DNA from: a virus
Direction: 5' to 3' (one strand)
Length of the DNA stretch: 64,000 nt
IMG/VR virus record: IMGVR_UViG_3300030098_006570
Span: 1 to 64,000 of that record
The notes beneath the pieces were generated by a model that saw only the letters and a program-made list of their open reading frames with translations, was not told the origin of the DNA and did not search any database. Below are positions 1 to 64,000 of the stretch, piece by piece (position 1 is the first letter of the stretch; every line of letters starts with the position of its first letter). The translations under genes and the position numbers were made by a program.

Positions 1-191
1 GAACCACAACCAAATGTCTTAAACTTAGCTTCCGTAATTCGCTCTCCGATTACTTTGATCTGTAGTTTCATCACGTCTCCACACTCCGGGGCACCGACCA
101 TGCCGGTGCCCACGTTTTCTTCGTCCTTATCGAAAGAGCCCATATTCTTTGGGTTCTCAAAGTGATCTAAAACTTTTTTTGAATATGACAT
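1..191 (-). CDS. iscU: IscU-like Fe-S cluster scaffold protein (partial, C-terminus outside window)
   Basis: The first 63 residues are visible. They begin MSYSKKVLDHFENPKN and continue through GTGMVGAPECGDVMKLQI to FKTFGCGS, where the window ends. This closely follows the N-terminal half of bacterial IscU and includes the first two cluster-ligand cysteines (the APECGD cysteine and the GCGS cysteine). IscU is the cytoplasmic scaffold on which [2Fe-2S] clusters are built from IscS sulfur. The ATG lies 2 bases past the iscA stop, so the two are translationally coupled. The bacterial operon order is iscS-iscU-iscA, so the order here (iscA then iscU) is reversed. The third cysteine and the C-terminus cannot be checked. 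Confidence 0.93.
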   Translation of the reverse strand, partial: MSYSKKVLDHFENPKNMGSFDKDEENVGTGMVGAPECGDVMKLQIKVIGERITEAKFKTFGCG

Positions 192-193
192 AA

Positions 194-502
194 CTAACTA
201 AATGACATTCCGCAGCCACACGTTGAATTGGCGTCGGGGTTTCTAAACACAAATCCATGTTGTTGTAGTCCAGATTGGTAATCCACCGTCGTATTCTTCA
301 GTATGTCTGCGCTATGTGGATCAATATACACCTTCACGCCGGGAATGTCAAGCTGAATATCATCTTCATCTATTTCCTCCGTAAAAGCTAAAGTATAAGT
401 GAACCCGCTACAGCCACCGCCCACAACAGCAACACGGACGATTTCCTCTTCTTCTACGCCTTCCTTCAGATACTCCTTTGCGCTCGCTGTAAATTCTATC
501 AT
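194..502 (-). CDS. iscA: IscA/ErpA-type iron-sulfur carrier protein
   Basis: This 102-residue protein starts MIEFTASAKEYLKEG and has the A-type carrier signature: one cysteine in GGGCSGF and the CGCG pair near the C-terminus (STCGCGMSFS). A-type carriers take [Fe-S] clusters from a scaffold and pass them to apo-proteins. The start is set at 502, because longer in-frame readings run into nrdJ and the ATG falls just after its stop at 504. It lies between the class II ribonucleotide reductase and iscU. HesB/IscA-like genes are known in marine phages; having IscU beside one is less usual. Confidence 0.93.
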   Translation of the reverse strand: MIEFTASAKEYLKEGVEEEEIVRVAVVGGGCSGFTYTLAFTEEIDEDDIQLDIPGVKVYIDPHSADILKNTTVDYQSGLQQHGFVFRNPDANSTCGCGMSFS

Positions 503-503
503 G

Positions 504-2924
504 TTATCCGCACTTTGCGTACGCGCACACTGTGCAAGTCGCGCAACCCTCAACATAAATTAAACCTTCGGCATCACACTCAGGGCAAGACTTTTCAGTT
601 GCCTCTTGTCCATCGGGAATGTAATTCTTGAGAATACGAGCAATACACTTTGCGAACGAGAACATATCCGAGTCCTTATCCTTTTGGAGTTGCTCGACAA
701 CATACTGAATGTTTGCTCCATGACGTAAGCCAAGCGAAATCATGCGAGTGAAAGCGCTGTGGTTGGGGTTGTCAAACGCCTTGACCAAGTCCTTGATGAT
801 GATTGTATCACCGTTGGTTCCCACTTTCAGATCATAAATGGAGTTTATGGTCTTGCGGGGATGTTTAACCAATATGCCCTCAGCTTTACCCCGAGGGATC
901 TCAATCAAATTGGAAAGGCCACCCATGACCTCATAGGGCTTCCCGTCCAGGAGTCCCACCGTAATAACCCACTTCTCTCCCTGAATGGTGGTGTGGTGGA
1001 TGTTGCACGGCAACTCGATGGGGCGTTTGGGGGCAGTGTGTTGGGGGAAGGCCGCATTCTCTTCGGCGGTCTTGTCGACCAAGACCCCTGTGCGGGATCC
1101 TTCTACATAAACCGTAATGCCCTTGAGACCCATCTTCCACCCCTGCAGATAGAGTTCCCCGACTAACGCAGGGTCGGTACCCTTGGGCAGATTGATGGTG
1201 GAACTAATGCTGTGGTCAATGGACTGCTGGATTACAGATTGAATGGCAACACGCTTGGTCCAGTCGATGCTGTCAGCCTCGACAAAGAAGGCGGGAATGT
1301 CCTCTGTCCCCAGCAAGCTAAGATAGTTAGTGATGTTGTGGTGGAATACCTCATACTCCAGCCAGCGATCTCCCAAATCATCTACAAAGTCAGGCGGGAC
1401 ATTGGTCTCATTGTGTGACAGTTTGCGACGGCGAGTATAGGAATTCCTGAAAACAGGCTCCAATCCGGAACTGGTCTGCGACATAATGGAAACGGATCCT
1501 GTGGGTGCATTTGTCAGAATGGATATGTTGCGGCGCCCGTGCTTCGCAATAAGTTCTTTTAGGTTCTGCGGGAGACGCTTAATAAACTCATTGTTTTCCT
1601 CCAGAGCCCAATTAAAGACCGGGAAGGCGCCGCGTTCCTGTGCCAGATAAACACTCTCCTCGTAGGCGGCATCGCGCAGTGTGCGGTAGATCTTCTCCGT
1701 AACCACCAGAGCCTCGTCGCTGTCGTATGCCAAATTGAGGCAGGCCAGAGCGTCGGCTAGACCATGTGTTCCCAGGCCGGTCCTGCGGCCGCTGGCTGCA
1801 GCGTTATACAGCTTTGTCCAAAGCTCCTTTTCATCAGCCGACTCCGCAACATTGCGAATGTTTTCGAGCTTCTCCAATTCAAGCTCCACCAAATCGTCTG
1901 ACAGGCGCATACCAACTGCCGCTACCTCTCTCAGCTTGTTGAAGTCAAACTCTGCATTTTTTTCAAAAGAATTTTTAACAAGACTTTTTAGATTCAAAGA
2001 GATAAGTCTACAGGAATCATAGGCTGAGAGGGGAATCTCACCGCACGGGTTGGTGGTCTTTGTCTGAAAGCCCGGATAGCTGTGCGCGGGCAGATTCTTT
2101 GTAATGTTGTCCCACATCAGCAAGCCGGGCTCGGCTGTCTTTGTCGCCGATTCAATAATAGTATTCCAGAGGGCGGTAGCGTCAATGGCGGCGGTGTAGT
2201 CCGGTGTCTCTGAGTCTACCGGGAACTGCAGAGTGAACGTGTCTCCGCTCTCGACGGCTCGCATGAAGTCGTCCGTAATCTTGACGGAAACATTGGCTCC
2301 CGTAACCTTGGTCAGATCGTGCTTCATTTTCACAAACTGTTCAATGTCGGGGTGACGCACATCCATGGAAATCATTAGTGCGCCGCGACGGCCATTCTGG
2401 CCAATCATCCGGCAAACATAGGAATAAAAGTCAGCAAAAGACCAAGCACCAGTAGTAGTCCGAGCAGAGTTGTTAACGGGAGCACCCTCGGGACGCAAAT
2501 CAGAAATATCAACACCAACCCCACAGCGCCGCTTAAACAAGTTAGCAAGATCTTTGCCAGCGTCCATAATGGACGAAACACTATCCTGTGGATTATCGAC
2601 AACCACACAGTTTGATAAAGATACATTAAGATAATCATTTCCTATTCCCATCATTGGTGAGCCCTGAGGCACAATATATTTGAAATCTTTGAGGAACGCG
2701 TAGATTCCATCCTCGGTCAAGTGATTTGACTTCCGCGTGATAAACTTATCCTCCATCCTCGCAAACTCCTTTGCGAGGCGCTTGTGCATGTCATCGGGGC
2801 TCTTTTCTACAAAGTTACCCTTCTTGTCACGCAAACAATACTTTGTCATAAAGACATTAGTTGCGAGTTCGTCACCACTAAAATATTCCAGAGTTGCCTC
2901 GCGGACTTCCTTTTCTTCAAACAT
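504..2924 (-). CDS. nrdJ: Class II (adenosylcobalamin-dependent) ribonucleoside reductase
   Basis: This 806-residue enzyme reduces ribonucleotides to deoxyribonucleotides for phage DNA synthesis. The fold follows NrdJ. SLSNC supplies a redox cysteine (C106), NPCGEIPL carries N292, the thiyl-radical cysteine C294 and E296, and C305 is the second redox cysteine 11 residues on, as in the Thermotoga enzyme. The C-terminus carries a zinc-ribbon-like cysteine cluster (CPEC, CATCTVC, CG) expected to re-reduce the active site. No nrdB-type radical subunit lies nearby, which fits class II. It depends on B12 from the host. It is the second gene of a helicase-nrdJ-iscA-iscU run with gaps of 1-2 bases. 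Confidence 0.95.
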   Translation of the reverse strand: MFEEKEVREATLEYFSGDELATNVFMTKYCLRDKKGNFVEKSPDDMHKRLAKEFARMEDKFITRKSNHLTEDGIYAFLKDFKYIVPQGSPMMGIGNDYLNVSLSNCVVVDNPQDSVSSIMDAGKDLANLFKRRCGVGVDISDLRPEGAPVNNSARTTTGAWSFADFYSYVCRMIGQNGRRGALMISMDVRHPDIEQFVKMKHDLTKVTGANVSVKITDDFMRAVESGDTFTLQFPVDSETPDYTAAIDATALWNTIIESATKTAEPGLLMWDNITKNLPAHSYPGFQTKTTNPCGEIPLSAYDSCRLISLNLKSLVKNSFEKNAEFDFNKLREVAAVGMRLSDDLVELELEKLENIRNVAESADEKELWTKLYNAAASGRRTGLGTHGLADALACLNLAYDSDEALVVTEKIYRTLRDAAYEESVYLAQERGAFPVFNWALEENNEFIKRLPQNLKELIAKHGRRNISILTNAPTGSVSIMSQTSSGLEPVFRNSYTRRRKLSHNETNVPPDFVDDLGDRWLEYEVFHHNITNYLSLLGTEDIPAFFVEADSIDWTKRVAIQSVIQQSIDHSISSTINLPKGTDPALVGELYLQGWKMGLKGITVYVEGSRTGVLVDKTAEENAAFPQHTAPKRPIELPCNIHHTTIQGEKWVITVGLLDGKPYEVMGGLSNLIEIPRGKAEGILVKHPRKTINSIYDLKVGTNGDTIIIKDLVKAFDNPNHSAFTRMISLGLRHGANIQYVVEQLQKDKDSDMFSFAKCIARILKNYIPDGQEATEKSCPECDAEGLIYVEGCATCTVCAYAKCG

Positions 2925-2926
2925 CG

Positions 2927-4309
2927 TTAGCCTCCATTATTTTTCTTAAATTTCTTGTATTTCTCAACTAAGTTCTCTTTTTGCTTCTTAACGCTGACCT
3001 CTACAAGCTCATCCTCCTCGGATGGCTCAAGTACCTTGATACAAACGTTTGATGTATCCATAAATAACGGATACACAAGACCATCGGGGCCATTACGGTT
3101 CTTAGCCACAAAGAGTCGACCACTGTTCATGGTCTTATCTTCAATAGTTCGAGAAATGCTAAAAATGAAATCAGCCACAAAGCACTTGTTGAAAGCCTCC
3201 GAGATTGATTCCATTGTGATAACTTCTGCGTTCAAGCCCGACCTGTTGGTTTGTGAAGCTGTCCATACTGGTGCTTCATACTCGGCTGCGATCCCGCGCA
3301 GCTCTTCATAAATAGATTCCAACTCGTTTCTCTTCTCTTTTTGATAGCGCACCGGGCGGAGCAAATCCCCATAGTCGATGATAATCATGTCCACATCAAT
3401 ATTGCGCATGCGCAGCTTTTCCAGGTGGCTGCGAATAGTCTGAGTGCTGGCCGTCTTTGTTGGATACTCCTTTACAATCAGTTTTCCCTCAATACCCAAC
3501 ACCTCTTCGTAAATCTTTTCCTTGAATGACGTGAGGTTCTGCAGTGGGATCTTTGTAAGACACGAATCGTAGCGCGAGGCGACCACTGTATCCTGTAGCT
3601 CCAGAGTATAGTGCACTACTGTCTTTCCTTCGCGCAGGGCCTGGGTGCCCAGATGAACCAGGGCCATGGACTTGCCTGCGCCAGTCGGGGCGATAACAAC
3701 GCCCAGCTCTTTCTGCCCCAAGCCGCCTTTACTAATGTCGTCAATCAGTTCCCAGCCGGTAGTAATAGGGTTGCGGAATCGAGGCTTGAATCTCTCTTCA
3801 AAATCCCTCTTCCAATCATAACCCTCTTCGTTATCAATTCCCAACTTGAGCGAGTCGTTAATAACTTGTGCGATTTCATCGAAGGAGGAACTTTGGAGCA
3901 GACCAATAGACTTCACCATGGCCCCCTTGAGGTTCTGCTTCTTACAGAAGTCCAAAGATGTATCTTTTATATACTCAACGTCTGTGGTGGCGTTCACCTG
4001 ACTGCGCACATAGAACTCCCGCACCTGTTTGGACGTGAGTTCATTCTCGTTGTCAAGCTCCGACCTCAAAATGGTCTTCATGATATCGCGTGAGGGGTGG
4101 ACCCCATACTTCTTGCGATAATCAAAAATCTTGTTCAAAAAGAGCTTGAGATAATTAAGTTCCAAGAAGTTTACATCCAAAACTTCCTCGATCTGATCTG
4201 CGAATGGACGATCGTCCAAGATCACCATGCACAGCTTTTCCTGAAATGACTTTCCATATTTGGAAAAACTGACAGGTTCTCCGTTTATTTTCATTGCTTC
4301 CCTCGCCAT
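2927..4309 (-). CDS. dnaB: DnaB/gp41-type replicative DNA helicase
   Basis: This 460-residue RecA-fold helicase has an N-terminal helical domain (about residues 1-160) and a C-terminal ATPase. Walker A is APTGAGKS (about residue 210), Walker B ends in IIDYGDLLRP, and the downstream motif contains TASQTNRSG. It should unwind DNA at the fork as a hexamer with the primase at 58.4-59.3 kb. The ATG at 4309 lies directly against a -10-like TATTAT. A second ATG at 4294 (MKINGEPVSF) has a better Shine-Dalgarno (GAGGG, 5-base spacing) and may be the real start. Confidence 0.92.
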   Translation of the reverse strand: MAREAMKINGEPVSFSKYGKSFQEKLCMVILDDRPFADQIEEVLDVNFLELNYLKLFLNKIFDYRKKYGVHPSRDIMKTILRSELDNENELTSKQVREFYVRSQVNATTDVEYIKDTSLDFCKKQNLKGAMVKSIGLLQSSSFDEIAQVINDSLKLGIDNEEGYDWKRDFEERFKPRFRNPITTGWELIDDISKGGLGQKELGVVIAPTGAGKSMALVHLGTQALREGKTVVHYTLELQDTVVASRYDSCLTKIPLQNLTSFKEKIYEEVLGIEGKLIVKEYPTKTASTQTIRSHLEKLRMRNIDVDMIIIDYGDLLRPVRYQKEKRNELESIYEELRGIAAEYEAPVWTASQTNRSGLNAEVITMESISEAFNKCFVADFIFSISRTIEDKTMNSGRLFVAKNRNGPDGLVYPLFMDTSNVCIKVLEPSEEDELVEVSVKKQKENLVEKYKKFKKNNGG

Positions 4310-4310
4310 T

Positions 4311-4339
4311 ATAATACTAGTTCCTCAGTGCTTTGTCAA
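4311..4339 (-). promoter_or_regulatory. Candidate sigma70 promoter before the helicase operon
   Basis: TTGACA (4334-4339), a 17-base spacer and TATTAT (4311-4316) on the minus strand. It sits in the last codons of the exonuclease gene. Transcription would begin inside the annotated helicase start, which fits better if translation begins at 4294. Confidence 0.45.
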
Positions 4340-5282
4340 CCACTATTCTGTTCATAATGGCATGCAAGTCGTCCCAGTTAAACACCCCGAACCCATCTTG
4401 GTTCATCATGCGAATAACTTCCGTCTTGTTGTAATCATATTCAAAATTTTCTAGAGCGTAATGCACCTTCTCGCGGCACTGTAAAGAGAGGGCGGGATTG
4501 TAAAGTTGCATCAACTTGTAGTTCTCTATAATTACATCTCTGTGGCCTAAAACGTTGGTGAAAAACTTAGCTTTGGAGTCAGTTTCAAGACAGAAATCAA
4601 AAATCTCCTGCAATGACGCATCCTTATCTTCTCTAAGAAAATTGAAGTTTTTTGCGATACTTTTCAGACCAGCTCGGGGGACGCCTTTCAGGTTGTCCGA
4701 AGGATCTCCGGCAATAGCGCGTGCCATGGCAAAGTTTCGCGGATGGATATCAAAATCCTCCACTACATTCAGCTTTGTGTGTACCTTTTTCTGAATGGGT
4801 CGGAACAGAACCGTTTCATTATCGCACAGTTGGATGAAATCCTTGTCACTAGAAACGATCACCTTCTCCCAGCCATCGAAGTGGGGGAGCCTACTTGCGT
4901 AAGCGATGACGTCATCAGCCTCAACCTCGTCAAAACGCAGCTGAACGACGGGCAGTTCGTTCAAATACTCCATAAGACGCAGCTGCTGCCACGCCATGTT
5001 GGCCCGCTGTTGCTCATCGGTAAGGTCGGTTTGTCGATTAACTCGAATAGGCTTTCGGCCCTCCTTGTAGTTCTTGTTCTGCTGCCGACGCTTGCGGCTT
5101 CCTCCGGGGCCATCCCAGATGATCATCACTGCATCAGGCTTGATGTCGCGACAAAGCTTCTGTAGGATGCCTAGGAAGCCCTTCAGGCCTCCGATGGGCT
5201 GTCCATGGGTAGACAGGCTAGGATTGACGATAAAAGCCCGGAAATAGGCGTTCAGGGCGTCTACGATCATTACTCTTTTCAT
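4317..5282 (-). CDS. 5'-3' exonuclease / flap endonuclease (T4 RNase H, PolA N-domain family)
   Basis: This protein of about 321 residues has the FEN/PIN-like acidic motifs in order: MIVDALNAYFRAF, IIWDGPGGSRKRR (helical arch), EVEADDVIAYAS, VIVSSDKDFIQL and the helix-hairpin-helix segment GDPSDNLKGVPRAGLKS. It likely removes RNA primers and 5' flaps. The family A polymerase at 13.4 kb lacks this domain, so the two genes together supply a split Pol I. The start at 5282 (MKRVMIVDAL) overlaps the upstream stop as ATGA; longer in-frame readings have no conserved residues. Confidence 0.93.
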   Translation of the reverse strand: MKRVMIVDALNAYFRAFIVNPSLSTHGQPIGGLKGFLGILQKLCRDIKPDAVMIIWDGPGGSRKRRQQNKNYKEGRKPIRVNRQTDLTDEQQRANMAWQQLRLMEYLNELPVVQLRFDEVEADDVIAYASRLPHFDGWEKVIVSSDKDFIQLCDNETVLFRPIQKKVHTKLNVVEDFDIHPRNFAMARAIAGDPSDNLKGVPRAGLKSIAKNFNFLREDKDASLQEIFDFCLETDSKAKFFTNVLGHRDVIIENYKLMQLYNPALSLQCREKVHYALENFEYDYNKTEVIRMMNQDGFGVFNWDDLHAIMNRIVVDKALRN

Positions 5283-5743
5283 GCTGCTGTCCACCATTGG
5301 GGCACCTCCGATTTCCATGTGGCAAAGGCTGCCTTCTCCCCGTGGTAGTACGCCCGATAGGCAGTCACGGCGCACTCATTCTTGTACTGCTCAGGCATCG
5401 CCTGCGCAAAAGGAGTAAGCCCCTTCTGTGGAAAACCAAGAGGCAGTCGTGCACACCAACGAATAACAGCTTCGCTCTTGTGTTGGCGTCCATAGCGCCG
5501 AGTGTATTCCTCAGCCATCGCTAGACCGTGCGTGATCAGCCACTGCCAGTTCTCGGCGGACTTGCCAGCCCACAAGGTGCATGGGTGCTTTGGGTGTGCC
5601 TTTTTGTACGGCGCATTGAAGCCGTGATTGTGGGCCACAGTGCACAGCATCTGGGCGCTCTCTAGGATCATTTTTACTACGTGTTTGTCGCAGAGTTGCC
5701 GAGCTGCGATCTCGGGATCTTCGTCTACTACGAATATGTTCAT
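5279..5743 (-). CDS. Conserved phage protein, function unknown
   Basis: 154 residues beginning MNIFVVDEDPEIAARQLCDK, followed by HVVKMILESAQMLCT and a Trp/His-rich middle (WAGKSAENWQWLITHG). I recognise this N-terminus as a family common in phage genomes but know no proven activity. It opens the operon with the flap exonuclease and helicase and lies directly behind a strong promoter, so a nucleic-acid role is plausible but unproven. The start is supported by a TTAGGGGATAAC leader containing the Shine-Dalgarno. Confidence 0.8.
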   Translation of the reverse strand: MNIFVVDEDPEIAARQLCDKHVVKMILESAQMLCTVAHNHGFNAPYKKAHPKHPCTLWAGKSAENWQWLITHGLAMAEEYTRRYGRQHKSEAVIRWCARLPLGFPQKGLTPFAQAMPEQYKNECAVTAYRAYYHGEKAAFATWKSEVPQWWTAA

Positions 5744-5763
5744 TGTGTTATCCCCTAACGTTT

Positions 5764-5804
5764 GAAGCTCCTATGAGTATATCCCATAGGAGCTTCAGTG
5801 TCAA
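5764..5804 (-). promoter_or_regulatory. Strong sigma70-type promoter with -10 inside an inverted repeat
   Basis: TTGACA (5799-5804), 17-base spacer, TATACT (5776-5781). A perfect 12-base inverted repeat, GAAGCTCCTATG (5764-5775) and its complement (5785-5796), encloses the -10 box in a 9-base gap. The leader TTAGGGGATAAC before the ATG is identical to that before the SbcCD-like gene at 57.1 kb. No T-run follows, so this is an operator or promoter structure rather than a terminator. Confidence 0.8.
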
Positions 5805-5818
5805 GGGTTAGTTTGAGT

Positions 5819-6757
5819 TTATTTTTTAAGCTGCGCCCATTCCTCAGGGGATATCTGTTCGCCAGAGCCCTTTTCTTGCCCGTGCTCTTGACCGCCGCCG
5901 GCGCCGTACGGAGGATTCACATCCACCTCGCCGCCCTTCAGAGCGTTAACCGCAATCTTCAAGGCGCCAGCAACTTTCTCTTGGTCGATGACCGGCATCT
6001 GTGGTCGCTCGGGAGCAAACCCAGGAGCCTGCAAAGTCAGTTGTCCCAGATTGTTGGCTAATTTGTCAGCTGCAGCCTGAACGGCTGCTTTTCCTTCTTG
6101 ACCAGTATATTTTTCAAGAGCGGCAATAACATCTTCAGCACCTAGATTTCCCCACGGATGCCCCTTAGTCGCCATCGCGACGAGTTGCTTCTGGATGTTT
6201 TCAGGCGTAAACTGGTCGAAGCCTCCGGAGGCAGGTTTTCCTTTTTGAATCCCAAGGCGTCCTTTGGTGATCGCATTTAGAACGGCAATTAATTCGGGCG
6301 CTGGGAAGCCGACTTTGTAGCCGCCGATACCCAAACCGGGATCAATCATGCCCGTAGCTATCCACCGGTGATGACCATCCATAATATAGTTATCCTGACT
6401 AATAAAGGCTCCCAAGTCTCCTCCGGGCTTAAGTTTTCCCTGCGGGTGAAGCATCTGTACCACAAACTGCATGGCCTTTTCTATGTTCATGCTGGACTGC
6501 GAGGGCTTGAGCTGTCCCACCGGAATCCCTTTATCCCCAGTCGACACAACGTCGATGACATCATCTTCGGCGCTCTTATCGAGTTTGGGATTGCCACTAC
6601 GCGTATACTTCCTTGCTAGTTTGGTGTTAACACGGTCCAACTCTTTAGGAAAACGGACCGGGTCTAGCTTGTCGGGATCAGCCTTTTCGGTTACAAACTC
6701 GCGCCAGCTCTCCGTTATCAACTGAAGGTCTTTAAAACTACTGTACTTTTTACTCAT
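5819..6757 (-). CDS. ParB-like (DGHHR) protein with N-terminal tag, virion cargo candidate
   Basis: 312 residues. The centre holds DNYIMDGHHRWIA, the DGHHR box typical of ParB/Srx-fold proteins that act on DNA or nucleotides. The remainder is Ala/Gly/Pro rich with a disordered C-terminus. The N-terminus, LQLITESWREF, matches LIMENWRKF of the gene at 7.6 kb and carries an I-T-E site fitting the T4 prohead protease rule. I infer packaging into the capsid. The ATG at 6757 (Shine-Dalgarno GAGGAG) is preferred over a GTG at 6760. Confidence 0.72.
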   Translation of the reverse strand: MSKKYSSFKDLQLITESWREFVTEKADPDKLDPVRFPKELDRVNTKLARKYTRSGNPKLDKSAEDDVIDVVSTGDKGIPVGQLKPSQSSMNIEKAMQFVVQMLHPQGKLKPGGDLGAFISQDNYIMDGHHRWIATGMIDPGLGIGGYKVGFPAPELIAVLNAITKGRLGIQKGKPASGGFDQFTPENIQKQLVAMATKGHPWGNLGAEDVIAALEKYTGQEGKAAVQAAADKLANNLGQLTLQAPGFAPERPQMPVIDQEKVAGALKIAVNALKGGEVDVNPPYGAGGGQEHGQEKGSGEQISPEEWAQLKK

Positions 6758-6968
6758 CACTACTCTCCTCGGGGGTGTTATAATTAGTCTCCCGTTTCCA
6801 ATCCAGCCAAAAACCTATCGCAACCATCAAGTGCATTATGATGGAAGCCCCGTACTCCCAGGCGTCGTGGTAGGTGACGAAGTGCAAATGCACATGGCCC
6901 AAAACCCAAAAAGGTATAGCCATTTGCTGACTATACCAGATTAGGAAGAACTTTACAAATTCTTTCAA
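6750..6968 (-). CDS. Small membrane protein
   Basis: 72 residues with two likely membrane spans (FVKFFLIWYSQQMAIPFWVL and an ASIIMHLMVAIGFWL segment) joined by a His-rich loop (GHVHLHFVTYHD), then an acidic tail. Family unknown. It lies between two tagged proteins and overlaps the downstream start by 8 bases. Confidence 0.7.
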   Translation of the reverse strand: MKEFVKFFLIWYSQQMAIPFWVLGHVHLHFVTYHDAWEYGASIIMHLMVAIGFWLDWKRETNYNTPEESSDE

Positions 6969-6971
6969 GGG

Positions 6972-7580
6972 CTAACCCTTGGCAAATACTCTCTGCCCAG
7001 AGGGAAGTTCCGCGGAGACGCCGGCATGGGGGAGGGTCTCTTCCGGGTCGTGAGCATCAGACGCCTCGGCAATCGCCGCCAAGGCTTGATTCACCTTATC
7101 GGTGGCTTCCTGGATTTCTTCCTCGGATGCTTCTCCGGAATCCATTAACGCTATTAACTCTCCCAGTGCTTTCTCAAGTTTCTGGTCGTCAGAAAGTTCC
7201 TCAATAAAATTCTGGATATCTTCTGCGGTGCCTTCTGGGTCTTCCCCATCTGTGACGGCATCTAACGAGTCGGATACTTCCTCTGCTGCTTCTGGCGCTG
7301 CGCCGGAAAGGCGGCGCCATAGTCCCTTGAGTTTGTCCCCTACACCACCCCGGGCTAGGGCGCCCAGTCCTGCCATGGCTATTAACTCTTTCAGACTAAA
7401 GCTCATTAGAGAAATTCTGGGACCGATGCTGATGCCCTGATGGACATTCGGCGGTCTAAGAACCGTGGTTGCAAACATCGCAATAGCCGCGATGGTCATC
7501 GGATCAATGGCTTCATTAACCTCTTCTTCGGATTCGGAAAACTTTCTCCAGTTTTCCATTATAAGTTTCATATCAGACAT
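6972..7580 (-). CDS. Tagged acidic protein with hydrophobic segment, virion cargo candidate
   Basis: 202 residues starting MSDMKLIMENWRKFSESE. The tag contains I-M-E, the (I/L)-x-E prohead protease pattern, and aligns with the tag of the ParB-like neighbour. A hydrophobic Ala/Met-rich stretch (about residues 26-90) is followed by a long acidic helical region rich in Glu/Asp. It is preceded by the CTATTTA motif at 7.6 kb, a candidate late promoter, although the next gene upstream is recA. No known family. Confidence 0.68.
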   Translation of the reverse strand: MSDMKLIMENWRKFSESEEEVNEAIDPMTIAAIAMFATTVLRPPNVHQGISIGPRISLMSFSLKELIAMAGLGALARGGVGDKLKGLWRRLSGAAPEAAEEVSDSLDAVTDGEDPEGTAEDIQNFIEELSDDQKLEKALGELIALMDSGEASEEEIQEATDKVNQALAAIAEASDAHDPEETLPHAGVSAELPSGQRVFAKG

Positions 7581-7598
7581 CGCGCAGGTCTCCTAGAC

Positions 7599-7613
7599 GT
7601 ATAATAAATAGTT
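7599..7613 (-). promoter_or_regulatory. Candidate late promoter motif (AACTATTTATTATAC)
   Basis: Minus-strand AACTATTTATTATAC in the gap between the recA stop and the tagged gene. The same CTATTTA core is found in five other gaps, at 28.0, 30.8, 37.4, 58.4 and 63.2 kb. Confidence 0.4.
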
Positions 7614-8735
7614 CTATTCTTTATCTACGTCGTAGAAATCTGCGGCACTTCCCTCTCGCACATCAAACTTGCGAATGATCTCTTCATCCATAATCTCGAA
7701 CACTCGGGATCTGAACTTCTCATCTTGGAGTTTAGAAACCCAATGAGCGCTCTGGAACTTCTCTTCCGTGCCATCCTTATGGACAAGCGCAAACCATGCG
7801 CCAGCTTGCTTCACATTATCCGAGCCCTTGACTGCTTCCAGCCAACTCTCTTGATCTTGAATACCCACCTCGTCGGTGCCCCAGAGAATCTTGAAGGCGC
7901 AGTTGCGACCCTGTGTTCCAAAACGCGACTTCTCCAGCTTGACCTTCACTTCGGAGCCGATGCGGAAACCGCTCTCGTCTTCGATAAATGCGGACTTGGC
8001 TTTGCGTCCCGTCAGCCATACCCGGAGAGAATATACATAATGCATAGCCTTTCCGCCTGGGGTGATATAGGGTGTCGTCATTGCGACGATGCGTGCGTTA
8101 GGTCCCTGTGGAATATTGGTCTTTAGCTGGTTGAGAACCAGGAAGGCAGACTTAGTATTGGCAATGGGGATTGTTAGTTTAGACATTCCCTTGGAGAGAA
8201 TGCGTGCCTTCATTGCCATCGTGGATTGGGGATTAAAGTCCCCCTCCACGTCGGACACAGTAGGAGTCAGAGCCAGCGAATCCCAGATAAATAGCGTTCG
8301 TTCTGCCCCGGAAGCCAATACAGCTTCGACGGTTTCGAGAACGTGTTCCACCGATTGGGCCTGGACATAGATCAGTTCATCTAGATTACATCCGGTACGC
8401 TCAAGGAATCCTGGGTCAATCGCTGACTCTGAATCCATATACACCACATTCATACCCATCTTCTGGGCATTGGCGGCGCACTGTGCTGCCATAAAAGATT
8501 TGCCGGTTGATTCCAAACCAGCAATCTCCGTAAACTTGCCGACGGGAATGCCTGCAAGTTGGCCGCGACAAATGATAGAATCCAACCACCGCGACCCGGT
8601 TGGAATCCATTCTGTTACTTCTGTAGGATTCGCTTCCTTCAGGTTGTGGGCGACTTCCACACCCGAAGTTTTGTTGATTAAAGTTCGCAGACCATCAATT
8701 GAAATCTTGCCTGCTTTTGACTTACTTTTTGCCAT
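7614..8735 (-). CDS. uvsX: RecA/UvsX-type recombinase
   Basis: 373 residues. Walker A is GLESTGKS at residues 73-80, the Walker B strand is TLFIWDSL, and the L1/L2 region includes VLNQLKTNIPQGPNAR and TPGGKAMHYVYSLRVWL. It should form filaments on single-stranded DNA for recombination-dependent replication and repair, working with gp32-like SSB, the SbcCD fusion and the RuvC-like resolvase. The ATG at 8735 is preferred to 8750 because it has the better Shine-Dalgarno spacing (GGAGAGAG) and matches the usual short N-terminus. It overlaps the upstream micro-ORF by 14 bases. Confidence 0.94.
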   Translation of the reverse strand: MAKSKSKAGKISIDGLRTLINKTSGVEVAHNLKEANPTEVTEWIPTGSRWLDSIICRGQLAGIPVGKFTEIAGLESTGKSFMAAQCAANAQKMGMNVVYMDSESAIDPGFLERTGCNLDELIYVQAQSVEHVLETVEAVLASGAERTLFIWDSLALTPTVSDVEGDFNPQSTMAMKARILSKGMSKLTIPIANTKSAFLVLNQLKTNIPQGPNARIVAMTTPYITPGGKAMHYVYSLRVWLTGRKAKSAFIEDESGFRIGSEVKVKLEKSRFGTQGRNCAFKILWGTDEVGIQDQESWLEAVKGSDNVKQAGAWFALVHKDGTEEKFQSAHWVSKLQDEKFRSRVFEIMDEEIIRKFDVREGSAADFYDVDKE

Positions 8736-8877
8736 CGAATCTCTCTCCATATCTTTCGTAAATTTCGTCTCTCACATCCTTGTGGAGACTAGCCACATGG
8801 TCGCGGGTTTCCTGTAGTTGGCGCTTTAACTCCAACATATAACAAATTATAATAGCTAGAGCTAGCGCCGTCCACAT
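8722..8877 (-). CDS. Micro membrane protein, 51 aa
   Basis: MWTALALAIIICYMLELKRQ gives one N-terminal membrane span, followed by a charged amphipathic helix (VRDEIYERYGERF). It begins 3 bases past the lipoprotein stop and ends inside recA, so it is coupled to both. No family recognised. Short, but the hydrophobic-then-helical design and tight spacing support a real gene. Confidence 0.55.
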   Translation of the reverse strand: MWTALALAIIICYMLELKRQLQETRDHVASLHKDVRDEIYERYGERFDGKK

Positions 8878-8880
8878 CTC

Positions 8881-9042
8881 TTACTCCGCCGAGTCGTCGT
8901 CGTCTCCGGCGGAATCATCATCATCCGCGGCAGAGTCGTCGTCGTCGCCATTTGCAGGGCACCCGCTAAAAGTAACAGCCGCGAAGCCCAGAATTAGGGC
9001 CAGCACAGCAACAAGGCTAATTTGGTTAGTTCGTGCAATCAT
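8881..9042 (-). CDS. Asp-rich micro-lipoprotein, 53 aa
   Basis: The sequence has a short positive N-terminus (MIARTNQ), a hydrophobic core (ISLVAVLALILGFAAVT) and a lipobox-like FSGC at residues 25-28. The mature 26-residue tail is almost entirely Asp/Ser/Ala with three DDDDSA-type repeats. The expected fate is lipidation at C28 and exposure of a highly acidic tail in the cell envelope. Shine-Dalgarno AAAGG lies before the ATG. It is followed directly by the micro membrane protein. Confidence 0.68.
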   Translation of the reverse strand: MIARTNQISLVAVLALILGFAAVTFSGCPANGDDDDSAADDDDSAGDDDDSAE

Positions 9043-9054
9043 TATATATCCTTT

Positions 9055-9279
9055 CTAGATTACGAATTCTTGTTCAGTAATAATCAACGAGCCTTCGTTG
9101 ATCAATCTTTCATAGTGACTATGATACCCTAAAAGGCTCACTGTGTCAACTACTATTTTGCGCATTGCTTCAGATTTTCCGGTAATGATACGAAGGGGCA
9201 GCTCATTGTTGTACACAAAACTATGCACTTGTTGAACCACCCCTTCGTGTCGCATGCCGTGTAAATCCAGCGTTTTCAT
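9055..9279 (-). CDS. Stand-alone Smr-domain protein
   Basis: 74 residues beginning MKTLDLHGMRHEGVVQQVHS. The LDLHG motif and the IITGKS strand (TGxG-like) are hallmarks of the Smr domain found at the C-terminus of MutS2, where it has nuclease or RNA-cleaving activity. The whole protein is the single domain. Start 9279 overlaps the upstream stop (TGATG). Confidence 0.85.
   Translation of the reverse strand: MKTLDLHGMRHEGVVQQVHSFVYNNELPLRIITGKSEAMRKIVVDTVSLLGYHSHYERLINEGSLIITEQEFVI
9121..9149 (-). promoter_or_regulatory. Candidate sigma70 promoter inside the Smr gene
   Basis: TTGACA (9144-9149), 17-base spacer, TATCAT (9121-9126). A perfect 13-base palindrome (CATAGTGACTATG on the plus strand, 9111-9123) overlaps the -10. 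It would drive the lipoprotein, micro membrane protein and recA. Confidence 0.55.
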
Positions 9280-9806
9280 CAATTAAGCGTTAGAGTACCG
9301 TTCTTGGTCTTTACGGAAACAACAAACCCTTTCACCAGCGTGTCGGCGGAGAAGAACGTATAGCGCAAGTCCTTGGATTCCTCAGCAGCCACTAAATCAC
9401 CCACGCGGATCTGAACCTGCGTAGAGATATCGCAGCGGCCACGCTTATAATCGTACTGCTCCGTCGAATACTCTAGAGAATACTCACCCTCATAGATGGT
9501 CTCCTGAAGTTTCTCTGTCAGATACTCATCAAACCACCCCTCGTAATCATAGTCTTCGAGCAGGCCGTTAAACCGCATCTCACTAAGAATATCATTACCC
9601 TGAGCAGGAGAACCCCAGCTGCTATAGACTGGAATTCCAGAGGCCAGCAATCCCGCCAATAGCGAAGCAGTTGAAGTCTCCGCCACACTATCATTGACAT
9701 AACTGTCAGTGCAATGCCATACATCATTGCCCTCAGTGTAACTCAACGTTACATAATCATCGTCCGCTACATTTAGTTCGCGAAGTGTATTCACAAAATC
9801 ACCCAT
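9279..9806 (-). CDS. Conserved hypothetical protein
   Basis: 175 residues, acidic and Tyr rich, starting MGDFVNTLRELNVADDDYVT. It has no signal peptide or membrane span, and a beta-rich C-terminus (TLVKGFVVSVKTKNGTLTLN). I do not recognise a function. It is the last gene of the SSB-led operon, where the small genes are separated by the repeated GC-rich hairpin element. Confidence 0.72.
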   Translation of the reverse strand: MGDFVNTLRELNVADDDYVTLSYTEGNDVWHCTDSYVNDSVAETSTASLLAGLLASGIPVYSSWGSPAQGNDILSEMRFNGLLEDYDYEGWFDEYLTEKLQETIYEGEYSLEYSTEQYDYKRGRCDISTQVQIRVGDLVAAEESKDLRYTFFSADTLVKGFVVSVKTKNGTLTLN

Positions 9807-9834
9807 TTTAAACTCCCTTTCTGTGTGATAAGTT

Positions 9835-9865
9835 GAGACCCCTGTATCCCCGGGCCTCCCTGCGG
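9835..9865 (-). repeat. Intergenic hairpin repeat, copy 1 (diverged)
   Basis: On the plus strand GAGACCCC, TGTATCCCC, then GGGCCTCCCTGCGG. It lies 3' of the histone-like gene and 5' of the 175-aa gene, and is related to the copies at 10083 and 10357. Confidence 0.7.
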
Positions 9866-9875
9866 ACGGTAGAGT

Positions 9876-10064
9876 CTACCTTGCGTTCTTAGTCTCTTGG
9901 ACCTCAACGCGAAGCTCCTGAGCCAGCGTCTTCACCTCTTGCATAGCCTTACGAACACGGGTTCCCGCAGCGTTGTTACCGCTGGCGAAAAACTTATCAT
10001 GATCCGTACGGGTTTCTTCAAGAAGCGTAATCAGCTGTTCAAGTCGATTCGTTGTAGTAGTCAT
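9876..10064 (-). CDS. Histone H1/Hc1-like DNA-binding protein
   Basis: 62 residues, mostly helical. The core GNNAAGTRVRKAMQEVKTLA matches the signature of the Hc1-like family found in chlamydiae and Bacteroidota and in some marine phages. Such proteins bind and compact DNA. It is shorter and less lysine rich than HC1, so the effect may be modest. It is flanked on both sides by the hairpin repeats. Shine-Dalgarno AAGGAAG precedes the ATG. Confidence 0.75.
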   Translation of the reverse strand: MTTTTNRLEQLITLLEETRTDHDKFFASGNNAAGTRVRKAMQEVKTLAQELRVEVQETKNAR

Positions 10065-10082
10065 AACTCTTCCTTTCTATTT

Positions 10083-10115
10083 GAGGCCCCTGATAACCCT
10101 GGGCCTCCCTGTGGG
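10083..10115 (-). repeat. Intergenic hairpin repeat, copy 2
   Basis: Perfect 7-base stem GAGGCCC / GGGCCTC around CTGATAACCCT, followed by CCCTGTGGG. It lies just before the Shine-Dalgarno of the histone-like gene. No T-run follows on the transcribed strand. Confidence 0.8.
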
Positions 10116-10123
10116 TCAAAAGT

Positions 10124-10327
10124 TTACTTCTTCTGAACGAAGGCGTAAAGCTTTTCAGCTTCACCAATCACATCTTCAGTCGTATAGGCTGCAACGGAGG
10201 TCCGCTGGTCTTCGGGCTTAAAATGTTCATTCTCAACTTGACGATTCGTACGATCCGCCACAATGCCAATTGCCATTCCTAGCAAATCGGTGCGGAGTTC
10301 GTATCCGCTCTTGTTAGTATCACTCAT
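10124..10327 (-). CDS. Small conserved phage protein
   Basis: 67 residues beginning MSDTNKSGYELRTDLLGMAI, with a central RQVENEHFKPEDQR and ending in a helix (EDVIGEAEKLYAFVQKK). It resembles short proteins often found in marine T4-type phages, with no known role. It is flanked by two copies of the hairpin repeat. Confidence 0.75.
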   Translation of the reverse strand: MSDTNKSGYELRTDLLGMAIGIVADRTNRQVENEHFKPEDQRTSVAAYTTEDVIGEAEKLYAFVQKK

Positions 10328-10356
10328 AATATTCTCCTTTGTGTGTGTATAAGTGT

Positions 10357-10389
10357 GAGGCCCCTGATAACCCTAGGCCTCCCTGTGGG
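10357..10389 (-). repeat. Intergenic hairpin repeat, copy 3
   Basis: Stem GAGGCC / GGCCTC around CCTGATAACCCTA, then CCCTGTGGG. Nearly identical to copy 2. It overlaps the stop of the 44-codon ORF. Confidence 0.8.
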
Positions 10390-10507
10390 GGGGATTTTTT
10401 CCCAGTCTTTTTTGAGCAAGCAGGATCTGCTCTTCAAGGTATCTTATCATTCTACGATAAGACTCAATCTCCTTAGAGAGGAGATCTTTCTCGCCCGATG
10501 ACGGCAT
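10373..10507 (-). CDS. Possible small coiled-coil protein, 44 aa
   Basis: Starts one base after the SSB stop: MPSSGEKDLLSKEIESYRRM, then an IRYLEEQILLAQKRL helix. The heptad-like spacing suggests a short coiled coil. The Shine-Dalgarno is weak and the last codons run into a repeat element, so it may not be expressed. Confidence 0.42.
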   Translation of the reverse strand: MPSSGEKDLLSKEIESYRRMIRYLEEQILLAQKRLGKNPPHREA

Positions 10508-10508
10508 C

Positions 10509-11279
10509 CTACAGGGCACCCAACTCTGCAAAGGCTGCATCAACAGCATTAGCATCGTCGCCCTTCTTGCCGTACTTCGTGGTCTCGCTGCTAACCGTTT
10601 CCGGGTCACTGACCTGGGAGTTAACAAAGTTATCAAGGATCGTCTGCACATCGGCAGTCGTCTTGCGCTCGAACAGTCCAGTGAAGTCTGGAATACTTTC
10701 GAGCAGATCGGCACACTTGTCAGGCGTCATGTCCTCGCAGAGGTTGGACGAACGCCGTCGAGGCACCAGCTTGGTCTGCGGGAAGGATGCTCCCGGGGGC
10801 TTGCCGTAGGTCAGCGTCAGGTCGGTGCCAGTCTCGGTATCGGTGATGTCACCGTACTCGGGGTTCAGGACCAGGGTCAGAAGGTTCTCATAAGCCATCT
10901 TGCCGTAGCCCCAGACACGCACACCCTTCTCTTCCTCGCCACGCACCATGACGGGACTGAAGAATCGCTGGCGAACGAAAAGGCTCTTGGCGGTCTTCTT
11001 ACTGTGCTCATCGTTGTTGTCAACGCCTTCGCGCCAAAGCTGCGAAGCAAACTCGCAAACGGGACAGTCGTCACTGTGGTTGCGCTTCGGGCACAAGAAG
11101 CCGCCCTTCTCAAGGTTGTAGTGGAACCACATCTCCTTGAAGGGATCGCCGTCTGGTGTCGGTACGATCCGAATGTCCTGGTCGCCGTCTTCGGGGCGCC
11201 AGAAAGTGTCATTTGAGGAGTTTCCTTCTCCGCGTAGCGACGAGAGCTTTTCCCTCATCTTGTCTAGATTGATACCCAT
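10509..11279 (-). CDS. gp32: gp32-like single-stranded DNA-binding protein
   Basis: 256 residues. The central OB-fold domain carries a zinc site of the gp32 type (FLCPKRNHSDDCPVCEF, about residues 61-77) and aromatic/basic strands (SLFVRQRFFSPVMV). The C-terminus is acidic, ending AVDAAFAELGAL, where T4 gp32 docks partner proteins. It coats single-stranded DNA in replication and recombination. It is first gene behind a consensus promoter at 11.35 kb, as expected for an abundant protein. Confidence 0.92.
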   Translation of the reverse strand: MGINLDKMREKLSSLRGEGNSSNDTFWRPEDGDQDIRIVPTPDGDPFKEMWFHYNLEKGGFLCPKRNHSDDCPVCEFASQLWREGVDNNDEHSKKTAKSLFVRQRFFSPVMVRGEEEKGVRVWGYGKMAYENLLTLVLNPEYGDITDTETGTDLTLTYGKPPGASFPQTKLVPRRRSSNLCEDMTPDKCADLLESIPDFTGLFERKTTADVQTILDNFVNSQVSDPETVSSETTKYGKKGDDANAVDAAFAELGAL

Positions 11280-11338
11280 TTTTATTTCCTTTCTTGGGTT
11301 AGAGTATGACCGGCTAATCTCCCGATCATCTATATGTT

Positions 11339-11366
11339 ATTATAACAGGCTGTTTCTATATGTCAA
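11339..11366 (-). promoter_or_regulatory. Consensus sigma70 promoter for the SSB operon
   Basis: TTGACA (11361-11366), 16-base spacer, TATAAT (11339-11344). The -10 lies in a palindrome GTTATTATAAC (11336-11346), and a 9-base direct repeat TCTATATGT (11329-11337 and 11355-11363) flanks the site. The site overlaps the last codons of the methyltransferase. Confidence 0.8.
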
Positions 11367-12270
11367 GGACATTTTCGTCCTCATCGTATATAATTCCGGT
11401 CAGCTCTTCGAAGCGAGCGATCGTCTTATCACAGTAATCTTTATCAAATTCGCATCCTGTGAACGATCGTCCCGTATTGGCCGCGGCAATCATTGTGGAG
11501 CCGGAACCGACGAAGCAATCCATTACAACGTCGCCAGGATTAGTGTTGGCTTTGATAATGCGTTCGAGTAAAGCGATAGGCTTCTGCGTAGGGTGCCACC
11601 CCGCGTACTCCTTGGATGTGGTGTGGTTGTTTTTGGTCCACACATCTGTAGGAATCTTCCCTTTGGCAAATGCCACATTCTTCACCTGTTGGGCCACCAG
11701 TTCAGTAGCCAGTTCAGCGTCGGTCTTCTTATCATAACCATACTTATTCCAACTGTGCGTATCTTTGGCACTAAAGGTCGTCTTTGCGGCATGCTTCTTG
11801 AGAAGATTGATCTTGCGCTGGATGTTCATGTTGGTCTTCACAGCCCGGGGTACCCGGACATCATCAGCATTGAACAGAAAGTCTTTGCCCTTAGAGTACA
11901 TCAGAATATCCTCATGCTTGCGGGCAAACGTCTTCTTAGTTCGACCGCCCCAATCATAAGCCCAGATAATCCAGTTCTTATAGTGGGCCCCGTCGATGTT
12001 ATTAAGTACTTCAAGCTTATAGCGGAGCAGCGTGTCTTCTTTGGTGGTTCCCCACACATAGAAGCAACGGCCGGTCTTCAAAACTCGAAAGCACTCCTCG
12101 GTCCATTCTCGGCACCACTCAAGGTAAGCGTCCTGGTCCTTCCATTGGTTGTCCCATGCATCGGTGATGATCTCAAAGTAAGGCGGATCGACGCAAATCA
12201 AATCTACGGATTCGTCCTCCAGAGTCTTCAAATACTCCATGCAATCTTGATGTTTAAGTGTAATCCCCAT
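11356..12270 (-). CDS. DNA methyltransferase (amino-methyltransferase, DPPY class)
   Basis: 304 residues. DPPY (residues 28-31) precedes a long target-recognition region, and the AdoMet site CFVGSGST comes near residue 265, followed by TGCEFD. This order marks a beta-type N6-adenine or N4-cytosine methyltransferase. No restriction gene is nearby, so self-protection or regulation is likelier than a restriction-modification system. Start 12270 (MGITLKHQDC) overlaps the upstream stop as TAATG. Confidence 0.9.
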   Translation of the reverse strand: MGITLKHQDCMEYLKTLEDESVDLICVDPPYFEIITDAWDNQWKDQDAYLEWCREWTEECFRVLKTGRCFYVWGTTKEDTLLRYKLEVLNNIDGAHYKNWIIWAYDWGGRTKKTFARKHEDILMYSKGKDFLFNADDVRVPRAVKTNMNIQRKINLLKKHAAKTTFSAKDTHSWNKYGYDKKTDAELATELVAQQVKNVAFAKGKIPTDVWTKNNHTTSKEYAGWHPTQKPIALLERIIKANTNPGDVVMDCFVGSGSTMIAAANTGRSFTGCEFDKDYCDKTIARFEELTGIIYDEDENVLDI

Positions 12271-13106
12271 TACTTCTCCATTTCTAATGCTGTCTGAACC
12301 AGCGACGTATATTGAATACAATAACAATATTTTTGTTCGTAGTTAGTCTGAAAGACGCCGTAAGAGACGTTCACTTTTTCCTTAACTTTGGACTTCACAA
12401 ACTGTGTTATTTGCTTGAATAGTGAACCGTCCGTCCTCAAGTCTTCCTCACTAATACCATAGTAGTATACCATGTCCCGCGGCTGTGTCAAGTCATAAAA
12501 CCACTTCTCTTTCTGCTCCTCAAGATTGAGCACTCCAACGGTTGCAATTCGAGCTGTAGGAGCCGTAGCAATAAAGTTTCCTAAGACCGCTGTACTGTTG
12601 CGAAAAACATTGAGCATATGAAAGGTATTTACAATAGCTTGGTTAAGCACCTCAAAATACCCCATAATCGGAACCTCTCCAATTCCTTGCTCCAACATTG
12701 TATTGTCCAGAAGATACAGCATATCCACTCGGCCGCTGCGGGCATATTCCTGTAGCACATGGCGAGTGATACGCTCCTGCATTTGCTGCGTTTCGCTCAG
12801 CAGTTCTACATCGGGCTGGATGTACAAAACGCTGGTTCGGTGACCCCGTATTTGCTCTAAAAGACGCAGGGTTCCTCCCGAAATATCGCCCCCTCCGCAA
12901 AGTACCACATAGACATCCCCGTCTGCTAACGACAGCCGTCGCTTGAGCGACGGGAAGTTCGCATCATACTCCTCGTGAGAGGAGCGACTCTTAATGGTGA
13001 TATCGGCGGAGGAGCACGTATCAATCCCATAAGTGGTATACTGAGGGAACTTGGCAAAGGCCCGTGCAACGTTTACTCCAGCCTGTCCGAGGCCTATAAT
13101 GTTCAT
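12270..13106 (-). CDS. Divergent FtsZ/tubulin-superfamily GTPase candidate
   Basis: 278 residues. The N-terminal MNIIGLGQAGVNVARAF resembles the first glycine loop of FtsZ (GVGGGGxN). At residues 70-79 CGGGDISGGT sits where tubulins have the GGGTGSG signature, followed by a helix, then TSVLYIQPD and a MLYLLDN strand, like the FtsZ order (the NDxL region). The signature is degenerate (Asp for Thr), so GTP binding or hydrolysis may be altered. At 278 residues it is shorter than FtsZ or PhuZ. The call rests on motif order and needs a structure-based test. ATGA overlap with the MazG-like gene sets the start. Confidence 0.6.
   Translation of the reverse strand: MNIIGLGQAGVNVARAFAKFPQYTTYGIDTCSSADITIKSRSSHEEYDANFPSLKRRLSLADGDVYVVLCGGGDISGGTLRLLEQIRGHRTSVLYIQPDVELLSETQQMQERITRHVLQEYARSGRVDMLYLLDNTMLEQGIGEVPIMGYFEVLNQAIVNTFHMLNVFRNSTAVLGNFIATAPTARIATVGVLNLEEQKEKWFYDLTQPRDMVYYYGISEEDLRTDGSLFKQITQFVKSKVKEKVNVSYGVFQTNYEQKYCYCIQYTSLVQTALEMEK
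12464..12491 (-). promoter_or_regulatory. Candidate sigma70 promoter before the methyltransferase
   Basis: TTGACA (12486-12491), 16-base spacer, TATACT (12464-12469), inside the 3' third of the tubulin-like gene. Confidence 0.55.
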
Positions 13107-13423
13107 TCTTCGTCCACCCACTCCAAAATATAACCCATCTCGAAGCCGCCACGATTGACATACTTCGCAGTTTGGGCGGCCTCCACACTACTCTGGTAGA
13201 TTCCCATACGCTGGCAAATAAAATTCAGGATCTCTATAATATCGGCGGCCTCTTCGGCACAAGGATTTTCAACAAATTCCATAACTTCCTCCTGAAGTTT
13301 TTTCATTGCATAGCCTCGAAGATCCTCAGCGTTGGGCTGAACCACACTGAAGGGTTTGCCGGCCTCTTCGATGACCTCCGGGATTCGATCTCGTACGAGC
13401 TTGTGGTATAAGATTTTTTTCAT
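13103..13423 (-). CDS. MazG/PRA-PH-like NTP pyrophosphohydrolase
   Basis: 106 residues. The N-terminus YHKLVRDRIPEVIEEAG and the metal-binding helices LQEEVMEF and EEAADIIEIL (E-E-x-x-E ... E-E-x-x-D) mark the all-alpha NTP pyrophosphatase superfamily. These enzymes cleave non-canonical or signalling nucleotides, and phage versions are thought to adjust host nucleotide pools. Start and end overlap the neighbours (ATGA), so it is coupled to the polymerase. Confidence 0.88.
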   Translation of the reverse strand: MKKILYHKLVRDRIPEVIEEAGKPFSVVQPNAEDLRGYAMKKLQEEVMEFVENPCAEEAADIIEILNFICQRMGIYQSSVEAAQTAKYVNRGGFEMGYILEWVDEE

Positions 13424-14607
13424 AGCCTCAACTCCTTCATGGCTCCGAGGTTCCTTCCCGCGGAGACATTAACCTTGAACATATCATAGCGGGTTCTCTT
13501 GAAGGTGTCAAGCAAATTTAATATTTCGTACCGATCCTCTTCGGCGAGGTCAATATATACAGCGTCGTGAATAAGAAATGCGATGTGGCTTTTTCTCCCC
13601 TTCAAAAGCTCATAGACTTTGTAAGCCTGCTCGTGCACCATATCAATTGTGGTGCTTTGAATGATGTAGTTGAGCGCTCTATGCTCATCCACATTCTCCA
13701 TTATTCTACCATAATCTGTCTTGATTTTGAAGCCATCCCAATACTTATTTCTAACAAAATTCTTAGTATACAGCTTCTCTAAGTCCTTGTTTTCATTGCT
13801 AGAATAGAGCCACGCAAAAGTCTTGACCTTGGCTTCTTCTCGCGTCAAAGCGCCCCCAAAAACGTTCTTCACATTCCAGTCATGAATGTCATTTTGGGGC
13901 TGTTGTTGGCCCGAGAGCGCCAACAATACTCGCAGCTCTGCCGCATTGAAATCCAGTTCTACAAGCCAGTCATTGTTCGGTTCTACGCAGGAACGAAATT
14001 CTTTACCCATAGTCAAAATCGGAAAACTCTTAGGATTAGCGGCCAAACGTCCCGTGACAGTACCCCAGGGATTATAATCGCATACGTGCCGCACAGTCTG
14101 CAGCCTTCGATGGAAGTTCTGCCCCTTAAGCGAACTTAGGAGATGCTTAATTGGGGCGATTTGCACGTTTAGTTGTCGGGCCCGAATGTCTGTCAGCATT
14201 TCAACTAAATTGTGAACATGTTGATAATTCTCTGGGCGCCCATAGGTATCGAGCACATGTTGGGTGATCCGATTTTTTGCCTCCAGATACTGATACAGGA
14301 AGTACTCGGGCACCAAATCATAGAAGCAGTTTTCTTCCATATTTATGGCTGCCGTGTTGAAGGCTTTGAGGCACGATTTGAGCGTCTTTTTGATCCTCTC
14401 CCAGTCTTCCTTCATATCCTCCGGGCAAACGTCTGTAATCGTTGCTCCGTGGCTGTAAATACGTGCTATCTCGTAGTTCTTGCCGAGCAAGTGGGGGGAA
14501 TAATCCCAAGTACTGCCCTCCAAAGGGAGGGCTCGCTCGGGGTTGATGACATTGTTAGCATAATAACCCACACAATCAGCTTTGGTATCTAAAACCTGAA
14601 AGAGCAT
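13420..14607 (-). CDS. polA: Family A DNA polymerase, polymerase domain only
   Basis: 395 residues. Motifs align with E. coli Pol I: TVTGR (R187), motif A ELDFNAAELR (D219, E224), motif B R256-K260-F264-Y268 with the same spacing as R754-K758-F762-Y766, Q317 in IIQSTT, and motif C IHDA (D348). There is no 3'-5' exonuclease domain and no flap domain; the latter is the separate gene at 4.3 kb. Motif C reads HDA instead of HDE. T4 itself uses a family B polymerase, so this replicase differs from the T4-type virion genes. Confidence 0.93.
   Translation of the reverse strand: MLFQVLDTKADCVGYYANNVINPERALPLEGSTWDYSPHLLGKNYEIARIYSHGATITDVCPEDMKEDWERIKKTLKSCLKAFNTAAINMEENCFYDLVPEYFLYQYLEAKNRITQHVLDTYGRPENYQHVHNLVEMLTDIRARQLNVQIAPIKHLLSSLKGQNFHRRLQTVRHVCDYNPWGTVTGRLAANPKSFPILTMGKEFRSCVEPNNDWLVELDFNAAELRVLLALSGQQQPQNDIHDWNVKNVFGGALTREEAKVKTFAWLYSSNENKDLEKLYTKNFVRNKYWDGFKIKTDYGRIMENVDEHRALNYIIQSTTIDMVHEQAYKVYELLKGRKSHIAFLIHDAVYIDLAEEDRYEILNLLDTFKRTRYDMFKVNVSAGRNLGAMKELRL
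13483..13511 (-). promoter_or_regulatory. Candidate sigma70 promoter before the MazG-like gene
   Basis: TTGACA (13506-13511), 17-base spacer, TATGAT (13483-13488), within the 3' end of the polymerase gene. Confidence 0.5.
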
Positions 14608-14628
14608 GCGCCCTCTTTTCTTATAGTG

Positions 14629-15942
14629 CTAGATATAGCCCTTACGCTTAAGTGCGTCGTCTTCGGCGATGCGCTGCAAATTAGGAAAGGCAGTAAGAAT
14701 GTTCTGAACTGTATAGACATATTGGGAATAGACCTCATCCACATATTGTATCGCGTTTTCCAACGGTGTCAAGGAAGAATCGAGACGCGAGCGATAAAGC
14801 TCATAAGCCCGATGACGGACCGCTGCTTTGCTAACTTCCTCACTTACAATCTCAGTATGCCTGAGATCTATATATAAGTCAAGCATAAATTTATCCGTTA
14901 AGACTGCTGCGCGTTGGGAAGGAGAGTAAGCCGGACGCGAACGAGGGGTCGGTCGGCGCTCACACTCCCTTGCATTGCCCACACCTCCCACACTGAGGCG
15001 CGTCGCCGGCTGGTGTTCATAAAAGGGCTTATGATGAACCAACGTTCTGTAGGCCGCCTCGAAGGCGCCGTATAGGTAGCTTAGATCGCTACGCCAAGTA
15101 TGTGTGTAGAAGGCCTCAAAAAACGTGTCCCGGGTGACAGGCATGTTTGCACCCTCTTCAAAGAAGAATTCTAAATTCATATAAAATGCGGGACTATGGA
15201 CATCAGCCCACAAGATCCAGGGCGCATTGCGATCTACAATAAAACCAAATTTTTTAGCGGCTTTAGTATAAAAATCGTAATTCGGGTCGGAGAGATAGTT
15301 GACATATTTATAATTATCGTCCCCACAGTCCCCATCATCTATGCCAATGGCCATGGCGGTGGAAAAGGGAGTTACGCTGGGTGTCAGCAAAAAATTAGTC
15401 TGCGTGATGGGGTATGTTTGTACTGTTTCGAGCAGATGCTTCCGATAGTCGGCCGCAAAGGAGGCAAAGTCTATGACTTTAGCATCCTGCATAGGCGTAA
15501 AATTAGCATAATACACCTTCCAAATTCCCTCCAAAAATGCTTTATATTGTTGTACGGGGGGGGCATATGCGTGGTGGGCTTTAATATCGTAAAGCTTTGG
15601 ATTCCCGGCATCGCGAGCGACTCCCATGATATTAGCTTTGCGCATATGAGCAACGAATTTCTCAAAGGCGAACACCACGGGGGATAAAGCAAATAAATCG
15701 GAGCTTTGAGCGCTTGAAATGGACGCCAAGTTCGAGGGACTGGTGACAATGGTGCGCTGATTGGGATCTACTTTACCATATAACTGTTTGTTATAATAGA
15801 GGTCAATCGGAACGGCTCCAGAGCGCGGATATAGCCTCTCTTCGTAGAGGGAGCGTTGGTAATACATCGCGTATGACGACAAATTATTTGTGCCCGCGGG
15901 ATTGACTAGTTCATAGTCGGTATAGTCAAAACTTCCAGTCAT
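14629..15942 (-). CDS. Tail/baseplate-associated protein, function unknown
   Basis: 437 residues, Tyr rich, no signal peptide or membrane span, no recognised domain. It is the last gene of the tail-baseplate run (TAATG overlap with the 1253-aa hub candidate), so a virion or baseplate role is the best guess. Its 3' end carries a promoter-like element for the polymerase gene. Confidence 0.75.
   Translation of the reverse strand: MTGSFDYTDYELVNPAGTNNLSSYAMYYQRSLYEERLYPRSGAVPIDLYYNKQLYGKVDPNQRTIVTSPSNLASISSAQSSDLFALSPVVFAFEKFVAHMRKANIMGVARDAGNPKLYDIKAHHAYAPPVQQYKAFLEGIWKVYYANFTPMQDAKVIDFASFAADYRKHLLETVQTYPITQTNFLLTPSVTPFSTAMAIGIDDGDCGDDNYKYVNYLSDPNYDFYTKAAKKFGFIVDRNAPWILWADVHSPAFYMNLEFFFEEGANMPVTRDTFFEAFYTHTWRSDLSYLYGAFEAAYRTLVHHKPFYEHQPATRLSVGGVGNARECERRPTPRSRPAYSPSQRAAVLTDKFMLDLYIDLRHTEIVSEEVSKAAVRHRAYELYRSRLDSSLTPLENAIQYVDEVYSQYVYTVQNILTAFPNLQRIAEDDALKRKGYI
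14745..14772 (-). promoter_or_regulatory. Candidate sigma70 promoter before the DNA polymerase
   Basis: TTGACA (14767-14772), 16-base spacer, TACAAT (14745-14750). It lies about 140 bases upstream of the polymerase start, inside the preceding structural gene, and separates the early genes from the tail operon. Confidence 0.5.
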
Positions 15943-18900
15943 TAGTCGACTTCCCGTAGGTCCTCTAGAGCCTGTTCACCCGCCTGAAGGTCCTCCTTGC
16001 GGTTACTGAACCCCGTCACGGCGTCCTTGACCGCGAAGACAGCCCGGAGGCCGACATTGCGGACGATTCCCGTAGGGGTGACAGGTACACCCTTTACTGT
16101 GAGCCCCGAGGCGCCCTTGAGCAGTGCGCTCCGGACGGGATCGCCGTCGGAATTGAGGAAGCCGGCTTGTGCTTCGGCTACGCCAACTTCCGCTGCGGTC
16201 ATACTCTGTTGTGCTACTTCGTCCGGGGGGATGTCGGGTGCTACATAAAGGGGCGTGTCTTCCAAATCAGTGTCTAGAAGGCTCGGGCTCGTGGCTAATG
16301 TATTATCGCCAAAAGAAATCCCCTCTTGTAGGGCTCTAATATTCACATCATACCCACTATCGCTAATACTATGTTCCACCGATGTAACTAAATAATAACC
16401 ACTCACGCCAAGCAAACGGGCCAGTTTAGGATCCCCCATTACATAGGTAGGGTCGACATAAATATATTGGCCATTGCGATAGAGAGTGTTACCTACCAAA
16501 TCAATACTCACACTATACAGCTCCCTCAACTGCTCAGCCCCTAGGGCGCCCCTCTTTTGAATCTTAGCTTCCCGCAGGTAAGGCTGGTCTTCCCTCTGCA
16601 GCTGTATTTTCTTCACCAGACCACATGCGGACCCTACGTAGTGATGATAGATCCCATCGTCCAGATCAGCGTCAAAGTCTTTTGTACGGGATTTAGGCTT
16701 AGAATCTGTCGAATAGAGAACCATAGCCTCAAGGAGCTTTTTGGGGTTGATGGTGCCTTTCGCGGCCGCCTTCTTGCGTGCCAACGTCGGGAGAGAGACT
16801 GTGCTCCCCGCTTTGAGTCCCCGTTTTTCCACCGTTAGGGGCGCCACATCGAAACGCATGTCAAAGTTCACATCCGACCCAAAACAATCTCCCCGCAACG
16901 CATTGCTAATTAACTGAGCACAAATGTCTTTCACAAAGTGTAATACATAATATGTGTCGCGGCCGGGCTCAATAACATTGTCTTTGAACCAAACCTGAAA
17001 AGCATCCAATGAAATGGGCACATCGCCAATGTTGATAATCTCTTGAATCCGGTTGATGTTTCCGAAACGCAACGGGTCCGATTTGCGTAAGGCATCGATA
17101 AACAGGGCATCCTTGATATTAGAACTACAGAGCACTTCCTGTAGATTAGACATCTGGAATGCCAAGAGGGGATTTAGTAATTCCATTTCGGATAGGAAAA
17201 ACAAAAACGCGTCACCATCTGCATAGCCCGGCAAACCTTCTAGAATCTCGTCTAGGAAGTCTCCTAAATAAAAATAGGGGATAGTTACTGTGTCGGCATC
17301 AATCGCGAATTTATCAAACTTTTCTTTATTTTTTTTAGTCTGAGCCTCTATCGCGGTTTCTTCATCTCCACTTTTACTAGCCTCAGTGACTGCCTCCAAC
17401 AAAGTGGTGTCAAAAGTGGTCCGGTTATCATTGACGCCCGTCGCTAACCACCCCCGCTCAGCTTCGTTGGGTGAGGATCGCCTACGGGCGCGGGATGCAC
17501 GCTGGGAATCAGTCAAATCTTTCCATGGAGGTATGAGTAATTCGGCCGCATTAACATGAATGTTATAAATTTTACCACTGCCATAGAGCTTTTGAAGAAA
17601 CTTCTTATACTTGAACATGCGGCTTTGCACCTTAAGTTGCTCGATTTCAGACAAGAGTTCATCAATTTTTTCTTTTTTCTCCGCCTGAGCTTCCTCCGTA
17701 CCATCATCGGCCTGATTTTGAAGAGTATCAACCTTAGTTTGGTAGGTGCTGATTTCTTGCTCAAAAAACTTCTTATCAGTGGCGAGAATATTAGCCCGTT
17801 TACTAGTCAAAATACCTGATAACGCGGCCTGATAGTCTATCTCTAACTCTATAGACCCATCTTCTTTAAAATTGATCAAGTGGCGTGTTTGCTGGAGAAA
17901 CAAAGAAATTCGCGTGTCCTGCAGAGCATCTAAGAGTACCTCTCCGCGTTGGCGCCGGATTTCCTTACCCTTCTTGTCTACTCCAACTTTTATATATTCT
18001 AAAAAGCCGGGAAAGGCTGTGGCAAACTTCGGTGGCGCGGACCACCCCATTGTCGCTTTAATTCGAAAGCTTGCTCCGTCATAACGTTGTGTCACGTTGT
18101 CGCGCAAGACCGAACAATTTTTGGGGCGTGAATTAATACTATCATCCGTCGTGTTTTGGCTTACCACTTCGGAGGCCGCTGAGGAAATAATAAGATCGAG
18201 TGGTGATGGATCCTTTTGGCCGGCGGCAAGTTGGCCTTGAAAAAGGTCCTGAATGGTTTGGAAGTAAAAAGTAAGATGGGCAGATATATTATTGTCCACC
18301 TCGGCCGGCTGGACACCATCCAGGGACCACTTAAGGGATTTGATTCCATACCCTTGCATACGCCCACCTTGGGCGCCCAGGATGGCGTCAACATCGGTGG
18401 TATCGATAAAATTAGGAATCTTCAGTTCTTGCTGCCGTATTACTTTCGTAGGGTTCTCCTTATCGTAGTCCACCCGATAAATCTTAATATAGGGCGTGAG
18501 GAGCGCGTAGGCCTCGGGGCACAGATTCATCAACTCCCGTACCTGCACAGAGCGCCCCCCATGATTGATGCGCGAGATTGCAGTTCCGGGATTGTTATTC
18601 GTGTTGAGGCGCAAAAGATTTTTATACTTACTATTGCGGTGCTTGGACGACAGTGTGACTATATTTTCTATTAGGAAACATTGGAAATCAAAAGGCGTGA
18701 TGTTGGATATGGGGAAGGCCGGGGTGGGCGGAAGTGGCGAGAGTGCCGCAAGGACCGGGTCTTTCTTTCTCTCCGCAACGTCTACCGGAATATTTGCACA
18801 GAGAGAGTCAACAACGGCCTGATATACTTTTTGAGCTTCTTGTTGGACGAGGGCGTCATCGTAAAAGCCGGCGTTGGTGCAATACTGATACCAATACCAC

Positions 18901-19703
18901 AGCGCAGCCAGGAAGGCTCCCGCGAAGTTGACGTCTCCTGAAGGGTCTTTCAGATAGTTGCTCTCTCTGGGGTCGGCGCGCAGGAACGAAGTCCTTGCCG
19001 TCTGACCCCCGCTTTTCATAGCTTTGATCATGTCCGCAAATATTTGGCCTTTGGCGAAGTAGCCGTCGTGTAGGATGATCATCTGCACCAGATCCTCACG
19101 CCCGGGGATGCCAGCGTCATAACTGGCGTCCCAGCGGAGCTTTTCTAAGTACGCATAAATGTGTTTATTGTCAAAGATAGAGCTGGCATCGAGGCCGTTG
19201 TTGATCTCGCCGCGGATCGATCCGAAAGCGGGCTCGCTTGTGTCTCCGGGGGTTCGGGCGCGAGCCTTCCAAAGTTTTACATTAGCATTGGTGGCGCTCA
19301 CACCAGCAGGGAAAACTGCTGTATCAATGTAATGAGTATAAAGAGTCCAGCCGGCGTCTCTTAGTTTGTTTGGGCTAACCGCCGATGAACGACCTACGAG
19401 GTGGTGGTGTCGTCCAAACAAAATACCTTCCAAATCATTGGAGCGCTTTTTTTGCTTGTCGATCCTCAGGAGAGGAACGCTCATCACCTCCTTAACCCAT
19501 TCTGTGTTCACATCATCATAAAGCGATAACCCGTTGAGATAACCTGTGGTGTTGAGGCAAGTTTCAATATCTGCGGCCAGACCATCACGGCCGCCGGTCT
19601 TTGGGAGGACCACCTCTTCCCAAGCCAACTGATCGACCAGAGTCTGACTCCACTTATCGGCCATGTCCCGAAGGGCCGCCTTGCCTTTTTCAAGATTCGC
19701 CAT
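15942..19703 (-). CDS. Large baseplate hub/tail protein candidate
   Basis: 1253 residues. A coiled-coil segment rich in Lys/Glu/Gln lies near residues 640-700. The C-terminal region (about 1060-1150) reads VSIDLVGNTLYRNGQYIYVD, then LARLLGVSGYYLVTSVEHSI and YDVNIRALQEG. That is the beta-barrel end typical of gpD/gp44-like hub proteins, where a pore opening value is followed by a 'trsVeHs' strand. The position between the LysM baseplate gene and the end of the tail operon fits a hub. The rest of the chain has no clear match. Confidence 0.68.
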   Translation of the reverse strand: MANLEKGKAALRDMADKWSQTLVDQLAWEEVVLPKTGGRDGLAADIETCLNTTGYLNGLSLYDDVNTEWVKEVMSVPLLRIDKQKKRSNDLEGILFGRHHHLVGRSSAVSPNKLRDAGWTLYTHYIDTAVFPAGVSATNANVKLWKARARTPGDTSEPAFGSIRGEINNGLDASSIFDNKHIYAYLEKLRWDASYDAGIPGREDLVQMIILHDGYFAKGQIFADMIKAMKSGGQTARTSFLRADPRESNYLKDPSGDVNFAGAFLAALWYWYQYCTNAGFYDDALVQQEAQKVYQAVVDSLCANIPVDVAERKKDPVLAALSPLPPTPAFPISNITPFDFQCFLIENIVTLSSKHRNSKYKNLLRLNTNNNPGTAISRINHGGRSVQVRELMNLCPEAYALLTPYIKIYRVDYDKENPTKVIRQQELKIPNFIDTTDVDAILGAQGGRMQGYGIKSLKWSLDGVQPAEVDNNISAHLTFYFQTIQDLFQGQLAAGQKDPSPLDLIISSAASEVVSQNTTDDSINSRPKNCSVLRDNVTQRYDGASFRIKATMGWSAPPKFATAFPGFLEYIKVGVDKKGKEIRRQRGEVLLDALQDTRISLFLQQTRHLINFKEDGSIELEIDYQAALSGILTSKRANILATDKKFFEQEISTYQTKVDTLQNQADDGTEEAQAEKKEKIDELLSEIEQLKVQSRMFKYKKFLQKLYGSGKIYNIHVNAAELLIPPWKDLTDSQRASRARRRSSPNEAERGWLATGVNDNRTTFDTTLLEAVTEASKSGDEETAIEAQTKKNKEKFDKFAIDADTVTIPYFYLGDFLDEILEGLPGYADGDAFLFFLSEMELLNPLLAFQMSNLQEVLCSSNIKDALFIDALRKSDPLRFGNINRIQEIINIGDVPISLDAFQVWFKDNVIEPGRDTYYVLHFVKDICAQLISNALRGDCFGSDVNFDMRFDVAPLTVEKRGLKAGSTVSLPTLARKKAAAKGTINPKKLLEAMVLYSTDSKPKSRTKDFDADLDDGIYHHYVGSACGLVKKIQLQREDQPYLREAKIQKRGALGAEQLRELYSVSIDLVGNTLYRNGQYIYVDPTYVMGDPKLARLLGVSGYYLVTSVEHSISDSGYDVNIRALQEGISFGDNTLATSPSLLDTDLEDTPLYVAPDIPPDEVAQQSMTAAEVGVAEAQAGFLNSDGDPVRSALLKGASGLTVKGVPVTPTGIVRNVGLRAVFAVKDAVTGFSNRKEDLQAGEQALEDLREVD

Positions 19704-19706
19704 ATA

Positions 19707-20045
19707 TTATGTCTCCAAGGCGCGCAGGATCTGCTCCAAAGGAAGAGGAATATAAATAATATCCCCCAATTTTACATCGGCCTCGGTGGGTCGTTGATTA
19801 TAAAAAGCAATAATCCACCAGTGATCGGGGCGCCCATAATACTGGGTGGCCAGCTTATAATAGCGATCGCCGGTGGTCCATATATGCTTGACGCGGGTCA
19901 TCTCTTGAATTTGGGAGATTGTAGGATAAACCATTTCAGCGGTCACGTACTGGCGCATCCGGCGCACTTTGCGTTCGGCCCGGGCTTTGGAGTATAAATC
20001 ATCATCGTTTAAGACGATTCTACGGTTAGAATAGCGTGCACCCAT
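19707..20045 (-). CDS. gp53-like baseplate wedge protein with LysM-type domain
   Basis: 112 residues. The C-terminal part, GDRYYKLATQYYGRPDHWWI, then FYNQRPTEADVKLGDIIYIP, is the LysM-like module that T4 gp53 and related baseplate proteins carry. It helps hold the wedges of the baseplate together. It lies between hub and tail-tube-initiator candidates, as in many myoviruses. Confidence 0.82.
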   Translation of the reverse strand: MGARYSNRRIVLNDDDLYSKARAERKVRRMRQYVTAEMVYPTISQIQEMTRVKHIWTTGDRYYKLATQYYGRPDHWWIIAFYNQRPTEADVKLGDIIYIPLPLEQILRALET

Positions 20046-20048
20046 AAT

Positions 20049-20891
20049 TTAGCTCCCCCCCACGTTATTTTGATCAGCTTGCTGATTGGGGTTGGCCGGC
20101 TGTGAAGTGTTTGTGGAGGCACCGTCCGCGGCGGGGGCGCCCTCCGACGGAGAGGAATTAGTGGGGACGCTAGACATATAGGGAAAGAGATGATTTAGCT
20201 CCTCGTTTCCTCCAAACTTACCATCATTCCAGCCCATGAGGTGGGTATGAAGAACAGTAAAAGCAAAATTGAGATTTACCGTTTTAGGTATAAAGACGCT
20301 TGCCACGCTTCGAGTTGTTTCTGCGAGTTCTGCTGCTGCAGGCGTGGATAGAAAAGCACCCAGCTCTATATTCTGCGATTTGGCTATTTTGGTGGCTTGA
20401 TCCCTTAAAGACGGAACCCCGGGATCCGAAAGAAACCCTCCATCGGCCACATTGGGGGCGTATGTCAAGCCCGATGTATAGCCGTACAACATGGTATCAC
20501 TGGCGCCTCCTCCCCGTTGTTTGCTTCCCGCTAAATTGGTCCACTGGAAACCCAACAAGGGGCCGCCCGAAAGGGTATTCTGCAGAGAGCGTGTATTCTC
20601 GGTATAAGTGGGATAAAGAAACTGGACAAGTCTAGAGATGTTTTTCAAGTTATTGCGCGCCTCGACGGCGTTAGCCGCCACCACATCAAATCCTACAGTT
20701 AACTGGCGGCCGGTACGTTGAAATGTGGCCAGCGGGTCCATGCGCCCATAAACGGGTGTTTCATTCCAAGTCGAGTTATACTGGTCCGAAAAACTGGTAA
20801 CCCATCCTTCAAACTGTACTCGTTGCTCTGTAAGAACATGCAAGAACTTGATGATATATTCTTGCTCAGTAATCAATCCTGGAAATTGCAT
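20049..20891 (-). CDS. Baseplate / tube-initiator type tail protein
   Basis: 280 residues. The region VQFEGWVTSFSDQYNSTWNE, then YGRMDPLATFQRTGRQLTVG and NLKNISRLVQFLYPTY, matches a type of baseplate protein I know from myoviruses that place it directly after the tape measure. The last 50 residues are Pro/Asn/Gln/Ser rich and probably disordered. The exact T4 equivalent (gp48 or gp54) is uncertain. Confidence 0.7.
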   Translation of the reverse strand: MQFPGLITEQEYIIKFLHVLTEQRVQFEGWVTSFSDQYNSTWNETPVYGRMDPLATFQRTGRQLTVGFDVVAANAVEARNNLKNISRLVQFLYPTYTENTRSLQNTLSGGPLLGFQWTNLAGSKQRGGGASDTMLYGYTSGLTYAPNVADGGFLSDPGVPSLRDQATKIAKSQNIELGAFLSTPAAAELAETTRSVASVFIPKTVNLNFAFTVLHTHLMGWNDGKFGGNEELNHLFPYMSSVPTNSSPSEGAPAADGASTNTSQPANPNQQADQNNVGGS

Positions 20892-20908
20892 CTTTTTCTA
20901 AACTCCTT

Positions 20909-23035
20909 TTACCTAAACGGCCCCAAGGCTGTGCGCGTCCGTTGTGATTTTAGCGACTTGATCACTAACTCATCAATCTTTTCGCCCGCGATACTTACAG
21001 CCAAATTGATGTTTTCACCTCCGCCTGTTTCCAAACTACCTAGTTTCATACTCACATCTTCGAGCGCCTTTGTAAGACGTTCGGTAGTAGAAGCCGTGGA
21101 AATATTGGCCGCGGTGCCAAATTCTACTAGTTCCGCGCCGTTTTCGCCCGCTACCCCGACACTGGTGGGAGAATTAGGTGTGGCGCTAATATGACGCCCG
21201 CCGCCTGAATAACCCTTGAGGGTGCCGGGAGAGGATACTGCGCTGCGGCCCCCTCCTTCTCCTTTTTCGCCCATGGAGGTCATCGCGCCTACGCCGAGGC
21301 CGCCTAAAATGGCCATGGCCGCGATAGCAAAAGGTGTTCCCACCCCCGTGGCCATCATAAAGCCTGCCATAGCAAGACCGGCAAAAACGGCGGTGGAAGC
21401 GAAGGTTCCCATAGAGTTAATCGCCTCACCCAAAAAGCCCATCAACTTAGCGAAGCCGTCGACCATAGGTACCAGCACATTGGTTATAAAGGGTTCCGCA
21501 TCCAAGTAAAGCTGCTTAAAGGCATTCGTGAGTTTATCAGTAATATTTTGCATGTTCTGGGCTTCTTCAGCCGCTTCCTTCATTGTCATTTGTTGGAGTT
21601 CAAGTTCCTCGTTGCTCTGTGAGAGCATCTTTCGTGTGTCCTCGGCGGAAAGCCCCAACGCATCGGCAAATGCCATAACCTCGGCGCCGCTCAGATTTTC
21701 GGCAGAGACGCCGGCCTGATCAAGGGCAGACTTCATCATCTTGATCCCTTCTACCGGATCTTCCATCGATGCATTGAGCATGTCAATTGAATTCAAGAAA
21801 GGACCACCCATGATAGCGTTAAGACGACCCACCGCTTGTCCCGCTTGATCAAATGTCTTGAACTGGTCTACAAAGCCTAGAAGAGTACCCACCTCGATGC
21901 CGGTGGCCTTCGCTTGTTTTTCCATATCCAAGAATGCCTGGGTTGCATCCTTGCCATACCGCGCTAAAATTTCTCTATTGGCTTCGAAGTCGGCTCCCAT
22001 TGCGTTAATATCTTTGCCCAAAGATCGGGCAGCGCCGGCCATATCAAGCAAAAACTGCTGACTTTCCTTTACGCTCAAACCTAAACTCTTATTGGCAGTT
22101 TGGAAGATCTGCGATTGGGTGTCCATCGAAAAACCCATTTCCCCCAAGAGGGTGGTGGTGCGCAAGATATCCTTCTGAACTTGAGGTTGTAGATAAGTAA
22201 AATCAGTAAAGTTGTTCTTAAAGGCCGTCACTGCTTCGGCCGATTCAGCCAGAGTGACCCCCGCAATTCGGCCGGCTTGCTCGGTTTCTTTTATCATATT
22301 GTTGAATTCAGTACCGGCGCCTGTAGCTTTTCGGAACTCAGAAAACACTCTATCTTGTTCTAGGGCAAAATCAAAACTAGCCTTAGCGAGCTTGAGGATG
22401 CCGGAGCCGGCCATGTTCGCCATATCCGTGGTATCCATCAAGTTGCTCGCAAAACCCTTAAGGCCTGCAGAGCCTCCGGAAAAGGCTTGGACCAGAGCTT
22501 CTGTATTCCCAGAGAGACCAAAAAATTGATCTTTGAGCCCTTCAGCTAGGTCATTGCCCGCTTGCGTGGCGTCATTGAGATCCTGCAGTGCTACTTGGGC
22601 TGCCGCAAGGCGGTCTTTGTTCACCGCTAGGCCATTATTAATATCATCTATAACATCGGCAAACTCACTAGCGATCTCACTATTCTGAGAGAGCGTCTGC
22701 GCAAACGTCTGATTAACCTTGTTAAGGGAAATATTAGCCTCTGTTAGGCGGTCCACAACTCCTTGAAGCTGCTCGGTGACTTCGGCGCCCTCGGCCTGCG
22801 CGTCCTTCAGGCGCTGCTCTTCCACACGCAAGCTTTCGATTTCTGCTTTGAGCTGGCCGCGGGTATTGAGCTGGTCCTTGATGGCCTCGGTGACAGCCGC
22901 GATTTCTTCCGCGAGCTTCTTAGTGCCGGGAATGGTTAGCGCCTCTGTCAGGCTCTCTTGTGTCGAAGCCGCCTGGGCTTCGAGCTGCGCCATCTGTTTA
23001 CGTAACGCTGCTAATTTTTCTTCTTCTGTAGCCAC
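20909..23035 (-). CDS. Tail tape measure protein
   Basis: 708 residues. Long Ala/Gln/Glu coiled coils occupy the first 300 residues, followed by a helical middle and a hydrophobic Gly/Ala/Met segment (VFAGLAMAGFMMATGVGTPF, about residue 575) of the type that inserts in the host membrane, then a flexible Gly/Ser tail. It sets tail length and fills the tube. It sits directly after the frameshifted chaperone pair, the standard position. Starts with GTG behind GGGAGG. Confidence 0.87.
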   Translation of the reverse strand: MATEEEKLAALRKQMAQLEAQAASTQESLTEALTIPGTKKLAEEIAAVTEAIKDQLNTRGQLKAEIESLRVEEQRLKDAQAEGAEVTEQLQGVVDRLTEANISLNKVNQTFAQTLSQNSEIASEFADVIDDINNGLAVNKDRLAAAQVALQDLNDATQAGNDLAEGLKDQFFGLSGNTEALVQAFSGGSAGLKGFASNLMDTTDMANMAGSGILKLAKASFDFALEQDRVFSEFRKATGAGTEFNNMIKETEQAGRIAGVTLAESAEAVTAFKNNFTDFTYLQPQVQKDILRTTTLLGEMGFSMDTQSQIFQTANKSLGLSVKESQQFLLDMAGAARSLGKDINAMGADFEANREILARYGKDATQAFLDMEKQAKATGIEVGTLLGFVDQFKTFDQAGQAVGRLNAIMGGPFLNSIDMLNASMEDPVEGIKMMKSALDQAGVSAENLSGAEVMAFADALGLSAEDTRKMLSQSNEELELQQMTMKEAAEEAQNMQNITDKLTNAFKQLYLDAEPFITNVLVPMVDGFAKLMGFLGEAINSMGTFASTAVFAGLAMAGFMMATGVGTPFAIAAMAILGGLGVGAMTSMGEKGEGGGRSAVSSPGTLKGYSGGGRHISATPNSPTSVGVAGENGAELVEFGTAANISTASTTERLTKALEDVSMKLGSLETGGGENINLAVSIAGEKIDELVIKSLKSQRTRTALGPFR

Positions 23036-23048
23036 CGCCTAAGCCTCC

Positions 23049-23378
23049 CTAATTCTTAAAGGGCCACCGCAACCCCGTTTCGTTCTCAAATTTCTTTACT
23101 GCTGCTGATAAGTTAGATCGGGAGGAGATGGTGCGACTGTCGTTGAGTCCATGTTTGATATAGGCATCCATGTACCCTTTCTCCCGCTGCAACGCTTTCA
23201 TAAACGCATCAATTTGGGAGGACGTTCCACTGAGGCTGAGTGGACTGCTCAAAAGGCCGCTAAAATAAAGATCGAGCAGCGCCATTCGCACCTGCCCGGC
23301 GAACTTGCTGTAGACGCGTTCATTTAACTGACCGTCTAGATTATTCAAGTACATCACATCTTTAACAATTTCACTCAT
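23049..23378 (-). CDS. Small tail gene between chaperone and tape measure
   Basis: 109 residues, helical, MSEIVKDVMYLNNLDGQLNE at the start and ENETGLRWPFKN at the end. No known domain. Its position between the chaperone extension and the tape measure suggests a tail-assembly role. Confidence 0.7.
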   Translation of the reverse strand: MSEIVKDVMYLNNLDGQLNERVYSKFAGQVRMALLDLYFSGLLSSPLSLSGTSSQIDAFMKALQREKGYMDAYIKHGLNDSRTISSRSNLSAAVKKFENETGLRWPFKN

Positions 23379-23423
23379 AGCGGGTCCTCATTATATAATT
23401 AGTACCAAAACAAAAAGCCGGAA

Positions 23424-23616
23424 CTAAGAGCCCCGACTTGCTGCTTGATATGCTTCTTTTTCTTTTTTATATTCATCGATCAAGCGCTGCACAAACCAGC
23501 GCCTTAGGGGGATAGGGAGATTGTAGGCCTCGATAAAGGACCAGCCGCCATAATGCTTCAGAGCAAAAAACTCTTCGTATACTCCCTGTTGATATTCAGG
23601 AGTTAGGCCAAAAAAA
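23424..23616 (-). CDS. Frameshift extension of the tail assembly chaperone (no start codon)
   Basis: This reading frame continues from a run of seven T on the minus strand and encodes 63 codons: FFGLTPEYQQGVYEEFFALK, then HYGGWSFIEAYNLPIPLRRW, ending ASRGS. The 'GWS...YNLPI..RRWF' pattern recalls chaperone extensions of the gpE'/gpT type. The frame has a stop at 23625-23627 just upstream and no ATG, GTG or TTG before the conserved part, so it can only be reached by frameshift. Gene order (chaperone, extension, tape measure) is the classical one. Confidence 0.72.
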
Positions 23617-24450
23617 CTGTGCCGTTAGAGGCATCACCACCTTACCGACGTGTGCGCAATGTTGGCACTCAAAATCATATGAAATATCCAAGTCGGGCTT
23701 GATCTTTTCATAGGTGTTGCGTAGGTGCTTGACATCTCGGAGGGGCATCAAGGACACAAACTTATCGATGTCGCTTCGATCAGTATGTTCGTTTAGAGAA
23801 ACGATAACGGCTTTGAGGAGGTCGGTGCTGCGAGTGTCTGGTAGCTTCATCTTCTTTTTCTTTTCGGTGGTCTCGCTCAGAATACGCTCGTCGCGGCTGC
23901 ATAATAGCCGAACTTCCGCTTCCACCTGCGTGGTAGGCAACGTAATGATGAAATTCCCGGTCTCGGTGATCACCACGTCTGCCGGAACTTCTCCGCTTGT
24001 GACATGGCTAATGTCATCCAGATTAAATTCTTGCTCATTGGTCTCATTACACGCAGGACACTTAACGGTCGTCTCATAGAGGGGGCCGAATCCGGTAACC
24101 CGACAAGCGACCAATAAGGCGTTCTTGTCTCCAATCAATAAACTATCTACGATAATATTAGGATCCACAATAACCGACTGCAGCAGTCGATCAATGGCTA
24201 ATCCTTTGCGTACTAATGTTTCGGAAGTCAAGATATCTTCCTCTTTAGCTGTCATATGTCGAATTTCAATGGTATCAACACCAGCTAAGGGATGATCCTC
24301 GGGATAATACTTTCCACCCGAGGGCAACTCCACGAACTCTGTCGGAGTTACAAATGAAAATAATCCATTATCCGTTTTTTTTGCAATAGGGGGGGCGGGG
24401 GCGTTCGGCCGGGGTGCCCCGGTGCGGGTTGAGTTATTCCGTCTTCCCAT
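23596..24450 (-). CDS. Tail assembly chaperone / baseplate-hub assembly protein with zinc motifs
   Basis: 284 residues. The N-terminus is disordered (Pro/Ala rich). VELPSGGKYYPEDHPLAGVD and HMTAKEEDILTS are followed by a CPAC motif with a second cysteine pair CQHC near the end, forming a likely zinc site, and it closes with LTAQFFWPNS. Related proteins sit at this place in T4-type marine phages and are annotated as gp26-like hub or chaperone proteins. In frame 0 it ends at 23596. At the T7 run a +1 (or -2) shift would fuse it to the 63-residue extension. Confidence 0.78.
   Translation of the reverse strand: MGRRNNSTRTGAPRPNAPAPPIAKKTDNGLFSFVTPTEFVELPSGGKYYPEDHPLAGVDTIEIRHMTAKEEDILTSETLVRKGLAIDRLLQSVIVDPNIIVDSLLIGDKNALLVACRVTGFGPLYETTVKCPACNETNEQEFNLDDISHVTSGEVPADVVITETGNFIITLPTTQVEAEVRLLCSRDERILSETTEKKKKMKLPDTRSTDLLKAVIVSLNEHTDRSDIDKFVSLMPLRDVKHLRNTYEKIKPDLDISYDFECQHCAHVGKVVMPLTAQFFWPNS
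23610..23619 (-). other. Putative programmed ribosomal frameshift site
   Basis: Minus-strand CAG followed by seven T, then GG. Frame 0 reads CAG TTT TTT TGG; the extension frame reads TTT TTT GGC. The change is +1 or -2. A -1 slip would meet TAA at once. Confidence 0.65.
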
Positions 24451-24472
24451 TCATCACCTTCTTTCTAGATTA

Positions 24473-25048
24473 TTAGGGCTCCGTGACAGCAGCAACAGCC
24501 TCTCCCACGTCGTACTCTGCCCAATCATACTGTATTGTAAGGGAAATATTAAGCAGATTATCATTTTCGTAGTTAAGATCGCCAAACTTTGCGTCCGTAA
24601 TAAATGCATTCTCAAGGGTCCAAGTGCCCACGAGGCCACCCTGGCCACTAAGCTCCTGAATCACCACATTACCTAGAGCATCCACAGCCATTGCTTTGTT
24701 GACAGTGCCGGGTGCCTGGGATGGGTTATCGAATACTTCACGCTGTGTCGGAGGCTTGAGATAGCCCGACTTGATAAGCGCATCATAAAGGATCTTGTTA
24801 CCATCGGGATTGATGGCGTTAACGATGTTGGCGGTCACGGTGCCCCATGTAACCGTGCCGGGGTAGTAATAGGTGTTACCTAAGAACTTATGAGGAGTAG
24901 AACTAACCTGATAGTTAGGCTTCGTGACGTCTCGTGCAAGGTACGGCTCGTAGGCGAACTCGTTGTCTGCACTAGTCAGTCTAGGGAAATAAAGCAAAAA
25001 GCGATGTGATCGTTTCGGCTCGGATAGGGCGCTTGTCCAAAATGGCAT
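24473..25048 (-). CDS. Tail tube protein (gp19-like)
   Basis: 191 residues. The C-terminal strands WTLENAFITDAKFGDLNYEN and LLNISLTIQYDWAEYDVG are the signature of contractile-tail tube proteins. It follows the sheath gene directly, as in T4 (gp18-gp19). It stacks as hexameric rings around the tape measure to form the inner tail tube. Confidence 0.92.
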   Translation of the reverse strand: MPFWTSALSEPKRSHRFLLYFPRLTSADNEFAYEPYLARDVTKPNYQVSSTPHKFLGNTYYYPGTVTWGTVTANIVNAINPDGNKILYDALIKSGYLKPPTQREVFDNPSQAPGTVNKAMAVDALGNVVIQELSGQGGLVGTWTLENAFITDAKFGDLNYENDNLLNISLTIQYDWAEYDVGEAVAAVTEP

Positions 25049-25087
25049 CTGTCATAGTCTCCTTATATACGTTCTAAAGTTAAGTAG

Positions 25088-25111
25088 TGCGGGAGTTCAA
25101 AACCTCCCGCA
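25088..25111 (-). terminator. Hairpin between sheath and tube genes
   Basis: Perfect 8-base stem TGCGGGAG / CTCCCGCA around GTTTTGAA on the minus strand. No T-run follows, so it could attenuate or stabilise the message and does not need to end it fully. Confidence 0.4.
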
Positions 25112-25114
25112 TTA

Positions 25115-27985
25115 TTAGTCGTCAAATGCTGCTCCTGTGCGAGTGATGTTGAAGTCAATCGCAATGAACTCGATTGCACGAGCCGGCTTGAGGAAGATGC
25201 GCGCATACAGAATGTTGCGATCAACCAAGTCGGGGGTCGTTGTTGTATCATCAAGGACAACCTTGTAGTCAGTCAAGCCGAAGTTTGTCTGGACATTAGC
25301 CAAGAAGGGATTGACCTGAGAGGTGAAGCGGAGCCATGTCTGCTGCACATTGGGATCAAAAAGCAATCCGGAAGCGATCTGCGAGATGCGCTTCTTGACG
25401 AAGATCATCAGACGACGGACATTGATGCGGTCGAGGGCCGAGGGAGTAACCTGCAGCGTCTTTTGTCCAAAGACCACAATTCCTTCGCTGGGGAACTTCG
25501 CAATCGGGTTAATGTTTGCGGAGTACAGGTCATCACGGTTCTGCCGTGTAAGCTGCTGCGAAACATCGATGATTGGAATACCTGCCGATCCCTCACTCAG
25601 GCCGCCGCGGTTGAAGCCTGCCGGTGCAAACCAAACCTGGGTCTTCCGCTGGGAACTTGAGAAAGTACCGATCGCTGCCACAGAGGGAGGCACCCACAGC
25701 ATCGCACCATTGATGCTATCACGGGCTCGGAGCCACGGATAGAAAGTGCAACCATAAGAGCTGTTGAGGCCGCGGTTACGCAGATTGGTAATAATTGTAT
25801 TCAGTGCGGCCGACGTGTTGTTGCGGGTAATTTGGCGCCCTTCAGCACGCGGGCTAAAGCCGCCGGCGACATCGACCACCGCTAGCGCGTCGCCGCGGTC
25901 CTCACATGTCTGAATGAGGTGAGTGGTGAGGCCGTCGTCCGTAAGGCCCGGGACCGAGGCAAGATTCATCTCCACCACTTCCGGGTCGGCCGTAGCATCA
26001 ATGGCTCGCTTGATGGTGGAACGAGCGTAGTTCAGATCTTCATCGTTGCTATCATCAATAAATGTGTTTCGGAATGGATCCATTTCCACAATATTGAGAC
26101 CATTAAATCCGCCGTAAACAGGAAGGGTAAAGCGGTCATAACCTGCATCCAGAACACCCACAGTCGAGCCGGTGGCAGCAGTGTATGATGTGCCTCCGGA
26201 CCGACCCGTTTGGGACCAGCGCGCAGTGCCAGCGTTGGGGCCGATATCATCAAGCGAGAAAGCTACCGAGCGTTCCGTTTGAGCATTCGGCGGAGTGAAG
26301 GATCCGACAATGCCGCCGCGCGGACGTACAATGTCCACCACTGATGGAGCGAAGCGAGTGCTCGCAAGAGAGACAGTTGTTCGGAAACCAAAATATGCAT
26401 CGGTCTGGTTGCTCAGGCCACCCTCGCTCGCACTAACGCGGAAAGCGGGGGTAGGATAGAGAAGATTGGCCGCGAGGGCTGTAGAGGCACTAAGAAGCGA
26501 GAGAATGGGAAGTGCCGACGAGGCAGTCACGGCTGTAGGGAAGTCGGTTCTGGAGCCAGTAATCCAATTGCCACCGCGGGAGGTGGCCGCGGCCTCTATG
26601 TCTTCATCCCGCCATTTGGTAATCCCGAGGTAACCAAAGGGCAAGTATCGAGCATCGGTTGCGCCCGCATCCACATCGCTGTTCATCTGCACACGAATGT
26701 ACTCGGAAACATTGGGCCAATCACCAAGTGTTCGATATCGTCGCTCGCTCGGAACCCAGCTGGTATACTGGCTTCCAATCTTGCGCGCAACATAGTTGAG
26801 TGAGTTAGGGTTGAGATCACAATCGTTGAACTGTTCAATTACTTCAACTACATTGTCACTATCGCTAAGCCGGCGAACTACTACCGAGAAGGTTCCATAG
26901 GGATTGCTGGTGTTAGTAGATTCCTTAATATCCTGAATGGAAACCTTGATATTACGGTTGCTCCAATCACCCGCTTCATTCAGAGTGACAACCTTGAAGA
27001 GCTGTTGCTGATTGGCAGCCACATAGCTCGCAAAATCATTGCTCAGATCTTGGCCGATCACAAACGCACCTTCGGCACCCACGACCTGGCTCTGGAAGTT
27101 GCTGGCTGCTTGACTGCTTCCACTGTTATAAAGAGGAAGGATGGCACCGAAATACACACCGCTCGCAATGTTGGATTTAAGGTGCTGATCGAAGGTTTCG
27201 CCCAGGAAGTAATTTACTTGCTGGGACGGGCTTGTCACCGTGCCATTGGTCAGCTGCGGATTAGTGTTGAAAATATTGCGAATGTACTTTTCAGAATTGG
27301 TATCAAAGTTAAAAGAACTCGTCAGGTCCGTGGTGCCCGAAACATTAGCAATACAGACCTTGAACTCATAGTTGGCGTTACTGATGGCATGCATAACAGC
27401 GTTGGTGCCTCGGGCGGCCACGGGAGTGGACAGCACCGAGCCCGTACCGCGTTGCACGACAATGTTCCCCGACAGCGAGACTGTAGTACCATTGGCGACA
27501 TACCAGATAGCAGCCAGCGCGCCAGTGAGAGGGGTGCCGCCAGTGGATCCACCACCGGAGCCGGCCGGGAGTGAGCCCGAGTCGAAAATGAACAACCCAT
27601 AGGCGCTAGCGGTGGCGCGCGAAGAAAGCTGCCAGCCAGCCAGGCCTGCTCCGGATGCATTAGGAGACTGCGATCCGAGGAGGCGAATATAAGTCAGAGG
27701 AGAACTGTTGCGGAGATAAGCTTGTGCGGCGTAGGTGCCATACATGGGGGAAACTTGATTCCCTTCGCGCCATACATCTCCACCCGTTCCACCGGGGACA
27801 GGGGCGCCAAATACATTCACAAATTCCGAAAAGGAATTTACTGTAACGGGGCGTAGTGCGGGGCCCTTCTCGGCACGTCCGATAATGACGGGGCCGATGC
27901 CTGCAGGAGAGGCGGGCAGCTGAGAGTTGTCAATTTCATTGACGAAAACCCCCGGCGATACAAATCTATAATTCTTTACTGACAT
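25115..27985 (-). CDS. Tail sheath protein (gp18-like)
   Basis: 956 residues, longer than T4 gp18 (659). The N-terminus VSPGVFVNEIDNS and VGPVIIGRAEKGP-like segment (here IGPVIIGRAEKGP) and the C-terminus, RRLMIFVKKRISQIASGLLF through FNITRTGAAFDD, are conserved sheath ends that form the inter-subunit mesh. The extra length lies in central Ser/Thr/Gly-rich domains facing outward. It contracts to drive the tube into the host. Confidence 0.94.
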   Translation of the reverse strand: MSVKNYRFVSPGVFVNEIDNSQLPASPAGIGPVIIGRAEKGPALRPVTVNSFSEFVNVFGAPVPGGTGGDVWREGNQVSPMYGTYAAQAYLRNSSPLTYIRLLGSQSPNASGAGLAGWQLSSRATASAYGLFIFDSGSLPAGSGGGSTGGTPLTGALAAIWYVANGTTVSLSGNIVVQRGTGSVLSTPVAARGTNAVMHAISNANYEFKVCIANVSGTTDLTSSFNFDTNSEKYIRNIFNTNPQLTNGTVTSPSQQVNYFLGETFDQHLKSNIASGVYFGAILPLYNSGSSQAASNFQSQVVGAEGAFVIGQDLSNDFASYVAANQQQLFKVVTLNEAGDWSNRNIKVSIQDIKESTNTSNPYGTFSVVVRRLSDSDNVVEVIEQFNDCDLNPNSLNYVARKIGSQYTSWVPSERRYRTLGDWPNVSEYIRVQMNSDVDAGATDARYLPFGYLGITKWRDEDIEAAATSRGGNWITGSRTDFPTAVTASSALPILSLLSASTALAANLLYPTPAFRVSASEGGLSNQTDAYFGFRTTVSLASTRFAPSVVDIVRPRGGIVGSFTPPNAQTERSVAFSLDDIGPNAGTARWSQTGRSGGTSYTAATGSTVGVLDAGYDRFTLPVYGGFNGLNIVEMDPFRNTFIDDSNDEDLNYARSTIKRAIDATADPEVVEMNLASVPGLTDDGLTTHLIQTCEDRGDALAVVDVAGGFSPRAEGRQITRNNTSAALNTIITNLRNRGLNSSYGCTFYPWLRARDSINGAMLWVPPSVAAIGTFSSSQRKTQVWFAPAGFNRGGLSEGSAGIPIIDVSQQLTRQNRDDLYSANINPIAKFPSEGIVVFGQKTLQVTPSALDRINVRRLMIFVKKRISQIASGLLFDPNVQQTWLRFTSQVNPFLANVQTNFGLTDYKVVLDDTTTTPDLVDRNILYARIFLKPARAIEFIAIDFNITRTGAAFDD

Positions 27986-28021
27986 AAGACAAGGTCTCCT
28001 AAACCGTAGATATTCTTATTC

Positions 28022-28028
28022 TAAATAG
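28022..28028 (-). promoter_or_regulatory. Candidate late promoter motif (CTATTTA) before the sheath gene
   Basis: Minus-strand TACTATTTAGAATAAG, 36 bases before the sheath ATG. Same core as the other intergenic sites. Confidence 0.4.
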
Positions 28029-28062
28029 TACGGAATGCGGGCAAGAGAATAGCGCAAGGATA

Positions 28063-29007
28063 TTATTCTCTATAAAACGCATCCTTCACGGTAGTGGGGA
28101 TATCCCCCAGCATAGTTTTCTCCCGAGAAAATTTGAATTCCACCGCATTTTCGCGTTTCACAATACGGGGACGCTCTTGGTTTTCCCCCAAACCGATAAG
28201 GTACCCGAGCACCTCGACGCTGATATTGGTTTCATAGTTGCGTTCGGCCATTGCGAGGTTCGCTTGGTTCGCATTATTCTGGAAATTGCCATTGATGAAC
28301 ACTTCATAAAAATGCCCCTCTTTGTGAATCCGCCGCGGCATCCGGGAATTCCCAGGAACCGTAACAAACGGCTGAATAAGCTGATTCATTTGTTGCTGAT
28401 ACTCGGTGCGAATAGATATCTGATACTGGACCTTTACCCACGTAGGGAGAGGGATACTCATCGTCTCATAAACGACCCTCTGGGTGGTCATGTCCCGGCT
28501 GGGGCTATTATACATTCGCGATCGCACATCATGGTTGGGCCCATAGCGGCGGTTGGCGGCGGCATTTTGGAATTCTGCCGTCTTTTTTTGATTGATGCGG
28601 CGGGCGACGGTGATCGTTCCGCCTTTGGCATCCGGATAAGGATACATATTGGCAAACACGGTACCCCGAAAATCCTGCTCTTTGGTAACCTCTGTGCGAG
28701 TCAGCGTGAGAAGAGGCAAAATTAGGGTGCCTTCATCATCGCGCAACTCTTTATTGTTCTTAATCTGATAGGCGCGTTCCGCCGTTACCCACAGAGGTGG
28801 GACGCGCCGGAAACCTTCGTTGGTAGTAACAAAAAGATCCAAATCGTGCGTCAAGAAATCTAGCATGGCACCATCAATAGTTTCCAGAGTAGACTCCATG
28901 AATTCTATAACCTGCAATTCACCTTCCACGCCAGGATCGCCCACATGATCAAAGCGCCTGGGGAGTTTTGCTTGTAGTTGTTTTTGACTCTTCTTACTTC
29001 GGGACAT
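28063..29007 (-). CDS. Neck / tail completion protein candidate
   Basis: 314 residues, basic N-terminus (MSRSKKSQKQLQAKLPRRFD). Segments ETMSIPLPTWVKVQYQISIR and ENAVEFKFSREKTMLGDIPT fit tail-terminator or sheath-stabiliser proteins that sit between neck and sheath genes (T4 gp15 position). The start is 29007; it overlaps the upstream stop by 14 bases. Confidence 0.68.
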   Translation of the reverse strand: MSRSKKSQKQLQAKLPRRFDHVGDPGVEGELQVIEFMESTLETIDGAMLDFLTHDLDLFVTTNEGFRRVPPLWVTAERAYQIKNNKELRDDEGTLILPLLTLTRTEVTKEQDFRGTVFANMYPYPDAKGGTITVARRINQKKTAEFQNAAANRRYGPNHDVRSRMYNSPSRDMTTQRVVYETMSIPLPTWVKVQYQISIRTEYQQQMNQLIQPFVTVPGNSRMPRRIHKEGHFYEVFINGNFQNNANQANLAMAERNYETNISVEVLGYLIGLGENQERPRIVKRENAVEFKFSREKTMLGDIPTTVKDAFYRE

Positions 29008-29491
29008 GGAAATTACCCTTACGCGACTTGATGCACTCAGCACTCACTTGAAATATATGCTCTACCTGACCAAAGTAGTAACGCGTGTTATTATAAGTAC
29101 GTACGATTTCATAAAACTCGTCGCCATATTGAACAAAGTCTCCAACGCGAACAAATAAGTCTTGGTCTTCTACCAACCTGCGACGATGAAAGTTAACCGT
29201 GAGCTTGGTCTTGTACTCATAACCATATTTTTCATTAGTCTGCTCGTTGTCCACGATGACGTATGCATACACTCGCACCGCGGGAAGCGTAACTTTGTTG
29301 ATGGCCTCGCCGTATACGTCATGAAAGTTAGTATCTTCCAGGGAAACAGGATAATAGGCAATCGTTTGCCCCAACACCCGTTCAGCTAATTCGTCATTAA
29401 CCTGCTTAACAAGATCGCGCTCCTTCTTCCCAAAGAACATGGGAGGAGGGGGAGCTGCTGGCTGTGTCCACTTGTCTTTAGGGTCCGCCAT
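28994..29491 (-). CDS. Head closure / neck protein candidate (gp14 position)
   Basis: 165 residues. A Pro-rich N-terminus (PAAPPPPMFFGKKER) precedes a beta-barrel-like core (LFVRVGDFVQYGDEFYEIVR), typical of head-closure proteins. Position between connector and tail completion genes supports this. Sequence alone is not decisive. Confidence 0.68.
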   Translation of the reverse strand: MADPKDKWTQPAAPPPPMFFGKKERDLVKQVNDELAERVLGQTIAYYPVSLEDTNFHDVYGEAINKVTLPAVRVYAYVIVDNEQTNEKYGYEYKTKLTVNFHRRRLVEDQDLFVRVGDFVQYGDEFYEIVRTYNNTRYYFGQVEHIFQVSAECIKSRKGNFHVPK

Positions 29492-29498
29492 GACTCAA

Positions 29499-30764
29499 TT
29501 ACCCTACAAAGATGCCTTGCGGAATGTTCTCCATAACTTTCTTGGTTGAATCCTGGAGGGTAGCATCCTTCGCTGCAAGCTCTGTATATGTAAGTTCGTC
29601 AAGCGTCGTCTTCAGTTCCGTACGGAGCATTTCTTGCTCTGCCTTAGCCTGGGACAGCAATTCAGCGGCGTTGAGAGTAACACTTTCGCCAGGAATAGGA
29701 ACTGTGGCGAACTTGCCCCGGACCTGTCCCAGCATTTCTTTTGTCAAAGCCAAAGCAAACCTTCGAATCCATTGCTTACCAATCGCATTAATATTCTCGT
29801 AAGGCAGGTTTGTAAAGGGCAGCGTATTCATGTTGTTGATACCCTTGATGCCCGACTTAGGCTCTCCGGCGCCTTCGGACCAGGGATCATATTGGTTTTC
29901 AATAGTAAACTGAATCCAAAACTTATCGGGGCTTGTGCTATCGGGCTGTGGGAATATCCTCAGTTTATTGTTTTTAATCTCATATGAGTAATGAGAGATA
30001 CGAGTATAGATAGCATCTTCATAAGCCATCGCTTGTAGTTTATTCTGCCACACCGGCACAATTTCAAATGTAGAATCATCAGCATACTGGCCGTACGTAC
30101 GCAGGTTCCCCACCACTGAGAAGCCTCCATAGTATCCATAGAATCGCCACATCGCGCGGGGCGTCTTGTAAAATACCTTACGCACTACAATTCGCTTATC
30201 CTGCACCTGACCCGCATAAGGAAGGGTGGCGGTAAGGGCCGACGACGCTGAGATGATGGCTTGCAGGTCATAGTCCTGCTGCAGGGGTACCATATCAAAG
30301 GATCCGGAATAGATCGGCAGGGTTCCTCCCAAACCGGTTTCAGTGGCCGAGCGTTCAGACACTCGACGCGCAAAACCATAATCAAATCGTGGATATGCAA
30401 GCGATGCGCTCGCACCAGAAAGAGCATTGGTGATGATGCCATCATGATCAAAAGTACCCGTGGGGGCACCGAGGAGATCCGATAAAGCATTCTTACTTTG
30501 ATGAATGTTTACCAAATATGAATATTCTAAAACTGCCTCTTCATATGCGGCGTACACATTACCGGGGGCTAGCTCAATATCCAGAACGTCACCTCCCAGC
30601 TTTTTATAGGTAAAAGCTACTTGGTCAGCTGCGCCCGAAACAAAAGACGTAGAACTTGCATAAATTCCAAAAGGCAATGCGGCAGCGACTGCGGAGGTGG
30701 TCCCGGTAACCGGTAAGATATTGGCATTACTGGTAGATGCGGGGTTTAGATTAGGGATGGCCAT
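29499..30764 (-). CDS. Head-tail connector / neck protein candidate
   Basis: 421 residues. After a Ser/Ala-rich N-terminus come a helical and beta core and the C-terminal helix IRRFALALTKEMLGQVRGKF with ATVPIPGESVTLNAAELLSQ. I recognise this ending from neck/adaptor proteins encoded beside the capsid gene in T4-type marine phages. It lies just downstream of the capsid terminator. Confidence 0.7.
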   Translation of the reverse strand: MAIPNLNPASTSNANILPVTGTTSAVAAALPFGIYASSTSFVSGAADQVAFTYKKLGGDVLDIELAPGNVYAAYEEAVLEYSYLVNIHQSKNALSDLLGAPTGTFDHDGIITNALSGASASLAYPRFDYGFARRVSERSATETGLGGTLPIYSGSFDMVPLQQDYDLQAIISASSALTATLPYAGQVQDKRIVVRKVFYKTPRAMWRFYGYYGGFSVVGNLRTYGQYADDSTFEIVPVWQNKLQAMAYEDAIYTRISHYSYEIKNNKLRIFPQPDSTSPDKFWIQFTIENQYDPWSEGAGEPKSGIKGINNMNTLPFTNLPYENINAIGKQWIRRFALALTKEMLGQVRGKFATVPIPGESVTLNAAELLSQAKAEQEMLRTELKTTLDELTYTELAAKDATLQDSTKKVMENIPQGIFVG

Positions 30765-30789
30765 GTATAATCCTCAATTAGACTATTAC

Positions 30790-30796
30790 TAAATAG
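30790..30796 (-). promoter_or_regulatory. Candidate late promoter motif (CTATTTA) before the neck operon
   Basis: Minus-strand TCTATTTAGTAATAG directly behind the capsid terminator hairpin, 25 bases before the next ATG. This is a sensible place to restart transcription. Confidence 0.45.
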
Positions 30797-30826
30797 AAAG
30801 CCCCGCCTCAAAAGAGACGGGGCTTT
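30797..30826 (-). terminator. Hairpin terminator after the capsid gene
   Basis: Near-perfect stem AAAGCCCCG-C/T-CTC with its complement around TTTT, ending GGGGCTTTC on the minus strand. It sits about 30 bases past the capsid stop. Confidence 0.75.
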
Positions 30827-30855
30827 CAGTATTTTGACCTTAAGTCAGGCTAGTA

Positions 30856-32613
30856 CTAGACTAGACCACGCACAATTACGAGTCCATACATATCAGGACG
30901 GACCATCTTCTTGGCGTATCGGGTCATCACGCCCTTACGGGGCACGAAGTCTTCAACACCGAAGATCGTAGGTGTGGTCTGCAGCGGCACATAAGGTGCA
31001 TACACATAGCCGCTCTCAAGGAAGCTACTGCCACGTCGACCCACCAGGAGAACCTGACGGGGGAAGTAAGCATCGACAAAGATGTCGAACTTCTTGGAAA
31101 GCGAACCAACCTTGACAGCACCGGCATCGCCGCGCTCATCATCAGCAGTCACATTGGCACGGAAGCCAGCCGTGAACTCAAGAATGTTGGCAACTTCAGG
31201 TCCGCAGACGACGAAGTTGGCAGCACCACGGAGAGTCTTACGGTGGATTGCAGCCGAAACCTCGTTGATTGTCTCAACAAGAGTCTCATACCACTCACTC
31301 ACGTTACCCGTGAAGTCAGCCGTACCAGCGGCCAGAGGCGTACCAGTGTCACGGTTGACAAACTGGCCGGGGTTCCGGCTCCAGTACTTCACACCAGCCC
31401 GAGCACCGATACGAAGGTCCTCAAGGATCTCCTGATCGATTTCAAGAGCGATCTGCTCAGAAAGAATCTGAGTCAGCTCGACTTCGGCGTCAAGGTTGTG
31501 GTAGGCGTTAAGATCCTGTCCTAACTCCGGGGTCCACTTGGCCTTGAGCTTCTTGGTGATCGCCGTGACAGACACGGAATCGACCTTGATGTCGATCTCG
31601 GGAATGTCAGCACTACCTTCGAGTCCCCATGTGGAAGTCGGGAGAACCGCACCAACGGGGGCACCAGCACCAGCAAAGTTGTCGGTGATAGTGAAGTAGA
31701 AGGCGTTACGGCCTGTACCAGCACCAGCAACAGTCGGAACCAGCGAGGACGACAGCTGACCGGGGTTTTGGCCACCAGCATAGTCGACAAGAGTCACAAG
31801 CAGGGTGGTGTTCGGAGCATTCGGATCGCGGCGGGTAAGGCTACGGCGAATGGCTGCCGCGGGAGCACCCGCAATGGCACCCGTGGGAGCCAGCGTAATC
31901 AGATCGTCCGTGTTGAGCTGGGCGTTGACAAGCTGAGCCAAAGGCACAGTAGCAACAGCGAACGTGGTACCACTGGGGAGATCCGCATCGAACTCAAGCA
32001 GGCTCTGCTCAGTCCGCAGAGCAGCTGCGCCGCGGAAGTTCAGAATGCTAGACGTCGAGACAGTACCCGAAGCAACAATCGTAATTCCTGTGCACAGCAG
32101 CGACGAGGTCGGAGACGAGTAGCCGTTGTTGAGAGCATAAGGACCGTCCTCAGAGAACGCACCGGTAAGGTTGACACCACCAGTAAGCTGGGCACCCACC
32201 ACGTTGCCTCCGTAAATGGACGAACCACTGGGGTAGCCATCATCGAAGACACCACGAGCACGACCACCGATCTGACCAGAGATCGTGAAGTCGAGGAAGA
32301 AGATGAGGCCTGAGGGCAGGCTCATCGGCTGGACGCTAACGAGATCGTTGGCGATCAGGTTGCCGAAGACTCGGCGAACGAGGGGGAATGCAACAGCTGC
32401 AAAACCCTCAACGTCACCAGCACTCATGCTGGAAGACTCACGGAGAAGCTCCTTTGCCTGGTTCTCAAGCAATCGGGCCATTCCGTTCCGAAGACCATCA
32501 TCGCTAATTCCCTCAAGCAGTCCGGTGTTCTCCCACTTAGAAATGAGAGCGGCACCTTCGGCCGAGAGGTCACGGTTGACGATTCCTTCGGTTAATTTCT
32601 GTACAATAGACAT
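30856..32613 (-). CDS. Major capsid protein (gp23-like)
   Basis: 585 residues. The N-terminal segment ISKWENTGLLEG and MARLLENQAKELLRES parallels T4 gp23, where the prohead protease removes 65 residues. VRRVFGNLIANDLVSVQPMS matches the start of the HK97-like core in T4-type capsids. The insertion region is Gly/Thr rich, and the C-terminus PRKGVMTRYAKKMVRPDMYG is conserved. Flanked by the scaffold gene and a terminator. Confidence 0.93.
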   Translation of the reverse strand: MSIVQKLTEGIVNRDLSAEGAALISKWENTGLLEGISDDGLRNGMARLLENQAKELLRESSSMSAGDVEGFAAVAFPLVRRVFGNLIANDLVSVQPMSLPSGLIFFLDFTISGQIGGRARGVFDDGYPSGSSIYGGNVVGAQLTGGVNLTGAFSEDGPYALNNGYSSPTSSLLCTGITIVASGTVSTSSILNFRGAAALRTEQSLLEFDADLPSGTTFAVATVPLAQLVNAQLNTDDLITLAPTGAIAGAPAAAIRRSLTRRDPNAPNTTLLVTLVDYAGGQNPGQLSSSLVPTVAGAGTGRNAFYFTITDNFAGAGAPVGAVLPTSTWGLEGSADIPEIDIKVDSVSVTAITKKLKAKWTPELGQDLNAYHNLDAEVELTQILSEQIALEIDQEILEDLRIGARAGVKYWSRNPGQFVNRDTGTPLAAGTADFTGNVSEWYETLVETINEVSAAIHRKTLRGAANFVVCGPEVANILEFTAGFRANVTADDERGDAGAVKVGSLSKKFDIFVDAYFPRQVLLVGRRGSSFLESGYVYAPYVPLQTTPTIFGVEDFVPRKGVMTRYAKKMVRPDMYGLVIVRGLV

Positions 32614-32640
32614 TTTATAACCTCCTATAATTGTTGAATG

Positions 32641-33735
32641 TCATTTATTATTCAAACCTGCTAAACGCAGCATGCGATCCATCTTAGAATCGCGAGTTGC
32701 CGTGTTGTTTTTCTTAGAATTGATCAAAAGCGACGTTGGTCTTGTAACAGCTTCACGAAGTGTTTGTGGACGTGTTCTCTGATCAGGAGTGTTCCCCACT
32801 GCGTTTTGAATTGTTTCATAGATCATCGCTGCTTCTTCAACAGAATTGGCAGTCTGAACAGCTTCGGCAATTTGATTCTTTTGCCGCTCATTCAAGGAGG
32901 TGCTATTCAAAGCCTTGTTTTGATAAACAAGCTTGGCGTTTGCCAAGTTCAACTTATTAAGCTGAGCCTTGGCCTCCATAATGAGAGCACGTAGCTCTCG
33001 GTTGGATTCTTTGAGTTCGGAAATCTTGGCCTCATAAAGGCCGGCGTCGCTCACGACGTCAGGGGCCGTATCGACTTCCTCTTCGATATCTTCTTCTTCC
33101 AGGTGAGCAGCCTGGGCAGCGGCCATGGCATCGTTGTTGGCCTGCTCGACACTGTTGTACGCAGAGTTGACAGAGGACCAGCCCTGGGGGCGCGGGGTCA
33201 TATCTACAACCAACTCTTCAATCAGGTCGGCCAAGAGTTCCTCACTTAAAGGAATCTCTTGGTCTTCTTCTAAGTCCACTCGCGCAGAGGATCCGGCGAG
33301 TTCGGCGGAGTCCTCTTCCGCATCGTTGTCTAGCATTGTGTCAGTAATCTCTTCGGCTAGCTCAAGCGAATCATTGAGATCAGCAGCGCTGGCCTCAACC
33401 CCGGCGGCCTCCTCCTCGGCGATACGAGTCTTCAGGGCATCAAAATCAATTTCAACCAACTCGTCAGCCGCGGGGGCATCCAACTGTTCGCTCTGGAAGC
33501 CGTAAGGCACATCTTCCATAAAAGTTGTGGAAGGGGCAGCTGCGACGCCGTCGTCTTCCTCAAGGCCTCCAAGGCCCATGGCGGCATCGTCGCCCATTTC
33601 CTGTTCTAGCAGGGTGTTGACTGCTGTACGTACCTCGTCCGCATACCGTTCGAGGACGGCCGACTCTGCATTTTTGAGTGCGGCCTCCTTGAGGGCGCCA
33701 GCATCTACGATTGCTTCTTCTAATAAGGAAGACAT
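32641..33735 (-). CDS. Prohead core scaffold protein (gp22-like)
   Basis: 364 residues, very acidic (many Glu/Asp/Ala runs), with a long C-terminal coiled coil (SDAGLYEAKISELKESNREL, then IMEAKAQLNKLNLANAKLVY). It ends with a basic tail (KNNTATRDSKMDRMLRLAGL), similar in style to scaffold tails that bind capsid protein. It lies just upstream of the capsid gene, the T4 order. It should fill the prohead and be digested by the protease. Confidence 0.82.
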   Translation of the reverse strand: MSSLLEEAIVDAGALKEAALKNAESAVLERYADEVRTAVNTLLEQEMGDDAAMGLGGLEEDDGVAAAPSTTFMEDVPYGFQSEQLDAPAADELVEIDFDALKTRIAEEEAAGVEASAADLNDSLELAEEITDTMLDNDAEEDSAELAGSSARVDLEEDQEIPLSEELLADLIEELVVDMTPRPQGWSSVNSAYNSVEQANNDAMAAAQAAHLEEEDIEEEVDTAPDVVSDAGLYEAKISELKESNRELRALIMEAKAQLNKLNLANAKLVYQNKALNSTSLNERQKNQIAEAVQTANSVEEAAMIYETIQNAVGNTPDQRTRPQTLREAVTRPTSLLINSKKNNTATRDSKMDRMLRLAGLNNK

Positions 33736-33811
33736 AAACTAACTCCAATAGCTAAAATTCCACTAATAACTAGTGATTAGGTTTTCGAAATGCCCGAGGA
33801 GGATGAATTTC

Positions 33812-34780
33812 TTAGTCCCGGACAGCCCTAAGAGTGCTTAGTAATTGATCCAGCTCTTTTTTACTATTTCGAATAACGCTTTTATAATCCTTCTCTGCTT
33901 GATTCATTTCTTCTAAAGTTGATGTGATTTGTGCTTCCAGGGCTGATACTGTACTTAGTTGCGCAGCGGTTCGTTGTGTTGAAAGTGAAACTATTTCATC
34001 CAATAATTGTTGCTGTTGCTTTTTCGTTTCCTCTAGTGCCAGGTCCTTGATTCCGATATGAATATGATTCTCATCCTCTCTAATAAGGAAGTTATCATCA
34101 AACACTAGAGTTTTGAATTGTAGGTGTTGATTACGTCCCTTGGTAACCTTACCCTTGTAAAGGGAAACGCCAGAACCTAAGCTATCACCGCCATTGACCA
34201 CATTCAAGACTTGGCTATTCATGGCGGCAATGTGCCCCATTAAAGAAGTAATTGAAAGGCGGCCGACGCCGCTACGTTGTGAGTTAACTAAAATATGATC
34301 AAACTTGCTGGCATCCGGTAGAGCGGGTGTATCAGAAAAACTTACTGAAAGTCCTGTATCACTCATTCGAAGCAGCGAAGAGGGATCTAGCTTGAGTGAT
34401 AGCTTTTCGTCTACTATTTCAAAGCACGCATTGTTGTGGGCCAGCTGCTCTAAAGGGAGGGCGCCCGAGATGGCGCTAGAGGGGATATTGGTGAGCTTGC
34501 TCCCATCTCCACTAAAGCCGGGTGCCGTCACCTCTTTGGCAACAACAACCGTATCTTTAGCAAGAAGAATGTCTGTAGTGGTATCCAACTTGGCATTGCC
34601 GCCTCCTACCACTAGGCGATTGACCACATTGCTTTTCATTACCTCGATGGCGGGCGGCTTAAGTTCGGTTCCATCCAGAAGCTCAAACTTGTTTGCTGCA
34701 ACACCATCGGTAAAAGTTTTCCGGGCTGTGATGGTTTGCTCAGTGTTGTGGGTGCAAAGATTTTTAGGTGTTGATGCCAT
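33812..34780 (-). CDS. Fibre-like structural protein with C-terminal coiled coil
   Basis: 322 residues. The N-terminal half is beta-rich and contains APGFSGDGSKLTNIPSSAIS, a motif common in phage fibre proteins. Residues 240-320 form a coiled coil (TKKQQQQLLDEIVSLSTQRT). It is the last gene of the fibre cluster and upstream of the scaffold gene. Confidence 0.72.
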   Translation of the reverse strand: MASTPKNLCTHNTEQTITARKTFTDGVAANKFELLDGTELKPPAIEVMKSNVVNRLVVGGGNAKLDTTTDILLAKDTVVVAKEVTAPGFSGDGSKLTNIPSSAISGALPLEQLAHNNACFEIVDEKLSLKLDPSSLLRMSDTGLSVSFSDTPALPDASKFDHILVNSQRSGVGRLSITSLMGHIAAMNSQVLNVVNGGDSLGSGVSLYKGKVTKGRNQHLQFKTLVFDDNFLIREDENHIHIGIKDLALEETKKQQQQLLDEIVSLSTQRTAAQLSTVSALEAQITSTLEEMNQAEKDYKSVIRNSKKELDQLLSTLRAVRD

Positions 34781-34818
34781 ATCAGGTGCCTCTCCTTAGG
34801 ACTCTTAGGTTAGTCATC

Positions 34819-37374
34819 TCAGGCCAGCTCCACGTAAGTAGAGCCGGGATTGAAATATATAACCTTAGGTGTAGTGGTGGCATAGCCAATCACTCGCACA
34901 TAATTATTTGAGGCGGTGGGGGCAACACTTTTGAACTTTGCGCTGGAAGTGGACACATAGACGGCACTGCCGGTCTTGTAGTTTCCGACGAAATAAGTCT
35001 CGGCATCCACAAAACCCCGAATTAGCATACCATCACTTGAGGGGTTGCTTCCCAAGGAAATAGCCAAGAGTTGACTCTCTCCCCCACCGCTCGTGGGACT
35101 GCTTCCCGTTTGGGCAGCCGAGGCGGAAGCCCATCCACCCTGATCGTTAAGATAATAGAGGGCCCCCGTTTGTAGGCCGCTGGCTGAGCTAGTGCCAAAA
35201 TAAACCACTTCGCCGGCACCCGTATTGTTTGGAAGTACCGACGGGGCTTTAGATCCGGTATAATGAACCTCTAAGGCAATTTTTGGTTTTTGGCTTTTAC
35301 CAAAAGAGGCGCCGCCATCTATAAGGGTCACATTGGAGACATAAAGGCCTGAGCCCGAAATATTGGCAGAGGCCGACAAGCTCGCATAAACATCTACATT
35401 GCCGTTAGTATTGACCCGGAGCATCGGGGAGCCACTGTTATCCTGGAAGTCATAGCCAGTGAAGTTGGGCTGAGTACCCTTAAATTGGAGAAGGCCGCCG
35501 GCATTGCGTCCCATCTTATAATGATAAGTTCCTCCACTTCCCACCCGCAACTGATCTCCGGCGGCCGAACCCAGCACACTCAATGCTGCAGCCGAGCTGG
35601 CTGTATTTACCGTGATGGCGCTTGAGGCACTCACATGGGTAACAGTGAGTGCAGCGCCCGAGATAATCCCGTCATGGCCGAGGTAGGCAAGAAGACCGTC
35701 CTCAGCTGCATTAAGGACCGAAATGGAAGCGGTCTTCGCCATAATACCGGTGAAGTTGTTGCCGGCGGGGCCTTTAGTCCGCACCTGCAGGAAACTCCCG
35801 CCGCCTAGGCCGTCGTCGTTATATGTAAAGTCGGCCGATGACGTCAGTTGTCCGTTACCGTCCAGATCGGCGAACACGATGCCACTGCTGGTTAGGCTCG
35901 ACACATAAGCAGTAGAGCCATAAAAAGCAGAGGCCGAAATATTATGAGACGCAGTGAGACTTCCGGAGACAATCGCTAGGCCTTTGCTAACTCCATCGAT
36001 GGTAGAACCAGTGGGATCGAGAATGAAAGACTTGTGTATAACTCCCATGGAGCCGGCCGTTGTAAGCATCGTAACGCCCAACAGGCCTTCGGGATAAATA
36101 TCAATAGCTGTCTTCCCATTATAACTACTGCTCCGGAAATAGGCATAACTGCTCCCTCGGTTGCGCAGATTGATTCCGCCGACGCCCCCAACGTCCGAGC
36201 CATCGAGGATAATTTTACCAGCAGGACTCAAAGTAAAGTCCGCCGAACTACTCAAAATGGACGAGGAGATATAGGTGGGATAACTCCTCGACGCGTTGGA
36301 TCCCAACTTAACAAAGGGAAGCTGGGCGCCTGACATTATCAATTGACCGGATCCTGAAATAGACCCGCTCATCATAACTTTATCGCCCAGGAAGCTGAAA
36401 TTGCCGGAGCCGCTGAAGGCGCCCGCATTGTTAAACTGAATGTTCGTGTTCGAGCCGCCGGGTGTACCGCCGCCTCCCACGTTCTTCAAATACTGGCCGT
36501 CGCCATAAAAAGCAGAGGCTGATACATGGCCAGAAGCGGTGATATGAGAAGAGGCCGAAATAGTGCCGTCATGACCTAGGTATACCAGCAGCCCAGTTTC
36601 AGCAGCATTGAGAACGGAAATAGAAGCGGTCTTCGCCATAATACCTGTAAAGTTATTAGCTCCTGGGCCTTTTGTACGAACCTGTAGGAACTTACCGCCA
36701 CCTATACCATCATCACTGTACGTAAATTCGGCCGAGGAAGTAAGTTTTCCGTTGGGGCCTGCAGCGACGACCCCGCTGCTGGTGAGACTTGACACATAAG
36801 CGTTGGAACCATAAAAAGCAGAGGCCGAAAGATTGGCCGAGGCAGAAACTTGAGTGTTAGCATTCAAGATTATGTTGTCGCCATTGATATCGAGATTAGT
36901 GCCGTTATTTGTAATTTTGTAAGTTTTGGCCGCATCAAAGAAAATAGAATTTCCAGAGGGCACGAACACATTAGATGCTGTAAGATTAGCTGATGCGGAT
37001 AGGGCCCCGCTCACTATCATCTTGGAGCCGGTCCATTTAAGACTATTGGTGCCTCCGAGGGTACCTCCATTATTAAACTGGATATTAGTGGTGGCCCCGG
37101 CGGCAGAACTAGTCGCGATGCCGTGGAGGTATTGACCATCGCCATAGAAAGCTGAAGCCGAGACATGGCCAGATGCTGTGATATTAGAAGAGGCAGAGAT
37201 CTGCCCTAAAACTTGAACCAGCGTATCCGAGGCGGAAACGTTGAGTACTTTAACTCCACCTACACCAAAGGAAATAAAGTCATTTCCCCAGTCTATGTAT
37301 GTATCCTGATTAGGATCGTCCTCGGCGTAAATATCGCCTCTAAATATTCTACCTTTTGCTGAACCGTATGCCAT
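34819..37374 (-). CDS. Large fibre protein with internal duplication
   Basis: 851 residues built from Ser/Ala-rich beta repeats such as ITASGHVSASAFYGDGQYL. A block of about 90 residues (AYVSSLTSSG ... FLQVRTKGP ... NNFTGIMAKTASISVLNAAE) occurs twice, near residues 190 and 490. The C-terminus (YVRVIGYATTTPKVIYFNPG) looks like a fibre tip or collar. Likely a tail or head fibre that binds cell-surface sugars. The CTATTTA motif and TATAC lie just before its start. Confidence 0.8.
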   Translation of the reverse strand: MAYGSAKGRIFRGDIYAEDDPNQDTYIDWGNDFISFGVGGVKVLNVSASDTLVQVLGQISASSNITASGHVSASAFYGDGQYLHGIATSSAAGATTNIQFNNGGTLGGTNSLKWTGSKMIVSGALSASANLTASNVFVPSGNSIFFDAAKTYKITNNGTNLDINGDNIILNANTQVSASANLSASAFYGSNAYVSSLTSSGVVAAGPNGKLTSSAEFTYSDDGIGGGKFLQVRTKGPGANNFTGIMAKTASISVLNAAETGLLVYLGHDGTISASSHITASGHVSASAFYGDGQYLKNVGGGGTPGGSNTNIQFNNAGAFSGSGNFSFLGDKVMMSGSISGSGQLIMSGAQLPFVKLGSNASRSYPTYISSSILSSSADFTLSPAGKIILDGSDVGGVGGINLRNRGSSYAYFRSSSYNGKTAIDIYPEGLLGVTMLTTAGSMGVIHKSFILDPTGSTIDGVSKGLAIVSGSLTASHNISASAFYGSTAYVSSLTSSGIVFADLDGNGQLTSSADFTYNDDGLGGGSFLQVRTKGPAGNNFTGIMAKTASISVLNAAEDGLLAYLGHDGIISGAALTVTHVSASSAITVNTASSAAALSVLGSAAGDQLRVGSGGTYHYKMGRNAGGLLQFKGTQPNFTGYDFQDNSGSPMLRVNTNGNVDVYASLSASANISGSGLYVSNVTLIDGGASFGKSQKPKIALEVHYTGSKAPSVLPNNTGAGEVVYFGTSSASGLQTGALYYLNDQGGWASASAAQTGSSPTSGGGESQLLAISLGSNPSSDGMLIRGFVDAETYFVGNYKTGSAVYVSTSSAKFKSVAPTASNNYVRVIGYATTTPKVIYFNPGSTYVELA
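35660..35938 (-). repeat. Internal fibre duplication, copy 2
   Basis: Encodes the second copy of the 'Y-V-S-S-L-T-S-S-G ... I-M-A-K-T-A-S-I' block. Related at DNA level to 36560-36830 but with many silent changes, so not recent. Confidence 0.7.
36560..36830 (-). repeat. Internal fibre duplication, copy 1
   Basis: First copy of the same block in the 851-residue fibre protein, including the shared GTCTTCGCCATAATACC stretch (plus strand). Confidence 0.7.
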
Positions 37375-37394
37375 TGATTATTCTCCGGGTATAA

Positions 37395-37401
37395 TAAATA
37401 G
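37395..37401 (-). promoter_or_regulatory. Candidate late promoter motif (CTATTTA) before the 851-aa fibre gene
   Basis: Minus-strand TACTATTTATTATACC, 20 bases before the ATG and just after a terminator hairpin. Confidence 0.45.
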
Positions 37402-37431
37402 TATCCAATCTAATCTATGAATGTTTAAAGT

Positions 37432-37466
37432 AAAAAGGGCGGGTACCCCGAAAGATACCCACCCTT
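37432..37466 (-). terminator. Rho-independent terminator after the 620-aa fibre gene
   Basis: Eleven-pair stem AAGGGTGGGTA / TACCCGCCCTT (one G-U pair) around TCTTTCGGGG, followed by T on the minus strand (CCCTTTTTAC). Confidence 0.8.
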
Positions 37467-37511
37467 AATATTTATCATCACCAAGGTGATGTCTCCGAAG
37501 AGACCTCTATC

Positions 37512-39374
37512 CTAGTAGATGCTCCACTTATCGGAAGCGACATACATCAAGTTGACCGCACCGTCATCGGAGACAATATCCACGGAATCTTCGCCGTCGA
37601 TAGTCTGCGTTCCAGCATGATCAACCACGATCTTGAAGCCACCAAGGCTACTCGGAGCCTTCACGTTAACAACCTGACCAATGGTCGGGCTGGCTGGAAG
37701 GGTCCATGTGCGATTAGCAGTAAGCGTGGTAGTACCATAGTTGAAACCAACCTGGAGAGTACCCGCCGCATCGCCGATGCCCTGGACGTTGGCGACAATG
37801 TCACCAGTCACAGTACCGTAAATGTTAGCAGCCTGAATATCGATCAGGTTGCCCGACTCATCACGAGCAACAAAAATGTCACCAGATGCGGATGCATCAC
37901 CAGTACCGTTCGTCAGGTATACCCACTCGAAATAGTCGGAGTTATCAGCAGCGTAAGGCATGCGGATGGCAGAGCCAGCAGCGTTTGCCTTGCTGCTTGA
38001 ACCGGAGCCGATTGTTACAGTCTTGTCTTTAATCACCAATTCATCGGTGTTGACCGAAGTGATGGTTCCAGCAACGTAGAAGTTACCACTAGCACTCATG
38101 TTTCCGTTGATAGTCAGACCAGCAAAAGTCGGGCTGTCACTGGTACCGAGACCAAGACTCGTACGAGCAGTGGCGCCGCTCTCATAAGCAAAGGCGCCTG
38201 CGCCAGTAGCAACAATGAATTCACCATCAGCAGAAGGAGCGCCGAGAGTGTCAAGATCTTCGAGGACCCCGTCAACAGCAACAGTGACCGAACCACCAAG
38301 GGACACAGCACCCAGAGCAGCCATACCAGCACCCTGTGTGAGAGTGATGGAGCTGTTAGCAAGCTTGGCGTTAGCGATCGAACCAGCGAGGTTATCGTTG
38401 GTGATTGAGTTATCAGGCAAGAAAACGTTACCAGAAACATTCAAGCGCGCGCTCGAACCCACACGGAGTTCTCCGGTAGTGTCCAAATAAAAATTCGAAC
38501 CAGAGATCGACCCCTCCCGAGTAATCGAGGCGGACGCGGCCGTCGAGCCGCCGGACTCATAAAACGACATATCAGTACCCCATACAGTGAAACCCTGGTA
38601 GTCGTCAGCCACATCGTGAGAATGAATCTCAATACCCGCCGAAGCAGAGATAAGCAACGGCGTAGCGTCGGATCCGCCTTGGCCACTGTTCAACATTGCA
38701 TAATACGTATCACCATGGTCGGTCTCGAAGTAACCCAGGGACATGTGGTCAGAAATAACTACATCCTTACCTGCCTTCGAGTTAGAGCCGGAGATGTGAG
38801 CCTCTTTAATGCTCTTGGCCGCACTACCGAGTGAGGTCTGACCGTCAGCATCAGGGATAATATCGGAGCCGACGCCGGGGACGATATTGCCCGCGACAGA
38901 CAGAGCACCAGAGCCCGAAAGGGTGGTGAACTTACCAGCAGCCTGTGAGCTGGCTCCAACAGTAGTTCCATCAATTGCACCACTGTCAACATTAATGTTG
39001 GTGATGGCCTGGCTGTTAGCATCAAGTGCTGCACCAAGCTGATCAGCCTGAAGGCTGTCAATGTATGCTACACCGTCAATGTACAGATCCTTGAACTCAG
39101 CGCCAGAAGCACCAAGGTCAGTGCCAGCATCTGATTGCGGCTTGAGTGCCGTACCGTTGACGACCTGATTAGCGCCCATAAGGACAAGATCGTTGCTGCC
39201 GTTGGAGCTAATCTTTACTGAGCCACCGTCTCCGTTAAAATAGACAACACCGTCGTTGTTAAGAACAACATCGTTGGCTACCTCAACATCAGCCGAGCCA
39301 GAAAGGTCGGCGCCGCCGACTAGTTTAATATCACCTGGGGACTGGAATGTTCCCAATTGAAATTTATATGCCAT
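37512..39374 (-). CDS. Fibre/structural protein with Ser/Gly beta repeats
   Basis: 620 residues. The N-terminus MAYKFQLGTFQSPGDIKLVG and repeated LGSAAKSIKEAHISGS-like and ADLSGSADVEVAN segments are fibre-like. The C-terminus, WTLPASPTIGQVVNVKAPSS through NLMYVASDKWSIY, is a carbohydrate-binding or trimerisation-type tip that recurs at the ends of the next two proteins. A terminator follows at 37.45 kb. Confidence 0.78.
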   Translation of the reverse strand: MAYKFQLGTFQSPGDIKLVGGADLSGSADVEVANDVVLNNDGVVYFNGDGGSVKISSNGSNDLVLMGANQVVNGTALKPQSDAGTDLGASGAEFKDLYIDGVAYIDSLQADQLGAALDANSQAITNINVDSGAIDGTTVGASSQAAGKFTTLSGSGALSVAGNIVPGVGSDIIPDADGQTSLGSAAKSIKEAHISGSNSKAGKDVVISDHMSLGYFETDHGDTYYAMLNSGQGGSDATPLLISASAGIEIHSHDVADDYQGFTVWGTDMSFYESGGSTAASASITREGSISGSNFYLDTTGELRVGSSARLNVSGNVFLPDNSITNDNLAGSIANAKLANSSITLTQGAGMAALGAVSLGGSVTVAVDGVLEDLDTLGAPSADGEFIVATGAGAFAYESGATARTSLGLGTSDSPTFAGLTINGNMSASGNFYVAGTITSVNTDELVIKDKTVTIGSGSSSKANAAGSAIRMPYAADNSDYFEWVYLTNGTGDASASGDIFVARDESGNLIDIQAANIYGTVTGDIVANVQGIGDAAGTLQVGFNYGTTTLTANRTWTLPASPTIGQVVNVKAPSSLGGFKIVVDHAGTQTIDGEDSVDIVSDDGAVNLMYVASDKWSIY

Positions 39375-39532
39375 TATAAAATCCTCCTATAGATTATGGC
39401 GAAACGTGTAAGAAATTAGAAGAAAGTTACGAAGTGGGCGCATCGAGGCGCAATGGACCATAATATATCCACATTCGTTTCTGATACAATTAGACGTGCG
39501 GAGAGAGAAAAGCTTTTAATATTTTTTATTTT

Positions 39533-40300
39533 TTAGTAGACGTACCAATTACTACCATCGGTATACATATGAATCGCGCCATAAGGCGATTGAATAGTGA
39601 GACTGGATGTATTATCAATTAGCTGGCTGGCTGATGCTTTAAGGGTGATGGGAGTTGTAGGGTCGGCACTTCCCACTTCGTCCTTTACTACATATGTCTG
39701 ACCTCCCACGCATTTTGTAGCATCAAATAAAATCTCAAGGGATGCCGCTCTTACCCCTAAATAATACTCATTGGCGGCAGCCGTATGATTTGTAGTAATG
39801 GGGGTCCTAGCATGGACCAGTCCAGCTTTGATCTGCATTGCTTTATTTGTAAAATCATAAAGCACCAGAGCGCTTCCCGAGATCCCCCCCGAGCCTGTTT
39901 GAAACTGAAGAGCACCCACGGGGCCCTGGGCGCTGGCGGAGCCTCCTCCCCCACTGGCCGTAATCCCAGTAAGATAGCGACCGTCGCCATAGAAAAAGGC
40001 AGCGGAAATATTATTGCTCGCTGATATAAGACCAGTGTTGTCAAGGAGAACCTTGGTGATTCCCCCATTGAGAATGGAAAGGTTAGCCCCATCAAAAGTG
40101 AGATCAGCCTCACCTCGCAGAGTCTTTCCGGTGGTATTAGTAAAGGTTATTAAACGATTGTCGTCAGGGGTGACGACATATTCGGGAATTTGAGAAGTAG
40201 GGAAGGCGAGTTCGGACCCATCTCCCGAAAAAGTGCCCGTGAGAGCAAGGCTGGCGGAGTGGAGTTGCTTGATTGTTCCTGATAATGCATTGTACGCCAT
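39533..40300 (-). CDS. Short fibre-like protein
   Basis: 255 residues, MAYNALSGTIKQLHSASLAL at the start. The middle carries NNISAAFFYGDGRYLTGITA, the same motif family as the large fibre. The end, TIQSPYGAIHMYTDGSNWYV, is tip-like. A gap of 158 bases before the next gene (39375-39532) holds no ORF and nothing recognised apart from an AAAAGCTTTT palindrome and A/T-rich DNA. Confidence 0.75.
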   Translation of the reverse strand: MAYNALSGTIKQLHSASLALTGTFSGDGSELAFPTSQIPEYVVTPDDNRLITFTNTTGKTLRGEADLTFDGANLSILNGGITKVLLDNTGLISASNNISAAFFYGDGRYLTGITASGGGGSASAQGPVGALQFQTGSGGISGSALVLYDFTNKAMQIKAGLVHARTPITTNHTAAANEYYLGVRAASLEILFDATKCVGGQTYVVKDEVGSADPTTPITLKASASQLIDNTSSLTIQSPYGAIHMYTDGSNWYVY

Positions 40301-40317
40301 CTCGTCTCATAACTCGT

Positions 40318-41073
40318 CTAGATAATCCACCAAGCACTGGTGCCGTCACAAACATAGGTTTCAGATGCATGGTCCGATAAGAGCTTTTGCCACGGGTCTC
40401 CATCGATCGTATCGCCTCCAGAGGCGCTCACCGTTAAATCGGGAGCGGCAGTTCCGGCTTTCACCACCACTACCCGGCCGATTCCGGCGGTTGTAGCTGC
40501 AGGCAACGTGACAGTTGTTGTGGATGCCACGCTCACTACCACAAAATAATCATCAGATGAAATGCTCGTGTCGGTATTGGTGGTACGGTAATTTACCGCC
40601 TGAGATCCACTAACTGTGAGAGCTGCGTACGGATTGGTAACTCCAATTCCCAGTCGCGGCATAGAGGCTGCATCGCCCGGAGGCCCGGAGGATGTAAGAG
40701 TAAATGCATTAGCCGTAACGCCTATTCTTTTAACAGCGAGGCTTCCAGTAAATGTATGCCAGTCTTCATTGGTATCGCCAAATTTAGAATCCCCACTGGA
40801 GGATAAGAAAGTAATGGTATGATTGATAACATCAAAATTACGGGCAACAATATTTCCACTAACTAGAAGATTGCCAGTGAGGATAAGCTGCGATGAGGCA
40901 GTTAGGTATAAGAGTTGCGAAGACCCACTAATACCACTTCCACCAGGGACCGAGGATCCTGAATGGAACTGTAAAGACCCTGTTGGCCCCTGGGCACTAG
41001 CTGTCCCGGGGTGAGAATGACTCCCCCCCGAAGAGCAACTAACATAAGCCCATCCGTTGTATTGTAGCGGCAC
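40318..41073 (-). CDS. Short fibre-like protein
   Basis: 251 residues, GTG start. The N-terminal region GTASAQGPTGSLQFHSGSSV and ISGSSQLLYLTASSQLILTG follow the fibre-repeat pattern. The C-terminus (DTIDGDPWQKLLSDHASETY, then VCDGTSAWWII) again resembles a tip domain of the same style as its neighbours. Confidence 0.72.
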   Translation of the reverse strand: MPLQYNGWAYVSCSSGGSHSHPGTASAQGPTGSLQFHSGSSVPGGSGISGSSQLLYLTASSQLILTGNLLVSGNIVARNFDVINHTITFLSSSGDSKFGDTNEDWHTFTGSLAVKRIGVTANAFTLTSSGPPGDAASMPRLGIGVTNPYAALTVSGSQAVNYRTTNTDTSISSDDYFVVVSVASTTTVTLPAATTAGIGRVVVVKAGTAAPDLTVSASGGDTIDGDPWQKLLSDHASETYVCDGTSAWWII

Positions 41074-41091
41074 CGCGCGTAACCCTCCTTG

Positions 41092-41526
41092 TTAGCCGAC
41101 GCCTGCTGAACCGGACCAGTTGGGACCTTGAATTCCTGCACCACCTAACTGTACCACACTACCAGACGCATAATCCAGCTGCTCTACAGGAATGGAGGTG
41201 AGCCCAGCGGCGACGAAAAGACTTTTCGGGTCTTGTCTGGATCCACTAACATAAAGGCGCGTAAGCTTCAGATCTACCGGACCAAAGGTGCCCGAAACTG
41301 CATCGAGGGGCCAACCGTGTGATTCCAACAGGATTCCGGCTTCGGAAAAACCCACGATAGCCAGACTTCCACCCATGTTTCTTACTGAGACCCAGCTGGT
41401 TACAGCCGGGAATTTAATCTCAACAACCCCATCGATAGGGCTTATGCTTGCAGATACCCACGGCTTCCCAGATACTTGGTATGAGGCCGCGCTTCCTAGT
41501 CCCGGGGTATAATTATATGTCGACAT
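41092..41526 (-). CDS. Small structural protein, fibre cluster
   Basis: 144 residues, beta-rich, MSTYNYTPGLGSAASYQVSG at the start, Gly-rich end (GGAGIQGPNWSGSAGVG). Likely a fibre-base or decoration protein by position. No family recognised. Confidence 0.65.
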   Translation of the reverse strand: MSTYNYTPGLGSAASYQVSGKPWVSASISPIDGVVEIKFPAVTSWVSVRNMGGSLAIVGFSEAGILLESHGWPLDAVSGTFGPVDLKLTRLYVSGSRQDPKSLFVAAGLTSIPVEQLDYASGSVVQLGGAGIQGPNWSGSAGVG

Positions 41527-41567
41527 ATTCTAATCTCCGTCTTATTAAGTAGCATCGAACTTGATGT

Positions 41568-41789
41568 TTATCTAAACATTTTCCTTTGTCGCTTTCTTTC
41601 CAGCTTAAGGCGCTCGCGTTGGGCTTTCTGGCTTTTCAGTTTTTTCTTGACAGAGGGCTTTACGTAATGATCCGTTCGGGCTCGATAAGTTTCTATCACT
41701 CGATCACGTTTACATTTTTTGATAAACCGTCGTATGAGTCGTTCCGAACTCTCTCCGCGACGTAAATCTACTCTCACATTAGTTGCCAC
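41568..41789 (-). CDS. rpsU: Ribosomal protein bS21
   Basis: 73 residues, very basic. VRRGESSERLIRRF-like N-terminus (here LRRGESSERLIRRFIKKCKR), then RARTDHYVKPSVKKKLKSQK and a basic helix, match bS21. bS21 sits on the small subunit near the anti-Shine-Dalgarno region and affects initiation. Phages can use their own copy to favour phage messages. GTG start behind AGGTGA. It lies among late structural genes. Confidence 0.9.
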   Translation of the reverse strand: MATNVRVDLRRGESSERLIRRFIKKCKRDRVIETYRARTDHYVKPSVKKKLKSQKAQRERLKLERKRQRKMFR

Positions 41790-41796
41790 AATTCAC

Positions 41797-42246
41797 CTAC
41801 TTTCTCTCTTTTACTTCGTTCATGTGGGCACTCCAATTGCGCCCCACGGAACCAAATAAATTGCTAATATCCACACCAGCATCGTCAGGCGCGTGGCCCG
41901 CCATAGGGTTGGCTTGCTGTTGCGGTGACCCTTGGGCAGGGGCCGGGGTTGTCCCTTCAAAGAGATCGACCCCATTAAAAGCGCCGCCGCCAATGGCGGC
42001 CATCAACTTCTTCTTATGTTGTTTTAGCTTGTTACCCTGCTCCTCGCTAAACGCATTTCGTCGCATGCGCTCTTTTACGGGATCAGCCTTAGGCGCGGCT
42101 TGACGCTCTACAATGGGCTGGGGGGTGTTCATTCCTTTGACGACCTCAGCTATAATACCCGAGATAAGTCCGTCTTCCATGAGGGATTCTTTAATGCACT
42201 CATTAACCAGAGGCTTGAGGATTTTCTTTAGTTCTGACTTTTTCAT
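41797..42246 (-). CDS. Lys-rich internal virion protein candidate
   Basis: 149 residues. The N-terminus MKKSELKKILKPLVNECIKE is a short amphipathic helix like the tags elsewhere (an I-K-E site at residues 19-21, but the register differs). The middle is basic (NKLKQHKKKLMAAIGGG), then a Gln/Ala/Pro-rich linker and DDAGVDISNLFGSVGRNW. Overlaps the next gene by ATGA-style spacing. Function unknown. Confidence 0.65.
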   Translation of the reverse strand: MKKSELKKILKPLVNECIKESLMEDGLISGIIAEVVKGMNTPQPIVERQAAPKADPVKERMRRNAFSEEQGNKLKQHKKKLMAAIGGGAFNGVDLFEGTTPAPAQGSPQQQANPMAGHAPDDAGVDISNLFGSVGRNWSAHMNEVKERK

Positions 42247-43856
42247 TTTATACCTGCTAATACTTTCATTCTATCAAGTTCTTTATGTTCGGCTAGAGCT
42301 GGATTCATTTTTTCAGCTTTGGCGGCACTCACCACCTCTTGCCAGGCACGTTGGAGGTTTTCCACTTTGTTCCCCAGTCCCGGAACTTTGCCCAACTGTG
42401 CAATCATCCATGGGATCATGGGTTCACCCTCATCAGTCTTTTCGTTGATGAGTTTTTTCAATAAATCATCTGGGATAAGTTCCACGATCCCTGCGGCTCC
42501 TTGTTCGAGAACAGTCGCGGCTCGCGCATTTTTTAGGTACTTTGAGGCTGTTCGAGCTTTTCCGGCATGGCCGGCCTTGACCAACTTTCGCAGAGTTCCA
42601 AACTTCTTGGCACGGGCGGCCGCGACGGCGCCTTTGGCACCCTTACCAAGCTTACCAGCTTTCATGGCCTCCCCGACTATAGGAGTAAGAGAAACCAAAT
42701 CAAATAATGCCCACCCATACATGCCTCGACTCGTATTTAAAATAAGGCTGGCAATCGTAGCCGGCTTACTTACTGCCATGGCAGGAGGCCAAAGCCCCAC
42801 GGCACCTAAGACGTCCAGGCCGGCCTGAACTTTGTCGAGAGCAGCGTCCCATTTGCTATCTTCCTTTGCCAATATGTCCTTGGCGAGGGCTATCATTTTC
42901 TGCTGAGCTTTCTGCGCGAGGCGGGCTACCTCGTTGGGGTGTATTCCGTATTCGTCCGGACCGCGGGCGGCGGCGTTCTGATCATCGAGCAGTTCCTCGC
43001 GAGCCTCATAAGCATCTTTGGGGCTCAGCCCGAAGATGTCGGCACGCTTGTCAAGGAGCTGATTGAAGGTTTCGATGTCAATTCTTATGGTCCCCCACTT
43101 AAAGTCGTTCGGCTCAACGGAAGAGAAAAATTCCTCTAGAGTCTCGTCGTCCAAGGATAAGAAAAACTCACCAAAGTCGACTGCTTCTTCTTCAGGATCT
43201 GCTACAGTGAGGATTGAAGGGATGTCTTCCTCTTCATCTTCAAGGTCTGGAGCAGCAACTGGTTCCGTTACAATGGTGTCTGTCTGGTCTTCTTGATCCG
43301 GATCCGGGCCCCGGACTGGTTCTGCTACAATGGTGTCTGTTTGGTCTTCTTCATCTGGAGCAGCCACTGGTTCTGCTACAATGGTGTCTGTCTGGTCTTC
43401 GTCTGGTTCGGGATCAGCCACAGTGAGGATCGAGGGAATGTTATCAGCTATACTTTTAACGACCGGACTAATATCCAAGGCGCTACGATTAAACACTGCC
43501 AACAACTGTTTAAAAACTTTGGGGTTCTTTTGGGCTATGGTATCTAAAAATACTTTGAGCTTGGGAGCATTTTGGTGTGTAACCACCACATCTTCCTCAC
43601 CGGTGAAAAGGCGCTCATTTTCTTTAACAACAAAGCCTTCGTCTTCAAGAACGCCAGTAAGTTCATCTACAATAGCTTCGCGTTGTGAGGGTGTGAGCTT
43701 TGCTCCGGACATTTTAGACGCATCGTTCAGTCCCTTAATGATGGTCACTAGTTCGGATGCCGGGTATTCTTTGGTTGCCTCTTTCTTGCCGAAACCAAAG
43801 ATTTCATTAATCTCTGCCTCGATCAGACGATCCAATTCAGCCCGGGAAATTCTCAT
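42243..43856 (-). CDS. Tagged acidic-repeat protein, internal virion protein candidate
   Basis: 537 residues. The N-terminus MRISRAELDRLIEAEINEIF aligns with the M-K-I-T-K tag of the 57-58 kb proteins. A central acidic region has three EDQTDTIV(A/T)EPV repeats and two DIPSILTVADPE repeats (about residues 135-220). The C-terminal half is Ala/Lys rich and helical with a hydrophobic patch. Located between the protease and bS21, which is the head-gene zone, so packaging in the head is likely but unproven. Confidence 0.7.
   Translation of the reverse strand: MRISRAELDRLIEAEINEIFGFGKKEATKEYPASELVTIIKGLNDASKMSGAKLTPSQREAIVDELTGVLEDEGFVVKENERLFTGEEDVVVTHQNAPKLKVFLDTIAQKNPKVFKQLLAVFNRSALDISPVVKSIADNIPSILTVADPEPDEDQTDTIVAEPVAAPDEEDQTDTIVAEPVRGPDPDQEDQTDTIVTEPVAAPDLEDEEEDIPSILTVADPEEEAVDFGEFFLSLDDETLEEFFSSVEPNDFKWGTIRIDIETFNQLLDKRADIFGLSPKDAYEAREELLDDQNAAARGPDEYGIHPNEVARLAQKAQQKMIALAKDILAKEDSKWDAALDKVQAGLDVLGAVGLWPPAMAVSKPATIASLILNTSRGMYGWALFDLVSLTPIVGEAMKAGKLGKGAKGAVAAARAKKFGTLRKLVKAGHAGKARTASKYLKNARAATVLEQGAAGIVELIPDDLLKKLINEKTDEGEPMIPWMIAQLGKVPGLGNKVENLQRAWQEVVSAAKAEKMNPALAEHKELDRMKVLAGIK
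43200..43430 (-). repeat. Tandem acidic repeat in the 537-aa protein
   Basis: DNA repeats with a core ACAATGGTGTCTGT(C/T)TGGTC on the plus strand, encoding D-Q-T-D-T-I-V units. Confidence 0.8.
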
Positions 43857-43858
43857 TA

Positions 43859-44458
43859 TTAACCCTCTAAAATACTATCCATCAAGTTGATGATTTTGTT
43901 AGTCTTGGCTACATGTTCATTCATGAGCTTATTTTCAGAAAGGGCCATAAAGGCGTTGGGGGTTGACGGCTCGGATACAATGTCAAAACAGATAAGCTGA
44001 AAGTCATCCTCGACAATCGTCTTGCCCATACGCTCGGTAACCGATCCCATCCCCCGCGAGGAGATACCGATCTTCACTCCCGACTCCACCAAGGCGCGCA
44101 AGATTTGGCCAGAGGGAGTCTTGAGAACTTTGCACTTACCCATTACGGAGGCACCATCCATCCATACCTCAGTTACCATGTGGGAAACGTTGGCAAGATT
44201 GATGATGGAAGAATCAGGGTGGTCTAACTCGCCGAGAGCACGGTTATCTTCAACAATCTGCTTGTACCTTTTTACTTCGCGCTCCATGATTCCTCTAGGA
44301 TACACTCGTCCATTTCCGTTCTGGACATCTGCTTCCTGCAGCTTGCCAGTTAACATCATACCACCATTACGCACAAAGGTCTTCTCGGCTTCCGTCAGTA
44401 AATCTTGACAGACGCCGCCTTCGCATAGTTCATAGAATTCTCGTAATAGTTTAGCCAT
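43859..44458 (-). CDS. Prohead maturation protease (gp21-like)
   Basis: 199 residues. NGNGRVYPRGIMEREV, GELDHPDSS (H80) and KIGISSRGMGS (Ser 133/134) are the T4-type prohead protease motifs, with the catalytic His and Ser in place. It should cut the scaffold, capsid N-terminus and tagged internal proteins at (I/L)-x-E. Flanked by head genes. Confidence 0.9.
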   Translation of the reverse strand: MAKLLREFYELCEGGVCQDLLTEAEKTFVRNGGMMLTGKLQEADVQNGNGRVYPRGIMEREVKRYKQIVEDNRALGELDHPDSSIINLANVSHMVTEVWMDGASVMGKCKVLKTPSGQILRALVESGVKIGISSRGMGSVTERMGKTIVEDDFQLICFDIVSEPSTPNAFMALSENKLMNEHVAKTNKIINLMDSILEG

Positions 44459-44461
44459 TGT

Positions 44462-45310
44462 TTATTTCTTCTTTTTCTCTTCCAGCTGATGTGAGAAATC
44501 AAACACATCGGTCCAAGATCCTGTGCCTCCAGACTTTCTTTCGCGCTCTTTACGAGCGGCGGCTGCGGCCCTGACCCGGTCTTTCTGGTCGCGGTCGGCT
44601 TGGATTTCAGCATCCCTTCGCGCTTTGTCGCGCCCTTCAGGAGAATTTCGATAAGCCTCTCGTTCGGCTTCTTCTCGATCTTTACGCCGTTGCTGCTTGG
44701 CGCGCTCTTCCGCGTCTCTCTCGCGCTGCTTTTTTCGCTCGTAAGCGTCGTTCGACTTCTTAGCGCTGCGCTGCTTTGACTTAACAACAGTTCTGAGATA
44801 GTCATCCCAAGCGCGACCTAGACCCTCATATGAGGCGTCATATTTGTCGCCGTCCTCGAAAAAAGACCGGAAGTCCCAGTTGGTTGCCGATGGAGTGTCG
44901 TCAATCTTCTTCTCGTATCGGCTTTTGCCTTTCTTTCTCCAGAAAACATTCTTCTTTGCTTTCCCTCCAGCAAGACCAGTTCGCGATACCATATCGCCAA
45001 TAGCGGAGAAAACATCCTCCTCTAGCCCGTGACCGGCTTCCTCTATTTCGCCCCACTCTTGATTGCGGGTGCGGGATCTGTTCTTCCACTTATCCGCTGC
45101 GATATCATCCTTAACTTTCTGCCGGCGGCGAGCTATGTCATCTCTCTGGCGCCTATCGTAGCGGTCCTGGGCGGCTTGTCGCCTCGAAGGGTCCGGTGGC
45201 GGGATCTTTCGCCAATCTACCTCTTCAGCAACGGTTTCTTCCCCACGATTCACCGTCTCGTTCAAGAAGTACCTTGGGTCTATTCGTTTTGTATTCTTTC
45301 TGCGCGCCAT
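44462..45310 (-). CDS. Highly charged coiled-coil protein
   Basis: 282 residues, about half Arg/Lys/Glu/Asp. Long charged helices (RQRDDIARRRQKVKDDIAAD; AEERAKQQRRKDREEAEREA) end in KKKK. No enzymatic motif. Between portal-linked genes and the protease, so a head-core or scaffolding function is a guess. Confidence 0.6.
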   Translation of the reverse strand: MARRKNTKRIDPRYFLNETVNRGEETVAEEVDWRKIPPPDPSRRQAAQDRYDRRQRDDIARRRQKVKDDIAADKWKNRSRTRNQEWGEIEEAGHGLEEDVFSAIGDMVSRTGLAGGKAKKNVFWRKKGKSRYEKKIDDTPSATNWDFRSFFEDGDKYDASYEGLGRAWDDYLRTVVKSKQRSAKKSNDAYERKKQRERDAEERAKQQRRKDREEAEREAYRNSPEGRDKARRDAEIQADRDQKDRVRAAAAARKERERKSGGTGSWTDVFDFSHQLEEKKKK

Positions 45311-45420
45311 TGTTTTAATTCCTCTGATGTTTTTAAGTTTAACGTGGGGCCTTTCGACCCCACATAAAGTATGCTACCGGAGCAGCACCTGCGAACTGGT
45401 TGGATCATCCACTTTGTCAT
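45280..45420 (-). CDS. Possible micro-protein, 46 aa
   Basis: ATG overlaps the upstream stop (ATGA) behind an excellent Shine-Dalgarno GGAGGTGA. MTKWMIQPVRRCCSGSILYV, then a polar C-terminus. It overlaps the next start by 31 bases and contains a GTGGGG/CCCCAC hairpin. No homology recognised. Confidence 0.42.
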   Translation of the reverse strand: MTKWMIQPVRRCCSGSILYVGSKGPTLNLKTSEELKQWRAERIQNE

Positions 45421-45737
45421 GACTTCTCACCTCCTTTGTGGATCAATCTGATCCCGTAATCCTCGACCAACATACTTAAAAAGTATGAGGTTCCAGCACT
45501 AATGCAACCGCACATGAACGCTGTCATGGGCTGATTGCTAAAACTAAATAGTTCTGTATAGGGACTAATGCCCCACAGAAAGACACCAACCCAGAATCCC
45601 ATGCACAAATGGCAGTGGAATAAACGACCAAATCCCCACATTGACTTGCAAGGTGGGCGGATCTTATTAAAGATATGTCCGTGAATAATAATAAATGTCA
45701 TGCCGTAAGCGGCAAGCACAAAATGTAATAGTTCCAT
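45417..45737 (-). CDS. Membrane protein with CxxC motif
   Basis: 106 residues with three likely membrane spans (LLHFVLAAYGMTFIIIH; LCMGFWVGVFLWGI; MTAFMCGCISAGTSYFLSML). FHCHLCMGFWVG holds a C-x-x-C pair and His residues that could bind metal. I know similar small membrane proteins in T4-type marine phages but not their role. Confidence 0.7.
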   Translation of the reverse strand: MELLHFVLAAYGMTFIIIHGHIFNKIRPPCKSMWGFGRLFHCHLCMGFWVGVFLWGISPYTELFSFSNQPMTAFMCGCISAGTSYFLSMLVEDYGIRLIHKGGEKS

Positions 45738-45740
45738 GTT

Positions 45741-46247
45741 CTAATAACGATTGCGGAGCGGATAGTAGTAGTAACCCGGTCGCATCGCGCCCTTCTCCGC
45801 ATACTGCGGCACTTCGCCGTACTCTGTGGAGTTACGGTCAGACGGGTGTGTGTACATGTCTTCGAGTTCTTTCTCGTATTCATCGGCAATTTTATCGCTG
45901 CCGGCTTCACTTACCAAAAACTCGGTAATAACATACACAGCAGCCTGTAGTGAGTTGACTTGCTCATTGGTGTAAATTTCGGCCTCCAAAGAACGAAAGA
46001 CGTTTCCCCCCTGAATGCTGGACCGATCGATGATACCCTTATCTGCTAGCATCTCCAGCAAGCGATTCTGATGGTCGTAGACATCTTCGGTTGCCGTAGT
46101 TTTGGGAAAAATAATAACCTTCATTTTTTCCGGGACAACAGCAATATCAATCTTGCGATGATCCATAATCAGAAGAGAACCATCTAAGGCCCGTCGCGCG
46201 TTGAGCGCTACCGAGGCCTGTGGGCCTCCGATTTGAATCTTAATCAT
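45741..46247 (-). CDS. Conserved protein in the portal region
   Basis: 168 residues. MIKIQIGGPQASVALNARRA at the start, then a helical middle and a Tyr/Arg-rich end (PGYYYYPLRNRY). Start at 46247 overlaps the upstream stop by 8 bases (ATGATTAA). No recognised domain. Confidence 0.65.
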   Translation of the reverse strand: MIKIQIGGPQASVALNARRALDGSLLIMDHRKIDIAVVPEKMKVIIFPKTTATEDVYDHQNRLLEMLADKGIIDRSSIQGGNVFRSLEAEIYTNEQVNSLQAAVYVITEFLVSEAGSDKIADEYEKELEDMYTHPSDRNSTEYGEVPQYAEKGAMRPGYYYYPLRNRY

Positions 46248-47049
46248 GACCAAGTAGCTCCTTGCTGAGATCCTGAACCTTCAGGACCTTGCCTAAATCT
46301 TTCTCTTCGAACTCCCGCTTGCGGAAGCTATCTAGATACTCCACCACTCCCTCGATCTTTTCTTTGATGAGTCCTTCCTCTTGTGTTTCCAAATTCTCGG
46401 TAAGGACGGACTTGAGGCGCCCCAATTCTTCATTGAGATAAAGCTTCATCTCGAACCCCTGATCGGCAAAGCTAGTAATGTAGTGCGTCAGAAGCGTCTT
46501 CTGTTCGTGAAGAAGGTTGTCGTACTTTTGATTGAATTTCTTGATAAAAGAATGATAAGTAAGATTGTCGATGGGCTGCAATGTTTCTTGGGGAGAATCG
46601 ATCTTCTCTGCCATTCGGTCTACAAGAGCTTGCTCAAAAAGAACTCTTTTCTTCAGCGCTGTTTTGGAGCTAAAGATCCCCTTGACAGAGGCCAATGACT
46701 TAAAATTGGGCACAAAGGTTGCCCAAACTTCTGTTCCCAGCTGCTTGTTAATGACTGCAATAAGACGAGATTGCGCATCAAACAATGCACTCTCATCCAG
46801 CTTTTTGTGGGCCTCCTTGGTTTCAGTCATCAGACGGCTCGCGACCTTCTCTTGGATATTGCGAGTTTCTAGAAGGGTCCGATATAGGCGCAACTCCTCT
46901 CCCAAAACAGTATTTGGACCCAGATGCTCTTGTAAGATCTTGAGGATAAGAGCCTTTCGTTCGGCATCATTATCCACAATGGCTTTGGTAAGAGTGCGAG
47001 TGAGGGTCTCGTAAACAAATGCAATATTTCTTTTCTTATTATGCTTCAT
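46240..47049 (-). CDS. Helical protein downstream of the portal
   Basis: 269 residues, mostly alpha-helical and charged. MKHNKKRNIAFVYETLTRTL opens a pattern I have seen beside portal genes in marine T4-type phages. Function unknown; overlaps the portal end by 11 bases. Confidence 0.68.
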   Translation of the reverse strand: MKHNKKRNIAFVYETLTRTLTKAIVDNDAERKALILKILQEHLGPNTVLGEELRLYRTLLETRNIQEKVASRLMTETKEAHKKLDESALFDAQSRLIAVINKQLGTEVWATFVPNFKSLASVKGIFSSKTALKKRVLFEQALVDRMAEKIDSPQETLQPIDNLTYHSFIKKFNQKYDNLLHEQKTLLTHYITSFADQGFEMKLYLNEELGRLKSVLTENLETQEEGLIKEKIEGVVEYLDSFRKREFEEKDLGKVLKVQDLSKELLGHD

Positions 47050-49048
47050 GTGTTTCTGCCTCTTTCGTTTCTAACTGCTCCACTAATCGGCGTACCTTCC
47101 TAGTGTCTTCAATTAAAGTAGTTTCTGCACTAGTATAAATAGAAGCTTTTTGCTCTTCGAGGCCAACTAAAGATTTGAACTCTAGTTTGCCAATGCCCAA
47201 ATCTTTGACATTAGTCTTGCCCGGTGCGCGAGAGCGCGCGGTTCCAAGGCGGGGGGCTTCCGGCAAAGCTGTATTTTTAATATGACGACTGGTAGGACCT
47301 GAACGCTCCCGTCGGCGCCGGTCACCGCCGCGCCTCTGAACTGTCTTATAGGAACTCTTTTCATAGTGATGTACGTCGTCACCCTCTGTCATATCTTCAC
47401 GGCGTCCCGGTGTTGTCAAAAGAACGTCGTCTTCGCCCCCAGGCTCTCCGCCAGCTGGTTCGGCGCCTGCGTCGCCACCAAGGTCACCGCCTCCGAGGTC
47501 ACCACCCAAGTCTCCACCAAGGTCACCGCCTCCCAGATCGCCGCCCAAGTCGCCGCCCAAGTCTCCGCCGGCCAACGCCTCCTCAGCTCCCTGCTCAGTA
47601 ACAGCCTCAAGTGCCTGCTGATACTTACGATCATGAAAAGTTTCTCGCTGATTGCGGAGATACTCATCATCGGAAAGTCCCAGAATATTTTGGGCCACCC
47701 AGCGCTTGCTGAACGTACCTTCCGGAACCGCATTGGCTGTGTCAAATTTGGTGCGCAGATATTCTAGCTGCTGCAGCTCTGCAAGACGCGAAGGGTTGTT
47801 GAGAGTAAGGTCAAAACTCAATAAGTCTTCGCCCCGGAAACCTAGGGTGTATAAATGAACCACGGCGATCTTCTCTAGCTCGCTAATGAATGAGCGCTGA
47901 AGTCTCTGAATCGTGCGTGCGAACCGAATATCTTTTTGAGCCAAAGTAGTCTTGTCCTCGGTATCTCCCTCTAGGTTGGTAAGATACGACTGTGGGACCT
48001 TAATTGCTGCGAACATCTTGTCGCGCATATACTTTACATCCTCAATGTCGTCCAAAGACTTGGCGCCTGGGAGAGACGTAATATCTGAACCAACTCCTCC
48101 CCGCATTGGAATAAAGTAATCCTCTTCAAGTGATAGTGGATTGTAGCGAAGATCCACACGACCAGTTGTAGCATCCACTAACTGGTTTCTCTTCATCTCC
48201 GTTTTTACTTTTTCCATATACTGAGCGACTTCTTGCGGAGGGATATTTCCTACATCAATCTTGAAGATCCGTCGTTCGGGCGCACGAACCACACGATAAG
48301 CAATCATTGCATCTTCAAGTAAAGTAACTTGGCGCCAAATTCTGCGGGCTGGGTCAAGGACTGAGGTACCGTAGGGAGCATGACGATCATTGCCCAAAAT
48401 TCTGAAGTGTGCAATCTGCCAATTCTCGAAGGTCATACCAGCTGCGTTCCACTGATACTGAACATAGTTAGGATTCGTTGAGTCTTGCCCCTCAAGGCGC
48501 TCAACTTCATTGTTCGGAAGGCCAATTACTGATGTAACCCCCATCTGCTCGTCAACATCCAAATAGAGGAACAAGTCTCCATACTTACACATGGAGCGGG
48601 CCCAACCAAAAGCATTGAAATCCAAATTGAGAACCTCATAGAAAAGAGAATTTAGAATAGTCTTGATTTCAAGGTTCAAGCAAGAAATATTGAGCATCTT
48701 ATCATACTCATTAGATGTCGTCATTTCATCGGCATAGATATCTAACGCCGATGCGATCTCAGGCATATACTCCATCTGTTCAAAATCTACATAGCGTTCG
48801 GCGCGGTTCTGATTACGGAAGGCAGCAGAAGTAAACAGATTATAGTTCTGCGACATGTTGTTGTCGGCACGACGGAACTCTTGGCCGCTCATGGAACGGA
48901 ACCGATAACGATACTTATCTAAATCAGCGCGGCGCTCCTGGCGAGCTTGCTGGGCGCGGAAGTTAACAATAGGTCCCGATAAAAGACGAGTTAGGCGCTT
49001 GAATAGCGGCGCGGCTGGGTTGCGAGTGTTGCGAGTGTTATTGGCCAT
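47039..49048 (-). CDS. Portal protein (gp20-like)
   Basis: 669 residues. YVDFEQMEYMPEIASALDIY, ARRIWRQVTLLEDAMIAYRV, and VRAPERRIFKIDVGNIPPQE followed by YMEKVKTEMKRN are strong gp20 motifs. It forms the ring through which DNA enters the head. The C-terminal 170 residues are extra: a Gly-Gly-Asp-Leu repeat (about residues 495-530) and a basic, disordered tail. Immediately after the terminase, as usual. Confidence 0.94.
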   Translation of the reverse strand: MANNTRNTRNPAAPLFKRLTRLLSGPIVNFRAQQARQERRADLDKYRYRFRSMSGQEFRRADNNMSQNYNLFTSAAFRNQNRAERYVDFEQMEYMPEIASALDIYADEMTTSNEYDKMLNISCLNLEIKTILNSLFYEVLNLDFNAFGWARSMCKYGDLFLYLDVDEQMGVTSVIGLPNNEVERLEGQDSTNPNYVQYQWNAAGMTFENWQIAHFRILGNDRHAPYGTSVLDPARRIWRQVTLLEDAMIAYRVVRAPERRIFKIDVGNIPPQEVAQYMEKVKTEMKRNQLVDATTGRVDLRYNPLSLEEDYFIPMRGGVGSDITSLPGAKSLDDIEDVKYMRDKMFAAIKVPQSYLTNLEGDTEDKTTLAQKDIRFARTIQRLQRSFISELEKIAVVHLYTLGFRGEDLLSFDLTLNNPSRLAELQQLEYLRTKFDTANAVPEGTFSKRWVAQNILGLSDDEYLRNQRETFHDRKYQQALEAVTEQGAEEALAGGDLGGDLGGDLGGGDLGGDLGGDLGGGDLGGDAGAEPAGGEPGGEDDVLLTTPGRREDMTEGDDVHHYEKSSYKTVQRRGGDRRRRERSGPTSRHIKNTALPEAPRLGTARSRAPGKTNVKDLGIGKLEFKSLVGLEEQKASIYTSAETTLIEDTRKVRRLVEQLETKEAETHEA
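47470..47572 (-). repeat. Gly-Gly-Asp-Leu repeat region in the portal gene
   Basis: Tandem GGTGAC(C/T)T(T/C/A)GG units encode repeated G-G-D-L in low-complexity DNA. Confidence 0.85.
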
Positions 49049-49051
49049 AAT

Positions 49052-50638
49052 TTATCCTTTTAGCAAAGCGAAATATTCCTGGTTATATTTTTCTGCTTCC
49101 GTTGTTCTTTGAGTTTCTTGCGTTGATTTGTGCCCGTGCATCCCCCGAATGGTGGTGGAAAGTCCAGTATTATGTGTAGAGATTGCTGACAGAAACTGCT
49201 TGTTATACTCTACTTCTTTTTGGCTCTCAACAATCACTGTATCCCTCACCCAGCATCCGATCGCAAACGACATAACTAAGTCATCATTATAACTTCGCAT
49301 CGCCTGAGGTCTTCCGCCCTTCCAAATAAATGTTTTCATTTCAGAAAGCAACCGGTTGGAATTTATTTTAATTAGTTTATTCCTCATAAACTCTTCCATC
49401 TTGGCTACAATCAAAGGCCTTGTCTTTGATGATGTCGTAAAACCCGGCACCACATTAGTCCGCCATTGGGCTGTGACAGGATCCACATATTGGTGGTCGC
49501 CTTTACTAGAGTAGTAGAGATTAGGATACCCGTTATCTTGAAGCTTTTTAAGTACAGCAAAGCCTATATTGTTATTTTCAATGACCAACATGGGGTTGCC
49601 GTATTCCGCACCAACATTCCTGAGAATATCAGCAAAGTCATCAGGGGTAGGCTTTCCGACGTATTCTGCCACTACTTCCATTGTTTCTAGCTCAAAGATA
49701 TGAAAAGCACTATTATCCTTACCATCGCCGCGGGCGACGTCAGCAACAATCAGATGGGGCTTTTCAGGATTATGCCGTTTCCAAATCCAGTAGTTACGAT
49801 CGAAGCCCGTGCGATATTCGGGCGTGGTAATGCGCTCTAGGTACCACTGAATGTCGTCGGGGTGGATGACTGTCTCGCCAGAAACGTTGAAGTTGCATTC
49901 AAGCTCCTGGGCGATCTGGCGCTTGGACATGTTTTTGGTTTCTTTTTCAAACCACTTTTTGTCTCGATCCGGATGGACGTCCCACATTAACGTCGTCATG
50001 TGGAAAGCGTTTGTTCCTGCTTCAGCCTCTACGCAGTTCTGATGGAACCAGTTACCCACACCGTTGGGTGTGGATAATGCAATGCAGCGACCACCTGTGG
50101 ACAACGTCGGATACAGAGCAGTCCAGAGGTCGTCTAACTTCTCAACGTGGGCGGCCTCATCAATCACCAACAAAGACAGGGCTTCAGAACGGCCGGCATC
50201 GCCCGAGGTGGAGGAGCCTTTAATCTGTGACCCATTCTTTAACTCGAAAGACGTGCGGTTATCAATCTCAATGTCCGAGATCCTCATCCAGTCCGGAAGA
50301 TTCTTGATGATTGCCTTGACTTTTTTAACAAGGTTGGTGGCTGTTTGCAGCTTCGTAGCCACAACTAGAATATTTTTATCGCGATGAAAAAGCATAAGCC
50401 ACGCGATATAAGCTGCCGTAATGGTAGAGATTCCCAGCTGTCGAGCTTTGAGAATTATATTGAAACGATAGTCCTCAAAATCTTTCAGCAGCTCTTGCTG
50501 ATAGTCATAGGCTTTAAAGGGAATTAGCCCTTTTTGGGGGTGAGAGATACGACAGTAATTGGTAGTAAAGTAAACCGGATCTTTGCCGGCTTTTACAATC
50601 TCCTTTAATATCTCTTGCTTAGTGAGCCCACTTCCCAT
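49052..50638 (-). CDS. terL: Terminase large subunit (gp17-like)
   Basis: 528 residues. Walker A-type ILKARQLGISTITAAY, Walker B LLVIDEAAHVE, the coupling motif ALSTPNGVGNWFH, and the RNase H-like nuclease starting LIVADVARGDGKDNSAFHIF with later acidic residues (MLVIENNNIG; SYNDDLVMS). It cuts concatemers and pumps DNA through the portal. No small terminase subunit was recognised in the window. Confidence 0.94.
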   Translation of the reverse strand: MGSGLTKQEILKEIVKAGKDPVYFTTNYCRISHPQKGLIPFKAYDYQQELLKDFEDYRFNIILKARQLGISTITAAYIAWLMLFHRDKNILVVATKLQTATNLVKKVKAIIKNLPDWMRISDIEIDNRTSFELKNGSQIKGSSTSGDAGRSEALSLLVIDEAAHVEKLDDLWTALYPTLSTGGRCIALSTPNGVGNWFHQNCVEAEAGTNAFHMTTLMWDVHPDRDKKWFEKETKNMSKRQIAQELECNFNVSGETVIHPDDIQWYLERITTPEYRTGFDRNYWIWKRHNPEKPHLIVADVARGDGKDNSAFHIFELETMEVVAEYVGKPTPDDFADILRNVGAEYGNPMLVIENNNIGFAVLKKLQDNGYPNLYYSSKGDHQYVDPVTAQWRTNVVPGFTTSSKTRPLIVAKMEEFMRNKLIKINSNRLLSEMKTFIWKGGRPQAMRSYNDDLVMSFAIGCWVRDTVIVESQKEVEYNKQFLSAISTHNTGLSTTIRGMHGHKSTQETQRTTEAEKYNQEYFALLKG

Positions 50639-50649
50639 GGCATCTCTTG

Positions 50650-51195
50650 CTAGCCTTTACGCGTATCGTTCTTGGGGCGCTTCTTGGGACCCTGAGATAG
50701 CCAATCTCGGACGGCCTTGTCGAGCCGATCCTTGCTTGAGCCCTCGTTTACATCAACTACGCCGTCTAGACCACCAATACGATAATCACAGTGGGCCTGG
50801 ACATCGGTACGATAGTTAGACATACGCTGAACAAGAATATGAGAATCCCCTTCCTTCGTGAGGGTCAGGGTGTCACCAGTGATGGCTTTATACTCTTTCT
50901 TGAGAAACTTGACAATTTCTGCAATCTGTCCCTCAATCTCGTTCTCAAAGTTAGAGTCTTTAACTTCCTTGATTCTGCAGTCTGCCTGATACGTAACTCG
51001 TAGAACGGGTCCGTGAAACTTCACGCCGAACCCATCCATAACACGTCGATCATTGATAAAGTGGCCGTCGGCCCGCTTCAAACCTGCATCACGGGCCTTC
51101 CCGTCAGCAGCTAGATCGGCGGAGTGGGCGCCGTCCCATGCCCCGTTGGCGGCAGCCTGGGCGATTCCTTGAATGATTTCTAATACTGTTGCCAT
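50650..51195 (-). CDS. Conserved protein upstream of terminase
   Basis: 181 residues. MATVLEIIQGIAQAAANGAW, then DGAHSADLAADGKARDAGLK and MDGFGVKFHGPVLRVTYQAD. I recognise the family from T4-type marine phages beside terL but no role is established. Start 51195 lies 2 bases past the upstream stop; a longer reading from 51285 lies out of frame over that gene and is rejected. Confidence 0.75.
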   Translation of the reverse strand: MATVLEIIQGIAQAAANGAWDGAHSADLAADGKARDAGLKRADGHFINDRRVMDGFGVKFHGPVLRVTYQADCRIKEVKDSNFENEIEGQIAEIVKFLKKEYKAITGDTLTLTKEGDSHILVQRMSNYRTDVQAHCDYRIGGLDGVVDVNEGSSKDRLDKAVRDWLSQGPKKRPKNDTRKG

Positions 51196-51196
51196 G

Positions 51197-51583
51197 TTAC
51201 GCTTCCTTGTTTGGTCTCCAACCGTTGATCCATCTTTCTTCTCGTCCCTCGATGTGCCGAGTAAAACATTTGTAACATGCCTCAAACTTATTCATGTACA
51301 AATCATCCCGCGGATGAAAAGAATATTTTTCACAAACAGGACAAGTCCTATTTTGGTCTCTACTAAGTAGTTTTTTATTTATGAAAAATCCGTCTTGTTC
51401 TACTTTGTCCTCGACGTCGGTCAATTTAGCAAATTTTTGACGCGCCTTGACCGACTGCGCTATGTAGTCCTTTTCTTTGACGTCGTCCCATTGGGACTGT
51501 GGGTTAAGGGTAGCCGTGTCCCCATACTTCTGAGATATGGCTTTCTCTATTTTAGCGATGTAGTTGGGATCTTTAGTGGTCAT
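51197..51583 (-). CDS. Zinc-ribbon-like protein
   Basis: 128 residues with two cysteine pairs, CPVC and CYKC, about 20 residues apart (TCPVCEKYSFHPRDDLYMNK, then FEACYKC), the layout of a zinc ribbon. The N-terminal half is helical and charged. Likely binds nucleic acid or protein; next to terminase genes. Confidence 0.7.
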   Translation of the reverse strand: MTTKDPNYIAKIEKAISQKYGDTATLNPQSQWDDVKEKDYIAQSVKARQKFAKLTDVEDKVEQDGFFINKKLLSRDQNRTCPVCEKYSFHPRDDLYMNKFEACYKCFTRHIEGREERWINGWRPNKEA

Positions 51584-51585
51584 GA

Positions 51586-52071
51586 CTAATCCGTAGAGCT
51601 AACTATCCGTAAGAGCGCAACATGATTCTCGGTGGTAATACCGGCTGCACCGTGGGCCAAATTAACTACCAGTAAATCTCCAGGTACAAAGTTATATACC
51701 CCGGCGGCATAGGTCGCATCAGTGCCGAAGTCGCCAATTCCCGTCACTTCAACAGATGCATTGAAGGAAAGATTAGAACCATTTTTTCGAGCTATAACTT
51801 GAAATTCGGTGTTGGACGTGTGCGCTGTGCAATCAAACTGACAAGAAATTCCGACAATGGAGCCAGATGTCATCATGCGATAGCCCGCGTAGGTTGGGCC
51901 GTTGTCAATACTATCGACCGTAAGGCCTCGCTTACCCCCAAAGGGAAAACTCATGGAGGCTGCATAACCAAAAGGAAGCAAAGAGGGGGCCTGCCATTTG
52001 GCATTAAGAGTGGCAAAAAACTTTTTCAAAAACGCTATTAGGCGTCCCCTAGAACTTATCTCGGGTATCAT
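51586..52071 (-). CDS. Small beta-rich structural protein candidate
   Basis: 161 residues. A short basic N-terminus precedes a beta-sandwich-like sequence (GISCQFDCTAHTSNTEFQVI; GVYNFVPGDLLVVNLAHG) that resembles fibre or decoration domains. Overlaps the upstream stop by 4 bases. Confidence 0.6.
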   Translation of the reverse strand: MIPEISSRGRLIAFLKKFFATLNAKWQAPSLLPFGYAASMSFPFGGKRGLTVDSIDNGPTYAGYRMMTSGSIVGISCQFDCTAHTSNTEFQVIARKNGSNLSFNASVEVTGIGDFGTDATYAAGVYNFVPGDLLVVNLAHGAAGITTENHVALLRIVSSTD

Positions 52072-52535
52072 TGGTTTACAATCTCCGTAGAGAGCGCAAA
52101 AATTCCCAACGAGGTCAGTGTTCCAATTCCAAAACCCAAAGCGACCAAAAAAGGACCACTTGAAGGCTTCTGCTTAGTAACCAGTTCTGTCAGGCGATCG
52201 TTCTCGGCTGTCTTAAGAATCATCATAGATTCATACTTATCCTTCCAAGAATGAATCTCGATATCCTTATAATCTAGCCGCAACTCATAAGTGCTTTTTT
52301 GAACCTGAAGTTCGTATTCCACTCTGAGGTCACACTCGGCATCCTCAAATCTTTTTTCTGTCAATACTTTTGCCGCGGCATCCAATGACAGTAATACCCC
52401 ATCAAAAGGTACGACATCTCCAGCCTCCACCGGTAGAACCACATAATCCGGTGTGGGCTGTTCATCGGCAATTGCTATTGTGGGTGTTAGTAATATTGAC
52501 AGAGCCACGAAGGCAGATAGTAATTTCTTAACCAT
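52068..52535 (-). CDS. Exported protein with signal peptide and C-terminal membrane span
   Basis: 155 residues. Signal peptide MVKKLLSAFVALSILLTPTI with a likely cut after AIADE; then a VVPFDGVLLSLDAAAKVL segment, a periplasmic coiled coil (about residues 70-125) and a C-terminal span (FLVALGFGIGTLTSLGIFAL). This layout recalls spanin-like proteins that bridge the two membranes, but the C-terminal anchor is unlike the usual lipid-anchored o-spanin. Confidence 0.68.
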   Translation of the reverse strand: MVKKLLSAFVALSILLTPTIAIADEQPTPDYVVLPVEAGDVVPFDGVLLSLDAAAKVLTEKRFEDAECDLRVEYELQVQKSTYELRLDYKDIEIHSWKDKYESMMILKTAENDRLTELVTKQKPSSGPFLVALGFGIGTLTSLGIFALSTEIVNQ

Positions 52536-52935
52536 TTTCTAATCCAAAAGCTTCGGCAATCTGTTTTGCCAATTTCTCTGGATCATTATAGCCTTCATCA
52601 ACAAGCTTTTTAAGTTCTGCCTCTTTTTGCCTATCGAGACGTTTGCCCTCTTTTTTATACTGCTCTTTAAGCTGTTTAGATATGGCTAGGTGCTGCTCTA
52701 GTCTAAGGTTCTTTTCCGCAACTTCGGTATTGTGAATATGCGAAAGAGTTTCCATTTCCTGATCATGCTGGTTCCTCTTAGCCTCAAGCAGATCCATTAC
52801 CCGAGCTAGTAGCACACCGTTGCGCATAAGAGCGGAGGCGAGAGCGGCTCCAATAAACAACAAAACCACAACAATTAGCCACCAAAACTTTTTGGCCCAA
52901 AGCCAAGCTTGTTTTGCAAATAATTTAAGTTTCAT
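52528..52935 (-). CDS. Membrane-anchored coiled-coil protein (spanin-like)
   Basis: 135 residues. One N-terminal span (FWWLIVVVLLFIGAALASAL), then a long coiled coil (HNTEVAEKNLRLEQHLAISK, then KEQYKKEGKRLDRQKEAELK). This is the design of an inner-membrane spanin subunit. ATGA overlap with the holin-like gene and overlap with the exported protein point to a co-translated lysis-like cassette. Confidence 0.65.
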   Translation of the reverse strand: MKLKLFAKQAWLWAKKFWWLIVVVLLFIGAALASALMRNGVLLARVMDLLEAKRNQHDQEMETLSHIHNTEVAEKNLRLEQHLAISKQLKEQYKKEGKRLDRQKEAELKKLVDEGYNDPEKLAKQIAEAFGLENG

Positions 52936-53150
52936 CGATCACCGAATCCTTTGAGTTTGGCGACAGCATCAATAATTGTCTGTCCCCCAATATAGACGGT
53001 TGTAATTATTACCCAATCGGAAGACTGTAAGTCGGAAAACAATAGCAAACATGTTGCCGTGGACCAAGCCAGCAGTTTCCTTGATACAATCTTATCTAGC
53101 CCTTTATCTATTATGTGTCTCATACGCGGAGGCTTCTTTTCGTTGCTCAT
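52932..53150 (-). CDS. Holin-like small membrane protein
   Basis: 72 residues. Basic N-terminus (MSNEKKPPRMRHIIDKGLDK), then two hydrophobic segments (RKLLAWSTATCLLLFSDLQS; DWVIITTVYIGGQTIIDAV). The DWVIIT..YIGGQ pattern is one I associate with phage holins. Start at 53150 (ATG, Shine-Dalgarno AAAGGAG) preferred over GTG 53153. No endolysin is seen nearby. Confidence 0.65.
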   Translation of the reverse strand: MSNEKKPPRMRHIIDKGLDKIVSRKLLAWSTATCLLLFSDLQSSDWVIITTVYIGGQTIIDAVAKLKGFGDR

Positions 53151-53170
53151 CACATACTCCTTTGTATACT
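53143..53170 (+). promoter_or_regulatory. Candidate promoter for the plus-strand J-domain gene
   Basis: TTGCTC (53143-53148), 16-base spacer, TATACT (53165-53170). It lies over the start of the divergent holin-like gene. The transcript leader would be short and shows no Shine-Dalgarno. Confidence 0.45.
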
Positions 53171-53192
53171 AATTAGCGTAGTAACCTCATCT

Positions 53193-53915
53193 ATGTCCAA
53201 ACAACTAAAATATCAACTCAAAAAAACTATCAAAGAGGCCGAGTTTGTGCATGCCGATTTAGAATATCATGAAGAAGTCGGAGCCGAGGCTGCGGTGGCT
53301 TTCAAGGAAAGGATTCATGAACTTTTCTCTGCGCTTCCGAGAGACGTAAGAGATAGACTGGAGCATTCTCATCTCATGAGGGTGACTGCAGAGGCGGCTG
53401 CTCGCAAAGACCTTGATGAGAGTGAGGATGACGAGGCGATGTCAGGCGCCGTAGAAGGCTCCACAGATTTGATCCCTACCGATATAGAACCAGAAGAACC
53501 CACCGAAGAAGAAAAAGAGATTGACGAAATTAAAATGAAAGGCTCGGAACTCAAGAAGCTTTTTCGCCGAATTGCGGCCATCTCCCACCCTGACAAGGTG
53601 GCTGCTTCGGGAGCCTCGAAAGGGGAAGTAGAAAAAATGGAAAAAATCTTCAAACGCGCGCGGGCAGCGTTTGATCGGGAAAACTGGTTTATTTTATACA
53701 CTCTAGCTGTAGAGTTAGGTATGGACCTCGATGAAGAGAGTGAGCGCCATATTCACTGGATCCAACAAGACATCAAAAATACCTTGCGTATTATTCAAGG
53801 CTTGGCTGATCGGACCTACTGGCATTGGTTTATGGCAGAGACCGAAGAAAGCAAAAATGGCGCTCTTCGTCATTACTTCCTGCAGATTTATAATTTCGAG
53901 TACCCGGGGCTCTAA
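53193..53915 (+). CDS. J-domain-like protein (only plus-strand gene)
   Basis: 240 residues. Residues 115-180 contain ELKKLFRRIAAISHPDKV, with H-P-D at 132-134, followed by KIFKRARAAFDRENWFILYT: the helix II-HPD-helix III core of a J domain that would recruit host DnaK/Hsp70. The acidic middle (DESEDD ... EEPTEEEKEIDE) is a linker. The N-terminus MSKQLKYQLKKTIKEAEF has an I-K-E site a little like the cargo tags. No clear Shine-Dalgarno before the ATG. Longer reading from 53115 is rejected as it overlaps the holin-like gene. Confidence 0.78.
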   Translation: MSKQLKYQLKKTIKEAEFVHADLEYHEEVGAEAAVAFKERIHELFSALPRDVRDRLEHSHLMRVTAEAAARKDLDESEDDEAMSGAVEGSTDLIPTDIEPEEPTEEEKEIDEIKMKGSELKKLFRRIAAISHPDKVAASGASKGEVEKMEKIFKRARAAFDRENWFILYTLAVELGMDLDEESERHIHWIQQDIKNTLRIIQGLADRTYWHWFMAETEESKNGALRHYFLQIYNFEYPGL

Positions 53916-53964
53916 TTCTTTTTCTTAAACACTAAGCCCGCTAGAAGTGCTTCCCAAAAATCTT

Positions 53965-56900
53965 TCATTGATTTACCCTCGCAAAGCCATCTTTCTTATC
54001 GATCGTAATTTCTAGATCCACAATGTCTTTTAGTGAATCCACGTGAGAAATAAGGATGACGGTTTTGAAATACATCTTAATTAGCTGAAGGATTCGAATA
54101 AATCCTTCCATATTCTCAGCATCTAGCGCGGTGCCGGGCTCATCAAGAATAAAGATATTACCCTTCGGTAGTGAAGACACCGAGAGCAAAGCCAAGCGAA
54201 TAGCCATAGCTGCCACTGTCTTCTCTGCTCCTGAGCCCATCTCGATAGGTCTCGGTTCGTGTTTGGGATGCTTGATCAGGATATCTAGCTTGCGACCGTC
54301 CTCCTGAAAGAAAACATCAAAGTCTACAATATTAGAGAGAACCTTTGCTACCTCTCCGTTAATAACTGGCAAGCGCTTCTTGATAATATCATAAGCAATA
54401 CCATTAGAGTGAGTACATCGCATAAACAAATCATAAGCCGCATATTCCTCTCGTATCTCGTCAAGCTCTTGCTTCTTTTCTTTTAGGTCTTCAACCTTCT
54501 GTTCCATAGAGCCAAGCTGCCTATTATGAAGGTTGATAGAATTTTCAGTCTCCGCTATCTCAGTCTGAAGGTCTGCCACCTTCTTGTCGACCCTTGTGCG
54601 GGAGTTGATAAGCTTCTCAATATTCTTGATCAAATCCTTCTTCTCTTCATACAGCTCGATCTTTTCTTTAGTGGAGCGGAGATTGTCTCTGTATCCCTTT
54701 ATCTTCGCATAGAGTTTTTCAATAGAAACTTTGTTGTCTCGCTTCTCAATCTCAATATTATTCTTTTGAATTATGGTGTTGTTATAGTTTTCAATCAAGC
54801 TGATCATTTCGGCGGAGTTTACAGAAACAACCTTCGTCTTATAATCTTTGGCTTGTTCGATCCTCTCAATAATCTCCGCCTCTAAAGAGGGTAGCTCCAC
54901 TGCAGCTAAATGAGCATCGCTGATAAATTGGCAGGTAGGGAAGCTGTTCCCGCAGGGAACTTCATCCAGCAGATGTAGCTTCTTGGTCATAGCTTTATAG
55001 TCGTTATCCATAAGGCGAGCTTTGTTGACTGTATCCTCATACTTCTGCTTAAAATCATCATAACTTTGTTTCTGCGCCAATAAGTCCTCGATATCGATCG
55101 TCGTCAAGAAGTCATCGTATTCCTGAAGCTTTTCTTCGTAGTCTTTATTCTCTTGCTTCAGTTCTACAATATTGATATCTGTATCTTCAATCTTCTTTTC
55201 AAGGGCTGCGCGCGTCTCTAGTAAATTCTTGATGTCTAAACGCTCCGCGGGGATCGAGTCGATCTGTGTTGTCAGGCTGGCTTGTTTCTCTATGGCCGTG
55301 GCCAGACTTGTTCTTAAACTCTCACAGCTGGCTACCTCGCCGAGGAGCGCTTTTTTCACTTCGTCATGCTGCACCTCCGCAATTGCGATGTCAGTATTAT
55401 AATCCGTATCGCCTACGCGTCGAATTACGGCCTTTAGATCGGCACTATCCTCGTGGGCCAGCTTAAACTTTTTCTCAAAGATATCTAAATCCAAGAACTT
55501 AGCTAGGATTTCCTTGCGACGAGTAGAGCCCTCTTTAATAAAGGATAAACTATCGAGTTGACTCGACATGGATGTCAACAAAAAATCCTCTACTGTGCCG
55601 AATCGTTTTCGAATATGGGCGTCTGTCTCGTTGCGGGTGGTGCCGTTGAGGCTAGTTTCCTCTCCCACCATGGGATCTAAGCCGCTAAATTCCAAGAATG
55701 TGCGTGCCTCATTGGTTACCTCACCCTTTAGTTTCCTTACATACTTCTCAGACTGGCGCTCGATCGTGTAGGTCTTGTCGCCTACTTGGAGTTCCAGACG
55801 CCCCATACAATCTTTTCGATTTTGATTGATGATATTGTAGTTCTTGCGCTCGTTCTTTGATGTGGTATTGAACATGGTATATAGGAGGCCGTCAATAATG
55901 CTGGACTTACCTGAATAGTTCTTACCGAAAATTCCGACGATGCCATTGAGGTTGCTAAAATCAACGCTATTACCCTCTCCATAGTTGAACAGATTATCCC
56001 ACTCAAACTTATTGAGATTCCAATTTACATTTCGGGCGACCTCTTCGGTCTCTTCAATCTTGGAATTGTACTTGCGGTTGAGTTCGAACACACGTTCCAA
56101 CATTTGCTCAGTGGGCTGGTATTCCACTAGGTACTCTCGAATGAGATCTTCCTGCACGCCTTTGTCCCGGAGGTTCTCCACTTTGAAGCCGGTACCGACC
56201 TCAACCGTTCCCCGCTCGCCAGCGGCACGATTTAGGAAGGTAATACTCTCAGGCTTGAAACGGTGCTTGGCAACCTCCACAGCCTTACGCATAACGTCAA
56301 GGGGAAGATTATTGTTGCTCACGAGACGCAAGCGTGAAGTCGGGGGAATCTTGGTGCCCTTTGGCATTCGGCCCTTGGGTGTGAGTTCGATTGTTACGAA
56401 TGGTTTAGGGTTGAGCAAAACATGATGCTTGACCGTGAATGTATTCTTGTCTTCAATTTCCCAAATAAGAAATCCCTTGTCATTTGTCTCACCGTGATTC
56501 TGCTGAACGGTGCTACCGCAATAGCGCACTCGACCTTCTGTATCAAGAATCTGGTTTGTCTTATGAATATCACCAAGCATTGCGAAGTCGTGACCGGCAA
56601 ACACTCCAATGTCGTGATCCCCATGATCCATAACCCATCCGACGTCAGTAGACACTCCGCCGATTGCGCCGTGATACAAAGCAATATTAATACGCGACTG
56701 GTCGCTTGGCGCAACCCAATTCTCCTCATCAAACACAGATAGCACGTTGAGCGCGAGATCGGGCTCTACGACGGTTTCACCGGCATTCTTGAGCAGATGG
56801 AGGTTAGGAAGATTCAAAGCGCTTACAATGGGCGACAGCGCGTCCTGACGAGTACTGTTCTTCAGGTTGCCGTCGTGGTTGCCCAAGATGATGTAGGTTG

Positions 56901-57117
56901 GCGCGATCGATGCCAGATTCATGAAGAAGTCGGAGCATAGCTCAACGAACTCTGGTGAGATCTGGGTCTTGGTGTGGGCGATGTCGCCGCAGTGAACAAT
57001 GTAGTCCACGTTCTCTTTACGAAGCGTCTCATAAAGCTGTTCGAATACTTTCTTGTATTCGTAATGATATTTTAAATTTTTTATATGCGTGTCCGCAATG
57101 TGAGCAATTCTATACAC
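53965..57117 (-). CDS. Single-chain SbcD-SbcC (gp47-gp46, Mre11-Rad50-like) recombination nuclease
   Basis: 1050 residues, GTG start. N-terminal nuclease: ADTHIKN, HCGDIAH, ILGNHDGN, FAGHDFAMLGDIHK (residues 8-186). From residue 370 a Rad50-type ATPase begins: Walker A FGKNYSGKS (397-405), long coiled coils, a hook region CGNSFPTC (C-x6-C in place of CPxC), the signature MGSGAEKT (about 959) and Walker B FILDEPG (about 989). Normally these are two genes. It should resect DNA ends for recombination with RecA. Confidence 0.93.
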   Translation of the reverse strand: MYRIAHIADTHIKNLKYHYEYKKVFEQLYETLRKENVDYIVHCGDIAHTKTQISPEFVELCSDFFMNLASIAPTYIILGNHDGNLKNSTRQDALSPIVSALNLPNLHLLKNAGETVVEPDLALNVLSVFDEENWVAPSDQSRINIALYHGAIGGVSTDVGWVMDHGDHDIGVFAGHDFAMLGDIHKTNQILDTEGRVRYCGSTVQQNHGETNDKGFLIWEIEDKNTFTVKHHVLLNPKPFVTIELTPKGRMPKGTKIPPTSRLRLVSNNNLPLDVMRKAVEVAKHRFKPESITFLNRAAGERGTVEVGTGFKVENLRDKGVQEDLIREYLVEYQPTEQMLERVFELNRKYNSKIEETEEVARNVNWNLNKFEWDNLFNYGEGNSVDFSNLNGIVGIFGKNYSGKSSIIDGLLYTMFNTTSKNERKNYNIINQNRKDCMGRLELQVGDKTYTIERQSEKYVRKLKGEVTNEARTFLEFSGLDPMVGEETSLNGTTRNETDAHIRKRFGTVEDFLLTSMSSQLDSLSFIKEGSTRRKEILAKFLDLDIFEKKFKLAHEDSADLKAVIRRVGDTDYNTDIAIAEVQHDEVKKALLGEVASCESLRTSLATAIEKQASLTTQIDSIPAERLDIKNLLETRAALEKKIEDTDINIVELKQENKDYEEKLQEYDDFLTTIDIEDLLAQKQSYDDFKQKYEDTVNKARLMDNDYKAMTKKLHLLDEVPCGNSFPTCQFISDAHLAAVELPSLEAEIIERIEQAKDYKTKVVSVNSAEMISLIENYNNTIIQKNNIEIEKRDNKVSIEKLYAKIKGYRDNLRSTKEKIELYEEKKDLIKNIEKLINSRTRVDKKVADLQTEIAETENSINLHNRQLGSMEQKVEDLKEKKQELDEIREEYAAYDLFMRCTHSNGIAYDIIKKRLPVINGEVAKVLSNIVDFDVFFQEDGRKLDILIKHPKHEPRPIEMGSGAEKTVAAMAIRLALLSVSSLPKGNIFILDEPGTALDAENMEGFIRILQLIKMYFKTVILISHVDSLKDIVDLEITIDKKDGFARVNQ

Positions 57118-57136
57118 GTTATCCCCTAAAACAAAA

Positions 57137-57174
57137 CTCTATCACCAGTATACACCAGTGATAGAGCCTGTCAA
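57137..57174 (-). promoter_or_regulatory. Sigma70-type promoter with operator-like inverted repeat
   Basis: TTGACA (57169-57174), 16-base spacer, TATACT (57147-57152). Arms CTCTATCAC (57137-57145) and its complement (57158-57166) enclose the -10. Leader TTAGGGGATAAC before the GTG is identical to that at 5.75 kb. Confidence 0.8.
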
Positions 57175-57208
57175 GTGTTATTTTTAATTTTTATTGGTAG
57201 CCGAAGTC

Positions 57209-57658
57209 TTAAAAGTTTCTTGGATAATCGCGCTTAATGGCGTGAACACGTTCGCCCTTGGCTAGCCGGCCTTTGATCCTATCTACATCACCCTGATGGA
57301 GGCGACCTTTTGACTTTTCAAATTCTGCTTTCCGAATAAGATCCTGAGCCTCAGCGTTGCTCTCCTCCATCGGAGCGTACATCGGGTTGGCCAGGATGTG
57401 ACGAAGCGAAGCAACCATGTCGGCGTCCAAACTCATACTGAGATCTTCCAACTCATCGCGGGTCATCTTGCCCAGGGCCTCTCTAGCCTTTATGAGAATG
57501 AGAAGCCGCTCTTCGGGGGATGTGAAGGCCCGGTCGCGAGTCTCCTCATCCTCCGGTTCGGCGATATCTTCAATGCCAGCACCGGGGCGGTCGGCGCCGC
57601 GCATGGCATCCATCTCTTCCTTGATAATCTTTTTAAGTCTTTGTTTCGTGATTTTCAT
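57209..57658 (-). CDS. Tagged protein with MKIT N-terminus, virion cargo candidate
   Basis: 149 residues. MKITKQRLKKIIKEEMDAM carries I12-K13-E14, a T4-type prohead protease site. The rest is acidic and helical with a basic end (RDYPRNF). No known domain. First of four genes in tandem that share the tag and overlap or nearly touch. Confidence 0.72.
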   Translation of the reverse strand: MKITKQRLKKIIKEEMDAMRGADRPGAGIEDIAEPEDEETRDRAFTSPEERLLILIKAREALGKMTRDELEDLSMSLDADMVASLRHILANPMYAPMEESNAEAQDLIRKAEFEKSKGRLHQGDVDRIKGRLAKGERVHAIKRDYPRNF

Positions 57659-57987
57659 GGCTTCTTGAACCTCTCCTTGTCGGATCTATAATCTCCAGCA
57701 GAACGCTTGCGCCCGATCCTTTTCAGTCCCTGCCGCATTCTTTTGATCTTCTCTGGTGTAATTTGTGGTAATTCTAGGGTTGCTTCTTCGTCCTCTTTCT
57801 CGGACTCTTCCTTCATGGGGCCGCTGCACATCTCTTCGGCCTCTGCTTTGGACAGTCCCTCAGGACGGTCGGCATCTTCGTCAGCCATGGCGCACATGTA
57901 GTTACGCTGCTTTTCGGAGTGAACTTCAACCACCGAAGCAATCTCTTCTTTGATAATCTGGTGTAATCTTGTTTTACTAATCTTCAT
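57655..57987 (-). CDS. Tagged protein with MKIS N-terminus, virion cargo candidate
   Basis: 110 residues. MKISKTRLHQIIKEEI has the tag in the same register (I12-K13-E14). Body with CAMADEDADR and MCSGPMKEESEKED (acidic), then a basic Arg/Lys-rich end (MRQGLKRIGRKRSAGDYR) that could bind DNA inside the head. Confidence 0.72.
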   Translation of the reverse strand: MKISKTRLHQIIKEEIASVVEVHSEKQRNYMCAMADEDADRPEGLSKAEAEEMCSGPMKEESEKEDEEATLELPQITPEKIKRMRQGLKRIGRKRSAGDYRSDKERFKKP

Positions 57988-58109
57988 TTCTTGGTCTCCA
58001 TTGTACCTAAGAGGTCTTCGCCCATGTATCGAATCTCATAAACCATTACTGCTCTCAAATAGAGTATTTCTTGAATCATGTTTGTTAGGTGGGCTCCTGA
58101 TATCTTCAT
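57984..58109 (-). CDS. Short tagged protein, 41 aa
   Basis: MKISGAHLTNMIQEIL keeps the tag register (I12-Q13-E14). It has only 41 residues and continues YLRAVMVYEIRYMG. ATGA overlap with the next gene. Too short for homology but fixed by the tag and coupling. Confidence 0.6.
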   Translation of the reverse strand: MKISGAHLTNMIQEILYLRAVMVYEIRYMGEDLLGTMETKK

Positions 58110-58110
58110 T

Positions 58111-58344
58111 TTATAGAATATTTTTTAGCGCGTCGTTCAGGAAGTCTCGGAGATTCTCTATAGCTACATACTGCACTGCTTCCCGAATAGCACCATCAAG
58201 CTCTTCAAGAACACCTATTTCGGTTTGGCTTTTGCCGTATCTTTCGGCAGGAGTTCGCATATCGGGCTCTTCCTCTTCTGTTACGGCACCGAGTCCTATC
58301 TCTTCCTTGATGATTTCTCGTAATCTTTGTTTGGTGATTTTCAT
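58111..58344 (-). CDS. Tagged protein with MKIT N-terminus, virion cargo candidate
   Basis: 77 residues. MKITKQRLREIIKEEIGLG differs from the 57.2 kb protein at one position over the first 15 residues, but the bodies are unrelated (helical, ELDGAIREAVQYVAIENLRD). Start 58344 has AGGAG at 5-base spacing; the longer in-frame reading overlaps the primase and is rejected. The CTATTTA motif lies 35 bases upstream. Confidence 0.72.
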   Translation of the reverse strand: MKITKQRLREIIKEEIGLGAVTEEEEPDMRTPAERYGKSQTEIGVLEELDGAIREAVQYVAIENLRDFLNDALKNIL

Positions 58345-58352
58345 GACTTCTC

Positions 58353-59288
58353 CTACAGCGACATGGCAATTGTCAACAATAAATAGTTGTCCGGAGTGAT
58401 AAGAGTCGCATTTTCCAGGCATTTCTGGAATTGTCCCTTATTCATAGACCCGACGTCTTCGTTATCACCGATATCAACCTTCCAAACCTCGATATCAAAA
58501 TCCAGCAAAGTTTTGATAATTTCAAGCTCTTTCTTCTTTGCGTCAGGGTCTAGCGCCACATAAACTCCCGCGTCTTCTTTCACGATCCTACGGAGCAAAA
58601 CAGAGTTCTGATTTAATGTAGACCCCAGAATGGGGACTGCGTTCCTGCCCGCTGTAATGGCATCAAACACACCCTCTACCAGAATGATATCGGAACTCCA
58701 GTCCACAAATAAATCGTTGAAGACAATATTCTTGCTGACCGGAGGATTCTTGTACTTAGGATAGAACTTCTTGTCGTAGGAGCGAGACACAAAATATGTC
58801 AGATCGCCCTCTTCGTCAAACGACGGAATAATGATACGACCTTCGTACTCGCCACTGGCGCAGTAGCCCATCTTCCACCACATGATATCTTTCTTATCGA
58901 TACCGCGCTTGCGTAGATAGTTACGGGCCGCGAACCCTGTGGGTGGAACATCTTTGCTGGCCAGAGAAACAAAGCCCTCGGGCATCTCAACTACTTGCTT
59001 TTCTTCAATTGTCTCTGCGAAAAGATCTTCGAGCTTGTCATATTCAACAGCGTCAGTAAACTCTCGCCAAGCTGCCTTATCAGAGTGATTGCCGAAGCGG
59101 CGAATAACACGATAGATATTTTTACCACGCGTGTCGCATATCCAGCATTTGTAGTAGCCCTTAGCCACATTGACAGAAAACTTACGCTTATGATGATTAC
59201 AATAGGGACAAGCAAATAGATACTCATTGTTGGATCTGTACGCTGGCCCGAGGACGTTAGTTAGAATCTTGAGTTTCTTGGCTTTCAC
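58353..59288 (-). CDS. dnaG: DnaG/gp61-type DNA primase
   Basis: 311 residues from a GTG start. N-terminal zinc ribbon with CPYC (residues 27-30) and CWIC (48-51), and a TOPRIM core (EYEGRIIIPSFDEEGDLTYF, then ILVEGVFDAITAGR and ALDPDAKKKE). It makes RNA primers for lagging-strand synthesis with the DnaB-type helicase. It overlaps the resolvase by 32 bases. A TTG at 59309 is an alternative start. Confidence 0.9.
   Translation of the reverse strand: MKAKKLKILTNVLGPAYRSNNEYLFACPYCNHHKRKFSVNVAKGYYKCWICDTRGKNIYRVIRRFGNHSDKAAWREFTDAVEYDKLEDLFAETIEEKQVVEMPEGFVSLASKDVPPTGFAARNYLRKRGIDKKDIMWWKMGYCASGEYEGRIIIPSFDEEGDLTYFVSRSYDKKFYPKYKNPPVSKNIVFNDLFVDWSSDIILVEGVFDAITAGRNAVPILGSTLNQNSVLLRRIVKEDAGVYVALDPDAKKKELEIIKTLLDFDIEVWKVDIGDNEDVGSMNKGQFQKCLENATLITPDNYLLLTIAMSL
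58380..58386 (-). promoter_or_regulatory. Candidate late promoter motif (CTATTTA) before the tagged gene cluster
   Basis: Minus-strand AACTATTTATTG, within the last codons of the primase and 35 bases before the first tagged gene. Placement would let cargo genes be expressed late inside an early region. Confidence 0.4.
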
Positions 59289-59790
59289 GTATCCATCCCG
59301 CCTTTGCAATCACATAGCTATCCGAACGGTCGGCGTAGCCAGCCTTTGGATTACCATGTCTTGTGTATTCTATATCAAAGGAGGGTACGTTGTCAAGCAC
59401 AAACTGAAGCGCGACGGCTTTTGCCTTATGGCCCTTGGGAACCTTGATGCCACAACTTTTTCTAGCCGACGTAGCAGCGATATATTCGGGCTCGATTCCA
59501 AAAAGATTATAACATATCCATGAAACAATGCCATTTATTTTTGACAATAAAGATAATGTCTGTGCTGATGAAAATCCAGAGCGGAAAGACTGAAGGGACT
59601 GTTCCACATAAATGTGCTCAATAAAGTAATCATTTCGTATTGCCGCTAGCCGACCCTCAACCGCAGAACACTTCTGAAAGAAGTTCTTTTCTTTACGAAG
59701 ATCTATATGGTCGCAGACGACGATATTGCCGCTATTATCCAATATGGTGTAGCCAGTAATACTGGTTGAGATGTCAAGTCCTAAAATCAC
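59257..59790 (-). CDS. RuvC-like Holliday junction resolvase
   Basis: 177 residues, GTG start. MILGLDISTSITGYTILDNS is the RuvC/RNase H first strand with the catalytic Asp, YVEQSLQSFRSGFSSA carries the second acidic residue, and DRSDSYVIAKAGW the C-terminal acidic pair. It should cut Holliday junctions and branched DNA before packaging. Confidence 0.88.
   Translation of the reverse strand: MILGLDISTSITGYTILDNSGNIVVCDHIDLRKEKNFFQKCSAVEGRLAAIRNDYFIEHIYVEQSLQSFRSGFSSAQTLSLLSKINGIVSWICYNLFGIEPEYIAATSARKSCGIKVPKGHKAKAVALQFVLDNVPSFDIEYTRHGNPKAGYADRSDSYVIAKAGWIRESQETQDSN
59369..59396 (-). promoter_or_regulatory. Candidate sigma70 promoter for the primase
   Basis: TTGACA (59391-59396), 16-base spacer, TATAGA (59369-59374), inside the resolvase gene. 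Confidence 0.4.
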
Positions 59791-61032
59791 TTAGATATCT
59801 AACTTAAGTTTGAAAGTAAAATCCCGTTGAGCGGTCTTCTTCACCGGGGTCGCAGGCTTCGCAATAGCGATAAGGTTTTGGTTCTTATCATAAATGCCAA
59901 TCTTGGAGATATAAGTAGTTTTCTCAAATGACCCAGTAGGATCATTATACGCGGAGCTAACCACATTTTTAATGCCTCGCTGGGGATTTTCCACATAGCC
60001 TTGAGGACTGAGAGAAAACTGGCTTCCGGATCCGGCATCCACAAAAGATGGATTATTAGAGTGATTGAGTTCTCCCTTCGGTGCAGTAGCAAAAAGGGTC
60101 ATGTTTTGAATCTTGCTTGTCCCGCTCATATGAAGTAAAAAGGCGCTGTTAGGAGCCCGGCTGCCGCTAGCTCCAACGGTTCCCTCAATAGACTGGGCAA
60201 AGTATCTCCAACGAGGACGATCTCCTCCCGTAACGTATAAATCTGTGAAAAGAGCGCTCTTGAGGGCGACCGAGCTGGTGAGTACAATAAACCCTTCATT
60301 GTACAAGACAAAACCAATAGCGCTTCCGCTAGCTGGAGATCCAGTATAGTTGTCGTAGAGCACGCCATCCCGATTAGTATCCTGGGCGCGGGCAAAAAGC
60401 GATCCGGTCCAATAATATTGAAGGTTAACGGAGCCGGGCTTGATCTGTGAGCCATAAAAGATTGAGGGAACACTAATGAGGCCGGTTGCTGTGTCATTGA
60501 GATCGCGGCGGAGCACAGAAGAAGAGTAAGCAATATAGGGGCTTACATAGGTATAATAATCTATAGTGTTTTTAAGCGCATGAAGATGAGAGACCGACCC
60601 ACTAGAGACAACGCCCTCCGGATATGTGACGCTGCTAGCTGTGAGAGCCGGGGTCACGTAACGGGGTGTCGTAGCCGTGTAATATTCTTTGGTAATCGAT
60701 GAGGTCTCAGGATAGGATCCCGAAATAATGTCGCCCACCTGGTAGTTACTCGCGTAATTTGCATTGGTGGTGGTACGAAACCCTATTCGAGTCCCGTCTT
60801 TGATAACGAATGGTGTGATGAGACCAGTTTTGGTAACGTCCCTATCAATGTTCATCTCAAACAAAGATATATGGCCCGGTGTGGTCATACGAATAGACCC
60901 AGTAAACGAACCAGAGATATTAGGAGTATTGTTAAAAGATGAAGTAAGGTTGTAAACGAAAAGTTTTACTTCCGGATACGTCTTTATCGTATTGATGTAA
61001 ACATCATTACTCGCAAACTTGTACAGTGGCAT
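59791..61032 (-). CDS. Structural protein, related to the next gene
   Basis: 413 residues, Ser/Thr/Tyr rich, beta-type. C-terminal KIGIYDKNQNLIAIAKPATP and RDFTFKLKLDI correspond to VGLYSPDNELMAVAKLSEPL and NEFTLRVRLDY of its neighbour, so the two are paralogues sharing a C-terminal domain. Likely tail or baseplate-associated. Confidence 0.75.
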   Translation of the reverse strand: MPLYKFASNDVYINTIKTYPEVKLFVYNLTSSFNNTPNISGSFTGSIRMTTPGHISLFEMNIDRDVTKTGLITPFVIKDGTRIGFRTTTNANYASNYQVGDIISGSYPETSSITKEYYTATTPRYVTPALTASSVTYPEGVVSSGSVSHLHALKNTIDYYTYVSPYIAYSSSVLRRDLNDTATGLISVPSIFYGSQIKPGSVNLQYYWTGSLFARAQDTNRDGVLYDNYTGSPASGSAIGFVLYNEGFIVLTSSVALKSALFTDLYVTGGDRPRWRYFAQSIEGTVGASGSRAPNSAFLLHMSGTSKIQNMTLFATAPKGELNHSNNPSFVDAGSGSQFSLSPQGYVENPQRGIKNVVSSAYNDPTGSFEKTTYISKIGIYDKNQNLIAIAKPATPVKKTAQRDFTFKLKLDI

Positions 61033-61040
61033 TGCTCATC

Positions 61041-62138
61041 CTAGTAATCCAGCCGCACTCTAAGGGTAAATTCGTTGGTAGGATCTTTCTTGAGGGGCTC
61101 GGAAAGCTTAGCCACCGCCATCAGTTCATTGTCGGGCGAGTAAAGACCCACAGCGGTGGGATAGGCCACCGGGTTATCTTGAGAGTTGTTCTTCACTACC
61201 AGGCGACTGGAACTAAGATAGGTCTTGTTCGAGGAGTAATTGAATTCATTGTGGTTGGCCCGACAGAAGTAAACCGTGGAGTTCAGCTCCGTCGTATTGT
61301 TGAACTGAATATTGGCTACTCGGTGGCGCAAGAAGTTGCAGTTTCCGGAAATAGATGCCGAAACCATGCTGTTGCGAATGGGCTGGTCTTGAGAGCCAGT
61401 AGCTGCGTAATCCCAAACCACCATACCGCCGCCACTAGAACCAGATACCAACCCGCCGGCCTGGAAAACAGAAGCTGTGAGGACGGCAATCCCGGCCTGA
61501 TAATAAACAAGGCCAGCCAAAGAGCCCGTAGGATTCTTCGTGCCGATGCCAGCGCCACCACTCAGATAGAGAATGCCATATTCTCCAGCAGGGGAGTTGA
61601 CCTTATATACATTTTCGGCGTTGTAATCTCGCACCAATACTGTGGCTGTCATGGAAGAGGAAATACCAGCTGCTACGCCCAAAGTAAGATTGAAGCTCCC
61701 TTTCTTGATCTCATCTTTGGCGAGAAGACGAGTGAAGTTAATAAACACGGCCTCGTTAATCTTCTGGCCGCCCGTAAGATCCCCATCTTTATCAAAACGT
61801 CGTAGTTTTCCATTTTCATCAAAACCAACCAAGACCTGGGCCATTTCATTGTAAATGTTGATCTTTTTGGCGTTCTGAATAGCCGTAGACGATGAAAGAC
61901 TCGATGTGGCGGCATAACCAAAAGTAAGATCAAAAATATGGTTTGCGGAAGAACTCAAGTAAGGATAATCGTATACCGACTGGAACATTCCATGTGCATA
62001 GTTTTTGATGTTATTACCATTGGGGTACGTACCATAGGTACCCGAGATTATCGTACCCGTGATTGGAATAGACTCATGGAGGAGGTTGCGTGTTGAAACG
62101 ACATCGTTTGCGGTCAGTGTTTTGAATGAAGTTGCCAT
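61041..62138 (-). CDS. Structural protein, paralogue of the previous gene
   Basis: 365 residues. Starts MATSFKTLTANDVVSTRNLL; beta-rich with the shared C-terminal domain described above. I recognise this family from marine myovirus structural gene sets, with no assigned position in the virion. Confidence 0.75.
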   Translation of the reverse strand: MATSFKTLTANDVVSTRNLLHESIPITGTIISGTYGTYPNGNNIKNYAHGMFQSVYDYPYLSSSANHIFDLTFGYAATSSLSSSTAIQNAKKINIYNEMAQVLVGFDENGKLRRFDKDGDLTGGQKINEAVFINFTRLLAKDEIKKGSFNLTLGVAAGISSSMTATVLVRDYNAENVYKVNSPAGEYGILYLSGGAGIGTKNPTGSLAGLVYYQAGIAVLTASVFQAGGLVSGSSGGGMVVWDYAATGSQDQPIRNSMVSASISGNCNFLRHRVANIQFNNTTELNSTVYFCRANHNEFNYSSNKTYLSSSRLVVKNNSQDNPVAYPTAVGLYSPDNELMAVAKLSEPLKKDPTNEFTLRVRLDY

Positions 62139-62150
62139 ATTTCCTTACCT

Positions 62151-63131
62151 TTAGCTCGTAGATTTCACAAATCGTACGGGAATATCAATACTATATCCGG
62201 TATTGATGCCGGAGATTCGAATGGTGGAGTCAATGAAGCGATATGTGCCGGCATTGAGATTCTTTCCGCCATCTGCCGTCGCGTCATTAGTAATGTTGGC
62301 GCTTCCCAAGCTGCCGAGGGTCGTGAAAAGATAATCACTAGTGCGCAACTCTAGGCTTGATCCAATCCGCATTCCAAGCATTGTCCCCTTTGGGCCAGCG
62401 ATGGCCGAATCAATTGCAATGCTCGGGATGTTCTGCACAAAACCATTCGTGGTGTTTGCTGTAAAATAATAGTTAGCAATAGAATCATCGTCAATAAAAG
62501 ACGGCGTCGCCGGAGCTAACTGGACATTACTCGCTGCATTCGCTGTGGCAGTGCCTCCAGCGCCTGGGGGCGGGAAGATCTGACCCAGTCGATTGTCAAT
62601 CTGCACAATATACTGAGTCTCTACTAGGTCGTCCGAAAGGGGCTCTTCGGCCGATAGCTGATTCGTGTTGAGGCCCTGGTCCAGACGGATCTTTGAGGTA
62701 TCCGATCCTGGCCGGTATCCATTCAAAATTCCAGTTCCCAGAACTTTACCAAAATTATTGACAGTTGTTTCGTCAACGGGCACAATAAAAGTATTAGCAG
62801 CGTTCATTGCCACGCCAATACCAACGCGCTCATTGAGAACAATCTCAGGTAAATAGAGGATATCATTTCGGCCAATAGTGATAAGACGAGATTTCATACT
62901 AGAGATGTTGTTAGTAAAAGCTTCCAAAACAGGAGTCTGCAAAATCTGCAAATCGTAATAGGCCGATCCGCTGACATTATTCTTGTCATACAGGCCATAA
63001 TCGATCTCATCGTCGGCCAGTGCAAATTTGGAAATTTTAAAGCTACCGTCGCCCTTAGCCAAACGCATGCGGCCGGTATCTGTGAGTACAGCGTCCAAAA
63101 TAATGTCGCCCGAATTATCTAGAAATCCCAT
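62151..63131 (-). CDS. Conserved structural protein
   Basis: 326 residues. MGFLDNSGDIILDAVLTDTG, then GDGSFKISKFALADDEIDYG and ILQTPVLEAFTNNISSMKSR form a very conserved N-terminus in myovirus structural proteins. The rest is beta-rich. Role unknown; the CTATTTA motif precedes it. Confidence 0.8.
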   Translation of the reverse strand: MGFLDNSGDIILDAVLTDTGRMRLAKGDGSFKISKFALADDEIDYGLYDKNNVSGSAYYDLQILQTPVLEAFTNNISSMKSRLITIGRNDILYLPEIVLNERVGIGVAMNAANTFIVPVDETTVNNFGKVLGTGILNGYRPGSDTSKIRLDQGLNTNQLSAEEPLSDDLVETQYIVQIDNRLGQIFPPPGAGGTATANAASNVQLAPATPSFIDDDSIANYYFTANTTNGFVQNIPSIAIDSAIAGPKGTMLGMRIGSSLELRTSDYLFTTLGSLGSANITNDATADGGKNLNAGTYRFIDSTIRISGINTGYSIDIPVRFVKSTS

Positions 63132-63153
63132 TGTCTATTCACCTCTCGTAATA

Positions 63154-63160
63154 TAAATAG
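63154..63160 (-). promoter_or_regulatory. Candidate late promoter motif (CTATTTA)
   Basis: Minus-strand AACTATTTATATTACG, 22 bases before the 62.2-63.1 kb structural gene. Confidence 0.42.
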
Positions 63161-63181
63161 TTATCACTTTAACTAATGTCT

Positions 63182-64000
63182 CTATGGATTTGTAACCCCA
63201 CTATTTTTGAACGTGATGTTCAAATCCAATTTTTTGCCTGTTTTTCTACTGATCAGGCGAACCTTGAACTTTTTATCCCACACTGCATCTGCAGCTGCAC
63301 CAATTTCATTATTGGGGGGTGCGGTTCCCAGAACTGCTGAGCCGGCGGCAATATTGGTGTTGGCCATCTCAAACACTTGCTGCAGTTGCGCGGGCTCAAT
63401 CGCAAGGAGGCGCCTTACTGCCACACTCTTTTTCTGAGGTTCGGTTTCAAATGTAAATAGTTTTTTGCGCAGAAACAACTGGCCGGCATTATCCACTAGT
63501 TCAATTTCAAAAACAAATGTGGGATTAGAGATATTCTGATGTCGATCGATGGAACGGGCGCAATAATAATAGCGCACGTTCGGTTCTATAAAGTCTAAGT
63601 GCGAAGCCCCAGTAGAAAACTTGTTAGGAGACAACTGCTCCTCTACTCGTGCAATTTCTTGATTTACAAAGTCACTATACGACGTTGGCTTGCGATTTAC
63701 TCGAAACACCTCATATGTGCGTACAGGATCATCTGAGGCATATTCGAGGGGTATTGTGAGGGTTCCGATCTGGTCTGGCGTAATAGTAATCCCTTTCTGG
63801 GAGTAGTATTCATCTACGATAAAGGTCTCGTCAGAAGCCTCTAACCGAATGGGGATAGTTGTGCGGCGGCCTATATTGGGAGCCAGCAAAATAAGAATCT
63901 TGTCATTCTCTCCCCTATAGGGGACAAATCGTATGTCGGGAGGTACTGGCGGCTTGTCGCTAATAAGACTTGTTACGGTAGCGTGTGGCAACAGTAAGGG
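63182..64000 (-). CDS. Structural protein (partial, N-terminus outside window)
   Basis: At least 272 residues, open to the window edge with no stop, so the start is not visible. TSYSDFVNQEIARVEEQLSP, HLDFIEPNVRYYYCARSIDR (fibronectin-like strands) and a basic end (KFKVRLISRKTGKKLDLNIT) suggest a baseplate or tail structural protein. Part of the 60-64 kb structural block. Confidence 0.72.
   Translation of the reverse strand, partial: PLLLPHATVTSLISDKPPVPPDIRFVPYRGENDKILILLAPNIGRRTTIPIRLEASDETFIVDEYYSQKGITITPDQIGTLTIPLEYASDDPVRTYEVFRVNRKPTSYSDFVNQEIARVEEQLSPNKFSTGASHLDFIEPNVRYYYCARSIDRHQNISNPTFVFEIELVDNAGQLFLRKKLFTFETEPQKKSVAVRRLLAIEPAQLQQVFEMANTNIAAGSAVLGTAPPNNEIGAAADAVWDKKFKVRLISRKTGKKLDLNITFKNSGVTNP

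What the first reader, a model, noticed from the sequence alone, without database searches (positions are those of the whole stretch)
57209..58344. A shared N-terminal tag on unrelated proteins: candidate capsid-cargo targeting system
Seen: four adjacent genes (57209-57658, 57655-57987, 57984-58109, 58111-58344) have unrelated bodies but share M-K-I-S/T-x-x-x-L-x-x-x-I-x-E, with the I-x-E at residues 12-14 in all four. The 537-aa protein at 42.2-43.9 kb begins M-R-I-S-R-x-x-L-x-x-L-I, and the proteins at 6.97 and 5.82 kb carry L-I-x-E-x-W-R-x-F. Known: T4 internal proteins carry a capsid-targeting peptide (starting MKTYQEFIAE) cut by gp21 after (I/L)-x-E, and a gp21-like protease is encoded here at 43.9 kb. 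Inference: these peptides load diverse cargo into the prohead and are then removed, so the virus injects a protein set at infection. The candidate late motif lies before the tagged clusters at 7.6 and 58.4 kb, which fits late expression.
Basis: partly seen in the sequence, partly recalled or inferred. Interest (0 to 1): 0.78.

Follow-up and report, generated by a model that had tools for sequence, protein, structure and literature searches.

The report
Swappable capsid-targeting tags on phage proteins
A virus of marine bacteria puts one of two short N-terminal address labels on a dozen of its otherwise unrelated proteins, and hundreds of unrelated proteins in related uncultured viruses carry the same interchangeable labels, which most likely load them into the virus head so that they are injected into the next host cell.

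Summary
Three adjacent genes start with a near-identical tag A (MKI[ST]KxRLxxIIKEE); a fourth, 41 aa, carries a weak version. Among 2,024 ATG starts in this 148-kb phage record only these four and the 537-aa protein score positive. A second tag B (MKLLxENWRKYLxE) marks six more genes, four of them outside the window.

In IMG/VR, 646 tagged bodies were collected; 609 long enough to compare form 431 sequence clusters, 362 of them singletons. Twelve clusters contain both tags, so tags move between bodies. Conservation stops at the tag end. In the clearest cases homologous bodies begin just after a (L/I/V)-x-E, the T4 gp21 cleavage motif. The genome encodes a gp21-type protease, and its major capsid protein has a conserved LLRE at the expected cleavage place. 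Tag A resembles the N-terminus of a conserved head-cluster protein; tag B shares T4's aromatic-x-x-aromatic-[IL]-x-E core. Cargo matches include kinase-like, HAD, NUDIX, GNAT and ParB-like families.

Best reading: a greatly expanded, two-tag version of T4's capsid-targeting sequences. One amendment: tag A probably ends at a second L-x-E near residue 22 in many members. Packaging, cleavage and injection remain inferred.

The parts
57209..57658 (-). tag-A gene, 149 aa (tag = first 14-15 codons, 57614-57658); body SPEERLLILIKAREALGK... is conserved, with tag, in relative G016 (L405:6878-7348)
57655..57987 (-). tag-A gene, 110 aa; body VHSEKQRNYMCAM... joins the tag after VVE; homologous bodies in other viruses join after LTE or IKE
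57984..58109 (-). 41-aa ORF with a weak tag A (MKISGAHLTNMIQEI), PSSM 7.1; may be a decayed cassette
58111..58344 (-). tag-A gene, 77 aa, no homologue found; at this locus the relative G016 has a tag-B gene with an unrelated body
58378..58386 (-). CTATTTATT motif (candidate late promoter) 42 bp before the start of 58111-58344
5819..6757 (-). tag-B gene (QLITESWREFVTE|KADPDKLDP...), ParB/Srx-like body with invariant DGHHRW; homologous bodies carry tag A in G001 and G018
6972..7571 (-). tag-B gene MKLIMENWRKFSESE..., 199 aa, body without relatives; its final cleavage motif is degenerate
7603..7611 (-). CTATTTATT motif 31 bp before the start of the 6972 gene
42243..43856 (-). 537-aa protein directly downstream of the protease, weak tag A (MRISRAELDRLIEAEI), score 3.4
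41797..42246 (-). conserved head-cluster protein, N-terminus MKKSELKKILKPLVNECIKESLMEDG (38 relatives); its counterparts in jumbo relatives start M-x-I-[ST]-[KR]-x-x-L-K-x-[LI]-V-K-E-C-L-V-E-I-L-x-E-G, colinear with tag A. The window copy itself does not match the gapless tag-A profile
43859..44458 (-). gp21-type prohead protease (Peptidase_S77); conserved DLLTE at residue 23
30856..32613 (-). gp23-type major capsid protein; conserved LLRE at residues 56-59, the predicted propeptide cleavage site
32641..33735 (-). likely scaffold (gp22 position, directly upstream of the capsid gene), several conserved L-x-E
   Evidence: function inferred from position

Best explanation
The two N-terminal tags are capsid-targeting propeptides. 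Each is a short helix that docks a freshly made protein onto the scaffold core of the growing prohead. The gp21-type protease then cuts after an (L/I)-x-E at the end of the tag: residues 12-14 of tag B; for tag A often the second L-x-E around residues 19-22, otherwise I12-x-E14. The freed body stays in the head and is injected with the DNA. Because the tag is a self-contained module ending at its own cut site, any gene that acquires it becomes cargo, and the phages have built large, fast-changing cargo sets at cassette loci. Shown here by sequence: tag conservation, genuine gene starts, modularity, tag swapping, protease, motif positions, body diversity. Inferred: docking, cleavage, packaging, injection and what the cargo does in the host.
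For: (1) Information falls to background right after E14 of tag B and after residue 16 of tag A, across 308 A and 197 B proteins. (2) 609 bodies form 431 clusters (362 singletons); 12 clusters hold both tags. The body of the window gene 5819 is 48-49% identical over about 280 aa to bodies carrying tag A, with joins TE|KADPDKLDP, GE|KANPDEFDP and KE|RADPAGVDP; the 57655 body starts after VVE, LTE or IKE in three viruses. (3) A second L/I-x-E in tag A at residues 19-21 (14%) and 20-22 (21%) against 2% in shuffles. (4) Protease PF03420 and gp23 in the same genome, LLRE conserved in 88% of 24 capsid proteins; the five tagged long contigs without protease also lack gp23. (5) Tag-A-like N-terminus on a conserved protein beside the protease, and tagged genes within two or three genes of the protease in about half of 26 relatives (partly by eye). 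(6) Tag B has [WYF]xx[WYF][ILV]xE in 231 of 262 members; T4 ipII and ipIII have YQEFIAE, and in T4 residues 4 and 7 serve targeting, 8 and 10 processing (PMC9026906). (7) Tag start codons have Shine-Dalgarno cores in 59% against 11% of all ATGs. (8) AlphaFold models place the tag as a separate helix (8-24; 2-13) before the folded body. (9) Tag A gives only 12 stretches in 85,000 prokaryote genomes; one such contig, with at least 18 tags, carries an S77 protease itself.
Against: No virion proteome exists: no cultured phage with these tags was found. T4's CTS scores far below threshold on both tag profiles. 81% of bodies are acidic, whereas T4 internal proteins are described as basic (PMC9026906). 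Protease presence is not discriminating. Random S77-positive contigs and cultured T4-like phages lack the strict tag patterns, so the tags are not a general feature of gp21-bearing phages. E15 and L16 of tag A stay conserved beyond the I12-x-E14 site. Some mixed-tag clusters are joined only through a shared downstream module rather than the whole body.
Confidence: 0.76

Rival explanations
1. The tag is a permanent docking helix: it brings proteins to the prohead core, to each other or to the portal, but is not cut at its end.
For: E15 and L16 of tag A remain conserved past the proposed I12-x-E14 site; the four window tags lack a clean second L-x-E (sequence); the conserved head protein has several L-x-E and may be a scaffold part that is degraded instead.
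Against: Body starts coincide with (L/I/V)-x-E in the clearest swaps, a second L-x-E is enriched 7-10 fold, and the protease and LLRE capsid site are present.
Confidence: 0.12
2. The tag addresses proteins to something other than the head, such as a membrane, a replication compartment, a host complex or the degradation machinery.
For: Short helical N-terminal addresses are a common solution for many compartments; there is no localisation data; some cargo families (nucleases, kinases) would make sense in the infected cell.
Against: Tag-A-like N-terminus on a conserved head-cluster protein and tagged genes beside the protease; L-x-E at the junctions; near absence from cellular genomes.
Confidence: 0.08
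3. The tagged genes are diverged paralogues of one gene, so the tag is simply the best-conserved end of one family.
For: Tagged genes lie in tandem, as duplicates would.
Against: Bodies belong to unrelated folds (kinase-like, HAD, NUDIX, GNAT, ParB-like, pentapeptide, M23), identity drops abruptly at the tag end, and the same body occurs with two unrelated tags.
Confidence: 0.02
4. The shared 5' end acts at the RNA or translation level as a leader for high or timed expression, not as a protein address.
For: Cassettes share their start regions and strong Shine-Dalgarno sites.
Against: Conservation is at amino-acid level with varied codons (aligned matches), and two unrelated peptides do the same job.
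Confidence: 0.02

Closest known systems
Phage T4 internal proteins IPI-III and Alt with capsid-targeting sequence (CTS) and gp21 processing
   Same: Short N-terminal leader shared by otherwise unrelated proteins, ending in (L/I)-x-E; gp21-family protease; gp23-type capsid; varied cargo at variable loci. T4 propeptides are 10-19 residues and Ip1-3 share nothing but the leader (PMC9026906, PMC12373910).
   Different: Tag sequences are not recognisably homologous; two distinct interchangeable tags; up to 18 strict tag-A copies per genome against a handful in T4; bodies are mostly acidic; cargo families are far broader; tag A is a 14-22 residue helix shared with a conserved head-cluster protein.
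Phage P1 DarB N-terminal packaging signal
   Same: N-terminal signal (first 30 residues suffice) that sends a protein into the head for delivery (PMC9024508).
   Different: Described for one protein; no gp21-type L-x-E junction; no shared tag across unrelated bodies is described there.
Ejection proteins of giant phages such as SPN3US with prohead-protease propeptides
   Same: Many head proteins, processed after a Glu by a distant gp21 relative and injected (PMC5694885, PMC10052503 abstracts; PMC9026906).
   Different: No shared swappable N-terminal tag is described in the parts read here; different protease branch and cleavage motif.

Membership tests
T4-type CTS / internal head proteins | Short N-terminal leader shared by proteins with unrelated bodies | tested here: met
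   431 body clusters, information drops at tag end
T4-type CTS / internal head proteins | Leader ends in an (L/I)-x-E gp21 motif | tested here: met
   Tag B: fixed at residue 14. Tag A: I12-x-E14 fixed, and a second site at residues 19-22 enriched. Sequence level only
T4-type CTS / internal head proteins | gp21-family (S77) prohead protease in the same genome | tested here: met
   not discriminating,
T4-type CTS / internal head proteins | Sequence homology of the leader to T4's MKTYQEFIAE | tested here: not met
   ipII and ipIII score -34 to -40 on both tag profiles; tag B shares only the pattern aromatic-x-x-aromatic-[IL]-x-E
T4-type CTS / internal head proteins | Basic internal proteins | tested here: not met
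   81% of bodies have net negative charge
T4-type CTS / internal head proteins | Proteins present in the virion, cleaved, and injected | not testable with these tools
   no proteome; no cultured member found
T4-like (gp20-gp21-gp22-gp23) head module | Portal, protease, scaffold, capsid gene order | tested here: met
   gp21 and gp23 by Pfam; order compared with T4 and cyanophage records; portal and scaffold in the window assigned by position and resemblance only
P1 DarB-type packaging signal | Homology to the DarB N-terminus | not tested
   DarB sequence not compared

The most novel reading that the evidence does not exclude
A whole branch of uncultured marine and giant T4-like phages uses two interchangeable N-terminal tags as a general-purpose loading code for the head, so that hundreds of unrelated protein families, including enzymes such as kinase-like, phosphatase-like, acetyltransferase and nuclease-like proteins, form an injected arsenal that can be read directly from sequence by the tag. 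The two tags may address different partners in the core (tag A mimicking a conserved head-cluster protein, tag B a T4-CTS-like contact).
Probability: 0.6. Interest if true: 0.86.

Novelty: new variant of a known kind. Interest (0 to 1): 0.75.

Why it matters
Which proteins a phage carries in its head and injects is normally known only from virion proteomics of cultured phages. If the tags are loading signals, the injected proteins of a large uncultured group can be listed from sequence alone. Most of the cargo has no known function and is expected to act in the first minutes of infection against host defences or host metabolism, as T4 Ip1-3 and Alt do. It would also give two new, sequence-unrelated packaging tags and a natural record of tags moving between proteins, which makes the mechanism of core targeting (described as still mysterious in PMC9958956) directly testable.

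Tried and rejected
Protease co-occurrence as evidence: 27 of 32 tagged contigs of 100 kb or more have S77, but so do 7 of 8 random contigs of that size, so I dropped it as an argument. First tag-A collection scan used a pattern one base too short and returned one spurious hit; corrected after a check on the window. tblastn of full tagged proteins and of bare tags in INPHARED gave no cultured relatives; only the uncultured 484-kb phage LR756508 has a divergent tag-A cluster. T4 late promoter TATAAATA is not enriched on the gene strand; a different motif, CTATTTAT, is. Amphipathic moment of the tag helix is significant for tag B only (p 0.04) and not for tag A, so I do not use amphipathicity as evidence. 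Enrichment of tagged genes across the whole head cluster is not clear (17 of 355 ORFs against 11 of 160 in the whole genome); only the immediate neighbourhood of the protease looks enriched, partly by eye. PADLOC hits on bodies were too scattered to interpret. Rfam found nothing in the window. Paper search for the tag strings found none; this covers open-access papers only.

Full report
WHAT WAS CLAIMED AND WHAT IS THERE. The window is the first 64 kb of a 148,084-bp virus record. It belongs to a distant T4-like virus: gp23 capsid protein at 30856-32613 (PF07068, E 8e-71) and gp21-type protease at 43859-44458 (PF03420, E 3.6e-32); the best cultured matches of the protease are Flavobacterium and Synechococcus phages at under 45% identity. 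A degenerate pattern for the tag matches three of them and nothing else in the window, with none in 100 shuffles. A position-specific score built from tagged proteins, mostly of other viruses, puts exactly five of 2,024 ATG starts of the whole record above zero for tag A: the four adjacent genes (43.2, 39.0, 7.1, 43.7) and the 537-aa gene next to the protease (3.4). The 41-aa ORF and the 537-aa protein therefore carry weak versions.

TWO TAGS, NOT ONE. The LIxExWRxF proteins at 5.8 and 7.0 kb carry a second, unrelated tag, MKLLxENWRKYLxE (tag B). Four more tag-B genes lie together outside the window at 122962-125852 and one more tag-A gene, whose tag starts three residues in, at 120925-121257. 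The phage thus has six tag-B and six tag-A genes, two of the latter weak. One tag-B cargo contains FDYDDT, a HAD-type motif, by inspection. Another (123597-124328) models as a kinase-like fold; Foldseek ranks APH(2'')-IVa and other kinase-like enzymes first (E 5e-5, probability 1.00, but TM about 0.35). The tag-B cargo at 5819 has invariant DGHHRW and weak structural matches to ParB and sulfiredoxin (best E 0.02, probability 0.89).

THE TAGS ARE WIDESPREAD AND MODULAR. From these loci, 308 tag-A and 197 tag-B distinct proteins were aligned at their starts. Information content is high through the tag and falls to background right after E14 of tag B and after residue 16 of tag A. Positions fixed by the search pattern are inflated, but the fall is not. 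In an alignment of 136 representatives E14 is the only invariant column and mean column identity is 4%. After removing the tag and six further residues, 609 bodies of 40 aa or more form 431 clusters, 362 of them singletons. Pfam and PHROG matches among 136 representatives include protein kinase, NUDIX, zeta-toxin/polynucleotide kinase, pentapeptide repeats, GNAT, M23 peptidase, HAD, nucleotidyltransferase, tRNA-ligase CPD, ParB-like and endolysin families; most bodies have no match. Tag start codons have a Shine-Dalgarno core in 59% of cases against 11% of all ATGs, so they are real gene starts. Controls: no tag in 120 random virus loci (1.0 Mb), none of 1,290 control genes above threshold, and none by strict pattern in 12 random contigs (7 with an S77 protease), five cultured T4-likes and LR756508. 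The last does have divergent tag-A genes by profile, so the strict patterns underestimate the spread.

TAG SWAPPING. Twelve clusters contain bodies with tag A and bodies with tag B. The clearest is the window gene 5819: its body follows tag B here (..WREFVTE|KADPDKLDPVRFP), but 48-49% identical bodies follow tag A in G001 (MKLSREDLERMIKEETEDLLGE|KANPDEFDPARFP) and G018 (..ITKSQLKKLLKEEFKRRLKE|RADPAGVDPNRFP). The body of window gene 57655 starts after VVE, LTE and IKE in three viruses. Several mixed clusters are joined only through a downstream module, so 12 is an upper figure for whole-body swaps. In the close relative G016 the same locus, between the primase and SbcCD genes, holds five tagged genes: one tag B and four tag A. 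Two have bodies orthologous to window genes 57209 and 57655, the others are different. This is a fast-changing cassette locus.

WHERE THE TAG ENDS. For tag B the equivalent L-x-E at 12-14 is where conservation stops. In tag A, E15 and L/I16 stay conserved, and a second L/I-x-E at residues 19-21 or 20-22 is present in 14% and 21% of proteins against 2% in shuffles; 72% have some [LIVMF]xE ending at 18-27 against 32% in shuffles. In the swaps above the body follows this second site. Jumbo-phage versions make it plain (MKITKRQLRRIIKEEKxKLLxE). I therefore think tag A is a 20-22 residue module in many members. The window's own tag-A genes lack a canonical second L-x-E, so I12-x-E14 may be used there.

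LINK TO THE HEAD. (a) The capsid protein of this group has a conserved L-[RK]-E at window residue 59 in 88% of 24 sequences, upstream of the VRR..QPM block as in T4 gp23, and the protease has a conserved LTE at residue 23 (91% of 57). (b) A conserved small protein next to the protease (41797-42246 in the window, 38 relatives) begins in jumbo relatives with M-x-I-[ST]-[KR]-x-x-L-K-x-[LI]-V-K-E-C-L-V-E-I-L-x-E-G, colinear with tag A including the second L-x-E. The shorter-genome form, including the window's, has an insertion and does not match the gapless profile (score -61). (c) A tagged protein, of either tag, sits within two or three genes of the protease in about half of 26 relatives, partly judged by eye. 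(d) Tag B shares with T4 ipII and ipIII (MKTYQEFIAE, read from NC_000866) the pattern aromatic-x-x-aromatic-[IL]-x-E, in 231 of 262 tag-B proteins; in T4, residues 4 and 7 of the CTS mediate targeting and 8 and 10 processing (PMC9026906). (f) In whole prokaryote genomes tag A gives only 12 stretches; one is a 305-kb contig binned as Methylococcaceae that carries an S77 protease and at least 18 tags and is evidently a phage. Plain co-occurrence with the protease is not evidence, because 7 of 8 random long contigs have it.

MECHANISM AND LIMITS. The best-supported account is a capsid-targeting propeptide: dock to the core, be cut by the protease, stay in the head, be injected. T4 provides the precedent: propeptides of 10-19 residues, cleavage after L/I-x-E, Ip1-3 sharing only the leader and each blocking a different GmrSD restriction enzyme (PMC9026906; PMC12373910). 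Nothing here shows packaging, cleavage or injection directly, and the tags are not homologous to the T4 CTS at profile level. By function it works like the T4 system; by sequence it is a separate, larger version with two tags. No paper in the open-access library contains the tag strings, which is weak evidence of novelty.

Noticed in passing
G000 123597-124328 (L007:3597-4328, minus strand; outside the window): Tag-B protein with a kinase-like fold (GAGSFRAVY loop; Foldseek best matches aminoglycoside phosphotransferase APH(2'')-IVa and other kinase-like enzymes, E 5e-5). A candidate kinase carried in the head.
   Followed up: partly
G000 122962-123531 (L007:2962-3531, minus strand; outside the window): Tag-B protein with an FDYDDT HAD-type motif; homologues in L122, L041, L065 and L042 are also tag-B.
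   Followed up: partly
gene strand of G000: 7611, 37401, 58386, 63160, 64481, 116790, 128900 and others: Strand-biased motif CTATTTAT (13 gene strand, 0 other strand), often 25-46 bp before a start codon; possible late promoter of this phage group, unlike T4's TATAAATA.
   Followed up: partly
L242:3522-4709, L275:1833-2528, L137:3156-4430, L108:6440-7693, L248:4054-5046 (C-terminus): Some long proteins contain tag-A copies inside the chain without an own Met, which suggests polyproteins with several protease sites.
   Followed up: no
window 57655-57987; G000 120925-121257 and 124611-125852; many loci: Small recurring modules shuffled among tagged proteins: SEKQRRYMCAM...GLSKAEAEEMC; EGxMAxxxLF..A..LHDxLxD...WVQxK; CWDGYKKVGMKKK; KVYVKDPKTGNVKKVNFGDPNM...RKSFRARHNC.
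   Followed up: partly
LR756508.1 156507-158102: The S77 protease of this 484-kb huge phage is split into two matches inside one 576-aa open frame, as if an insert (perhaps an intein) lay in it.
   Followed up: no
LR756508.1 about 187000-195000 (L423:7201-14808): Tandem cluster of about eight divergent tag-A genes (MRLSERKLRRIVKEEISRVLRE and similar), so the tag extends to huge phages.
   Followed up: partly
NHDW01000006.1 (L411, L416, L418) and PBIO01000025.1 (L412, L414): MAG contigs labelled Methylococcaceae and Halobacteriovorax carry dense tag-A clusters; the first also has an S77 protease on the same contig. They look like jumbo-phage contigs mis-binned into bacterial genomes.
   Followed up: partly
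window 194-556: Resembles an A-type iron-sulfur carrier (HesB/IscA-like CGCG ending), an auxiliary metabolic gene next to a ribonucleotide-reductase-like gene at 504-2924; judged by eye.
   Followed up: no
window 30856-32613 residues 22-34, and T4 gp23 residues 8-20: The capsid-protein propeptide has LLxKWxxxGLLEG-like sequence (T4: ELLNKWKPLLEGE), which looks like tag B by eye; tag B might mimic it. The profile score is far below threshold.
   Followed up: no
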